The translations under genes and the position numbers were made by a program. A DNA stretch of 45,778 bases from Parcubacteria group bacterium (GTDB lineage: Bacteria; Patescibacteriota; JABMPQ01). The notes beneath the pieces were generated by a model. The model did no database searches. It was not told where the DNA came from and worked only from the letters and a program-made list of their open reading frames with translations. Each line of letters starts with the position of its first letter. Within the stretch, counting starts at the first letter, position 1. The stretch covers positions 1-45,778 of the forward strand of contig JABMPQ010000012.1 in NCBI GenBank assembly GCA_013202585.1, given 5' to 3'. Of the stretch, positions 1 to 45,778 are shown piece by piece.

Positions 1-65
1 GTATTTCATGAATGTTGCACTTTGAATTAGAACTTAAGATATTCGAAGACAAGTGGATAACTTTA

Positions 66-179
66 TCAGATTAAAGTATTTTTCAGCTTTCCTGTCATTT
101 CTTCACCGTAATCAACCAAATAATTTGTTTTTACCTCTTTTATATTACCATTTTCTGGCGCTTGGAGCATTACTCTTTG
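66..179 (-). pseudogene. Duplicated C-terminal remnant of dnaE (37 codons + stop)
   Basis: Minus-strand translation QRVMLQAPENGNIKEVKTNYLVDYGEEMTGKLKNTLI* closely matches the dnaE C-terminus QRVILRVPENGSFREVKTEYLVDYNEEMAGKVKSQIEK*. It begins directly after, and in frame with, the stop codon of the upstream CYTH ORF. Confidence 0.85.
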
Positions 180-791
180 TTATTCCCCATAAGTTTCAGC
201 AATAAGACCTCTGTTCGCTTCTCGTCCAGCAACGGCCAGCCTTGAATTTTTATATCTAAGATCTTCAGTCACGTTCTTGCCAAACCACTCTAGTGCGACG
301 AAGCCATCAGCCTCATCTTCCGTATCAAACTCTACTTCAGCAGTTATTAGGCCGCTCAGATCACCGCTGAAAATGTCTAGCTCTATCGTAACCTCCATTT
401 GCTTCCCAGCTTTGTCGTCGTGATAGCTGTAGGGCATTTTGTGTCGTACTTTTTCTATTTTTTTGCCTACTATTTGTGGCCAAAGAGAGTCAAATTCTTG
501 CTTTGTTAGGTCGCTTTCAGGTTCTTCACATACCCGGCCACTTATTCTTTTTTTAGTTGTTTTAATAAATACTTCTTGGCCGTCTGGCTTTGTCATCTTC
601 CTAATTCTTCCTTTTCCACCTCCTAAATAGCCTTGCACAATAGGAATTCGCTCAGCACTAGCAAATAGTTCTTTTGGGATTTTATCTTTATCTATTATGT
701 ATTTCTCCTCAATTTCTAGTGGAATATTTTCTTTATCAGCATCTGGTGCTGATTCGCCGCCTGGAGCAAAAGGCCCTTCTGGATTGGACAT
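180..791 (-). CDS. CYTH-domain (triphosphate tunnel) protein
   Basis: EIEEKY start motif, RIRK, late ELDIFSGDLSGLITAEVEF and FGKNVTEDLRYKNSRLA pattern typical of CYTH proteins. Confidence 0.8.
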   Translation of the reverse strand: MSNPEGPFAPGGESAPDADKENIPLEIEEKYIIDKDKIPKELFASAERIPIVQGYLGGGKGRIRKMTKPDGQEVFIKTTKKRISGRVCEEPESDLTKQEFDSLWPQIVGKKIEKVRHKMPYSYHDDKAGKQMEVTIELDIFSGDLSGLITAEVEFDTEDEADGFVALEWFGKNVTEDLRYKNSRLAVAGREANRGLIAETYGE

Positions 792-828
792 AGGTTTTTA
801 TAATTATTTGATTTGTTTTATGTCGAGA

Positions 829-3800
829 TCACTTCTCTATCTGAGATTTTACTTTTCCCGCCATCTCCTCATTATAATCTACCAAATATTCTGTTTTCAC
901 TTCTCGGAAGCTCCCATTTTCTGGCACTCTTAGTATCACTCGTTGTTTCCCCTGGTGGGTAGCAAAAATTTTCTTAAGTTGGTGGAATAAGGCAGGGGAA
1001 GCACCCGCCGGAATCTTTATTTTCACTGCTCCTTTTTTATCAGCAGCGATCTGATTTCCGACGCCAGTTTGATTACTGGCCGGCTCAAAGCCCATCTCGT
1101 CACTGCGATTACTATTAGCCTGCCTGCCGGCAGGCAGGGCTTGACGCATTGACTGCACCGTCTGCCATTTGTCCATCATCTCTTGATCTATTTCGCGCAC
1201 TTCTTCGCATAAAATTTTCATCTCGCCGTCACGATCGTTCAATTTTCCTTCAACTAGCACAATTTTACCTTCTTCCCAAATATTATGATTTCTCTCCAGA
1301 ACCGAAGGGAAGACGATCACTTCTAATTTATCCAGGCCATTTTCCAGCTCCACAAAAAGCATCGGCTGATTTTTCTTGGTGATTATTTTTTTTGCTTTAT
1401 TGACCACACCCCCTACTTTTACAACTTGGTCAGATTTTTTTTGGGGAATATCTTTAAAGGATACCGTACTGGCGGCCAGAAATTTTTTATATTCTTCCAG
1501 GGGATTTTCCGAAACGTACAGTCCCAGTAATTCTTTTTCCCAAGCCAGTCGCTCTTTTTTGGTAGCTGGCTCAACTGCTTCTAGTTTCAGTCCGGGAGCA
1601 GCCTGCTCGCCCGATCCGAGGCTGCCAAATAAATCAGTCTGTCCAGCGGCGTTAGCCCGGCTAGTCGATTTTATATGTTCCAAAATTCGTTCCATATTAG
1701 CCAGTACCTGTTTTCGTTCTACTAGTTGGTCGAGGGCACCACTCATCGCCAGGCTTTCTAGCGATCTTTTATTCAAATTCTTGGAGCTGACTCGCTTGAT
1801 AAAATCACCGAAATCGGAAAATTTTCCATCCGTTTTGCGTTCTTCAACCACCTGCTCGATAATATTGTTGCCCAGATTCTTGATAGCACTAAAAGCAAAG
1901 CGGATATTTTTTGTCCCCGGCACGACGGCAAAAGTATCAAAGCTTTCATTAATATCTGGTGGCAGTACTTCCAAGCCCATCTGTTCGCACTCGGTAATCT
2001 CAATTGCTACCCGATCAGTGTTTTCTTGGTCAGCTGTTAAGAGGGCAGCCATAAATTCAGTTGGATATTTAACTTTGAGGTAGGCTGTTTGGTAGGCGAT
2101 CAAGGCGTAGCAAGCAGCGTGGGAGCGATTAAAGCCATAACCAGCAAAAGGTTCGATAAAAGTGAATATTGCCTGGGCTGTTTTACGGTCGATTTCGTTG
2201 GCAACACAACCGTCGATAAATTTCTTTTTTTGTTCCAGTAATAGCTTTTTTATTTTCTTTCCCACCGCTTTACGAAGAACGTCTGCTTCAGCTAGGGTGA
2301 ATCCGGCTAAGTCTCGGGCAATCTGCATCACTTGCTCTTGGTAAATGGCAACCCCATAGGTGTTTTCTAAAATCGGTTTAAGCTTGGGGTGAATATAGCG
2401 CGTTTTTTTCTTACCATGTTTACCGGCGATATAGTCAGGAATCCAGTCCATCGGTCCGGGACGGAAAAGGGCTACCATGGCAATCAGATCTTCGAATTCA
2501 GTCGGCTTGAGCTGTTTGAGATAACGTTTCATACCGGCTGATTCGAACTGAAAGACGCCCGTAGTTTGTCCTTTTTGAAAAAGTTCGTAGGCTTGTTTGT
2601 CATCGAGAGGGATAGTTTGGATATCGATGTTAATCTTTTTAACTTTATCGATTATCCGTAAGGCTCTTTCAATGATGGAAAGATTTTTCAAGCCCAAGAA
2701 ATCCATTTTAAGGAGGCCGAGATCTTCGACGGCGTGCATTTCATATTGAGTAATAATCGAAGCGTCATCTTGACTAGCTTTTTGTAAAGGAATATAGGTG
2801 TCAAGCTCGTCGGGGGAGATCACAGTACCACAAGCGTGGGTGGAAGCGTGACGGGCGACGCCTTCCAATTTTTTCGAGTAATCGATTAGTTTTTTGGCCT
2901 GGGGGTCGCTGTTGTATAATTCACGCAGCTCTGGTTCAGCGCGAAGGGCTTCCTCGAGGGTGTTGAACATCGGAATCAGCTTGGCTGCCTTGTCACAAAA
3001 GTCATAAGGGTAGCCCAGGGCACGACCACAATCGCGAATGGCAGCCCGGGCAGCCATAGTTCCAAAGGTGATGATTTGAGCTACTTTGTCCTTGCCGTAT
3101 TTCTGACGGGTGTATTCGATTACCTCATCGCGGCGGGTATCGGCAAAGTCGAGGTCGATATCAGGCAGGCTGATCCGCTCCGGGTTGAGAAATCGCTCGA
3201 AGAGCAAATTATACTTTATCGGATCAACGTCAGTGATATTTAAAAGATAGGCGACCAAACTACCACCGGCGCTACCCCGGCCGGGCCCGACGACAATCCC
3301 ATTGTCTTTGGCCCAGTTGACTAGGTCTTGAACTATTAGAAAATAAGAAGAAAAGTTGGTTTTAGAAATAACTGACAGTTCATAATCTAAACGTTCGATT
3401 ATCTCTTTTTCTTTGTTTGAGGTAGCTTTGTCGAGGTTCGATATCTGATATCTTCTATCAAGTCCTTTAACACAAAGCTCGCGGAGATAATTGTCTGGAG
3501 ATTTTTTGCCTGGCACCGGAAAAAGGGGCAACTTACTTTCACCCAGCTTGATTTCGACGTTACATTGTTCGGCGATCTTGAGTGTATTTTCAGTTGCTCC
3601 CGGAAAATTCTGGCAGCTATCAATCATATCTTGAGGATCGCGTAAAGAAAAATCAGTTCCTACCATCGACAAACGGTTTTCGTCGGTGACAGTTCGCTGC
3701 ATTTGAATACACATTAAAACATCGTGCACCTTATCATCCTCGGTATTCAAATAGTGGACATCATTGGTGGCGACTAGGGGAGTGTTAGTTTTTTGCGCTA

Positions 3801-4374
3801 ATTCAGCCACGGCTTCGTTGGCTGTCTTTTGTTTGGGAATGTTGGGATGATCCTGGATCTCAAGATAGAAATTGTCCGCCCCAAAAATATCTTTGTATCT
3901 TTTTATCGCTTCTTCGGCCTTGTCAGGTTTACCACTCAAAACACTTACTGGAATCTCACCTTGTAGACAAGCGGAAAGAGCAATCAGACCCTCGCTGTAT
4001 TTTTTCAGTAACTCAAAATCCACTCGCGGCTTATAATAAAAGCCCTCTAAGTGGGCTTTGGTGGTCAATTTCAGCAGATTACGATAGCCGGTTTCGTTTT
4101 TGGCTAACAGAACGAGATGGTAAGGATTAATGTCGAGTCTAGGCCTTTTTTGTTTACGGCCATGGCGAGCAACATAAGTTTCTACGCCAATAATAGGCTT
4201 AATGCCAATTCCCTTAGCTTTTTGGTAAAATTCAACCGTTCCGTACATCGTGCCGTGGTCGGTGAGAGCTAGAGATTTTAGACCCTGTTCTTTAGTTTTA
4301 TTTAAGAGATCGTCTATTTTGGCGAGGCCGTCGAGAAGAGAGTAATGGCTATGGACATGAAGATGAGTAAACAT
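829..4374 (-). CDS. dnaE: DNA polymerase III subunit alpha
   Basis: 1181 aa; N-terminal PHP (FTHLHVHSHYSLLDGLAKIDDL), PDIDLDFAD, GPGRGSAGGSLVAYLL, FAGYGFNRSHAACYA. Confidence 0.98.
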   Translation of the reverse strand: MFTHLHVHSHYSLLDGLAKIDDLLNKTKEQGLKSLALTDHGTMYGTVEFYQKAKGIGIKPIIGVETYVARHGRKQKRPRLDINPYHLVLLAKNETGYRNLLKLTTKAHLEGFYYKPRVDFELLKKYSEGLIALSACLQGEIPVSVLSGKPDKAEEAIKRYKDIFGADNFYLEIQDHPNIPKQKTANEAVAELAQKTNTPLVATNDVHYLNTEDDKVHDVLMCIQMQRTVTDENRLSMVGTDFSLRDPQDMIDSCQNFPGATENTLKIAEQCNVEIKLGESKLPLFPVPGKKSPDNYLRELCVKGLDRRYQISNLDKATSNKEKEIIERLDYELSVISKTNFSSYFLIVQDLVNWAKDNGIVVGPGRGSAGGSLVAYLLNITDVDPIKYNLLFERFLNPERISLPDIDLDFADTRRDEVIEYTRQKYGKDKVAQIITFGTMAARAAIRDCGRALGYPYDFCDKAAKLIPMFNTLEEALRAEPELRELYNSDPQAKKLIDYSKKLEGVARHASTHACGTVISPDELDTYIPLQKASQDDASIITQYEMHAVEDLGLLKMDFLGLKNLSIIERALRIIDKVKKINIDIQTIPLDDKQAYELFQKGQTTGVFQFESAGMKRYLKQLKPTEFEDLIAMVALFRPGPMDWIPDYIAGKHGKKKTRYIHPKLKPILENTYGVAIYQEQVMQIARDLAGFTLAEADVLRKAVGKKIKKLLLEQKKKFIDGCVANEIDRKTAQAIFTFIEPFAGYGFNRSHAACYALIAYQTAYLKVKYPTEFMAALLTADQENTDRVAIEITECEQMGLEVLPPDINESFDTFAVVPGTKNIRFAFSAIKNLGNNIIEQVVEERKTDGKFSDFGDFIKRVSSKNLNKRSLESLAMSGALDQLVERKQVLANMERILEHIKSTSRANAAGQTDLFGSLGSGEQAAPGLKLEAVEPATKKERLAWEKELLGLYVSENPLEEYKKFLAASTVSFKDIPQKKSDQVVKVGGVVNKAKKIITKKNQPMLFVELENGLDKLEVIVFPSVLERNHNIWEEGKIVLVEGKLNDRDGEMKILCEEVREIDQEMMDKWQTVQSMRQALPAGRQANSNRSDEMGFEPASNQTGVGNQIAADKKGAVKIKIPAGASPALFHQLKKIFATHQGKQRVILRVPENGSFREVKTEYLVDYNEEMAGKVKSQIEK
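1119..1138. repeat. 20-bp palindrome P1 (CCTGCCTGCCGGCAGGCAGG) inside dnaE
   Basis: Perfect palindrome; encodes ALPAGRQA in frame within DnaE (SMRQALPAGRQANSNR). Confidence 0.95.
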
Positions 4375-4388
4375 GTGGAGTCTATTAT

Positions 4389-5033
4389 CTATTTCTCGAT
4401 TTTCAGTTTGCTGCGTTTCTTCCGACTCTCAAAGTAAAGTACACCAGTAACCACGATTACTACCACGCCAAGAATGAGAAGAACAGTCAGTAATACCCAG
4501 CTGAAAATAAAGTGGGCGGTTTTAACTAGGGCTGATACTACGGAGCGTCCAGCACTAGTACTGTCGAGAATAAAGATAATGAAGAAAAACAGAATTGTTC
4601 CCAGAACGATCCTTTTTAACAATTTGCGAGGAGCACTAATGTAGTGACGGAAAAACAACACCACCTTATCGAGTGTTTTTAATTTCTTTTCTTCTATTTT
4701 GGTGAGATCTTTAACAGCTTGGTGATAGGCAGATAATATTTCCTTGATATCAATTACTTCGATCTCAGCGCTTACTTCCAGAGCTAATTTTTTATAAATG
4801 TCACGGGCTAGCTGTAAAGCTTCGTAATCAGAAAAAGCACTACGGGCATTTCGTACTCGCTGGTCAGTAGTTTTGCCAGGAAAGTTTCTTCTTTTCAAGA
4901 CCTCATCGAAAATCTTTTCCGTTTCGATAATGGCCATAGCTGTTCCACCTTTATTTTTCTCATTTACATAAGCCTCAACTTTTTCCCAGTTGAGAGCGGG
5001 ATTTTTAGAATCTTCTTTTTCTTTGTCAGCCAT
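4389..5033 (-). CDS. Hypothetical membrane protein (two C-terminal TM segments)
   Basis: 214 aa ORF, hydrophobic ILFFFIIFILDS and VLLTVLLILGVVVIVVTGVLYF. Confidence 0.7.
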   Translation of the reverse strand: MADKEKEDSKNPALNWEKVEAYVNEKNKGGTAMAIIETEKIFDEVLKRRNFPGKTTDQRVRNARSAFSDYEALQLARDIYKKLALEVSAEIEVIDIKEILSAYHQAVKDLTKIEEKKLKTLDKVVLFFRHYISAPRKLLKRIVLGTILFFFIIFILDSTSAGRSVVSALVKTAHFIFSWVLLTVLLILGVVVIVVTGVLYFESRKKRSKLKIEK

Positions 5034-5105
5034 ATTTATTAGATAATTTATCCGATGTTTTGCAGGTGAAGTATATAATAGAAGGCGGAGGGGGGCAATA
5101 TATTA

Positions 5106-5132
5106 AAAAACTCCGCTGGCGGCAGAGTTTTT
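5106..5132. terminator. Terminator-like hairpin
   Basis: AAAAACTC...GAGTTTTT inverted repeat between ORFs. Confidence 0.55.
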
Positions 5133-5153
5133 GTGACAGATTTTATAGTTAAT

Positions 5154-5438
5154 CTAAGCCTTGCCTCTTGATTTGAATTCTTTGGCCGCTCGTTTGGCCT
5201 TACCCTTATACTCGTCAACTTTTTCAGCTGCCTCGTCTTTCACCTCGTCCATTTTTTCTAGAGCCTCTTTTTTCAGTGCTAAGCCTTTTTTCTTGGCTTC
5301 GTCAGCTTTAACTTTGAGTTGTTTCCGGGTCTCTTCGCCGGTTTGCGGAGCGTACAGTAGCGCCACACCAGCTCCCACTAGGGCTCCGAGAATGACTCCA
5401 CCTAAGAAACTACTGGCGCCGTTGCATTTATTGTACAT
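5154..5438 (-). CDS. YtxH-domain-like small membrane protein
   Basis: Likely start at MYNKCNGASSFLGGVILGALVGAGVALLYAPQTGEETRKQLK (YtxH signature). The supplied 133-aa ORF extends N-terminally through a palindromic element, which is probably spurious. Confidence 0.75.
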   Translation of the reverse strand: MYNKCNGASSFLGGVILGALVGAGVALLYAPQTGEETRKQLKVKADEAKKKGLALKKEALEKMDEVKDEAAEKVDEYKGKAKRAAKEFKSRGKA

Positions 5439-5453
5439 ATTTTTGGTTATAGA

Positions 5454-5570
5454 ACTTACCCGGCTTGGCGCATTTCTTCGTTGGAAGCTGCGGTACTCGT
5501 TCGACGTATGTTTAATACGTCTCACTTCGTTCCTCACTTCCGTCTCGAACTGCATCCAAGCCGGGTAAGT
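5454..5570. repeat. 117-bp long imperfect palindrome
   Basis: Outer arms ACTTACCCGGCTTGG / CCAAGCCGGGTAAGT (15/15), inner GACGTAT-GTTTA-ATACGTC; both share the same centre (~5512). Confidence 0.9.
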
Positions 5571-5580
5571 CCTTGTTTAA

Positions 5581-5892
5581 TTATTTTTTCTTGTCAGTAA
5601 AAATTTTGGCAGCTGAGCGAACACCCTTAAATACTTGCGAAAATGACTCAATTGGCTTGAGGATGCCGTTATTAATACCATCAATAGTTTGCATTAAGGA
5701 AGAAACAGTAGTGCTCGTAGACTCAACTACCGGATCGATTTTCTCCAATTTTTTGTTAACGTCTTCGACTGTCTTGCGTGATTCCTGAACTACCTTAGTA
5801 ACTGAATAGAGAAGATAGCTCAAAAAACCGGCCAGAACTACTATGGCTAGGGCTAAACCTCCCCAGAGAAGGTCAATACTAGTGTCAAACAT
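5581..5892 (-). CDS. DUF948-like membrane-anchored coiled-coil protein
   Basis: 103 aa, N-terminal TM, KTVEDVNKKLEKIDPVVESTSTTVSSL. Confidence 0.6.
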   Translation of the reverse strand: MFDTSIDLLWGGLALAIVVLAGFLSYLLYSVTKVVQESRKTVEDVNKKLEKIDPVVESTSTTVSSLMQTIDGINNGILKPIESFSQVFKGVRSAAKIFTDKKK

Positions 5893-6094
5893 GGTTTTTA
5901 GTTAGTTTGTTTTTGTATTTATTAACATGTATACACAATACGGAAGATCTCATCTCCTTTCTATTATAGCATATTTTCTGCATCTTGTTAACATGTTTTT
6001 TCCGGCAGCTTTATGCTATATTAGACCCATTGTGTGGTCTATCAGGCGATAGGTTTAATGAACACAAAATTGCTCAATAGGTAACAATATTGGA

Positions 6095-6997
6095 ATGAAC
6101 AACAATCAAGGAAATCTATCTCCCGAGGAAATCCGTCAACAGCGAGTTAAGGCGCAGAAGGCCAAGATCTCCAAAAATTACGAACGGAAACTTTTTGTAA
6201 TAAAGCATAAAAAGAAGATACTCTTTTGGCTTAAGATAGCTGGATTGGTTATAGTGGCTATAGCGGTAGTGGCGGGGGCAACAATCGGGATCATCAACTT
6301 GGTTAAATTTTTAACTAGAGATAAGGGTGATCAACCACAAGTAGTGGTGGACGAGATAGAAAAACCACCAGCTGACTTTGCGATAAAGATGACGGAAATA
6401 AAACTTTTACAGCCGGTGGCGGGGGAAACAACCTATGACATTATGGCTCGGATCGTTAATGAAGACCCAGATTGGGGAGTAAGTAAGTTAAGCTATACTT
6501 TTGTTCTCAAAGATCGTTTTGATCAAGTGGTGGCGGAACAAAAACAAAATTCTTTTATTCTCCCCAATCAAAGTAGGCATTTAATTGAAATAGGAATTGA
6601 AACGGAAAAAGCAGCTCAGAAAGTAGAGTTGAAAATCAAGCTGGAAAAAATCCAGAAACTAAAAGAATTCACCCTACCAAATATTAAAATTGTTGATAAA
6701 AGTTACCAGGCCACTGACATGAAAGTAACCGGCGAGCTTTTAAATGATAGTCCTTATGATTTTGGTAAAGTGGAGGTGGGAGTTATCTTATTTGATAAGG
6801 TGGGGGAGGTAATAGGATTAAATTTTACCAATGTTAATTCTTTTACTAGCGGTAGTAAGCGATCGTTTGTGGTTAGTTGGAATGATGATGAAGTTTTAGG
6901 GGTGGTTTCTCAAGTTTACGTTGAACCCCAAGTAAATGTTTTCGGTTCTGGAATATTTATGAATAATTACGGTTCGGGACAGAACTTAGACTACTGA
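6095..6997 (+). CDS. Hypothetical membrane-anchored protein
   Basis: 300 aa ORF, one TM (FWLKIAGLVIVAIAVVAGATIGIINLV) followed by beta-rich exoplasmic region. Confidence 0.7.
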   Translation: MNNNQGNLSPEEIRQQRVKAQKAKISKNYERKLFVIKHKKKILFWLKIAGLVIVAIAVVAGATIGIINLVKFLTRDKGDQPQVVVDEIEKPPADFAIKMTEIKLLQPVAGETTYDIMARIVNEDPDWGVSKLSYTFVLKDRFDQVVAEQKQNSFILPNQSRHLIEIGIETEKAAQKVELKIKLEKIQKLKEFTLPNIKIVDKSYQATDMKVTGELLNDSPYDFGKVEVGVILFDKVGEVIGLNFTNVNSFTSGSKRSFVVSWNDDEVLGVVSQVYVEPQVNVFGSGIFMNNYGSGQNLDY

Positions 6998-7018
6998 TAG
7001 CACAGATTGACACGGATT

Positions 7019-7064
7019 AATACCCGCCCGCCTCGCCCCGATCAAATCGGGATGGGCAGGCAGA
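7019..7064. repeat. Degenerate nested palindrome (P2 CCCGAT-CAA-ATCGGG inside decayed P1 arms)
   Basis: cccgcccgcctcgccccgatcaaatcgggatgggcaggcag. Confidence 0.65.
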
Positions 7065-7112
7065 TCAACACAGATACATGCGGTCTGAGGCGTGTATTTT
7101 AGTAACTAAACC

Positions 7113-8222
7113 ATGTTTCAAGTTGTCAAACATCTAAGGAAATTAGACTGGCTATTACTAGCAGCAGTTGTTTTACTAATTAGTTTGAGCATTGTGTTGA
7201 TTTATAGCACTTCCGGATCTACCGCGGGCGAGTTTGATTTTTCCAATTTGCACAAGCAGGTAATTTTTGTTGGGCTGGGTTTGTTGTGTTTCATGTTGGC
7301 ATCTTTTTTCGACTACCAGCTTCTAAAAAATTACGCCTATGCCTTATATATTATTATGGTAGTTGTTTTGGTAGGGGTTCTAATATTTGGTACGGAAATT
7401 CGGGGGACTAAGGGCTGGTTTACTTTCGGCTCCTTCCAGATCCAACCGGCAGAAATTGCCAAAGTGGTCTTGTTAATTATTCTCGCTCGATATTTTGCTA
7501 GCATCACTGGAAAGATGAGCACATTTCGTTATGTCGTCATCTCTGGTCTTATTACTTTAATTCCAGCTGGCTTGATTATTCTCCAGCCGGATTTTGGGTC
7601 AGCCCTAGTATTGATTTTCTTGTGGCTAGCCATGCTACTCATTTCCGGAATAAAAAGGATTTATGTAGCCATGCTTGGTGGTGGTGGATTTGCCATCGGC
7701 TGGATTTTATGGGAGTTTATTTTTAAAGACTACCAGCGTGAAAGAATTCTCACTTTTTTAAATCCGGCTCGGGATCCTCTGGGTGCTGGCTATAATATTA
7801 TCCAATCCAAAATCGCGGTTGGCTCGGGAGGGTGGCTAGGCAAAGGGTTGGGTTATGGTTCACAAAGCCAACTGAAGTTTCTGCCAGCTCAACAGACTGA
7901 TTTTATCTTTGCTGTTTTGGCAGAAGAGCTGGGATTTTTAGGAGCCTCTTTATTATTAGTGCTGTTTTGCTTTTTATTGTTGCGCATGATGAGAGCTGTT
8001 CGCGGAGCCCGCGATGATTTTGGCTTAATGTTAGGAGTTGGGGTTATTGTAATTTTCTTGTTCCAAATAATTGTCAATGTGGGAATGAATATGGGAATGG
8101 TTCCAGTCACGGGAATTCCTTTGCCCCTAGTTAGCTATGGTGGTAGTTCGTTGATTAGTATGTTAATACTGGTGGGGATATTACAAAGTGTGGCGATCAG
8201 GAGTAAGACACTGAAGTTCTAG
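7113..8222 (+). CDS. rodA: Rod shape-determining protein RodA (SEDS family)
   Basis: 369 aa; IQPAEIAKVVLL, QPDFGSALVL, FLPAQQTDFIFAVLAEELGF, GIPLPLVSYGGSSLIS. Confidence 0.95.
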   Translation: MFQVVKHLRKLDWLLLAAVVLLISLSIVLIYSTSGSTAGEFDFSNLHKQVIFVGLGLLCFMLASFFDYQLLKNYAYALYIIMVVVLVGVLIFGTEIRGTKGWFTFGSFQIQPAEIAKVVLLIILARYFASITGKMSTFRYVVISGLITLIPAGLIILQPDFGSALVLIFLWLAMLLISGIKRIYVAMLGGGGFAIGWILWEFIFKDYQRERILTFLNPARDPLGAGYNIIQSKIAVGSGGWLGKGLGYGSQSQLKFLPAQQTDFIFAVLAEELGFLGASLLLVLFCFLLLRMMRAVRGARDDFGLMLGVGVIVIFLFQIIVNVGMNMGMVPVTGIPLPLVSYGGSSLISMLILVGILQSVAIRSKTLKF

Positions 8223-8353
8223 CCCCTTTGTTGATAACTGTAGCGAAAAGGTCTTGAAAAAAAGTGGGTCTGGAGTAGAATGAAGAACTGATAATTCTCG
8301 GATGGAAAATTCCGGGGGTTTTATTAATAATGTGCTAATAATCAGATAAGCAA

Positions 8354-9088
8354 ATGTCAGATCTACAAATAAAAGCTAAAGCTAGAGAAGAAGTTGGTAA
8401 AGGATTGGTAAAGCTTCGGGCAGCTGACCAAATCCCGGGAAATTTTTATGGTGCCAAGAGCAAACCAGTTTCATTGTCAGTTGAGTATTTGCCTTTTAAA
8501 AAAGTTTTTCAGGAGGCAGGGGAAAACACAGTGATTGATTTAGATGTCGACGGTAAAAAGAAAAAAGTATTGGTGAAAGAAGTACAATATCATCCTACTA
8601 CTAGCAATTTTATTCACATCGATTTTTTTGAGGTAGATGTTACTAAGAAAATTACGGCGGCGATTCCGTTGGAATTCACCGGTGAATCTAAAGCGGTTAA
8701 AGATGAAGGCGGCGTGTTGGTGAAAAGTATTGATGAATTAGAAGTAGAATGTCTACCAGCTGATTTGCCCAAGAACATTACGGTCGATATTAGCTCACTT
8801 GATACTTTTGAGGATGTTATTAAGGTAGGTGATTTGGATATCTCAGCCGCTGTTAGCGTCTCACTGGATAAAAAGAATGTTATTGCTACTGTCACCCCAC
8901 CGCGGTCGGAGGAAGAATTGGATGAGCTGGATGAGGAAGTCAAGGGAGATGTTGAAGATGTCGAAGGCGTCAAGAAAGAAGAACCAGTCGAGGGTGAAGA
9001 GGGGGCTGAAGAGGGTGAAGGCGATAAGCTGGCCGAAGAAAAACCAGCCGAGGAAGCTAAAGGCGCTGACGACAAAGATAAAAAATAA
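8354..9088 (+). CDS. rplY: 50S ribosomal protein L25/CTC family with long acidic tail
   Basis: IPGNFYGAKSKPVSLSVE, VLVKEVQYHPTTSNFIHIDFFEV, ECLPADLPKNITVDISSL; C-terminal E/D-rich tail. Confidence 0.92.
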   Translation: MSDLQIKAKAREEVGKGLVKLRAADQIPGNFYGAKSKPVSLSVEYLPFKKVFQEAGENTVIDLDVDGKKKKVLVKEVQYHPTTSNFIHIDFFEVDVTKKITAAIPLEFTGESKAVKDEGGVLVKSIDELEVECLPADLPKNITVDISSLDTFEDVIKVGDLDISAAVSVSLDKKNVIATVTPPRSEEELDELDEEVKGDVEDVEGVKKEEPVEGEEGAEEGEGDKLAEEKPAEEAKGADDKDKK

Positions 9089-9106
9089 TTTACATTTTTT
9101 ACAATT

Positions 9107-9421
9107 ATGGTAAAAAAATCTATTACTAAAATAAAGGAAGCAGAAAACAAAGCCGAGAGAATTGTGGTCGAAGCGGAGAAAACGGTAGCTGATAGTGTTG
9201 TGTCCGAAAAAAGAAGGTGGGAAAAAGAACTAGATAAAATAAAAGAAGCAGAAGAAGTTAATCTAGCCACAAAATTAGAAACTGCTAAGAAAGAAGCCGG
9301 AGGCCTAAAAAAAGAACGAGAATCAGAGATTGATAGTAAAATGTCGGCCGTAGAGGATAAGGCCAAAACCAATGTAGATAAGGCTGTTCAGCTCTTGGTT
9401 GACAAGATGCTGGCAGTTTAG
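9107..9421 (+). CDS. V/A-type ATPase peripheral-stalk subunit (H/G-like)
   Basis: 104 aa coiled coil at the head of the V-type ATPase operon. Confidence 0.65.
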   Translation: MVKKSITKIKEAENKAERIVVEAEKTVADSVVSEKRRWEKELDKIKEAEEVNLATKLETAKKEAGGLKKERESEIDSKMSAVEDKAKTNVDKAVQLLVDKMLAV

Positions 9422-9474
9422 GATCGCGGTTTGTGAGTAGCCGTGTTTTTTTGTGAAATTATAAAAAGGTTGTT

Positions 9475-11466
9475 ATGGCAGTTGCCAATGTCAAAAAAGT
9501 AGGCATTATAGCCCATAAAAAAGACAAGGAAAAAGTTGTTGACTTTTTGTATGGCACTGGGCTTTTAGAAGTGACTAATTGGCAGGGCAAGGCAGTCAAG
9601 GTAGAAGCAGTTGAGGCTGAGGAAGATACTAGTCAGCTCGAATATAAGTTATCACGGGCTCAGTTTGCGATTGGGTTTTTAGAAGAATATAAGGGCGGGG
9701 AGAAAGTAAAATTAGTTGATAAATTGATTGGGGCAAAATTGCCAGTGTCAACCAGTAAAGTGGCCAAGATCGCTAAAGAATTTCCGATAGATAAGGTGGT
9801 AGGGCGGTGCAACGAGTTGGAGGAGGAAATCAATCAGAAACAGTCGGAGATCGATAGTTCGACTGAGGAAAAAGAGTTGCTAGAAAAGTGGGTTAGCCTG
9901 GATGTTAAAGTCGATGAAGCCCGCGAAACCAAAACCACCAAAGCTATTTTTGGCATGGTAGGCAACGAGCAGTATCTGGCTTTCATTCGTGAGCTGGAAA
10001 AGAAAGTTACTCAGGTTGATATCAGAAAAGTGACCAATGATGAGCAAAAAAATTACATCCTGGTCATTTTTAATAAAAATTTCGAGCGCGAGGTTAGTAA
10101 GATTTTATTCAAATACGGGCTGGAGAAAGTGAGCCTGCCCTCAGCTGACAAGACACCCCGTGAGTTACTAGAGGATCTATCAGAACGCAACAAAGTACAT
10201 CGCAAAGATATCAAAAAGCTTAAATCTGAAACGGAGAAGTTGGCTAAAAAATATCTGGCGGATCTTAAAGTATTATTTGACCACTTCACTTGGCAGGTTG
10301 ATAAGAGCGCTGTTCAAAAAGATTTTAAAGAAACTAATAGTACATTTATAGTAACTGGCTGGATGAGGAAAGATGACATTAAGCGGATAGAGAAGGGACT
10401 GGAAAAGGTCACTACAAATTTTGTTATTGAAGAAATGGAGCTGGAAAAGGGTGAAGAAGCACCAGTAGTTATGAGTAATTCTTCTTTTATGCAACCATTT
10501 GAGGCGGTGACTAGTATCTATGGCTTGCCTAAGTCTTCGGAAGTAGATCCAACCCCTTTCTTATCGATATTTTTTATAATCTTCTTTGGGTTGTGTCTGA
10601 CTGACGCCGGCTATGGCTTGGTTCTGATGACTTTGACTTATTTGATAATCAAAGTATTAAAGATTCCTAAGGAAAAACAGCGGCTACTGAGGCTTTTGAT
10701 GTATGGTGGTTTTGTTACCTTTATTGTCGGTGTTTTGACGGGTGGTTGGTTTGGAATTGTGCTGGAGGATCTACCGGCTGGCTTAGATTGGTTGGCTAAC
10801 GGGTTAATGGCTGTCAGATTGATCAATCCGATCGAGAATCCGATAGTGATGTTGGGACTGTCGTTCGCCTTAGGTTATATCCACATCATCTATGGCATTG
10901 CGATCGACATGTGGTGGAAAATCAAGAATGGCAGTGTTAAAGATGGCATTTTAGATAGTGGCACCTGGATTTATTTCTTGTTAGCCATGGGCTTCTATGG
11001 AGCAACGGCGGCTGGCGTTTTACCGGAAAGCTTGAAGTCTATTTCATTATATTTACTGTTGGCTGGTGTAGTGGTATTAATATTGACCCAAGGGCGTAAG
11101 CAGAAAAATCCGATTATGAAGTTGCTGGCGGGTATCGGCAGTTTGTATGGCTTGGTGGGATATATGAGTGATATTTTGTCCTATTCGCGTTTACTGGCTC
11201 TCGGGTTGGCTACTGGTGTTATTGCGATGGTGATTAACTTGATTGCGGTAATGTTTAAGGATATGATACCAGTGGTTGGTTGGGTGTTTATGGTGCTAAT
11301 TATTATTGGTGGTCACATTTTCAATATTGTGATTAATGTGTTGGGAGCTTACATCCATTCCGGTCGGCTACAGTTTGTGGAATTTTTCCCCAAGTTTTTC
11401 CAGGGCGGGGGCAAGATTTTCCGACCGTTTAAGCGAGTGAGTAAGTATGTGGATTTGAAGTCATAA
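9475..11466 (+). CDS. ntpI: V/A-type ATP synthase subunit I
   Basis: 663 aa, long soluble N-terminus then TM half with FGLCLTDAGYGL, MSDILSYSRLLALGLATGVIA. Confidence 0.93.
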   Translation: MAVANVKKVGIIAHKKDKEKVVDFLYGTGLLEVTNWQGKAVKVEAVEAEEDTSQLEYKLSRAQFAIGFLEEYKGGEKVKLVDKLIGAKLPVSTSKVAKIAKEFPIDKVVGRCNELEEEINQKQSEIDSSTEEKELLEKWVSLDVKVDEARETKTTKAIFGMVGNEQYLAFIRELEKKVTQVDIRKVTNDEQKNYILVIFNKNFEREVSKILFKYGLEKVSLPSADKTPRELLEDLSERNKVHRKDIKKLKSETEKLAKKYLADLKVLFDHFTWQVDKSAVQKDFKETNSTFIVTGWMRKDDIKRIEKGLEKVTTNFVIEEMELEKGEEAPVVMSNSSFMQPFEAVTSIYGLPKSSEVDPTPFLSIFFIIFFGLCLTDAGYGLVLMTLTYLIIKVLKIPKEKQRLLRLLMYGGFVTFIVGVLTGGWFGIVLEDLPAGLDWLANGLMAVRLINPIENPIVMLGLSFALGYIHIIYGIAIDMWWKIKNGSVKDGILDSGTWIYFLLAMGFYGATAAGVLPESLKSISLYLLLAGVVVLILTQGRKQKNPIMKLLAGIGSLYGLVGYMSDILSYSRLLALGLATGVIAMVINLIAVMFKDMIPVVGWVFMVLIIIGGHIFNIVINVLGAYIHSGRLQFVEFFPKFFQGGGKIFRPFKRVSKYVDLKS

Positions 11467-11481
11467 ATAAGAAATAAGTCT

Positions 11482-11958
11482 ATGAGCGAGGCAACATTTG
11501 AAGCAGTACCAAATCAAGATTTCCCGGAAGGGGTTGTGAGAGAAAAAGGTAGCGAAATAAGAAGAGATTTGGAAGCAATAACTGGGGCATATACCACGAA
11601 TGTTACTGATGAAAAGCATGGAAGGCGAACTATGTCACAGGCCGAGTTGAATGCTCAAAGACCAAATCTTTCTAGGCAGGAAGCAAGTTATGCTGAAGCA
11701 CTAGAAATGCGGATGGGTTTGGAGCATAGGGACTGGGCAGCTGGCGGTTTCAAAATGCATAATTCATCAGAAGGGGAGGGCTCCACAGAAGTCCCTCAGT
11801 ATTCTTCCTCTCGGGAATTAGGTGCGCAGCAAAAAATATGTTCTAGATCACGATCTGAAGTTGATGAATCGTCAAGAGTGGCTGAGCTTGAAAAACTGGT
11901 TACTGAGGCGTTCCCTGAGTTTGAGATGGTTCGATATAGTTGGGAAGGAAGAGATTAA
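11482..11958 (+). CDS. Hypothetical protein inside V-ATPase operon
   Basis: 158 aa ORF between subunits I and K, same strand. Confidence 0.6.
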   Translation: MSEATFEAVPNQDFPEGVVREKGSEIRRDLEAITGAYTTNVTDEKHGRRTMSQAELNAQRPNLSRQEASYAEALEMRMGLEHRDWAAGGFKMHNSSEGEGSTEVPQYSSSRELGAQQKICSRSRSEVDESSRVAELEKLVTEAFPEFEMVRYSWEGRD

Positions 11959-11993
11959 AATAACAAGTAGTAGCTTATTAATTTAAATAATAA

Positions 11994-12482
<489 letters not shown>

Positions 12483-12494
12483 GGAAGTTTACTG

Positions 12495-12662
12495 CTAGCT
12501 GCTCTAGTATACCTCGAAAACACGTCGGATTTCCCCGGCGTGCCTGCCTGCCGGCAGGCAGGGAAATCCGGCTCGGGCGTTGACCTCATTCTCCCACCTA
12601 CGGCGGGAACCATGCCCGTTCGGCCAACTCAACGGTTTTCGAGTGCATACTAGAGCAGCTAG
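12495..12662. repeat. 168-bp nested inverted-repeat element containing P1
   Basis: Outer arms ctagctgctctagtat(a)cctcgaaaac / gttttcgagtgcatactagagcagctag; inner cggatttccc/gggaaatccg; P1 at 12543-12562. Confidence 0.9.
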
Positions 12663-12692
12663 TCATTGGGTTAATAATCATATATATAAAGA

Positions 12693-13259
12693 ATGGCATT
12701 AGAAGATATCACACAAACAATTACGCAGGAAGCTCAGGCGGAAGCGAAAAAGATCACAACAGCTGGCGATAAGCAAGTGGCTGAGATTGCGACTGAGGGC
12801 AAAGAGAAAGTAACAGCTGAGGAGACTAAGATTAGTCAGAGGATTGAGAAAGAAGCACAGAAGGTTGTGGAACGGGTTAAGTTTCAGACCAATATTGCTG
12901 AGCGCAATCAATTAGTAGCGGCTAAACAGAAGATTGTTAAGGAAGTTTTTGCTAAGGTTCTCGAGCAGATGGGCGGTCTGGATGAAGGAAAATATGTTGA
13001 TTTTGTCACCGGCCTGGTTAACGGCTTGCCTGATGTAGCTGAGGGCGAGATTGTGCCAGTTGAAGGCAAGGAAGAGTTGACTAAGCGAATCGTTGACAGT
13101 AGCCAGAAAAATTTTGCTGTGTCTGGCGATGCTATCCCTGGTGTGGGCGGATTTGTTTTTCGCTCAGAGAACATCGAGATCAATAACACCTTTGCTGCTT
13201 TGCTAGATGAGAAAAAAGGTGACTGGGAAATCGAAGTTTCCAAGATTTTATTTAGCTAG
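12693..13259 (+). CDS. ntpE: V/A-type ATPase subunit E
   Basis: 188 aa; N-terminal coiled coil, position between K and C in operon. Confidence 0.85.
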   Translation: MALEDITQTITQEAQAEAKKITTAGDKQVAEIATEGKEKVTAEETKISQRIEKEAQKVVERVKFQTNIAERNQLVAAKQKIVKEVFAKVLEQMGGLDEGKYVDFVTGLVNGLPDVAEGEIVPVEGKEELTKRIVDSSQKNFAVSGDAIPGVGGFVFRSENIEINNTFAALLDEKKGDWEIEVSKILFS

Positions 13260-13279
13260 TTAGCTTGTTAGGGAATATT

Positions 13280-14281
13280 ATGAGTAAATCCCAATATCTA
13301 TACGCCACCGGACGGATTAGGAGCTTGGAGACCAAGTTGCTATCTACCAGTGATATGGAGCGCATGATTGATGCCAAAGACGCGGCTATGGCTTTTAAGG
13401 TTTTCAATGATCTTAGTTATGCTGACGAACTATCGGACATTGAGAAGCCAGAGAATTATCAAGAAGTTCTTCAGCATGACTTACAGCAGGTCAAGGACGT
13501 TTTAAAGCAAGTAACGCCAGACTCTAAAGTGATGGATCTACTTTTTTCTCGTTATGACTATCACAACATCAAGTTATTCCTGAAAGCCAAGATGTTGGAA
13601 AAAGATTTGAGCAAGCACGAGTCTAATCTAGGCAATGTTGATCCGGAGCGTCTGCGTGACTATATCGTTAAAGACACCAAGACGGCTGTTCCAGCTGAGA
13701 TCGAAGAAGTAATTCGGGACGCCAAAAAGGAATTTGATAAAAAAGATGTCGGCGGATATATTATTGATTCATACATTGATGGTAAGTATTTTGGTCGCTT
13801 GAAAGAATTGGCGGAGAAACTAAATAATAATTTTGCTACTAGTCTAGTGAAGAACTGGATTGATATCGCCAATGTGAAGTTATTCTTACGGGCAAAGAAG
13901 TTAGGACTGGAATTAGAAAAATTCAAGAGTTATTTTATCGAAGGTGGTAACATTCTAGCCTCTAGTTTGATTAATTATTATGGCAAAGATCTGAAGGAGG
14001 CAGTGACGATTTGCTCACGGGGCTTCGAAGATACCGAGGTGAAAGAAGCGATCAAAGACTACGTCGAAGGTGGCGAGCTGTGGAAAATGGAGAAGGCTTT
14101 TGAAAATTATGAGATTAAATTTATCCAGCAAGCGAAGTATATTGCTTACGGCCCAGAAATTGTCTTAGCGTATTATTTGGCCAAGAAAAATGCGGTGCGC
14201 AATGTGCGGTTGATTTTTACGGGTAAGTTAAATGATTTACCTAGCAGCGAAATTAAAGAAAGAGTAAGGGAGATATATTAA
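13280..14281 (+). CDS. ntpC: V/A-type ATPase subunit C (d-type)
   Basis: YLYATGRIRSLETKLL, YDYHNIKLFLKAK repeats; start moved from 13265 to MSKSQYLYATGR. Confidence 0.9.
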   Translation: MSKSQYLYATGRIRSLETKLLSTSDMERMIDAKDAAMAFKVFNDLSYADELSDIEKPENYQEVLQHDLQQVKDVLKQVTPDSKVMDLLFSRYDYHNIKLFLKAKMLEKDLSKHESNLGNVDPERLRDYIVKDTKTAVPAEIEEVIRDAKKEFDKKDVGGYIIDSYIDGKYFGRLKELAEKLNNNFATSLVKNWIDIANVKLFLRAKKLGLELEKFKSYFIEGGNILASSLINYYGKDLKEAVTICSRGFEDTEVKEAIKDYVEGGELWKMEKAFENYEIKFIQQAKYIAYGPEIVLAYYLAKKNAVRNVRLIFTGKLNDLPSSEIKERVREIY

Positions 14282-14282
14282 G

Positions 14283-14606
14283 ATGGAACACAAAATTGGC
14301 ATAATTGGCAGTCACGAAGAAATCCTGGGCTTCAAAACTCTAGGGTTAGTGCCTTTGGCTGTGCGCAAGAAAGAAGAAGTTATTAAAAAACTGGATGAAT
14401 GCATTGAGAAAAAAGAATTTGCGGTGATATTTGTTGTCGAAAATTGGGCGGAGCAAGTAGAAGAAGAGTTGCTGGAGCGTTCACGCGGTGCTTTGCCAGC
14501 TGTGGTGACAATTCCGGGTTATGCTGGTAGTAAAGGGATGGGTGAAAAGAAACTACGCAAGATCGTGGAGCAGGCAGTGGGGAGTGATATTTTGTTTAAA
14601 GACTAG
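14283..14606 (+). CDS. ntpF: V/A-type ATPase subunit F
   Basis: IGIIGSHEEILGFKTLGL; ~107 aa. Confidence 0.9.
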   Translation: MEHKIGIIGSHEEILGFKTLGLVPLAVRKKEEVIKKLDECIEKKEFAVIFVVENWAEQVEEELLERSRGALPAVVTIPGYAGSKGMGEKKLRKIVEQAVGSDILFKD

Positions 14607-14641
14607 GATATAAATAGATAAAAAACTAATTCATTATAACT

Positions 14642-16417
14642 ATGAGTGAAAGCAAAGACATGGAACAAGGAATTATAACTAAAGTATCTGGCCCATTGGT
14701 TGTCGCCAAGGGCATGAGTGAGGCTAAGATGTATGAGGTGGTTAAGGTGAGCGAGGAAAAGCTCATTGGTGAGATTATTGAGCTGGAAGGCGACCGCGCC
14801 TCGATCCAGGTATATGAAGAAACCGGCGGCCTCGGGCCGGGTGACCCAGTCTATCGGACTGGTAGTCCCTTGTCGGTGGAGCTGGCTCCGGGATTGATGG
14901 AGTCTCTTTATGACGGTATTCAACGACCACTTAACTTAATTCAGGAAAAAGCGGGTGATTTTATCACGCGTGGCATTGAAGTACCAGCGATCGATCGTGA
15001 GAAGAAATGGGAATTCAAACCAGTAGCCAAGCAGGGGGACGAGGTAGCCGAGGGCGATACTCTGGGAACAGTTGATGAGACTACTCTAGTCGAACACCGG
15101 ATCATGGTGCCTAAGGGTGCAGCCGGCAAGGTCAAAGAAGTAAAAAGTGGTGAATTTACAGTTGAAGAAATAGTGGCGGTGATTGCGGGCAAAGATGGCC
15201 AGGATATTGAGGTTATGATGCTACAAAAATGGCCGATTCGTGAACCGCGACCAGTAGCCTCTAAATTAGTTCCGACAGAGCCCCTGATTACTGGTCAACG
15301 CGTAGTAGATACTTTCTTTCCAATCGTAAAGGGTGGGGTTGGTTGTGTGCCGGGACCGTTTGGTGCGGGTAAGACAGTAATTCAGCATCAATTTGCCAAG
15401 TGGGCCGATGCGGATATTGTAATCTTTATTGGTTGCGGCGAGCGTGGTAACGAGATGACGGACGTGTTGATGGAATTCCCGGAACTTAAAGATCCTCGCT
15501 CCGGTGAACCACTAATGAAGCGAACAGTCTTAATCGCCAATACTTCTAATATGCCAGTGGCCGCGCGTGAAGCTTCGGTTTACACTGGTATCACTTTAGC
15601 GGAATATTATCGAGACATGGGTTATAAAGTGGAGCTAACAGCTGACTCGACCTCGCGTTGGGCGGAGGCGCTACGAGAAATTTCCGGACGACTGGAAGAA
15701 ATGCCGGGTGAAGAGGGCTATCCAGCTTATTTAGGTTCGCGCACAGCTAGCTTTTACGAACGAGCCGGTAAAGTGCGCTGTCTTGGCGGTGAGAAGCGGG
15801 AAGGATCGCTGAGCGTGATCGGTGCTGTTTCTCCTCCTGGTGGTGATTTATCCGAGCCTGTTACACAGAATACTCTACGCGTGACCAAAGTATTCTGGGG
15901 CCTAGATGATGACTTAGCTAACCGGCGTCATTTCCCCGCTATCAACTGGTTGAATAGTTATTCGCTATATCTGGAAGACGTCAACGACTACATGAAGAAA
16001 GAAGCAGGCAAAGATTGGCCCGAGATGCGTGGACAAGCGATGCAAATTCTTCAGGAAGAAGCCAGTCTCGAAGAAATCGTCCGCTTAGTTGGTATCGAAG
16101 CTCTATCTGCTAAAGAACAGTTGTTGCTTGATACCGCTAAGGCTATTCGCGAAGATTATCTACAGCAGGACGCTTTTGATGATGTTGATTCCTACGCGTC
16201 ACTTAAGAAACAATACTTGCTACTAAAAGCTATTATGACTTTTAATAACAAGGGCACTGAGGCCTTAGAAAAAGGCGTTGAGCTCAAGAGTCTACAAGAA
16301 TTACCGATCAAAGAAAAAATTGCTCGGGCGCGATTTATTCCTGAAGATAAAATGGCCGAGTTGGAAAAATTGGTTGATGAGGTTGTGAAGGGGATTGAAG
16401 GTGTGGCGAAGAGCTAG
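14642..16417 (+). CDS. ntpA: V/A-type ATPase catalytic subunit A
   Basis: 591 aa; [70 protein letters not shown]. Confidence 0.98.
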
Positions 16418-16459
16418 ACTTGCCTACCGTCTGCCTGTCGGCAGGCAGGGCAGGCAGGT
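16418..16459. repeat. Diverged P1-type compound palindrome
   Basis: acttgcctaccgtctgcctgtcggcaggcagggcaggcaggt immediately after the ntpA stop. Confidence 0.8.
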
Positions 16460-16489
16460 TATTATATTCAAATTTAATTTAAAAAATAT

Positions 16490-17881
16490 ATGTTAAAAGA
16501 ATACAAAACTATTAAAGAGATCGCTGGCCCACTGATGATTGTGGAAAAAATTGCCGACGTTAAATACGACGAGCTAGTAGAAATCGAAATGTCTACGGGC
16601 GAAAAGCGTCGTGGTCGCGTTCTGGAAGTGACTGATGAACACGCGGCTGTTCAGGTCTTTGAAGGCACGCGAGGTCTAGGCACAAAAGGTGTGAAGGCTA
16701 AATTCCTCGGTCGGGGAATTGAGCTGCCAGTTTCAGAGGAGATGTTGGGTCGTGTTTTTGATGGTTCTGGTCAACCAAAAGATGGTGGTCCGGAGATTGT
16801 TCCTGATAAGAAAATGGACATTGCTGGTGCGCCGATAAATCCTTACGCGCGCGATTTTCCTAACGATTTTATCCAGACTGGCATTTCCACTATTGATGGC
16901 ATGAATACGCTGGTTCGTGGCCAGAAACTGCCGATTTTCTCTGGGGCTGGCTTGCCTCACTCTGAGGTAGCGGCGCAGATTGCTCGTCAGGCTAAGGTGG
17001 TAGGCGAAGGTGGCCAGGAAGACGATACGCCGTTTGCGGTAGTTTTCGGTGCGATGGGTATTACTTTTGAAGAGTCTCAATATTTTATCAATCAGTTCAA
17101 AGAAACGGGCGCGATTGAGCGAGCGGTAATGTATATGAACTTGGCTGATGATCCGGTAGTGGAGCGTATTATTTTGCCTCGCTTGGCTTTGACTTGTGCT
17201 GAATATCTAGCTTTCGAGCTCGATATGCATGTTTTGGTGATTTTGACTGACCTGACTAACTATTGTGAGGCGCTGCGAGAAATCTCCGCTTCCCGCAAAG
17301 AAGTACCTGGCCGACGTGGTTATCCTGGTTATCTTTATACTGACCTCTCAACTCTCTACGAACGAGCTGGTCGGATAAAAGGAAAAACTGGTTCAATTAC
17401 GCAGATTCCAATTTTGACTATGCCTGAGGACGATAAAACTCATCCGATTCCTGACCTGACTGGTTATATTACGGAGGGTCAAATTATGCTATCGCGTGAA
17501 TTGCACCGTAAAGGTATTTATCCTTGTATTGATGTGTTACCTTCGCTATCTCGACTGTCCCAGAAAGTAATGAGTAAGAAAACACGTGAAGACCATTCTG
17601 GAGTGGCCAATCAGCTGTTCTCAGCTTATGCTCAGGGTAAAGAAGCAAAGGAGCTAGCCGTGATTCTCGGTGAAGCAGCTCTATCGGACGCTGATAAGAA
17701 ATACGCCCAATTAGCTGATGAATTTGAAGATAAATTTGTCCGGCAGGCGCATGATGAAAATCGTAGCTTGGAAGAAACCCTGAATTTGGGCTGGGAACTT
17801 ATCAATATTTTGCCTAAATCTGAGATGAAGAAGGTGAAACCAGAGCAGATCGAGAAGTATTTGCCGAAGAAGAAAAAATAA
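16490..17881 (+). CDS. ntpB: V/A-type ATPase subunit B
   Basis: 463 aa; [51 protein letters not shown]. Confidence 0.98.
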
Positions 17882-17903
17882 TCAGCGCGTTTAGAATATA
17901 TCA

Positions 17904-18530
17904 ATGGCCAAAAAATTAAACGTCAATCCGACTCGCATGGAGCTCTTGCGACTCAAGAAACGAGTTAAGACAGCCAAGCGAGGATATAAATTACTCAAGG
18001 AAAAGCGTGATGGGCTAATGAAACAGTTCATGGCGATTATTCGCGAGGCTAAAGAGATGCGTGAGCAAGTGGAAGGTAAAATGCCGGAAGCGCTCAAGAG
18101 TTTTTTGTTTGCTTCCGCTGATATGCGTCCGGAAGCGTTGGAAGAGTCCCTGGCCATGCCTTCTCAGAAGGTATCGCTCGAGTCTGAGGTCAAGAATGTG
18201 ATGAGTGTTAATGTTCCACAATTTACTTTTAAGCAAGAGGGTAAGTTTCTTTGCTATAGTTTGTCTTCAACTAGTTCACAGTTGGACGATTCGCTACGGA
18301 CTTTTTCTGATTCGTTGCAGGATATGATCAAGCTGGCCGAGATCGAGCACTCCGCCGCTTTGTTAGCCGAGGAAATCGAAAAGACTCGCCGGCGCGTAAA
18401 TGCCCTCGAATACGTGATGATTCCGGATTTAGAAACAACCGTACGATTTATTACCCTGAAACTGGGTGAGCAGGAAAGAGCCGGTATTGCGATGGTGATG
18501 CGGGTTAAGGAGATGATTAAGGATAACTAA
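17904..18530 (+). CDS. ntpD: V/A-type ATPase subunit D
   Basis: NVNPTRMELLRLKKRVKTAKRGYKLLKEKRD; NALEYVMIPDLETTVRFI. Confidence 0.95.
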   Translation: MAKKLNVNPTRMELLRLKKRVKTAKRGYKLLKEKRDGLMKQFMAIIREAKEMREQVEGKMPEALKSFLFASADMRPEALEESLAMPSQKVSLESEVKNVMSVNVPQFTFKQEGKFLCYSLSSTSSQLDDSLRTFSDSLQDMIKLAEIEHSAALLAEEIEKTRRRVNALEYVMIPDLETTVRFITLKLGEQERAGIAMVMRVKEMIKDN

Positions 18531-18569
18531 GAGGCTGTGTCAAAATAATTTTCAATTTACAATATGAAG

Positions 18570-18605
18570 CGGCCGGATTAAGATAAGCTTATTCGGCCGT
18601 TTTTA
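18570..18605 (+). terminator. Rho-independent terminator after V-ATPase operon
   Basis: cggccggattaag...cttattcggccg followed by T tract. Confidence 0.8.
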
Positions 18606-18615
18606 GTTTCTATTT

Positions 18616-19293
18616 ATGCCCATTCCCCAAATCCTCTACAATATCGGCTACGCCGTCTGTCACCAGCTTCCCTGGCGGACTTTTCATGTCCATGATCAGG
18701 CATTGCCGCTTTGCTCGCGTTGTACTGGGATATATCTCGGTATGTTTTTGACGTTTGCGTTTTATTTTGCCTGGCACTGGTTACGTGGTCGACGGCCTAC
18801 CATTCCACCTACTTTGCCGATTATTGTTATATCAGCTTTATTTTTTATCATTATGCCCTTCAATGCTATCTCGCCTCACTTTGGCGTGCCGACACACAAT
18901 ATCGTCCGGCTTATCACCGGGATTTTATTTGGTTTTTCCATCCCCCTGTTTTTATTACCAGTTTTCAACGATAATCCCCGCGGGAAAAACAGCAGGAGTA
19001 GGATTATAAAAATGGGCGAGTACGTGTTTCTATTGGTCGCGGTGACTTTGGCAACAACTTTAATAATTATCGAAAATATCTTCGCCCTTTATTTTGTGGC
19101 CTATGCTTCGATGGCTGGTTTAGTTATCTTTGCCAGCTTGCTTAACGCGACAATTCTAAAAGAAATATTTGAGCATTACCGGAAATTTTTTAATAATTAT
19201 TGGTTTGTAGCGATGGGAGCTGTGCTAGCGGCGGCGGAGTTTACTATTTTCTTTCTCAGTCGCACCTATATCGAACAGCAATTTTTACCGTAA
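18616..19293 (+). CDS. DUF2085-family membrane protein
   Basis: CHQLPWRTFHVHDQALPLCSRCTGIYLG signature. Confidence 0.8.
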   Translation: MPIPQILYNIGYAVCHQLPWRTFHVHDQALPLCSRCTGIYLGMFLTFAFYFAWHWLRGRRPTIPPTLPIIVISALFFIIMPFNAISPHFGVPTHNIVRLITGILFGFSIPLFLLPVFNDNPRGKNSRSRIIKMGEYVFLLVAVTLATTLIIIENIFALYFVAYASMAGLVIFASLLNATILKEIFEHYRKFFNNYWFVAMGAVLAAAEFTIFFLSRTYIEQQFLP

Positions 19294-19383
19294 ATAAAGG
19301 TTAAGAACCTTTGTTTGCTTGTTCACTCGGAGAAATAAAAAAACATTTTTATTTCTCACTCATTCACTGCGCAAATAAAAAAA

Positions 19384-19410
19384 AGCCCACTTTCTCAGTG
19401 GACTTTTTTT
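19384..19410. terminator. Bidirectional terminator
   Basis: aaaagcccactttctcagtggacttttttt. Confidence 0.75.
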
Positions 19411-19425
19411 GTTAACTAAGCGTTC

Positions 19426-19761
19426 TTAGTAAGTACTCATATCCCCGATGCCGCCAGCGATTGATCCAGTTAGAACTAGAGCATAATAAACACCGCAGCA
19501 GAGGCAATAGCAAATCATTGGGATAAGTCCGAGTAGTAAGCAGATTTTGCCGAACTTTTTCATTTCCATGTCTTCTTTTCCTTTGGACATGTAGATGGCA
19601 CCGAAAATGATACCGAAGATGCTGATAAAAAAGGATAAGATGTAATACAATACCTTAGGTTCAGGTATTGTGTCCTTTTTTGGCTCAGGTGAGGTGGTCG
19701 GAGTCTCTGGGGCTGGAGCTGGACCAGCGGGAGCTCCTGGGCTAGGTGTTCCTTCTGTCAT
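19426..19761 (-). CDS. Small Pro-rich/TM hypothetical protein
   Basis: 111 aa, two hydrophobic segments, Pro-rich N-terminus. Confidence 0.65.
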   Translation of the reverse strand: MTEGTPSPGAPAGPAPAPETPTTSPEPKKDTIPEPKVLYYILSFFISIFGIIFGAIYMSKGKEDMEMKKFGKICLLLGLIPMICYCLCCGVYYALVLTGSIAGGIGDMSTY

Positions 19762-19915
19762 TTGTTTTATGTTTAATTTAAATTTACTGATATTATATCA
19801 CACTAAGCTTGAAAGAGCACTTTTTTATCCACACGAGTTGTTTATTAAATAACCTGGCCATGGTATAATTTTATGGAGTTTAGGGCTAATTATAGTAATA
19901 AGTAAAAATAAAAGC

Positions 19916-21046
19916 ATGACTAACGATGTCAAAAAAGTCGAGCCCAAGATAGAAAAGGGTGGTCAGGATAGCTGGCTAAAAAGACTGGGACGTAAATTAA
20001 AAACTGACCGCAAAGCACAGATTATTCTTATCGTAGTAGTAGCAGTATTAGCAGCTGGCACAGTGCTTGGTTATTACGCTGTCTCTGACGGTAATTTAAA
20101 ATTTAGTGATCTGAAAGACAAAGAACAGCCAGAAGAAGAAACTGCAACTGCCCGTCGACTTGACGGTGTGATTGTGGAAGAGGGTGAGACTGATTATTGG
20201 CCGGTAGCGGTAATGATTGAAAATCTAACAAGTGTTCGGCCACAATCTGGACTATCGGACGCCAATGTAGTTTACGAAGCTTTGGCGGAAGGTGGTATCG
20301 CGCGTTTTATGGCCATTTTCGATAATGGTGGTCAAGCGGAGAAAATTGGCCCAGTGCGCTCGGCTCGATCCTACTATTTGGAATGGTTGTCGGAGTATGA
20401 TGCGATGTATACTTTCAGCGGCGCTTATCCTCCGGTTTTAGCTGCTGTTGATGGTTTGGGCATCAAAAATATCAACGCCATGTATGCTGGTTCAAAATAT
20501 TATTACCGAGATAGTGGAGCAGCTGCCCCTCACAATATGTTCACCAGTTCCGATAAGCTGGCTCTGGCCTTACGAGATCAGAAGCTAGATCAGAAAAAGA
20601 CTACCTACCGCTCCTGGAAGTTTAAAGACGAAGCGGAAAAATCTGAACTGCCAACTGGCGAACAAGAAATTAAGATCGATTTTTCAAGCGGCGGTTACGT
20701 AGTGGTTTACAAATATGATCGTGACACCAACACTTACTTGCGATTTAATCCGGAGGGTGTCATGCACACCGATCGCAACAATAGCAAACAAATTGCGCCG
20801 AAGAATGTAGTGGTGATACGGGTTTCTAAGGAAGTTATTGATGATAAAGGTCGTCTGGAAATGGATGTTCACGGCGAAGGCGAAGCTACTATGTTCGCCG
20901 AAGGCAAAGCTACCAAGGGCACCTGGAAGAAAAAAGATCGCACTAGTCGCACTATCTTTTACGGTGAAGACGGTGAGGAATACAGCTTAGTGCGGGGACA
21001 GACTTGGGTAGAGGTAGTGCCGCCGGATCGAAGCGTAACTTACTAG
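19916..21046 (+). CDS. DUF3048 (YerB-like) domain protein
   Basis: WPVAVMIENLTSVRPQSGLSDANVVYEALAEGGIARFMAIF, KIGPVRSARSYYLEW. Confidence 0.88.
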   Translation: MTNDVKKVEPKIEKGGQDSWLKRLGRKLKTDRKAQIILIVVVAVLAAGTVLGYYAVSDGNLKFSDLKDKEQPEEETATARRLDGVIVEEGETDYWPVAVMIENLTSVRPQSGLSDANVVYEALAEGGIARFMAIFDNGGQAEKIGPVRSARSYYLEWLSEYDAMYTFSGAYPPVLAAVDGLGIKNINAMYAGSKYYYRDSGAAAPHNMFTSSDKLALALRDQKLDQKKTTYRSWKFKDEAEKSELPTGEQEIKIDFSSGGYVVVYKYDRDTNTYLRFNPEGVMHTDRNNSKQIAPKNVVVIRVSKEVIDDKGRLEMDVHGEGEATMFAEGKATKGTWKKKDRTSRTIFYGEDGEEYSLVRGQTWVEVVPPDRSVTY

Positions 21047-21120
21047 ACTCTAGATTAATTGAATAGTATTACGAACGGTGCTCACCGTGCTTGGTGGGCA
21101 TTGTTTTTCGACAAAATTAT

Positions 21121-22395
21121 ATGGCAGAGCTTAAAAAACAAGACCCCGATATCTATAATCTCATTCAGCAGGAAACGAACCGGCAAAATGATGGGTTAGA
21201 GATGATTCCCTCGGAAAATCATACTTCATCAGCAGTGTTGGCCGCTTTAGGTTCGCGAGCCACGGATAAGTATTCCGAAGGATATCCCGGTATACGTTAT
21301 TATGGTGGCTGCGAGGTAGTTGATAAAATAGAAAATTTAGCCCGGGAGCGAGCCTGTAAGTTATTTGGTTGTGATCATGCTAATGTCCAGCCTTATTCTG
21401 GTTCACCAGCTAACATGGCCGTCTATTTTGCCCTCTGTGATCCTGGCGATACCATCATGGGACTTAAGCTGTTTCATGGTGGCCACATGACTCATGGCCT
21501 GAAAGTGAACTTTTCCGCTAAATATTACAATAGCGTACAGTATAGCGCGCGGCCAGATGGCTATCTCGATTTAGATAGCATGCGCGAGTTGGCTCGAGAA
21601 CATAAACCAAAAGTTATCATCGTCGGTGGAACAGCTTACCCACGGATATACGAGTGGGATAAGTATAAAACGATCGCTGATGAAGTTGGCGCTTATTTAT
21701 TGGCTGATATCAGTCACGTAGCTGCTTTGGTAATCGGTGGCGTCCATCCCAACCCAATTGGCGTGGCTGATGTGGTGACTTCTACGACTCACAAGACTTT
21801 GCGCGGGCCCCGGGGAGCGATGATTCTGTGTAATGGTAAGCCCTCCAAGCCTCTCCGACCAGCGGAGCGGACACGGGAAAATTTACCGACTTTAATTGAT
21901 CGAGCAATAATTCCGGGACTGCAAGGTGGGCCGCATAATCATCAGACGGCGGCGATTGCGGTGGCTTTGCAAGAAGCGATGCAACCGGAGTTTAAAAAAT
22001 ATGCTGAACAAGTGGTAAAAAATGCAGCCGTGTTGGCCGAAGGGCTACTTAGCAAAGATTTTAATTTGATAACAGGCGGGACGGATAATCACTTGATTTT
22101 GATTGATATGAGTGGCAAAAAAATAAGTGGCCAGCAAGCGGAGAAAGCTTTGGGCGAGGCGGGGATTACAGTTAATAAAAATACGATACCTTTTGATAAA
22201 CGCAAACCATTTGACCCTTCCGGGATTCGAATGGGCACACCGGCGTTAACGACGCGGGGGATGAAGGAAGGGGAGATGAAGACGATCGCGAGTTGGATTG
22301 ATAAGGCTATAAAAAATGTTGGCGACGAGAAAAAAATTGCCGCGATTAGGCAAGAGGTTTTAGAATTAACTAAGCAGTTTCCGATTTTTAGATAA
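21121..22395 (+). CDS. glyA: Serine hydroxymethyltransferase
   Basis: EMIPSENHTSSAVLAALGSRATDKYSEGYPG, DVVTSTTHKTLRGPRGAMIL; start set at MAELKKQD. Confidence 0.97.
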   Translation: MAELKKQDPDIYNLIQQETNRQNDGLEMIPSENHTSSAVLAALGSRATDKYSEGYPGIRYYGGCEVVDKIENLARERACKLFGCDHANVQPYSGSPANMAVYFALCDPGDTIMGLKLFHGGHMTHGLKVNFSAKYYNSVQYSARPDGYLDLDSMRELAREHKPKVIIVGGTAYPRIYEWDKYKTIADEVGAYLLADISHVAALVIGGVHPNPIGVADVVTSTTHKTLRGPRGAMILCNGKPSKPLRPAERTRENLPTLIDRAIIPGLQGGPHNHQTAAIAVALQEAMQPEFKKYAEQVVKNAAVLAEGLLSKDFNLITGGTDNHLILIDMSGKKISGQQAEKALGEAGITVNKNTIPFDKRKPFDPSGIRMGTPALTTRGMKEGEMKTIASWIDKAIKNVGDEKKIAAIRQEVLELTKQFPIFR

Positions 22396-22450
22396 GTTCT
22401 TTGTTCTTTTGATCTTTTTTAGCCTTTGACCTACTTTGGAAAGGAGTGAC

Positions 22451-22717
22451 ATGAGCGCTGGAAACGACACCAGGAACAGCCCTGGTATGAAAGTTGGAGT
22501 TGTGGCTCGACTTGATGGAATTGCGGGGGGTGGGGCAATTACGCCATGCACCTGTGGAGGTTGCACCGAAATTCTCTTTCCCGCAGACGCAGTAACTGGT
22601 TTGAGTGACCTGCGAGTAGGTCACCAAGTTTTCTACGAGGAAGCATTTCCTTATCCGGAGGTCAACGCGCGACAGGCAACTATGGTTCGGACTTACGCAA
22701 GTCCACTGCCAGAATAA
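22451..22717 (+). CDS. Divergent cold-shock-domain-like small protein
   Basis: Upstream AAGGAGTGAC SD; GVVARLDGIAGGGAITP...EILFPADAV...LRVGHQVFYE...QATMV resembles a CSD fold pattern. Confidence 0.55.
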   Translation: MSAGNDTRNSPGMKVGVVARLDGIAGGGAITPCTCGGCTEILFPADAVTGLSDLRVGHQVFYEEAFPYPEVNARQATMVRTYASPLPE

Positions 22718-22724
22718 AGTTTTT

Positions 22725-22757
22725 CAGGCAAACAGAACCATCAGCTGCCTTTTTTTA
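22725..22757 (+). terminator. Rho-independent terminator
   Basis: aggca...tgcct + T7. Confidence 0.65.
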
Positions 22758-22807
22758 TTTGCGAAGTGAGCGAGGAAAAAACAAAAACTTGTTTTTGTTT
22801 TTTCGAG

Positions 22808-22900
22808 CGAACGAGCAATCAAGGGGCGAAGCCCCTTATTTGCGCAGATTCATTTGTGTCAGTTCCCGAACGAGCAATCAAGGGGCGAAGCCCCTTATTT
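22808..22900. repeat. Two 34-bp direct repeats, each with a hairpin
   Basis: cgaacgagcaatcaaggggcgaagccccttattt at 22808-22841 and 22867-22900, each with AAGGGGC-GAA-GCCCCTT. Confidence 0.95.
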
Positions 22901-23025
22901 TAGAGCGACTGAAGGTGTTGATAAATTATGTCTTTCCTGTATGATGAGCTGATCGCTAAAAACAATATTACCAAAAGGTCATTCTTTAGTACATTGCCAC
23001 AAACAAACCGCTGGAGGATAACAAT

Positions 23026-23310
23026 ATGAGCGAGGCAGGGACAGAGACCGGTGTGATTGTCAGTCTCAACCGCCAGGAGAATCTTGGCAACTTGCGGGTT
23101 GACGACAAGAAGGAAGAAGGTCGCAAGCTGTATTTTCGCTTTCAGCCATCCGACCTGAGTGGAGAAGGACAGATTCAGCTCGAAGTGGGGATGCAGGTGA
23201 AATGCAGGAGGCTTTCGTCTGGAGAGGCTTCTGCTCGGCGCCTGCCTGCTCGCCACAACTGGGCCATAGTGAAGCGAGTTGTCATGTCGCAAGAAGAGCA
23301 TACGCCTTGA
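23026..23310 (+). CDS. Divergent cold-shock-domain-like small protein
   Basis: GGAGGATAACAAT SD; TGVIVSLNRQENLGNLRV...YFRFQPSDL...LEVGMQVKC. Confidence 0.6.
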   Translation: MSEAGTETGVIVSLNRQENLGNLRVDDKKEEGRKLYFRFQPSDLSGEGQIQLEVGMQVKCRRLSSGEASARRLPARHNWAIVKRVVMSQEEHTP

Positions 23311-23341
23311 TGTCGTCCAAAAATTTGCATTACTTGCACCT

Positions 23342-23372
23342 AGCAGCTAAAATAGAGTTTAGCTGCTTTTTT
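23342..23372 (+). terminator. Rho-independent terminator
   Basis: agcagctaaa-atagag-tttagctgct + T tract (10-bp perfect stem). Confidence 0.85.
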
Positions 23373-23380
23373 ATTTTGAC

Positions 23381-24682
23381 ATGAATTATCAACAAACAAC
23401 TGAATATCTTTTTGGCCTGCAGCGCTTTGGTAGCAAATTGGACTTAACCAACATCACTAAGCTATTGGAGCTAGTAGGGAATCCACAGCGTGAGTTTAAA
23501 TCTGTTCATGTTGGCGGCACGAGTGGTAAATTTTCGGTAGTACAAATGACGGCCGCTATTTTGCAAGCCAGTGGTTACAAAGTTGGGACTTTTATTTCAC
23601 CTCATTTGTCGCGCTACAGCGAGCGGTTTTGTATCAATGGCGAGGAGATTGGGGAAAATGAGATAGTCGAGTTGGCGGGTAAATTAAAAAACGCAGCTGA
23701 CGAGATGAACACGCTGCCGGACTTTCGTCATCCCACCTTCTTTGAAATGTCGACGGCGCTGGCGTTTTTGTATTTTGCCGAGCGGGGGGTCGATGTGGCA
23801 GTGGTGGAAGTGGGGTTAGGGGGTCGGTTGGATGCAACTAATGTTTTAGATCCGCTGGTGTCTATAATTACGCACGTTGACCTTGAACACACTCACGTGC
23901 TAGGAGAGACAGTCGAGGAAATTGCCGATGAGAAAGCGGGAATTGTGAAAGAGAGGGGAGTATTAGTGACGGGGGAGCGGGATGAAAGGGTGCTAGATGT
24001 TTTTACTCGGGTTTGCCAAGAGCGTCAGGCTGAGATGTTAGCTTTGGACAGAGATTTTACGGTGAAAATAGGCAAGCAAGATTTGACGGGGCAGGAATTT
24101 TCGTTAGACTTCGATAATAAGGCCTGTAATTTATCTATTCCACTTCTCGGCGATGTACAAATCCAGAACGCGGCTCTGGCGGTGATGGCCACTTTAATTT
24201 TACAAGATAAAGGATTCAGCATTACTGAGAAATCGATCAGGACTGGACTTAAGACGGTAAAATGTCCCGGCCGACTCGAAATTGTCCAAAAAAATCCCTA
24301 CGTTGTTTTCGATTGTGCCAAGGATCCGGGGGCGATGCTAGAATTGCGGAAAACTATAGGAGAGCTGTTTGATTTTAATAAATTGATTTTGGTGATGGCT
24401 ATATCAGATGACAAAGACATTGGAAAAATGGTAAAAAATATTGCACCGGTGACGGATTTGGTAATCGCGACTGAGCATAGTATAAAAGAACGGACGCTCG
24501 ATCCCAAAATTATCCAAGCTGAATTCGCCAAGTATAATATTGAATCCACTGTTAAAGACGACGTCCCGGCGGCTGTCACTGAAGCGAAAAAACAAGCCGG
24601 CCAGAATGACCTTATCCTCATCACTGGCTCGGTATTTACCGTTGGAGAGGCGCGGGATGTTTGGTATGATGAGGCAAGGTAA
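23381..24682 (+). CDS. folC: Folylpolyglutamate synthase/dihydrofolate synthase
   Basis: VHVGGTSGKFSVVQMTAAILQASGYKVGTFISPHL, EVGLGGRLDATNVL. Confidence 0.93.
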   Translation: MNYQQTTEYLFGLQRFGSKLDLTNITKLLELVGNPQREFKSVHVGGTSGKFSVVQMTAAILQASGYKVGTFISPHLSRYSERFCINGEEIGENEIVELAGKLKNAADEMNTLPDFRHPTFFEMSTALAFLYFAERGVDVAVVEVGLGGRLDATNVLDPLVSIITHVDLEHTHVLGETVEEIADEKAGIVKERGVLVTGERDERVLDVFTRVCQERQAEMLALDRDFTVKIGKQDLTGQEFSLDFDNKACNLSIPLLGDVQIQNAALAVMATLILQDKGFSITEKSIRTGLKTVKCPGRLEIVQKNPYVVFDCAKDPGAMLELRKTIGELFDFNKLILVMAISDDKDIGKMVKNIAPVTDLVIATEHSIKERTLDPKIIQAEFAKYNIESTVKDDVPAAVTEAKKQAGQNDLILITGSVFTVGEARDVWYDEAR

Positions 24683-24694
24683 AAAATAATTTTT

Positions 24695-25567
24695 ATGCAA
24701 CAATATCTCGATATCGTTACCAATATCCTGAAAAACGGCCACCAGAAAGCCGACCGCACGGGCACTGGCACTATTGCTATCGCCGGAGCGATGTTCCAGC
24801 ATGATATGAGTGACGGTTTTCCACTACTCACGACCAAAAAAGTCCCTTATCGTCTGGTAGCGAGCGAATTAGAGTTTTTTATTAAGGGTATCAGCGATAA
24901 AAAATGGCTCCAGGAGCGAGATAATCATATCTGGGACGAGTGGTGTACGCCGGAAAAAATACCTTATGCGCATGACGAAGAAACGAAGCAGAAGATGCTC
25001 GAAGAAAGAGATCTCGGCCCGATCTACGGCTGGCAGTGGCGACATTTTGGTGCTGATTATACAGGCTATGACAAAGATTATACAGGCGAAGGTGTAGACC
25101 AGTTGGCGCGAATGGTTAAAGATCTCAAAGAAAAGCCGCATAGTCGGCAAATACTCGTGCTGGCTTGGAATCCGATGGACGTGGAGAAAGTTATCCCGCC
25201 ATTTTGTCATTACGGCTTTCAAGTGATAGTGATAAATAACAAACTGAATTTGTTCTGGAACCAACGTTCGGTAGATGTGGCGTTGGGGTTGCCGTTTAAT
25301 ATCGCTAGTTACGCGACGCTGTTACATTTGCTGTGTTTGGAGACTGGATACGAAGAAGGGAGACTAACCGGATTTCTAGCTGACACTCATATTTATACTA
25401 ACCATGTCGAGAAGCTAAAAAAGCAACTGACACGCGATCCGAAAAAATATGCTTTGCCGAAACTCAAGACAGAGAATTTCACTTCAATATTCGACTGGCA
25501 TTACGAGGATTCTAAAGTTGAGGGATACGAGAGTTATTCTGGTCTCAAGTTTCCAATAGCTGTTTGA
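24695..25567 (+). CDS. thyA: Thymidylate synthase
   Basis: HQKADRTGTGTIAIAGAMFQHDMSDGFPLLTTKKV, PPCHY-like PPFCHYGFQV, QRSVDVALGLPFNIASYA. Confidence 0.97.
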   Translation: MQQYLDIVTNILKNGHQKADRTGTGTIAIAGAMFQHDMSDGFPLLTTKKVPYRLVASELEFFIKGISDKKWLQERDNHIWDEWCTPEKIPYAHDEETKQKMLEERDLGPIYGWQWRHFGADYTGYDKDYTGEGVDQLARMVKDLKEKPHSRQILVLAWNPMDVEKVIPPFCHYGFQVIVINNKLNLFWNQRSVDVALGLPFNIASYATLLHLLCLETGYEEGRLTGFLADTHIYTNHVEKLKKQLTRDPKKYALPKLKTENFTSIFDWHYEDSKVEGYESYSGLKFPIAV

Positions 25568-25585
25568 TAATAATTTTAATATGTT

Positions 25586-25727
25586 AATTGCGGATCAATA
25601 TCATTCTTTTTCTGACTGCGGAACTCGTCGCCCTCCCGGCCTGCCTGCCGGCAGGCAGGCAGGTAATACCGGGATGACTCCTCAGACACCCGCAGTTTGC
25701 GAGAAAGAACGATATTAACCCGCAATT
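25586..25727. repeat. 142-bp nested inverted-repeat element containing P1
   Basis: Imperfect ~36-bp arms aattgcggatcaatatcattctttttctgactgcgg / ccgcagtttgcgagaaagaacgatattaacccgcaatt; P1 at 25640-25659. Confidence 0.85.
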
Positions 25728-25762
25728 GAAGTAATTAAAGGATCGAAATTAATCTTTAACAC

Positions 25763-26242
25763 ATGATTGCTCTCATTTGTGCGGTAGCGGAAAATAATTG
25801 CATTGGTCTTAAAGGCAAACTTCCTTGGAATATTCCGGAAGACCTTAAGCATTTTCAAGATATTACTGACGGTCAGGTAGTAATGATGGGGGACGTGACC
25901 TACGAATCGATCATTGGTTATATAGGCAAGCCGTTGCCGAATAGAAAGAACGTCGTTTTGTCTTTTGATAAAAACTATCAAGACAAAGTTCCCGCCGAAG
26001 TTGAGGTCTACCACAATATCGAAGATGCCCTAGCTGCCCACAAAGATGACGATGTTTTTTTCTGCGGCGGCGCCAGTATTTATAAGCAAAGCATTGAACT
26101 AGCTGACACGCTCTATATTACTCATGTGCACCAGTCAGTAGACGGCGATACATTTTTTCCGGAAATTGACCCGAAAATATGGAAAGAGGTAGAACGAGAA
26201 GATAAGGATGGATTTTCATTTGTCATCTATAAGCGCAAATAG
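25763..26242 (+). CDS. folA: Dihydrofolate reductase
   Basis: ALICAVAENNCIGLKGKLPWNIPEDLKHF, VVMMGDVTYESI, LPNRKNVVLS. Confidence 0.96.
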   Translation: MIALICAVAENNCIGLKGKLPWNIPEDLKHFQDITDGQVVMMGDVTYESIIGYIGKPLPNRKNVVLSFDKNYQDKVPAEVEVYHNIEDALAAHKDDDVFFCGGASIYKQSIELADTLYITHVHQSVDGDTFFPEIDPKIWKEVEREDKDGFSFVIYKRK

Positions 26243-26265
26243 TTTTTAATATTTAAATCATTTTC

Positions 26266-28978
26266 ATGGCTGAGACTAAAAAACAATTCTTCAACCTGGC
26301 CGTAAAAGATGTTTTTGAGCACTTACAAGGCGATCCGGAAGGATTATCGGCGAACGAGATAGCCAAAAGACAAGAACAACACGGACTAAATTTATTGCCC
26401 GAAGAAAAACCACCCTCATGGTTTGTTTTATTACTGGCTCAGTTTAAGGGTATCCTGATTTATATATTATTAGCCGCGGCCGCTATTAATTTTGGCCTGG
26501 TTTGTCGTGAGCACGATGAATTATCCTTTGGCCTAGTAGAGCAAGCCGACACCTATATTATCCTATTGGCGGTCTTGGTTAATGTCGTTATCGGGTTTAT
26601 TCAGGAAGGACGAGCTCAGAGGTCACTGCAAGCTTTGGAAAAAATCATCACTTTGACTGCTCGAGTAGTACGAGAAGGCAAAGAGCAGGTGATTGATGCC
26701 AAAGAGTTGGTGCCGGGGGACGTGATTATTATCTCAGCTGGCGATAAGGTACCGGCTGATGCGCGTTTGTTTGAAGTCAGCAAATTAGCGATCAACGAAG
26801 CTGCTTTGACTGGAGAGAGTGAACCAGCAGATAAAATAACTGAAAAATTAGATGGAGATCTAAGCATAGGTGATCGGGCTAATATGGTGTTTACTGGCAC
26901 GACTGTAACCAAAGGTGAGGGTCGAGCAATTATTATCCGGACGGGAGAAAAAACCGAGATTGGCAATATTGCTAGGTTGCTCAAAGAGACCGAAGATGAG
27001 GAAACTCCTTTGCAGCAAAAACTCAATACTTTTTCTAAAAAAATTGGGTTTATTATATTGGGGATTACGGTTTTATTGATAATAATTGGGTACCTGCAAG
27101 GTGACCCCTTTGTCGAAATATTTACCGTTGCGATAGCAGTAGCCGTATCAGCTTTGCCGGAGGGACTGGCAGTGGCCGTAACGGTGATCTTAGCTTTAGG
27201 AATGCGACGCATCTTGGGGCAGAGAGCACTGGTAAGAAAATTAGCAGCCGCTGAGACCTTAGGATCAACCACCGTAATTTGTACTGACAAGACGGGGACT
27301 TTGACGGAGGGAAAAATGCGAGTAACGGAGTTAGTAACTTGGACCAAGAGTTTCAACATCGGTTGTACTGAAATTAAGTGCCGGGACGAAAAAAACGAAG
27401 AGCTAGTTTTTGCTTTGCATGCTGGGATGTTGAATAATGATGCTCGCGTTGATAATCCAGAGGAAAATTTGGAGAAATGGACTATATCGGGCAATTTGAC
27501 TGAGCGAGCCTTGCTAATGGCAGCTACCCAAGCGGGCTTAGATTACCGGCAGGAAAGAGAAAAATGTCTACGCTTGGACACTATCCCCTTCGACTCCACG
27601 CTAAAGTACATGGCCACTTTGCATGAGCTGGATGATCAGTACAATATAGTATATTTTAAGGGCGCGTCGGAAAAAGTGCTAGAACGTTGTCAAGAAATCC
27701 GAGTTGGTAATGAAACGGAAATTTTTGACGAAGCTAAAAAGGAAAAGTTCCAAGAAAAGTTTGTTGCCTTGAGTAGCGGCGGTCTCAGGGTGTTAGCTAT
27801 TGCTTATCAAAAAATTGATAAAAGCAAAAAACAATTAGAGGATGTTGATTTAAACAACCTGGTCTTTATCGGCTATTTTGGCATTATGGATCCTCTGCGG
27901 GCGACTTCGAAGGAAACGGTTAAATTATGTCATAAAGCTGGGATCAAGCTAGTCATGATAACTGGTGATCATAAATTGACCGCCCAGGCGATTGCCAGAG
28001 ACATCAAAATACCAGCCGAGGACGAAAATATTTTAGAAGGAACTGATATAGACAAGATGAGCGATGAAAAGTTGCAGGAAATAGTAAATAAAATATTTGT
28101 TTATGCTCGCGTGAGTCCGGAGCACAAGCTGCGGATTGTCAAAGCTTGGTACAAGAGGGGAGAGGTGGTGGCTATGACGGGTGACGGAATAAACGATTCG
28201 CCGGCTCTGAAGGCCGCGGATATTGGGGTGGCCTTAGGGTCAGGGACGCATGTTGCCAAAGAGACGGCCGATATGGTTATTTTGGATGATCATTTTAAAA
28301 GTATTGTGGGAGCAGTTAAAGAAGGTCGGGGTATTTTTGATAACATCAAGAAAACAGTTCTGTATCTGATCTCTGATTCTTTTTCCGAAGTAATATTAGT
28401 TATCGGTAGTATGTTGCTAGGCTTGCCATTGCCGCTTACGGCTGCCCCAGATTCTCTGGATTAATTTAGTTAATGATACTTTGCCTAGTCTGGCCTTGAC
28501 CCAGGAGCCGAGGGAGAAGGAAATTATGAACGAGCCGCCTCGGGGGCGCAAGGCGCAGATTCTAGACAAGGAAACCAAGATATTAATCACAATTACTAGT
28601 GTGGTTACTGGTTTGGTTAATATTATATTATTTGTTTGTTATTTTAAGTTTACGGGCGATATTGTACTGGCTCGGACAGTGGTTTTTGCTGCCCTAGGGA
28701 CTGATTCCTTAATATACGTATTTAGTGTACGTTCTTTGCGACATTCTGTGTTTAAGTCCAATTTATTTATTAATAAGTATTTGATCGGAGCAGTAGTAAT
28801 TAGCGCTGGACTTCTGTTGGCCGCGATCTACTGGCCGTTCTTGCAGCAAATCATTAAGACTAAATCTTTGGGATTGTTCGAATGGGGACTAGTGGCGGCT
28901 TTAAGCATAGTAGTGATGCTCTTAATTGAGTTGGTCAAATATATTTTCTTGCGACAGGGGAGAAGGGAAGAGCAGTAA
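26266..28978 (+). pseudogene. P-type cation (Ca2+/Mg2+-like) ATPase interrupted by a +1 frameshift
   Basis: ORF 26266-28464 (DKTGTLTEGKM, TGESEPADK, MTGDGINDSPALKAADIG) and ORF 28481-28978. Removing one C from the C4 run at 28445-28448 restores LTAAQILWINLVNDTLPSLALTQEP and joins them. Confidence 0.9.
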
Positions 28979-29099
28979 CATTGATAATTGCTAAACCGGA
29001 AAAAGTACTAGTCAGACATATCCATTTCCAGTACGGTGTATATTTAGCGACGATAAAGAATTTCACGATTCGTATAAAATAATTTAGTAAAACAACATT

Positions 29100-29780
29100 A
29101 TGAAAATCACCAAAAAGAGTCTCTTGTTTCTCGGGCTGTTTATTATCCTTGGCCTAATCGCCATTCAGATCCCGCTAGTCAATATTGTCGGTTCCGCCAA
29201 GAAATTCACGGTGCTAGAATTGTTCGGACCCTCAGTCGGCATGTTGGCCGGACCAGTGATTGGACCAATCGCTGTTCTCGTAGTGAAAATAGCTGACAGT
29301 CTAATAAAAAGCACGCCATTTGAAGTAGTTAATTTACTGCTGCTTTTAACTATGCCGCTAGCTGCTTTCTATTTTGGCAGTAAGTCTAAGTGGCGGGCAG
29401 TAGCACCACTAGTTTGTTTTGTTTTGTTTGTTACCCATCCAGTGGGGCGGGAAGCGTGGTTGTATCCGCTGTACTGGCTGATACCAATAGTTGGTGCTTT
29501 CGTTTTCCGGAAAAGTTTGTTAGTCAAAAGTTTGGGAGCTACTTTTGTGGCGCACGCGATTGGCTCGACTGTTTATCTCTATGCTTTCGGTTTGCCGGCT
29601 GCGGTTTGGCTGGGACTGATTCCGCAAGTAGCCTTGGAACGCGGATTTTTCGCCGTTGGAATTTGGTTTAGTTATTTGGTGATGAATAATCTTCTAGCTC
29701 TTGTAGTCAAGAAATTCGATCTGAAATTCATCGAACGTTTAGTGAATGATCAATATATTTTATTAGCAAAACTGAAATAA
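29100..29780 (+). CDS. Hypothetical multi-TM membrane protein
   Basis: 226 aa, ~6 hydrophobic segments. Confidence 0.65.
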   Translation: MKITKKSLLFLGLFIILGLIAIQIPLVNIVGSAKKFTVLELFGPSVGMLAGPVIGPIAVLVVKIADSLIKSTPFEVVNLLLLLTMPLAAFYFGSKSKWRAVAPLVCFVLFVTHPVGREAWLYPLYWLIPIVGAFVFRKSLLVKSLGATFVAHAIGSTVYLYAFGLPAAVWLGLIPQVALERGFFAVGIWFSYLVMNNLLALVVKKFDLKFIERLVNDQYILLAKLK

Positions 29781-29785
29781 TTACG

Positions 29786-30880
29786 ATGTCAGAGGCAGAG
29801 CCAAATCAAGAAAAAATAGCCGCTGAGGAGGCATTGCGTAGGATGTACGAAAACCATCAAGTGGATGGTAAAGGTGAATTTTTAGAAAGGCTGGAAAGTC
29901 ACCGTATGGCTTATTCGTCCGCTGCCTGGTTTATTGCTGGAAGGGGGAAGTATGAAGGGGCAGCCGATTTCTCCGAACTAGAAGCAGCGTCTGAGACTGC
30001 TCTAGTTGAGAAGCTGTCTGATGACGAAGGGTCACGTACTATAGTGATCCAACGGAGTTTTTTCTCAAATAGACCCTGGGCAGAGAAGATAGAATCTTTT
30101 CGTCAGATGGACAATTACCAGGAATTACTAGATATCGGTGCTAGGCTAATTAGTGAAGAGGGAGAGGCAGAGATCAACCGGCCATATGAAAAAGATGCTA
30201 ATCCAGAAGAAGTGAAAGCTGGTCTATATTTAGTAGAGGTTGAATATGCTCACTGGAAGGGCGAGAGAAAAACAGCTAGGGTAGATTTCCGTGTTGTCAA
30301 TGGCACTGATACGGTTGGCTTGGAGAAAAATGCACGCGGAGCGATAACTGCGTTGGGTTTGCATAATTTTGAAATGGATGTGAATAGCGAAGATTATCCC
30401 CTGGGCCAAAAAGTCAATTTCAAAATTTTAAACAGTGATGGAAATCAAGTTGGCAAGTCTTCTTATTTCACTTTAAGGGGGGACGGCTATTCTGTGCCGA
30501 GCAATAGAGAAAAATTCCATCCAGCGTGGTTGGCAGAAATCGAAAAATATCAAGCAGAGAAAAATCTCACCCCGGATGATAAATTTAAACGAGCGATGTT
30601 GGATGTAATTGCTTTGTTACCAGATGAAGTCGAGGGTGATAGAGATTTGGGAGCGATTAAGAAGGGTGGTGTGGAAGAACTCAATATGCGGGGATGGTTG
30701 GCAATGCTTAAAGCCCTAGGGAGCGATAAAATATTATCTAAGCTGGGGCGAAGTGATGATATGTTAGCTAGCGTTGAAAAATTAGCTGATGCCTGGCGAA
30801 TTTTTAGGCAAGTTGAAGGTGAGCCACATCAAGAGGGTGAGGAATTAGTTGACAAAATAATGGAGCAGGTGGTTGGTTGA
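29786..30880 (+). CDS. Hypothetical protein
   Basis: 364 aa ORF, coherent coding composition. Confidence 0.65.
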   Translation: MSEAEPNQEKIAAEEALRRMYENHQVDGKGEFLERLESHRMAYSSAAWFIAGRGKYEGAADFSELEAASETALVEKLSDDEGSRTIVIQRSFFSNRPWAEKIESFRQMDNYQELLDIGARLISEEGEAEINRPYEKDANPEEVKAGLYLVEVEYAHWKGERKTARVDFRVVNGTDTVGLEKNARGAITALGLHNFEMDVNSEDYPLGQKVNFKILNSDGNQVGKSSYFTLRGDGYSVPSNREKFHPAWLAEIEKYQAEKNLTPDDKFKRAMLDVIALLPDEVEGDRDLGAIKKGGVEELNMRGWLAMLKALGSDKILSKLGRSDDMLASVEKLADAWRIFRQVEGEPHQEGEELVDKIMEQVVG

Positions 30881-30908
30881 AAGAAGAAATAGAGTATTTG
30901 CGGCAAAT

Positions 30909-31754
30909 CTAGCTAGTTTTAATTATCAAGACCCGCTCTTTTCCGGCGAGGTCTTTTTTAATTTGGGGAGTGTTGGGTGGGAAATATTTTTGGGCTAGCT
31001 GTGTAACATCCTCAACCACCAGAGGATCGATTTCAAGAGTGATCAATCCTGATGGTCGGAGATGGTTCTGAGCTTGCGCTAATAATTCTTGATAATATTT
31101 TAATCCGTCCGATCCAGCGAATAGAGCTTGGTGTGGTTCGTGATCGATAACATCGGATTTAATTTCATTAGTTCTTTCTTGAGCTAAATAAGGTGGATTA
31201 GAGACAACAGTATCAACTTTTTCTGGCAGCGGTTCGAACAAATTACCTTGTTTCAACTCAATTTGTCCCTGCACCTCGTGTTTTTTGATATTAATTTTGG
31301 CAACTGCTAGCGCTTCCGGCGAAATATCAACCGCATAAATCTTAGCTTGCGGCAGATTCTTCGCCAACGCCACCGCAATACATCCCGAACCAGTGCCAAT
31401 ATCAGCGATTGTTTTTGACTTGGCGACGTCACCGTATTCTTCGATAACTGTCTCAACTAAAACTTCCGTATCCGGCCGCGGAATTAACACCCTCTCGTCA
31501 ACATAAAAATCTAGTCCGTAAAATTCTTTGTGCTTGGTAATATAAGCGATCGGCTCATGTTTTTCTCGGCGAGTAACTAATTGCCAATATTTTTTCTGCT
31601 GCTCAGCAGTAAGATTTTGTTCAAGTCGCCCGTATAATTTTTCCTTAGAAATACCTAACACCAAACACAAAAGCACCTCCGCATCGAGAGTAGGTGAGTC
31701 GGAGGTGGCTTGAAGATTTTTGCTGGCGTTTTGCCGCGCCTTTTTAATAATCAT
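30909..31754 (-). CDS. prmC: Release factor glutamine methyltransferase
   Basis: DIGTGSGCIAVALAKNLP, VVSNPPYLAQ; start set to MIIKKARQ, overlapping the upstream stop as ATGA. Confidence 0.93.
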   Translation of the reverse strand: MIIKKARQNASKNLQATSDSPTLDAEVLLCLVLGISKEKLYGRLEQNLTAEQQKKYWQLVTRREKHEPIAYITKHKEFYGLDFYVDERVLIPRPDTEVLVETVIEEYGDVAKSKTIADIGTGSGCIAVALAKNLPQAKIYAVDISPEALAVAKINIKKHEVQGQIELKQGNLFEPLPEKVDTVVSNPPYLAQERTNEIKSDVIDHEPHQALFAGSDGLKYYQELLAQAQNHLRPSGLITLEIDPLVVEDVTQLAQKYFPPNTPQIKKDLAGKERVLIIKTS

Positions 31755-33004
31755 CCTATCCAGTAAGTATTCACAAACATCGTGATAAAAAGCGCGGAGA
31801 GCATGGAACAGAGGGTGATAGTAGCGTAATTGAGAGTTTGATGGCGTCCCCATTTAGCTAAAAGAATAAAAGCTGGAAAGAGCGCCAGGGTAAAGCGACC
31901 CATACTCATAAAAGTGCCGGTAGCAGCGGGGATTAGTAAATAAAGTAGCATGTACAATCCGTACGAACGACGATAGGTGACCAGCACCACGATCGACAAA
32001 GCGGCAAAAACAATAAAAAAGATAAAATCGAGAGAATGGGTTAGATAAAGAGCAAAATTTTCGGACTGGGGATTTACGAGAGTATAGGAGTAGCGTGAAA
32101 TCATATTCCAGAAATGAGAGAGAGAAACAACTGTTTGTCGATTCCAGGCATCTTGGGCAAAAGCAAAAAGGTAAGGATTATCAAATTTGTAATAGAGATA
32201 ATACATATAAAGACCGAGTCCACCTGGAATAAGCAATAAATTAAGGGAGCTGGCTTTGATTTTGAGGAGGTTAAATCCGCGTTGTTCTAAGTATTCTACT
32301 AAGAGAATGCCAAGCATAATAATGCCAGCCGGGCGAGTTAGACCAGCCAACATACTCCAAATAGAAGCAGCGTACCATTGGCCGCGTCGGGCATGGTAGA
32401 AGCTGGCTACAACAGTAAGTAAGAAGAGTGATTCAGAATAGATCGAAGCCAGGAAGATCGAGGTGGGAAAAATCAACATATACAAGACTGAGCGTAGGGC
32501 AGTGCGTTGACCGATTTCTGCTTTAACCAAATAGTAAAGATAAAAACAAGTGGCGAGAGTGCAGAGACTAGAGACAATTATTCCGGCCAGAGCATATTGG
32601 TTATTGGTAACAAAAGAAAAAAGCCGAATTAATTGTGGATAAAGTGGGAAAAATACCACACTAGACCATTCTCCTGGAGCAGTCCAATTGTAACCATTCT
32701 CGGCGACACTAAGATACCAACCGGAGTCCCAGCGCGCCCAATATTGTAAGTAAGAAGGGACCTTATCTAGCCAAGTTTGACCAGCATCAGTAGACCAGCT
32801 GTAAGCTGGGTCACGAGTAAGGCCGAGCCGCCCCTTAGCGAGGAAAGCGATCAGCCAAATAATCAAGCGCCAAGCAGTGAACAAGCCAAGAATCGAAGCG
32901 ATTTCACGCCAGTCGATTTTTGATTTTTTATTCGCTACCGGCCGAGATGATTTTTTATCAACTTTGACAGCCTCTGGCTTGGTTTTTTTCCTGATAATGT
33001 CCAT
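31751..33004 (-). CDS. Membrane mannosyltransferase-like (PIG-V-like) protein
   Basis: YWARWDSGWYLSVAENGY, VFFPLYPQLIRLF, multi-TM. Confidence 0.75.
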   Translation of the reverse strand: MDIIRKKTKPEAVKVDKKSSRPVANKKSKIDWREIASILGLFTAWRLIIWLIAFLAKGRLGLTRDPAYSWSTDAGQTWLDKVPSYLQYWARWDSGWYLSVAENGYNWTAPGEWSSVVFFPLYPQLIRLFSFVTNNQYALAGIIVSSLCTLATCFYLYYLVKAEIGQRTALRSVLYMLIFPTSIFLASIYSESLFLLTVVASFYHARRGQWYAASIWSMLAGLTRPAGIIMLGILLVEYLEQRGFNLLKIKASSLNLLLIPGGLGLYMYYLYYKFDNPYLFAFAQDAWNRQTVVSLSHFWNMISRYSYTLVNPQSENFALYLTHSLDFIFFIVFAALSIVVLVTYRRSYGLYMLLYLLIPAATGTFMSMGRFTLALFPAFILLAKWGRHQTLNYATITLCSMLSALFITMFVNTYWIG

Positions 33005-33005
33005 T

Positions 33006-34070
33006 TTAACTCTGCGTTAATTTTTGCTGCTGATCTTCTTCGGTCAGCTTGCCTATCATTATAGCAAGATTTCCGTCTAATACCTCGGAGATATTTTTGA
33101 TACTGAACTTAATGCGGTGGTCAGTAATACGATCTTGGGGGAAATTATAGGTCCGGATTTTTTCGCTGCGATCACCGCTGCCGACTTGAGTGCTACGGGC
33201 GTCACCGCGCTCTTTTCTTTGCCGTTCCTGTTCTTCATAAAGGAGCCGGGAACGTAAAACTTTCATCGCCTTGTCCCGATTTTTGTGCTGTGATTTCTCA
33301 TCCTGGCAGGAGACAACTACACCGGAAGGTTTATGAGTAATCCGGATAGCCGAATCAGTGGTATTTACACTTTGTCCGCCGGGGCCAGAGGAGCGGAAAG
33401 TGTCAACTTCCAAGTTCTTAGGATCAAGCTCGATATCAACTTCTTCCGCTTCCGGCAACACGGCCACGGTTGCGGCCGAAGTGTGAATACGACCACTTTT
33501 TTCTGTTTCTGGTACGCGCTGAACGCGGTGGACGCCACTTTCGTATTTGAGTCGTTTATATACATCATTACCTTTGATGGCGAAAATTACTTCTTTAAGC
33601 CCGCCGATGCCAGTTCGACTAGAACTCATTAGTTCGAGACGCAATCTGTTTTGCTCGGCATAACGGGAGTACATGCGATAGAGGTTAGCGGCAAAGAGAG
33701 CGGCTTCTTCACCTCCCACGCCGGCGCGGATTTCCATAATAACATTTTTACTGTCGTTGGGGTCTTGGGGAAGGAGAGCGACCTGTAATTTATCGGCTAG
33801 TTCGGTTTTTTGTGTTTGTAGGTCGATGAGTTCTTCTTCGGCCATGGCCACTAGGTCGGAGTCGCTTTCGGAAGTAGTAATCTTTTCATCTTCAGTGATA
33901 TTGGCAATAATTTCGCGATATTTTTTGCCTAAATTGACAATTTCTTCTAGAGCGGCTTGGCGTTGAGATAATTCTTTCAATTTCTGCGGATCAGAAGAAA
34001 CCTCAGGTTGACTGAGTTGGTCAGTAATATCTTGGTATTCTTTTTCTAATTTGGTTAGTTTTTCCAGCAT
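33006..34070 (-). CDS. prfA: Peptide chain release factor 1
   Basis: [51 protein letters not shown]. Confidence 0.97.
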
Positions 34071-34155
34071 ATATACTATTAAACCACGAAATCACTAAAA
34101 TCAGCAAACAAAAATCAGAGCCTCTTAGCTCCGATCTCATTGAATAATATGATAA

Positions 34156-34503
34156 CTAGCTATCTTTTTTCTTAGCCTTGACTTTGCCCTTGGGGGGTGC
34201 TTGCTTTTTTGGTTTAGCCGCCCCACTCTTTTTCTTATCAGCTTTTTTGCCTTTAGCTTGCTTTTTATCCTGTTTTTTTGGCTTTTTAGCAGCACTCATT
34301 TTAGCAGCTTTATCTTGCATAGCCTTAAAGCGATCTACTCGCCCAGCTGTATCGACGTATTTTTGCTTGCCAGTATAAAAAGGATGACACATCGAACAAA
34401 CCTCCACGTTGATTTTATCGACAGTGGAGCCAGTTTCAAAAGTGTTGCCGCAGGCGCAAGTAACGGTTGCCTGGCCGTATTTAGGGTGAATCTTTGGTTT
34501 CAT
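34156..34503 (-). CDS. rpmE: 50S ribosomal protein L31 with Lys-rich C-terminal extension
   Basis: [26 protein letters not shown]...[25 protein letters not shown], then ~50 aa K/A-rich tail. Confidence 0.95.
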
Positions 34504-34541
34504 GCTTATTACGAATTATGATGCGAATTTATCCGAATCGT

Positions 34542-34901
34542 TTAGTTTATTACTGGTAATGCTTGTGTTCTTTTCAAACCTTTTTCTTCCGATTTTATCA
34601 GGATGTCCTTGTCAGTCAGAATATTGATAAATTTATTTACCTTGTTGTTCGTTTTGGTCTGACCAATTACTAGTTTTCCTTCTAGATCAGTCAATCTATC
34701 GTCGAGGTAATCTTTGGTAACCATAGTTTTTTCTATTTTACCGATCCTTTTTTCTATTCCTCCTACTTTTTTTTCTAGTTTACCTATTCTACCGTCCAAT
34801 CTCGTCTCAAGGTTTTTTAACTCATCCTTAGTAGCCGTTTTTTCAAAACCTTTAGCCACCATAACAGCTAGTCTATCTAGTGTCATTTTTTGTTTGGTCA
34901 T
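34542..34901 (-). CDS. Coiled-coil hypothetical protein
   Basis: Start at MTKQKMTLDRLAVMVAKGF, preceded by AGGAGG SD. Confidence 0.75.
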   Translation of the reverse strand: MTKQKMTLDRLAVMVAKGFEKTATKDELKNLETRLDGRIGKLEKKVGGIEKRIGKIEKTMVTKDYLDDRLTDLEGKLVIGQTKTNNKVNKFINILTDKDILIKSEEKGLKRTQALPVIN

Positions 34902-35005
34902 TGTTTTTTCCTCCTGTTTATTAAACGCACGTGCAGGCATTATAAATGTATTTATTGGGGAAGGCAAGACGATTTTAGGGTATAAATGGTTGATAAATGC
35001 ACGTT

Positions 35006-36685
35006 TTATATTCTCTTTGTCATATACTCCTCCTGCAATCGATAACCTGATTTTCGGTAATAATCTCGCACACCCACGCCAGAAATAACAGCTATTTTGC
35101 TCAGTCCAAATTCTTGGCGGGCAATTTTTTCCGCTTCCCGCACTAGTTTTTTACCCAATCCAGAGTGTTGCACCGCTCCTTTTTGCTTAGTATTAACCGG
35201 AATAAGTTGACCGTAAGAGTGAACTTCACGGATAATTGCAGTGTTTTCTAATACAGGCAAAAAATGTTTTTTCCCGGAAAAATGCTGTGACGGTATCCTC
35301 AAACGCAAAAAGGCCAGTATTTTATCGTTTTTGCCATCTTCAAACGATAGAAATATTTCCTTACCGCCCGAAGCAGCATAATCATGACGTGTTAATTTAA
35401 TATTGCCAGGCTGGTAATCTTGCCCCTTTATTTCCCGACAGCGGATACACCGACACTTCACTTTTTCCGCTGCCATCTTTGCTTGCACGTCCTGTCGAAT
35501 ATTAGAGATTTTGTTGCCAGCGATGATATTACCGGCGGGAATATCACGTCCCAGCCGCATAATGCGTACATAAAGTGGCACAATCGTCTTGATTTTGGCT
35601 AGTAGGCTGATAAGTTGGTTATTTGAATACGGTTTGTATTTACCTTGCTTATACATCTGAGCCAGCTTAGAGTCCCGGGTGAGCACGCAAGGATAAATTT
35701 TAAGCATGTCGGGTTGGAAGTCAGAGCTGGCAAATATATGCTTAAACGTTTTTAAATCTCGTGCTGGTGTGCTGCCGGGCAGGTTTGGCATCAGGTGATA
35801 GTTTATTTTAAAACCAGCGTCTTTAAGGAGTCGGGTAGCATTAATAGTCTCAGCCACATAATGTCCACGCTTAGTCTGGCGTAAAATATTATCATCAGTA
35901 CTTTGTACGCCCAGTTCAACCCGTGTCACTCCTAATCGGCGTAGGCGAACAATCTCTGCTTCGTCGATCAAATCCGGCCGAGTCTCGACCGTGATGCCAA
36001 CTATCCTCTGCCGTGCCTTCTCGTTACGTTTTTTTTCTGCCGCCAAACTGACAAGAGTCTTAGGCAATTCGAAGCTTTTAATTTTCCGCAAAGCCGCTAC
36101 TGTTTTTTCTTTGGAGTTTTTATTATCTCGCTTAAATCTTGAGTCAGCAATTTTATATCTAAAATCGTTACAAGCCTTATAGCATCGGGCTACAAATTGA
36201 CTCTGATATTTTTCGGGCAAGGATGAAAAAGATCCTCCCAAAATAATCAATTCTATTTTATCCGTCGAATGCCCGGTGATATTTAACGAATTTAGTCTAG
36301 CCGTCACTTGCTTGCAGGGTTCAAATCCAGTCAATATCGCTCGCATTACAGCTGGTTCGTCAGAAAAATAACTTTTAGGCATCTTTTTTTCAGTGGGGCA
36401 GTAGACACACTGGCCAGGGCAGGGATGAGGCTTGGTCAAAACAGAAATAGAAGCAATTCCCGACAGAGTGCGTGTTTTTTGCTTTTTCAATAGGTGCTCT
36501 AGTGGCGGACTAGGTTTGATTTTTTTTGCTTTGACTAACTGGCGATAACACTCTAGAATTTCTATATTAGAAGGACAAGCCGGGTCATGCTGAGCTGCCC
36601 AACGATGCTTGAGGGATTCAAGCGATTTAATGTTAAGCTTAGGAAGCTGGAGAGCTTGTCGGACTATTTTTTTCATTGAATTCAT
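35006..36685 (-). CDS. Elp3-family radical SAM / GNAT protein (tRNA U34 modification)
   Basis: KPHPCPGQCVYCPTEKKMPKSYFSDEPAVMRA; GVTRVELGVQSTDDNIL; C-terminal SYGQLIPV...SGLGKKLVREAEKIA...YYRKSGY. Confidence 0.93.
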   Translation of the reverse strand: MNSMKKIVRQALQLPKLNIKSLESLKHRWAAQHDPACPSNIEILECYRQLVKAKKIKPSPPLEHLLKKQKTRTLSGIASISVLTKPHPCPGQCVYCPTEKKMPKSYFSDEPAVMRAILTGFEPCKQVTARLNSLNITGHSTDKIELIILGGSFSSLPEKYQSQFVARCYKACNDFRYKIADSRFKRDNKNSKEKTVAALRKIKSFELPKTLVSLAAEKKRNEKARQRIVGITVETRPDLIDEAEIVRLRRLGVTRVELGVQSTDDNILRQTKRGHYVAETINATRLLKDAGFKINYHLMPNLPGSTPARDLKTFKHIFASSDFQPDMLKIYPCVLTRDSKLAQMYKQGKYKPYSNNQLISLLAKIKTIVPLYVRIMRLGRDIPAGNIIAGNKISNIRQDVQAKMAAEKVKCRCIRCREIKGQDYQPGNIKLTRHDYAASGGKEIFLSFEDGKNDKILAFLRLRIPSQHFSGKKHFLPVLENTAIIREVHSYGQLIPVNTKQKGAVQHSGLGKKLVREAEKIARQEFGLSKIAVISGVGVRDYYRKSGYRLQEEYMTKRI

Positions 36686-36717
36686 AGGTATATAGACTTC
36701 CGCTATAATATATCAAG

Positions 36718-37533
36718 ATGGTCAATAAAGCAAAATATAAACTAGATCTCAGAGAAAATATAGTGCAAGCGGTGGAAAATTCTTTGCGTGGTAAAGATAA
36801 AATCGCCGTCGCTTTTTCTGGTGGAGTTGATAGCACTTTGTTAGCCAAAGTGTGTCAGGATTTGGGCAAAGATATAACTTTACTTACTATTGGTTTTCCG
36901 GGCGCTAGCGATATTGAGTGGGCCGAGCGAGTGGCGGGCGAGTTGGATCTTCCGCTGACGATAAAGGAGCTAAATAGAGAAGATTTGGCGGAAAATATTA
37001 AAGAGTTAGCGGGCAAAATGGATTTCCCCGGCGTGCGGGATTTTGAAATTGCTCTTTCGCTATATATAGTATTTAGATTTGTGGCAAGCAAGGGATTTGA
37101 GACAATTTTGACAGCTACCGGGCTTGATGCTTTGTTTTGTGGTTTTGACAAGACGCGACGGATTTTGCAGGAGCAGGGGAGGGGTGAACTTGATAAATTG
37201 AATCAGGAAGTTATTGATCACGCCCGAGCCACTGAGAAAACTTTCGCTGATCTGGCAGCTGGCTTAGGAATCGAGAAAATCAACCCCTTCATGAGTACTG
37301 ATTTTATTGATTTTACTCGGGAAATTCCCACCGAACTAAAAGTTATTGATGAACATGATCGAGTGCGTAAACATATTTTGCGAGAAGTAGCGATTGAGCT
37401 AGGGACACCAGAGTCGGCGGCTATGCGACCCAAGAAAGCGATTCAGTATAGTACGAGAATAGATCGGGTGGTTAAGAAAATGGCACGAGCGGCAGGCAGA
37501 AGCAGAGAGGAATATATTATATCTGCCACCTAA
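36718..37533 (+). CDS. Asparagine-synthase-like PP-loop ATPase
   Basis: IAVAFSGGVDSTLLAKV PP-loop; MRPKKAIQYSTRIDRVVKKMA. Confidence 0.75.
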   Translation: MVNKAKYKLDLRENIVQAVENSLRGKDKIAVAFSGGVDSTLLAKVCQDLGKDITLLTIGFPGASDIEWAERVAGELDLPLTIKELNREDLAENIKELAGKMDFPGVRDFEIALSLYIVFRFVASKGFETILTATGLDALFCGFDKTRRILQEQGRGELDKLNQEVIDHARATEKTFADLAAGLGIEKINPFMSTDFIDFTREIPTELKVIDEHDRVRKHILREVAIELGTPESAAMRPKKAIQYSTRIDRVVKKMARAAGRSREEYIISAT

Positions 37534-37594
37534 TTCATTGCTTTTCCCCTCCTTTATGCTATAATCTCCTTAGTTTTTATTTAATAAAAAGCGC

Positions 37595-37846
37595 ATGTTT
37601 ACTCAAATATTTATCGGCTTGTTAGGTATTGGCCTAGGTTTACTATTCGCTATCAAAAGCGAATGGCTTTTACATAACGTAGGTCGGATCGCTTCGATAG
37701 AGCGATATTTGGGGACTTTCGGTGGTAGTCGCTTGTTTTACCAACTTCTAGGAGTTTTAATGATTATTTTCGCCACTTTGTATATGACTGGCTTTCTTCA
37801 GAAAGGGATAATCGGGTTGTTTAAGCGAGTTTTTGCGCTAGAATAA
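37595..37846 (+). CDS. Small membrane protein
   Basis: 83 aa with two TM segments. Confidence 0.65.
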   Translation: MFTQIFIGLLGIGLGLLFAIKSEWLLHNVGRIASIERYLGTFGGSRLFYQLLGVLMIIFATLYMTGFLQKGIIGLFKRVFALE

Positions 37847-37853
37847 GTTGCTT

Positions 37854-37907
37854 GGGCCGCTAGCCTGCCTGCCGGCAGGCAGGCTCATTTGGTTAGTTGT
37901 TACAACT
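37854..37907 (+). pseudogene. 5' fragment of tRNA-Ala (nt 1-20) interrupted by P1 palindrome
   Basis: gggccgctag[cctgcctgccggcaggcagg]ctcatttggt then agttgttacaact hairpin, 55 bp upstream of the intact tRNA-Ala. Confidence 0.9.
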
Positions 37908-37908
37908 T

Positions 37909-37984
37909 GGGCCGCTAGCTCATTTGGTAGAGCACCTGTTTTGCACACAGGAGGCGAGGAGTTCGAATCTCCTGCGGTCCACCA
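37909..37984 (+). tRNA. tRNA-Ala(TGC)
   Basis: 76 nt cloverleaf; acceptor GGGCCGC/GCGGTCC, anticodon loop TTTGCAC, encoded CCA. Confidence 0.97.
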
Positions 37985-38010
37985 AAATAGATAAATAATT
38001 TCAAAAAAAA

Positions 38011-38790
38011 ATGGCTAAAATGGAAATCGTCGAAGAGAAAAAATCTGGTGCTTGGAAAGTTGTACTAGCAATTTTTCTAACCACTATTATTATCGGTGGG
38101 GCAGCTGGAGCCGGCGCTTTCTTTTGGCAGCAAATGGAGATCGATAACCAGAAGTCTGACAAGGATCAGCTTGGCAAAGATAAAGATGGCCTGGCGCAGA
38201 AAGCCACCGAGTTAGAGAATGAAATGACGAGCTATAAAACTGCTGAAGAGACTGCTACAAAGAAAAGCTTAGAGTTAACTCCAGGAGTCTTGTGGCTCGA
38301 TGCTTATAAGAATTCTTCTTGTCTCGGTGATACCTATATAAATGGAGTGGTACAAAGCAACCAAGATAAAGATATCACATATTTTGCTACCTCAACTACA
38401 TCGTATTATGGTGATATAACAGATTCGACCTGTGTTGTTGGTGGCATTGAAGAGGTTAATTATAAAAATTCTATCACTAAAGTATACTCACAAAAGTATG
38501 CCAGCGTAGACATTCTTAGCGGTGACGAAACCAAGGAAATATCTTCCTCAGAACGAGAAGGCCAAATGTATCAGCTTATTGGCACAGAAGGAGACAAGCT
38601 AATATTTATAGATAGAAGCTCTGACGTGGATAATTCACCTGGCCCTTGTGTAAATTTATGGACAGAAGGACGTCACTATTCGCTAGATTTGAATGATGTT
38701 ACCGCTGGTATGAAGGAATATACTGTTCCCGATGGGGAATTGTTGGAGCAGGAAAAGAAGAGAGTAGAAGAATGCTCGGCGGAAATTTAG
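38011..38790 (+). CDS. Hypothetical membrane-anchored protein
   Basis: 259 aa, N-terminal TM then coiled coil and extracellular domain. Confidence 0.7.
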   Translation: MAKMEIVEEKKSGAWKVVLAIFLTTIIIGGAAGAGAFFWQQMEIDNQKSDKDQLGKDKDGLAQKATELENEMTSYKTAEETATKKSLELTPGVLWLDAYKNSSCLGDTYINGVVQSNQDKDITYFATSTTSYYGDITDSTCVVGGIEEVNYKNSITKVYSQKYASVDILSGDETKEISSSEREGQMYQLIGTEGDKLIFIDRSSDVDNSPGPCVNLWTEGRHYSLDLNDVTAGMKEYTVPDGELLEQEKKRVEECSAEI

Positions 38791-38846
38791 ACATACTTCT
38801 AAGCTAAGGTGCTGACTTTTGGTGTTAGCCAAGCATCTTGTTATTT

Positions 38847-39009
38847 GGGTTCGTAGCCTGCCTGCCGGCAGGCAGGCTCAGTTGTCCCGATGTTTCATCC
38901 CGATTTCATCGGGATAGAAAAATCGAGGATCCTCGGTTTTGCACGAAATCGTAGATTTCGGCAAAATCGGGAGCAGAGCGCTCCGATGGACATCGGAGAG
39001 GTCACAGGT
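38847..39009 (+). pseudogene. tRNA-Val-like copy interrupted by several palindromes
   Basis: gggttcgtag|P1|ctcagttg|88-bp hairpin-rich insert|gcagagcg|ctccgatggacatcggag|aggtcacaggt aligns piecewise to the intact tRNA-Val nt 1-54. Confidence 0.85.
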
Positions 39010-39059
39010 CTGTGTTTTACAGTTTTTTGCCATTGCCCAAAGTACGTTGATGATTATGT

Positions 39060-39135
39060 GGGTTCGTAGCTCAGTTGGCAGAGCGTTTGCTCGACACGCA
39101 AAAGGTCACAGGTTCGAATCCTGTCGGACCCACCA
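39060..39135 (+). tRNA. tRNA-Val(GAC), atypical C33
   Basis: 76 nt cloverleaf; acceptor GGGTTCG/CGGACCC, anticodon stem TTTGC/GCAAA, loop TCGACAC, encoded CCA. Confidence 0.9.
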
Positions 39136-39163
39136 TCAATTTATTGTAAATAATTTTAACTTT

Positions 39164-39805
39164 ATGTCGCCAGAAAGAGGGGATGCAATAGAGCAGGAGA
39201 TGGAGATGGACGAAGGTACAGAAGAAATGGATAGAGGAGAATATTACCGGCGCGTGCGAGAAGCCAATCGCACGATAGAAGGAAGAGGAGAAAAAGAGAT
39301 CAGTGCTGATGATTTTGAAAGGCAATATCTCAGCGTGCTTAATAGGGGTTCGACCGAACCAACAGATGACCCTTATCAAAATTTTGAATCGCGAACTATT
39401 TTTGAATATTTTAAAGAAAGAGATCCGGACTTTCTTCGAGATGCTTATCGAGCGATGGAAATGGTTGCGCAGAAGCTTCGCAGCGAAAGAGATGAGTATG
39501 AAGAGGCAAATAATGGAATTATTAGGCTGCTTAGGGAAGGAAAAAGACTAAATGAAATAGGTAGGCATGATGAAGCCGATGCCCTTGGGGACGAGAGGGA
39601 TGCCTTGCTCAAAAGAATGAAAGAGATAAAAAAGCCCATTCACGCTATATCTTCTAATTTTGGCGGCTTAGCTCATCGAATAAGTGATGATGATGTATCT
39701 CCGATGCGGGAAAATGGCTTAAAAATCCGCGTCGGACGAATTATCGATGAGTATACTGACAACGAAGGGCGAGTTTTAGAAGAAGCCACTATAACGGACT
39801 CTTAA
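39164..39805 (+). CDS. Hypothetical acidic coiled-coil protein
   Basis: Start reset to MSPERGDAIEQEMEM after the tRNA; the supplied ORF N-terminus reads through tRNA-Val. Confidence 0.6.
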   Translation: MSPERGDAIEQEMEMDEGTEEMDRGEYYRRVREANRTIEGRGEKEISADDFERQYLSVLNRGSTEPTDDPYQNFESRTIFEYFKERDPDFLRDAYRAMEMVAQKLRSERDEYEEANNGIIRLLREGKRLNEIGRHDEADALGDERDALLKRMKEIKKPIHAISSNFGGLAHRISDDDVSPMRENGLKIRVGRIIDEYTDNEGRVLEEATITDS

Positions 39806-39833
39806 TATTTTTTAACCTATTTTTGAATGGCGT

Positions 39834-40223
39834 ATGAGCAATAAAAAACTACCAAAAATTATCAAGGAAGTTGGATTTGATTTTGACTGGAGTGAAAGCA
39901 AAGTTTGGGCGCTTGATTTTCCTGTTGAGGAAATTCCGCTTTCCGCCTTAGCTTGGCATTTCGATATACCATTTTGGGATTTCCTAGATGATAATTATAA
40001 CCTTGCTCCAAATCAAGTCATTTCTGATCCTGTGAAGTTTGAGATTGAATATAGCCGTACAATGAAAGCTGATTTATCGCATCCAATTGACATTATGAAG
40101 AACAAAGATCGTTGGTTAATTTTGGATGGTCTGCACAGACTTGTTAAGGCAAAAATTCTAGGTTACAATAAAGTCAGTGTTCGTAAAATTCCCAGAACGG
40201 AAATCTCAAAAATTCAAAAATAG
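39834..40223 (+). CDS. ParB-N-domain-like protein
   Basis: EEIPLSAL...HPIDIMKNKDRWLILDGLHRLVKAKILGYNKVSVRKI. Confidence 0.65.
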   Translation: MSNKKLPKIIKEVGFDFDWSESKVWALDFPVEEIPLSALAWHFDIPFWDFLDDNYNLAPNQVISDPVKFEIEYSRTMKADLSHPIDIMKNKDRWLILDGLHRLVKAKILGYNKVSVRKIPRTEISKIQK

Positions 40224-40261
40224 GTTAAAAAATCAATTTAATATTGCTCAAATTAAACATC

Positions 40262-40338
40262 GTCTAACACGGTATATCTGGTTCCGCTAACGTTACACCC
40301 AAATGCTAACGCACTTCAGATATACCGATACATTAGGC
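40262..40338 (+). repeat. attC-like imperfect hairpin
   Basis: GTCTAAC ... CGGTATATCTG ... CAGATATACCG ... ATTAGGC. Confidence 0.4.
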
Positions 40339-40361
40339 GATATTGTCTTTCTGTTTTTACG

Positions 40362-40390
40362 AACTGTTCAATTATTCGGACAGTTTTTTT
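40362..40390 (+). terminator. Rho-independent terminator
   Basis: aactgt...acagtt + T tract. Confidence 0.7.
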
Positions 40391-40485
40391 GTAAAAAAAG
40401 AAGACCTCCAGCCAGATGATCTGAACACGGAGGTCGATAGGATAAAAAGCGACGAAGCGTTTCGCTAGGTATCAATAATGAACTA

Positions 40486-40677
40486 TTAAAGACAAAGGAG
40501 CGCAACACCTCTGAACTGCGGGTTGGTTTCGACATTAGTCCATGCCTCAACTCTGTGATCTGGGCGGTCGCACTTCTCCTCATGCTGAAGAAAAAACCAT
40601 CGCTCCTCGGCTGTTAATTCCTCATTAGAGTCTTGAACCCTTTGAGCTATTTCTTCAAACCTCTCACAATCGTTCAA
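40486..40677 (-). CDS. Small hypothetical protein, probable TTG start
   Basis: Strong SD (AGGAGGTGA) upstream of TTG-AAC-GAT; 63 aa. Confidence 0.55.
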   Translation of the reverse strand: MNDCERFEEIAQRVQDSNEELTAEERWFFLQHEEKCDRPDHRVEAWTNVETNPQFRGVALLCL

Positions 40678-40913
40678 GTGTCACCTCCTCTTTAGTTTGC
40701 CTATTTTAATAATAAGTAAACATAATTATTTTTTTTATAAATCTACTTTTTAAGAAAGGGGAAAAATAAGTTTTTTAAGAATTAGGATTTAGAAGGGGTA
40801 ATACCAAGGTGTTTTTTTCGCTCCTAACGTCGCTCAGAAAATTTTTATTGATTTTTTAATGAAAAGACAGTATATTGGGGCTGTATAATATTTAAATCTA
40901 AACCACCTAACTT

Positions 40914-42176
40914 ATGAAAGGATTTCCTAATCAAATAGCTGATCTCGGCAAAATTGCCCTTGGTATGGAGTCTTTGATATCTATAGTCAATCAAGGTGGC
41001 AATGCGAAAGATGACGGTATTTTTGGGCAAGCATTAGTCCGGACTGGTGTTGTAGGTACTGGACATATACCCATGCCTATAGATGAATATATTCGCCAAC
41101 AGTTAGAAAAATCGGTAAGCGACCAGAGCTTCCGCACAACTGCCAGAGGATTGCGTGAACTCTATAGACTATTAGGATTTATAGATGATTCAAATCCCGC
41201 AATCGAGATCACTGACCTTGGCAGAAAAGCATCCTCATACGCCCACATGTCAATGAATTCCGAGCAAATGGATTTTTGGAGGATGTCAATTCGCAATATG
41301 ACACAAATCGATGACGATGGAAATACTTCACATCCATATCAAGTGCTACTGCGTTTAGTTGGACAAAAATCTGGTATTACTAGAGCCAAGTGCGCGCTCG
41401 CCTTAGAAGCAAGTGACGACTCTTCGGACGAATTAGCAAGGATAGTAGCGCTTGCAGATCTTCCAGAGGAAGAAATTCAAACACAAATTGAAGTCACCAA
41501 ATCAAACTGGGATAACGCAAAAAAGGTATTACCTGCGTTTGCTGAACAGCTAAACGATGTTATTAGAAGCGGTCAGTCGTTTACATTAGCTGATGCTCCC
41601 GGGCGAGCAGATGTTGGTATTGTCGAAGAGACGACAAGACAGGCAGTTGTGCGTGCCCCTCGCACTTCACGCTCGGTGATTCCAGATACTATCGGACGGG
41701 CTGGCCTCGAACGCATCTCTGACGAGGCAACACCATCACAAGGAATTGCCCCTGAAGCAGTTGCTGAAACGAATAGACTACGTCACGATAGACTACATCG
41801 ACATAATATCATTGTGAGAGAACTAGCGACGCGTTTTACGGATATGCAGTTATACGAGGATCCTTTTGACTTACTAGCTCTAACCAACGATATCGGTATT
41901 CTCGTGGAAGTAAAGACACTGAATGGAACTGAAGCGGATGAAGTAGCCCGAGTGCGAGAAGCGCTTTCACAGCTTTTATACTACGAGGCATTTGTTACGA
42001 CTCCTATTGCCGGAACTACGGTCGTTCGTAAAATTGCTTGTTTTGAAAATTCTATAAGCGAGGAACATAGAGAATGGCTAAATCAATCAGGAATTGCGGT
42101 AATTTGGAAGAACAGTGATGCTGGTTACATGGGCGATGCTCTTGCTCGTGCGACACTAAGCGACTTTCTCGATTGA
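40914..42176 (+). CDS. Candidate restriction endonuclease (wHTH-like N-terminus, PD-(D/E)XK-like C-terminus)
   Basis: C-terminal YEDPFDLLALTNDIGILVEVKTL...ALSQLLYYEAF fits D-x(n)-EVK; convergent neighbour of two DNA methyltransferases. Confidence 0.6.
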   Translation: MKGFPNQIADLGKIALGMESLISIVNQGGNAKDDGIFGQALVRTGVVGTGHIPMPIDEYIRQQLEKSVSDQSFRTTARGLRELYRLLGFIDDSNPAIEITDLGRKASSYAHMSMNSEQMDFWRMSIRNMTQIDDDGNTSHPYQVLLRLVGQKSGITRAKCALALEASDDSSDELARIVALADLPEEEIQTQIEVTKSNWDNAKKVLPAFAEQLNDVIRSGQSFTLADAPGRADVGIVEETTRQAVVRAPRTSRSVIPDTIGRAGLERISDEATPSQGIAPEAVAETNRLRHDRLHRHNIIVRELATRFTDMQLYEDPFDLLALTNDIGILVEVKTLNGTEADEVARVREALSQLLYYEAFVTTPIAGTTVVRKIACFENSISEEHREWLNQSGIAVIWKNSDAGYMGDALARATLSDFLD

Positions 42177-42185
42177 TCTCGTGTG

Positions 42186-42941
42186 TTAAATATTCCTAAG
42201 ACGCTTGTTGCTGATTCTAATATAATCAGGATTCAATTCAATTCCTATAAAATCGCGACCATTTTTCTTAGCACTTACACATTCACTCCCAGAACCTGCA
42301 AATGGTACAAATACCATGTCCCCTTTGTTCGAGAAATGTCTTATTATTCGATCGCAGATGGCAATAGGTTTTTGAGTGGGATGATCAACTCTCTCCTTTG
42401 CAAAACTTTTTCCGGCTAGCACTGGTATGCACCATACGTCTCCTACGTGCTTACCTTCCGGATTAGGTTTCCATTCTTTACCATTTTTAGTGATTTTATA
42501 TTTCAGTCGTTCTGTACTTTCATACGCTTCACGTATAGGATGATATGTAAATTTTTTGCCTTTATAAAACCAAAGAAGCGGTTCATAATTCCCCGGGGGT
42601 AATTTGGTATATCCAGACCAGTTATTTTTATAATGCCACACTAATTGGCGACCATAGGTAAGTCCAAGATCATACAAATAGCATTGCACATATCCGATGT
42701 TATGGTGGATGCCGTATACAAATATTGATCCTCCTGATTTTAACACTCTATGGGCTTCTTCCAGCCATTCCTGCATCCATACCATCCACTTATCGTGTTT
42801 ATCGAGGCCCCATTTTTCTTTACCCCCAAAATCCATTTCGATTCCGTAAGGAGGATCGGCAATTATTAAGTCAATCGATTCATCATCGATTTTTTTAATT
42901 AACTTAAGGGTATCTCCTTCGTAGATCTTATTTTTTTTCAT
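42186..42941 (-). CDS. DNA methyltransferase, beta-class-like (DPPY first, FAGSGS last)
   Basis: LIIADPPYGIEMDFGG ... HPTQKPIAICDRIIRHFSNKGDMVFVPFAGSGSECVSAKKNGRDFIGIEL. Confidence 0.93.
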   Translation of the reverse strand: MKKNKIYEGDTLKLIKKIDDESIDLIIADPPYGIEMDFGGKEKWGLDKHDKWMVWMQEWLEEAHRVLKSGGSIFVYGIHHNIGYVQCYLYDLGLTYGRQLVWHYKNNWSGYTKLPPGNYEPLLWFYKGKKFTYHPIREAYESTERLKYKITKNGKEWKPNPEGKHVGDVWCIPVLAGKSFAKERVDHPTQKPIAICDRIIRHFSNKGDMVFVPFAGSGSECVSAKKNGRDFIGIELNPDYIRISNKRLRNI

Positions 42942-44451
42942 ATTTTTTCGGCTCTGAGATTTCTTTATTTTGAAGAATAAGAATATATTGATGATGGATG
43001 TTGGGTACGTATGAATAAGGATAACCGTATGGAAATATTTTTTTGTGGCGCTGATATAATATAGTTATTCCTTTTAATGCGAAATTACCTAATTCAAGTT
43101 TTTGTGCCAAGTCAGAATGAAACATATACAGCCTACCTTTATGCCTAAAATCACTTACAATCACACAAAGATATTTTTTAGGTTTCAATATCCTACTGCA
43201 GTCATTAAAAAATCCCGAAAGAATATCAATGAACTTATCATAATTATCAATATTACCAAGATCATTTTTTAGATTTGAATAGTTAGTATCTAAATTATTA
43301 GCTACTCTTTCTTGTTTGACCTTATGATCTGCTTTTTTATTTAGTATATTCCAATAAGGTGGGCTTGTAACAATAAAATCAAAATAATCATCTTCAAATT
43401 CTTGAATTTTCTTTAAAGAGTCACCACGTATAATCTTTTGATTTCTATTAGTCGTACTAAACAAGTCATCATTTAATTCTTTCTGCAGACGTTCTTTCGT
43501 AAGATCAACATACTTCTTTACCAGCTCAATACCAACGCCTTCTCTACTGTTTACTGCACAAGCTTTCAGTGTTGAGCTAACTCCACTAAAGGGATCCAGA
43601 ACACGTTGGCCTTTTTTAGTAAAAAATTTAATCAATCTCCCAACATCTTGAAATGAAAATGGAGCGGGATGCTGTCTTTCGATTTTTGTATCTTCATGAT
43701 TAGCACCTAATCCTTTTTGAGTGAATACTGAAATAGTTTCTTGAATCCATTCTTGTCCAGTAAGATCATTTAATTTATTTATTAATTTTCTTTTCGAAGT
43801 TTTTTTCTTTGGAGATATGACTTTATCACTAGTATCCATCTCATACGCTGGCGTTGTTTTATTTCGAATCACGTCCAAAACAACCCCCTGTATTTCAAAA
43901 GGAGTATTTCTTTTAATAATTATTGGCTCTATAGTTTTATTTGCTGGTTGAAGTCGTATCCGACCATGCTCTTTGTAAAACTTTTTCAAGGTTGCCTCTT
44001 GGTTATTAATCAACGCAACAACTTTTTGACCATTTTCCGCAAAACTTTGATGCTTAACCAAAACAACATCATTATCATATATATTCTCGTCAATCATACT
44101 ATCACCGACTACACGCAACGCATAGATACTTGAAGTTGTCCTCAGCCTATTTTTGGGGATAGTTATTGTTTCTTTCTCACGAACTGCCTCAATCGGCTGA
44201 CCAGCAGCAATGGAACCCAACAATGGAATCCTTATCATTGCTCCATCATCAATTACGTTAATAGAGCGCGGCTTGTTTTTTTCCTTTGCTAAGTACCCTA
44301 AATCACGAAGTTTAGAAATATGAAAATGCGCCGTAGAAACAGACGCTAATTTAAACTTTTTTCTTATCTCCTCAAGTGCAGGAGAATATCCTTTTCGCTT
44401 TTGATAACCTTTTACGAAATCAAAAACCTCTTTTTGACGTTTTGTAAGCAT
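42928..44451 (-). CDS. LexA repressor (HTH + S24 peptidase) fused to SPPY DNA methyltransferase
   Basis: aa 1-~200: full LexA (KLASVSTAHFHISKLRDLGY HTH, IAA-GQP cleavage site, VVGDSM Ser118, ATLKKF Lys156). aa ~220-507: DPFSGVSSTLKACAV...GIEL and TSPPYWN. Confidence 0.93.
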   Translation of the reverse strand: MLTKRQKEVFDFVKGYQKRKGYSPALEEIRKKFKLASVSTAHFHISKLRDLGYLAKEKNKPRSINVIDDGAMIRIPLLGSIAAGQPIEAVREKETITIPKNRLRTTSSIYALRVVGDSMIDENIYDNDVVLVKHQSFAENGQKVVALINNQEATLKKFYKEHGRIRLQPANKTIEPIIIKRNTPFEIQGVVLDVIRNKTTPAYEMDTSDKVISPKKKTSKRKLINKLNDLTGQEWIQETISVFTQKGLGANHEDTKIERQHPAPFSFQDVGRLIKFFTKKGQRVLDPFSGVSSTLKACAVNSREGVGIELVKKYVDLTKERLQKELNDDLFSTTNRNQKIIRGDSLKKIQEFEDDYFDFIVTSPPYWNILNKKADHKVKQERVANNLDTNYSNLKNDLGNIDNYDKFIDILSGFFNDCSRILKPKKYLCVIVSDFRHKGRLYMFHSDLAQKLELGNFALKGITILYQRHKKIFPYGYPYSYVPNIHHQYILILQNKEISEPKKYEKK

Positions 44452-44470
44452 GTTATGAATTAAATGTGTA

Positions 44471-44498
44471 TTGACGTTATCTTTACAAGTAGTATACT
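44471..44498 (+). promoter_or_regulatory. Sigma70-like promoter toward the TIR gene
   Basis: TTGACG-N16-TATACT. Confidence 0.6.
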
Positions 44499-44520
44499 AG
44501 AAAATGAATAGAAAGTCCAA
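44491..44520 (-). promoter_or_regulatory. Sigma70-like promoter toward lexA-methyltransferase
   Basis: Minus strand TTGGAC-N18-TATACT; the -10 overlaps the opposing promoter's -10. Confidence 0.55.
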
Positions 44521-44529
44521 ATAGGACTT
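44513..44529. promoter_or_regulatory. Operator-like inverted repeat AAGTCC-N5-GGACTT
   Basis: Perfect 6-bp arms overlapping the minus-strand -35 and just downstream of the plus-strand -10. Confidence 0.5.
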
Positions 44530-44559
44530 ATCCCCAATTAATAATTAATAATAAAAAAT

Positions 44560-44997
44560 ATGGGAAATAAAAAAGAAGTTTTTGTAAGTTTTGACTACGA
44601 AAACGATAAACATTATAAATATCTCTTAGAGGCGTGGGATGCAAATGATGAATTTGATTTTGTTTTTAGCGACAAAACCCCGACTGAAATTAACAGCGAA
44701 AACATTGAGCCAATTAAAGCAGGGCTTACAAAAAAAATCAAAGAGGCAACTCATACTTTGGTAATAGTTGGCGAAGAAGCCAACTATCAGCATAGTAACC
44801 ACGAGTTAATTGGCTACAAGAACTGGATTAATTTTGAAGTAGCCAAGAGCATAGAAGACGGGAACAGAATCGCTGTCGTAAGACTTGAAAATAACTACAC
44901 GCTTCCTGAAGAAATCCACGAAGGCGAATATTCTATTGTAGAAGGATACACAGAAAGTAATATAATCGATGTTCTGGACAACGCTCCAGAAAATTAA
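44560..44997 (+). CDS. ThsB/DUF1863-like TIR-fold protein
   Basis: VFVSFDYENDKHYKYLLEAWDANDEFDFVFSDKTP...IKEATHTLVIVGEEA...WINFEVAKSIEDGNRIAVVRL. Confidence 0.85.
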   Translation: MGNKKEVFVSFDYENDKHYKYLLEAWDANDEFDFVFSDKTPTEINSENIEPIKAGLTKKIKEATHTLVIVGEEANYQHSNHELIGYKNWINFEVAKSIEDGNRIAVVRLENNYTLPEEIHEGEYSIVEGYTESNIIDVLDNAPEN

Positions 44998-44999
44998 TA

Positions 45000-45607
45000 T
45001 GAGCATTGTTTCTAGTGATGCAAAATTTACTGCGCTACATGAGCATTACAATAACACTTTTACCAACATAAAAGAGTCGATCAAATTACGTGATAAACTA
45101 ACGGCTTTAATTCTTGTCATATTGTTGTTTGTGGTGTTATTTGTATTTTGGCCTACCGATGCGACAATAGCACTTACTCAAATATCTACAGAAAAATTAG
45201 GTTTAGCTATAAGCTTCGATGAAGGATTTCTTGGTAGTATTATTTGGTTTGCATTATTGATTGCGATAGTACGATATACGCAAACAGTTGTTTATATAGA
45301 GCGACAGTATGCATATATTCATCGCCTAGAAGAAAAGTTGCATATACATTTCAGGGACGAAATAACTTTTACAAGAGAAGGTAAATCTTATCTGCAAAAA
45401 TACCCTAAATTTTCAGATTGGATATGGACATTATATATGATTATCTTTCCTTCTCTTTTAGTAGTTGTTATTTTAATAAACATTATAGGTGAATGGGCGA
45501 ACTTTTTTCCTGAGATATCTGCGTCATTAGTACTTAATACCTTAATTGTGATTTGTATCTTGATCTCAATCGCTTTTTACCTACTTTTTATGTACTACCA
45601 AAAATAG
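45000..45607 (+). CDS. Four-TM (2+2) membrane protein, possible effector
   Basis: Starts 2 nt after the TIR stop; four hydrophobic segments; internal start MSIVSSDAKF chosen over the overlapping 44969 start. Confidence 0.75.
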
Positions 45608-45628
45608 TAATAAAAAAAATATGGGGAA

Positions 45629-45678
45629 GTTTTGGGGAAAGTCCATTCACCCCTACCCCTCTGTCCTTTCCCCAAAAC
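45629..45678. repeat. 13-bp perfect inverted repeat hairpin
   Basis: gttttggggaaag ... ctttccccaaaac downstream of the TM gene. Confidence 0.85.
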
Positions 45679-45778
45679 AAAAAACTTATTTTAAGATTTA
45701 AAAAAAATAATTAAGAAAAAAATTACATCGCACAACAGCGCATATGAGGTTCGTAAAAAAGTGAAAATTTTGATAAGA

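Follow-up and report, generated by a model that had tools for sequence, protein, structure and literature searches.

Introduction

tRNA genes are essential, and the elements thought able to enter them safely are chiefly those that splice out and those that restore the 3′ end of the gene. Elements of the atp6 type in Allomyces mitochondria bring an endonuclease open reading frame (ORF) into a gene along with a spare gene end, leaving the host gene whole and a remnant behind. In phage T6, cleavage within tRNA genes by SegB, a free-standing GIY-YIG homing endonuclease, leads to tandem amplification of tRNA-Tyr, and in T-even phages the 5′ end of the tRNA and the 3′ end of segB share microhomology (PMC13096335). 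Insertions in rRNA genes of CPR bacteria lie at the tops or bases of rRNA stem-loops, with LAGLIDADG and some GIY-YIG ORFs and many short insertions that have no ORF (PMC11270868); a search of that paper returned no mention of tRNA. Rickettsia palindromic elements and REP elements are short dispersed palindromes, some of which lie inside genes (PMC3733652).

Here we describe tRNA genes that stand behind hairpin-filled remnants of themselves, an arrangement for which we found no report in the open-access papers searched.

Broken tRNA copies in the window

The window is the whole stretch of DNA analysed, 45,778 nucleotides from a Parcubacteria group bacterium whose genome is a metagenome-derived draft of 78 contigs. 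In it, an intact tRNA-Val gene is preceded by ordered pieces of the same tRNA (positions are those of the window).

38847–38856, forward strand: broken copy, tRNA-Val nt 1–10 (gggttcgtag); from sequence and the ordered-word test
38857–38876, no strand: 20-bp perfect palindrome CCTGCCTGCCGGCAGGCAGG of a dispersed family, also at the same place in other broken tRNA copies
38877–38884, forward strand: broken copy, tRNA-Val nt 11–18; from sequence and the ordered-word test
38885–38972, no strand: 88-bp D-loop insert with nested hairpins and ends TCCCGAT/ATCGGGA; fold z = −6.8
38973–38980, forward strand: broken copy, tRNA-Val nt 19–26; from sequence and the ordered-word test
38981–38998, no strand: hairpin CTCCGATGGACATCGGAG, 18 nt, replacing the 17-nt anticodon arm; from sequence
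38999–39009, forward strand: broken copy, tRNA-Val nt 44–54, ending in the T-loop; from sequence and the ordered-word test
39010–39059, forward strand: spacer between the broken copy and the intact tRNA, without an ORF and containing CTGTGTTTTACAGTTTTTT, terminator-like by eye
39060–39135, forward strand: intact tRNA-Val (GAC); from tRNA annotation and Rfam

An earlier note on this DNA had proposed that these four pieces of tRNA-Val (nt 1–10, 11–18, 19–26 and 44–54, at 38847–39009) occur in order, and this is borne out by an ordered-word chain score of 37, where the highest value among 5000 dinucleotide shuffles was 24. The same flank scored with the genome's other tRNAs reached at most 18. 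The 88-bp insert with its TCCCGAT/ATCGGGA ends and three inner palindromes is as the note described it, and every gap between the Val pieces is indeed filled by a hairpin. However, the copy is not near full-length as had been claimed: it comprises only a 5′ part, nt 1–54, and lacks nt 55–76. A hairpin does occupy the anticodon-arm position, but it replaces the arm rather than interrupting it. The first palindrome fits equally well at 9/10 or, one base later, at 10/11.

Between the broken and intact copies at the Val locus there is no ORF and no relic of one. Rfam, searched at E ≤ 1 over 38700–39300, returned the intact tRNA plus two weak matches below threshold, with no intron and no non-tRNA family; a group I or group II intron in the tRNA was rejected on this result.

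The next tRNA upstream presents a second case.

37849–37893, forward strand: broken tRNA-Ala, nt 1–20, with the same palindrome (37864–37883) at the same tRNA position; from the ordered-word test, with an upstream flank that matches the one before the single intact tRNA-Ala of a same-genus genome
37909–37984, forward strand: intact tRNA-Ala (TGC), the next tRNA upstream of Val

Again, neither an ORF nor an ORF relic was found between the copies. An integrative element with a tRNA att site, marked by a repeated tRNA 3′ end and an integrase, fits neither locus, because the repeat at Val and Ala is a 5′ part and no ORF lies between copies. Elsewhere in this genome the broken Met, Arg-CCT, Ala-GGC and Lys tRNAs also carry CCTGCCTGCCGGCAGGCAGG there, exact or slightly altered. 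A hairpin like CTCCGATGGACATCGGAG recurs at the anticodon-arm place in the Ala-GGC and Lys copies and in Roseivirga. The 20-bp palindrome is dispersed through the genome, with 48 forward matches (at most 2 mismatches) versus none for a reversed control.

Three further features of the window are recorded here. Position 33 of tRNAs is almost universally U; the tRNA-Val (GAC) of the window has C at this position (39092), as it has in three compared genomes (G001, G003 and G005), and T is found in G002. In the ORF at 42928–44451 a LexA-type repressor, with its DNA-binding domain and S24 peptidase domain, is fused to an N6/N4 DNA methyltransferase. Downstream of the tRNA pair, a gene at 44560–44997 that adjoins DNA methyltransferase genes encodes a protein with a TIR-like ThsB (Thoeris) domain.

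Distribution of broken copies

The ordered-word test was applied, without use of the palindrome, to all tRNA flanks in three genomes of the order. Ordered 5′ copies of at least 20 nt were found upstream of the same tRNA at 13 of 121 tRNAs, compared with 9 of 4620 mismatched controls. A spliced-alignment test gave 27 of 378 flanks with a score of at least 30 and 2 of 756 controls. Two further genomes of the order had no broken copy at any tRNA. A search of 85,488 species genomes for TAG-palindrome-CTCA returned 15 matches, in Bacteroidota, Omnitrophota and Patescibacteria. In all 15 an intact tRNA follows directly, and the palindrome is flanked by the 5′ part of that same tRNA. Within the Roseivirga family (Bacteroidota) the pattern is present in 7 of 120 genomes, and two Roseivirga genomes keep the layout with the anticodon-arm stem retained and its loop altered. 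The doubt that the fragment matches might be chance and confined to this locus, which the earlier note had raised against itself, is thus clearly dispelled: other tRNAs and genomes have the arrangement, and the shuffles are exceeded. The draft state of the metagenome-derived assembly might suggest an artefact. Nonetheless, artefact and chance deserve practically no weight and were rejected on the shuffles, the mismatched controls and the spliced-alignment controls, and the same anatomy appears in independent assemblies from several phyla, one of which is titled Roseivirga sp. E12 and not as a MAG.

The broken stretch at Val has a predicted fold of −85.3 kcal/mol (z = −6.1). A fold of this strength, together with the layout kept in the two Roseivirga genomes, would suit a functional leader RNA whose structure builds on a tRNA scaffold, serving for example in tRNA processing or control. 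Such a role is very improbable given that the pattern is absent from the Ala–Val locus of the same-genus genome (which has no broken copy before either gene), from all tRNAs of the two further genomes and from most of the Roseivirga family, and given that Rfam recognizes no family there except tRNA. A conserved structured RNA was rejected because the copy is missing in the same-genus genome and its distribution is patchy; the earlier note's suggestion of a structured RNA evolved from a tRNA therefore lacks support.

Remnants follow a polarity, in that copies upstream of a tRNA are 5′ parts and copies downstream are 3′ parts. Both kinds surround a single intact tRNA at Tyr (L215), Thr (L198, L118 and L092), Lys (L057) and Arg (L088), which places the intact gene as nested within the broken one. 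Break points fall mostly in the D-, anticodon and T-loops.

Ancestral and inserted copies

The earlier note could not explain where the redundant copy came from. Comparison with the same-genus genome shows the broken copy in the ancestral tRNA position and the intact tRNA as the newcomer. At six loci (Ala-TGC of the window, Arg-CCT, Met, Ala-GGC, Ile and Leu-CAA), DNA before the single intact tRNA of one genome matches DNA before the broken copy of the other, with z from 7.8 to 28; at Leu-CAA it is the same-genus genome that holds the filled allele. The DNA between the broken and intact copies had no match at these loci, and at Ala-GGC both outer flanks are conserved. Filled and empty alleles therefore occur at the same sites, and the upstream match implies that the broken copy sits at the ancestral place and that the stretch running through the start of the new tRNA was inserted. 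At Val the gene before the tRNA has decayed in the same-genus genome, so that this flank gives neither a clear match nor a clear mismatch.

Broken copies could instead be scars of tandem duplication, in which a tRNA gene that broke in one of its loops was rejoined to DNA upstream of a sister copy and so left a partial 5′ tRNA ahead of the intact gene, with palindromes arriving later and GIY-YIG genes (see below) drawn to tRNAs for other reasons. The concentration of break points in the three loops is what this would produce, and tandem arrays do exist: two to three partial 5′ copies with identical spacers precede Met, Arg and Val tRNAs in Bacteroidota (L133, L137 and L140), and the tRNA-Ser of the same-genus genome likewise has repeated 5′ copies with identical spacers. 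However, only in these four plain arrays does the DNA upstream of the broken copy recur ahead of the intact tRNA, and at most loci simple tandem duplication is therefore disfavoured. Duplication also fits poorly with 5′ and 3′ remnants on either side of one intact tRNA (Tyr L215, Thr L198, Lys and Thr-GGC) and with a broken copy at the ancestral position followed by unmatched DNA. We regard it as rather unlikely to be the general explanation.

Endonuclease genes at tRNA loci

A GIY-YIG ORF of about 80 residues lies between the broken copy and the intact tRNA at Lys, Ala-GGC and Gln-TTG in this genome and at many other loci; the Val and Ala-TGC loci have no such domain. The catalytic Tyr/Tyr/Gly/Arg/His/Glu are invariant, and four of the five GIY-YIG copies in this genome are at tRNAs. 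Among the best 30 GIY-YIG loci of the phylum, fetched from 118 genomes, 18 have a tRNA within about 210 bp, on the same strand in all 18 cases. The tRNA mostly follows directly behind the ORF, and at most loci the broken 5′ copy of that same tRNA stands before it. In Roseivirga and at Lys the end of the ORF falls inside tRNA-derived sequence. Two of the five genomes compared (G003 and G005) have neither broken copies nor tRNA-linked GIY-YIG genes. The proteins sort only weakly by tRNA type, and a strict pairing of GIY-YIG lineage with tRNA type was rejected for this reason.

Some details of these and other tRNA-side genes were also noted. GIY-YIG frames at L143, L130 and L057 run into tRNA D-arm sequence and stop there at the TAG that precedes AGC. 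An HNH endonuclease ORF lies directly upstream of tRNA-Leu, an ORF with a helix-turn-helix domain precedes tRNA-Trp, and ORFs with, by eye, a similar N-terminus precede tRNA-Phe (L049 1237–1752, L051 646–1320 and L048 1853–2528). Other nuclease families may use the same tRNA-side niche.

Hairpin and palindrome inserts

Nearly all remnants examined in detail contain a hairpin, with few exceptions. Across the surveyed loci, 30 of 39 inserts lie in a tRNA loop, loop edge or junction, compared with an expectation of half, and the median z of their folds is −3.1; a hairpin insert in a loop is one of two marks of an rRNA-type intervening sequence, the other being its removal from the RNA by RNase III. 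The site that palindromes occupy most often, 10/11, is not a loop but a junction or the base of a stem. Away from tRNAs, a stem of 5 bp or more flanks 6 of 19 palindromes and places them in its loop, versus 4.6% expected. Judging from these positions, the inserts look like mobile mini-elements that seek hairpin loops. The earlier note's proposal that palindromes were repeatedly inserted into a redundant tRNA copy gains support here, given that the palindrome is dispersed and recurs at the same tRNA position, and that inserts favour loops and junctions.

No constant GTAG or CGTC tag was found beside the dispersed palindromes away from tRNAs, and no Y1 (RAYT-type) transposase (PF01797) was found in this genome or in the same-genus genome, which is 100% complete. 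Mobilisation of the REP/RAYT kind was rejected on these two results.

Two further observations concern insert placement. In the 3′ copies of four tRNAs, Met, Lys, Arg and Thr (L095, L090, L046 and L118), one and the same T-loop position is taken by a 30–31 nt double hairpin, TCACCCTACGGGTGA-CCACCCGTAGGGTGG, or a variant of it. Like the coding palindromes of Rickettsia, the 20-bp palindrome also lies inside long open frames, at 1119–1138 of the window (1199 codons open) and at 609–628 of L027 (278 codons open), the latter frame being KsgA-like by eye.

Loop-seeking mobile palindromes might themselves have been the agents, striking tRNAs such that only cells with a duplicated tRNA survived, with the GIY-YIG ORF as a passenger. 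Such an origin would account for the recurrence of one palindrome at one tRNA position across several tRNAs and phyla, for palindromes in hairpin loops elsewhere and for the hairpin in nearly every remnant. It leaves the ORF between copies at many loci unexplained, and it has no known mobiliser given the missing Y1 transposase. We consider it improbable.

Origin of the broken copies

We lean, by a small measure, toward the hypothesis of homing-type "insert-and-rescue" elements, which would enter tRNA genes with a replacement in tow and leave a remnant that then collects palindromes. In its favour are the recurrence of the remnants, their ancestral position at six loci, the loop preference of the inserts, the GIY-YIG ORFs beside tRNAs and the precedent of SegB. 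The broken copy would be the 5′ part of a formerly serving tRNA-Val gene. A selfish insertion would have split this resident tRNA in a loop while bringing a complete tRNA or the missing part, such that an intact gene was regenerated behind it. The likely agent would be a small homing-type endonuclease of the GIY-YIG family with tRNA genes as its target; repair would then insert the endonuclease gene along with a spare tRNA or part of one, and the cell would keep a working tRNA. At Val and Ala-TGC the ORF would have been lost or never have been present and, since it is absent at Val, an endonuclease is proposed as the cause there by analogy. The remnant, freed from selection, would gather dispersed and presumably mobile palindromic mini-elements that prefer hairpin loops and junctions.

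The near-universal presence of hairpins in remnants is not predicted by plain neglect and is the weakest point of this model. The missing ORF at Val and Ala-TGC, the weak sorting of GIY-YIG proteins by tRNA type, the commonest palindrome site lying outside a loop and the four tandem arrays also count against it. The hairpin may be part of the insertion event itself. Tentatively, and with less confidence, we suggest a broader possibility: that intron-less homing elements which rescue tRNA genes with a fresh tRNA are widespread in bacterial chromosomes, that mobile palindromes additionally invade the loops of folded nucleic acids, tRNA loops included, and that the hairpin is possibly an obligate part of the element and not later debris.

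If the insert-and-rescue hypothesis is correct, the selfish gene, by splitting a tRNA and providing its replacement, would act as a natural home-and-rescue element. The hypothesis would also explain the many small GIY-YIG genes beside tRNAs in Patescibacteria and the litter of tRNA fragments in these genomes. The preference of palindromes for hairpin loops makes movement of the mini-elements testable, with single-stranded DNA, cruciforms or RNA as candidate targets.

Comparison with known systems

The Allomyces atp6 case concerns a protein gene in fungal mitochondria, whereas the genes here are bacterial tRNA genes. As in the SegB system, a GIY-YIG gene adjoins tRNA genes and ORF ends run into tRNA sequence. 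However, SegB belongs to phages, for which broken, hairpin-filled tRNA halves are not reported, and here an intact chromosomal tRNA stands behind its own remnant. Rickettsia palindromic elements and REP elements are unrelated in sequence to the palindromes described here, which have no constant GTAG or CGTC tag and no accompanying Y1 transposase. The CPR rRNA insertions come from the same bacterial group but concern rRNA, and the available text reports no rescue copy (PMC11270868). The pattern is little described; it resembles both free-standing homing endonucleases and the CPR rRNA insertions, and differs from them by its rescue copy and its hairpin-filled remnant.

Follow-up and report, generated by a model that had tools for sequence, protein, structure and literature searches.

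In restriction systems, methylation must stay ahead of cutting. The known controls of restriction-modification (R-M) genes, among them C proteins, methyltransferases bearing a helix-turn-helix (HTH) domain and antisense promoters, operate without damage sensing. The CapH/CapP pair of CBASS includes a repressor that lies beside immune operons and is inactivated after DNA damage. The same arrangement is reported for CapK/CapS (PMC13373217). The proteins and the sensing of both pairs are unlike those of the locus reported here, and neither pair is fused to a restriction-modification enzyme. RptR is a transcriptional repressor of R-M genes in a defence island (PMC12255303), but it is a separate protein with neither LexA nor autocleavage, and LexA is absent from the text of that article.

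The methyltransferases M.SsoII and M.Ecl18kI carry an N-terminal DNA-binding domain that represses their own promoter in a divergent region (PMC3978073, PMC6100179, PMC3695355). In the case of LexA, the alphaproteobacterial box is a direct repeat, GTTC-N7-GTTC (PMC8565304), and a further article cites a 2017 study of the SOS network of Patescibacteria beside a statement on direct-repeat LexA motifs (PMC7739468).

The window, that is, the whole stretch of 45,778 nucleotides that was analysed, is an entire contig (C4, ending at 45778) of a 1.22-Mb genome that is 79% complete and lies on 78 contigs. Its main protein joins a LexA half to a DNA methyltransferase (Table 1). The LexA half scores 180.5 bits with TIGR00498 (cut-off 110.95), 51.5 bits with PF01726 and 100.1 bits with PF00717; both LexA domains, HTH and S24, are complete and over the curated cut-offs, and the closest PDB structure is the LexA repressor 3k2z. 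The residues A83 and G84 of the cleavage site and the S118/K156 dyad are invariant in 21 aligned fusions, and a RecA gene is present in the genome. The fusion resembles the LexA of the SOS response in its HTH and S24 domains, its self-cleavage residues and a direct repeat with a period of 11 bp. It differs in being fused to a DNA methyltransferase, in half-sites of the form TTTCTA, TTTCGG or TTTCGA rather than GTTCGN, and in that the only copy of its exact operator lies at its own gene. With M.SsoII and M.Ecl18kI it shares a DNA-binding domain at the N-terminus of an R-M methyltransferase and a site in a divergent promoter region. However, the N-terminus of those enzymes is a 71-residue, C-protein-like HTH without a sensor, placed on a C5 methyltransferase, whereas the fusions carry a full LexA on many methyltransferase classes; the window protein, with LexA on an N6/N4-type enzyme, falls outside a class defined by a short HTH on a C5 methyltransferase. 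The gene order also differs, since the endonuclease gene is divergent in those systems, while in the window the putative endonuclease is convergent and the TIR gene divergent.

Table 1. Positions of genes and control elements in the window
Feature	Position	Strand	Remarks
Putative restriction endonuclease, 420 aa	40914-42176	+	convergent; stop codons 9 bp apart
Second DNA methyltransferase (N6_N4_Mtase)	42186-42941	-	same operon; overlaps the end of the fusion
LexA (residues 1-200) + N6/N4 DNA methyltransferase (about 210-500), 507 aa	42928-44451	-	
-35 TTGACG, divergent (TIR) promoter	44471-44476	+	spacer N16
Palindrome TAGTATACTA	44490-44499	.	product of two overlapping -10s
-10 TATACT, lexA-MTase promoter	44491-44496 (plus AGTATA)	-	
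-10 TATACT, divergent promoter	44493-44498	+	overlaps minus -10; last base is the operator's first base
Candidate LexA-type operator TTTCTA-TTCAT-TTTCTA	44498-44514	-	period 11 bp; lag-11 repeat in homologous promoters
Inverted repeat AAGTCC-N5-GGACTT	44513-44529	.	probably coincidental
Alternative -35 TGGACT, lexA-MTase promoter	44514-44519	-	spacer 17
-35 TTGGAC, lexA-MTase promoter	44515-44520 (plus GTCCAA)	-	spacer 18
GGGGATAA, variant of the DnaA-box-like TGTGGATAA element	44528-44535	-	
ThsB-type TIR protein, divergent gene	44560-44997	+	PF08937 44.9 bits
Multi-TM protein, candidate membrane effector	44999-45607	+	hydrophobic segments, no family match

A search of 384 genomes from the phylum with the LexA half yielded many matching ORFs of 470-632 aa, and 22 fusions, the window's included, were recovered. 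A scan of a separate collection (genome_contigs), made with an alignment of 21 LexA halves, added about 30, nearly all from named CPR lineages (Ryan-, Taga-, Kaiser-, Nomura-, Berkel-, Levy-, Harrison-, Jorgensen-, Staskawicz-, Zambryski-, Curtiss- and Kuenenbacteria). The hosts from outside the CPR were one Elusimicrobia and two Omnitrophica MAGs; contamination of the bins is possible for MAGs in general. The family comprises more than 50 fusions, mostly from CPR bacteria. Among phages and plasmids, no full-length fusion covering 80% of the query was found; one IMG/VR contig carries a fusion (L205). No description of LexA-methyltransferase fusions was found in a search of open-access literature. 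In a LexA tree built with fasttree, several forks of which are weak, most fusions group away from the chromosomal LexAs, with 9 label changes where shuffles gave 43.6.

The C-terminal halves of the fusions fall into eight sequence clusters that include N6/N4 enzymes, C5-cytosine enzymes with the GFPCQ motif, and others. The gene beside a fusion is usually convergent to it, with stop codons that overlap or lie a few bases apart. These neighbours match the MamI, BglII, HindIII, MvaI/BcnI, ScaI, EcoRV and BsaWI (twice) nucleases, as well as AlwI, NgoFVII and MutH-type nucleases and the REase_II of PADLOC. Judged from such matches, a fusion and its matched neighbour are a complete type II system with a LexA-bearing methyltransferase. 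The components of a type II system recognised in the window are the DNA methyltransferases. Its 420-aa protein is a putative restriction endonuclease by position and by an EVK motif; it has no family match and no homologue in the 384 phylum genomes, and its single-sequence structural model (mean pLDDT 35) was not used.

At another locus (L055, 4965-6095, minus strand), a MerR/HTH_17 domain replaces LexA on a related methyltransferase that is 50% identical to the fused one of the window, and its neighbour is a relative (38%) of the second methyltransferase. This MerR-type relative supports the view that the N-terminal half is an exchangeable autoregulatory module. The genome also has a second LexA-like gene (L062:8126-8800, G000:C63), which is divergent, has Cys-Gly at the cleavage position and contains TTAGTATATT...AATATACTAA in its promoter.

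The 108-bp intergenic region 44452-44559 separates the minus-strand gene 42928-44451 from the plus-strand gene 44560-44997. An earlier note on this region had placed in it two divergent promoters with a common palindromic -10 and an operator-like inverted repeat, and every element it named was found at its position. Chance expectations were obtained from 2000 dinucleotide shuffles of the 108 bp. A gapless palindrome as long as TAGTATACTA (10 bp) had P=0.22 and gapped 6-bp arms, as in AAGTCC-N5-GGACTT, P=0.36. For the promoters, a minus one of at least 9/12 had P=0.34 and a plus one of at least 10/12 P=0.06, which is marginally beyond chance when taken alone; both together had P=0.026. A 6-mer direct repeat at lag 11 appeared in 2.4% of the shuffles. 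Without comparison to homologous loci, what was observed in the window is weak. Across those loci, both the minus and the divergent promoter are found again and the shared -10 recurs in a subset, while the palindromes are mostly absent: most homologous loci lack both.

The element that recurs is one that had been missed, a perfect direct repeat with the plus-strand form TAGAAA-N5-TAGAAA (44498-44514), which reads TTTCTATTCATTTTCTA on the minus strand (44514-44498). It fills the spacer between the -35 and the -10 of the lexA-MTase promoter, and at its edge it shares one base, the last, with the plus -10. Of the 22 fusions, 18 have a perfect 6-mer repeat with a lag of 11 upstream, whereas no other lag between 7 and 24 gives more than two, and the pattern recurs in the fusion loci of genome_contigs. 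In total, 40 of 49 fusion promoters, a non-redundant set with near-duplicates removed, have this repeat, and at most four have one at any of 23 other lags. The half-sites of the fusions are TTTCTA, TTTCGG or TTTCGA. Stand-alone lexA promoters present the same design (38 of 94 at lag 11), with half-sites GTTCGG, GTTCTA or GTTCGT, as in GTTCGG-N5-GTTCGG, which indicates that the element of the fusions is a LexA-type box. The first base of the half-site is T in 73 of 90 cases for the fusions and G in 30 of 46 for the stand-alone genes of CPR; this difference is consistent with private operators for the fusions.

Of the 44 fusion promoters with an xTTC-N7-xTTC pair, 30 have a -10-like hexamer immediately after the operator, and the pair is missing from 5 of 50 promoters. 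The -35 TTGGAC of the window is also found at one other fusion locus (L104), and others have TTGAT or TTGACA. In its own genome (1.22 Mb, 79% complete), the exact operator is present in a single copy; with at most one mismatch there were 27 matches, below the 44 of a reversed-pattern control. By this measure, an exact-operator count in a 79% complete genome, the LexA of the fusion appears to have no multi-gene SOS regulon. No convincing copies of the operator were seen at the promoters of the restriction endonuclease genes.

The palindrome TAGTATACTA was also considered as a LexA box and was rejected, being unique in the genome and not the element common to the fusion promoters. A likeness between it and the TTAGTATATT...AATATACTAA of the LexA-like gene at L001/L062 was dropped, as it came without motif evidence.

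Some further features of the fusion promoters were noted. At five loci (L036, L038, L041, L044 and L205) the operator is reversed and lies inside the spacer of the divergent promoter, accompanied at L038 and L041 by a forward copy. Of 54 fusion promoters, 27 (L035, L037 and L046, for instance) have a perfect 9-mer, the DnaA-box-like TGTGGATAA, 5' of the -35; its orientation is the same in 25 of the 27, and the background is 0.0027 per 110 nt. A link of this element to replication is possible; no DnaA-box clusters beside a recognisable dnaA were seen on the two contigs inspected. Three loci (L036, L038 and L041) have in common a structured-looking sequence of about 100 nt, GCCCGCTG...CAGCGAG...GGCGGTCTT, upstream of the fusion and between it and a conserved coiled-coil-like gene.

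The elements in the DNA, their conservation, the catalytic residues, the RecA gene and the single exact operator are established at the level of sequence, and on these we propose, as the probable reading, a negatively autoregulated two-way switch around the LexA-methyltransferase fusion that is relieved by DNA damage. The LexA half, probably as a dimer, would bind TTTCTA-N5-TTTCTA at 44498-44514. Bound there, it would block the lexA-MTase operon by means of the operator in the -35/-10 spacer, and probably also the TIR-TM promoter, at the last base of whose -10 the operator starts; RNA polymerase would use only one of the two overlapping promoters at a time. RecA filaments would arise after DNA damage, after cutting of the cell's own DNA by the linked endonuclease or on the entry of foreign single-stranded DNA, and on them the LexA half is predicted to cleave itself at Ala83-Gly84 through the Ser118/Lys156 dyad, freeing the operator and releasing an S24-methyltransferase fragment. 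Derepression would raise the synthesis of the methyltransferase and presumably open the divergent defence gene. The convergent endonuclease gene, which has no operator and abuts the methyltransferase operon, may be dampened by opposing transcription. For the general logic, M.Ecl18kI, with its HTH and its block on its own promoter in a divergent control region, is a precedent (PMC3695355). Since restriction imbalance has been reported to induce SOS (PMC3874152), the proposed loop would be self-correcting.

The two overlapping divergent promoters of the earlier note were borne out by the homologous loci. A reverse promoter of at least 10/12 is present in 17 of 50 fusion loci, with 1.4 expected and a maximum of 6 in 300 shuffles, and one of at least 11/12 in 6 of 50 (0.1 expected, shuffle maximum 1). 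Near the ATG, 19 of 50 fusion leaders have the reverse TTGAC (GTCAA) within their final 45 nt, where 2.7 were expected and 300 shuffles gave 8 at most. At stand-alone lexA promoters, a reverse promoter of at least 10/12 occurs in only 2 of 91. This enrichment at the fusions, which the stand-alone lexA genes do not show, speaks against a reading in which the direct repeat serves autorepression only, and the TIR promoter is unregulated or its TTGACG/TATACT pair unused. That reading, which we hold to be unlikely though of some weight, draws on the plus promoter of the window, marginal by itself (P=0.06), and on the TIR gene, which is not conserved as a partner. Genes of other kinds lie opposite the window's homologues, so that conservation in orthologues does not bear on control of the TIR gene. 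Against the reading of autorepression only stands also an independent locus (L047), in which a stand-alone LexA of the fusion clade lies beside an AlwI-like system, with its gene 58 bp from that of a CBASS cyclase. The cyclase promoter there, TTGACT-N16-TAAACT-AGAAAATAAATAGAAAG, has the operator directly after the -10, which repeats the layout of the window.

The idea of a shared -10 stood in part. The two -10s overlap in eight loci, namely the window, L035, L037, L108 and L109 (offset -2) and L047, L126 and L127 (offset +1); in several other fusion loci they are separated by 4-9 bp and are not shared. A strict test, which required the reverse -10 to overlap the own -10 at 9/12, gave 11 cases against 5.8 expected and was not decisive. 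The -35 test, with 7 observed against 0.86 expected, was decisive, as was the free reverse-promoter test; control spacings gave counts of 6 (at 22-24) and 4 (at 13-15), and these fix the exact spacing only in part. These comparisons support a divergent promoter conserved at the fusion loci, with a shared -10 in a subset of them and a looser form in many.

The S24 part could be a dimerisation module and nothing else, which would make the fusion a constitutive autoregulator of the SsoII kind with no DNA-damage response. Autoregulators that are linked to a methyltransferase and free of a sensor do exist (M.SsoII, M.Ecl18kI and the MerR-type relative at L055), but the cleavage site and the Ser/Lys dyad are invariant in 21 of 21 fusions, which would be unexpected without selection for cleavage, and RecA is encoded in the genome; we consider this reading quite unlikely.

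At the Ecl18kI locus, M.Ecl18kI blocks the methyltransferase promoter in the divergent region and affects the endonuclease transcript (PMC3695355), and the promoters of the window overlap as they do there. Promoter competition of this kind, in which the bound fusion would free the polymerase and binding by LexA would raise the expression of TIR, is improbable here, however, since an operator extending from the last base of the plus -10 over the start region should block the TIR promoter too. The reading of the earlier note, a bistable switch with the inverted repeat at 44513-44529 as its operator, is highly improbable, because this repeat, although it exists and has two bases in common with the direct-repeat operator, is expected by chance (P=0.36) and is not seen in most homologous upstream regions, the family of the LexA half has a direct repeat as its conserved site, and the locus encodes neither a second repressor nor a positive loop. 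A switch of the CI/Cro type has two mutually repressing regulators, whereas the divergent genes of the window are those of a TIR and a TM protein. What does remain of that proposal is the position of a repressor site able to act on both promoters, the element being the direct repeat 44498-44514. A single autorepressor on both promoters would lead to homeostasis with derepression triggered by damage, not to bistability.

The damage-relieved switch would place a defence gene under the same control as the methyltransferase. No ThsA effector was found near the TIR gene; the gene that follows it is that of the multi-TM protein, which is unrelated to ThsA, and the contig ends at 45778. The two genes (44560-45607) may represent a Thoeris-like pair whose effector is a membrane protein and which the end of the contig truncates. 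At other fusion loci, the divergent genes encode CBASS components, which are a cyclase and a 2TM effector (L047), a 1TM effector and a cyclase (L045) or a cyclase (L108), or other defence proteins, which are a CapV-like phospholipase (L134), AbiTii (L037), PD-Lambda-3_B (L049) and Vsr (L050). The divergent genes tested belong to chosen loci, so this list carries no claim of over-representation, and at some fusion loci a divergent gene close by is missing, or is of a housekeeping or uncharacterised type.

More than 50 fusions, nearly all from CPR, suggest that restriction, often together with a second defence gene, has been tied to DNA damage in these bacteria. It is possible, and we advance it tentatively, that CPR bacteria have a widespread class of damage-gated R-M systems, in which an autocleavable LexA-methyltransferase acts on a private operator in a two-way promoter, and one damage signal both raises the protection of the host and arms a neighbouring, often suicidal, defence (CBASS, TIR, AbiTii). 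If so, a chromosome cut for lack of methylation would itself give the damage signal that releases more methyltransferase. Such a class, which recurs with many methyltransferases and endonucleases that are unrelated to one another and has a divergent promoter that faces suicide-type defences, would link restriction, SOS and abortive infection in bacteria whose regulation has hardly been studied.

In the window, a tRNA-Val gene (39060-39135) is followed by a low-GC region (39136-45778; 0.363 against 0.431). A genome of the same genus (G058) has a large transporter-like gene after the matching tRNA instead, and the region 39136-45778 looks, from these two observations, like an island.
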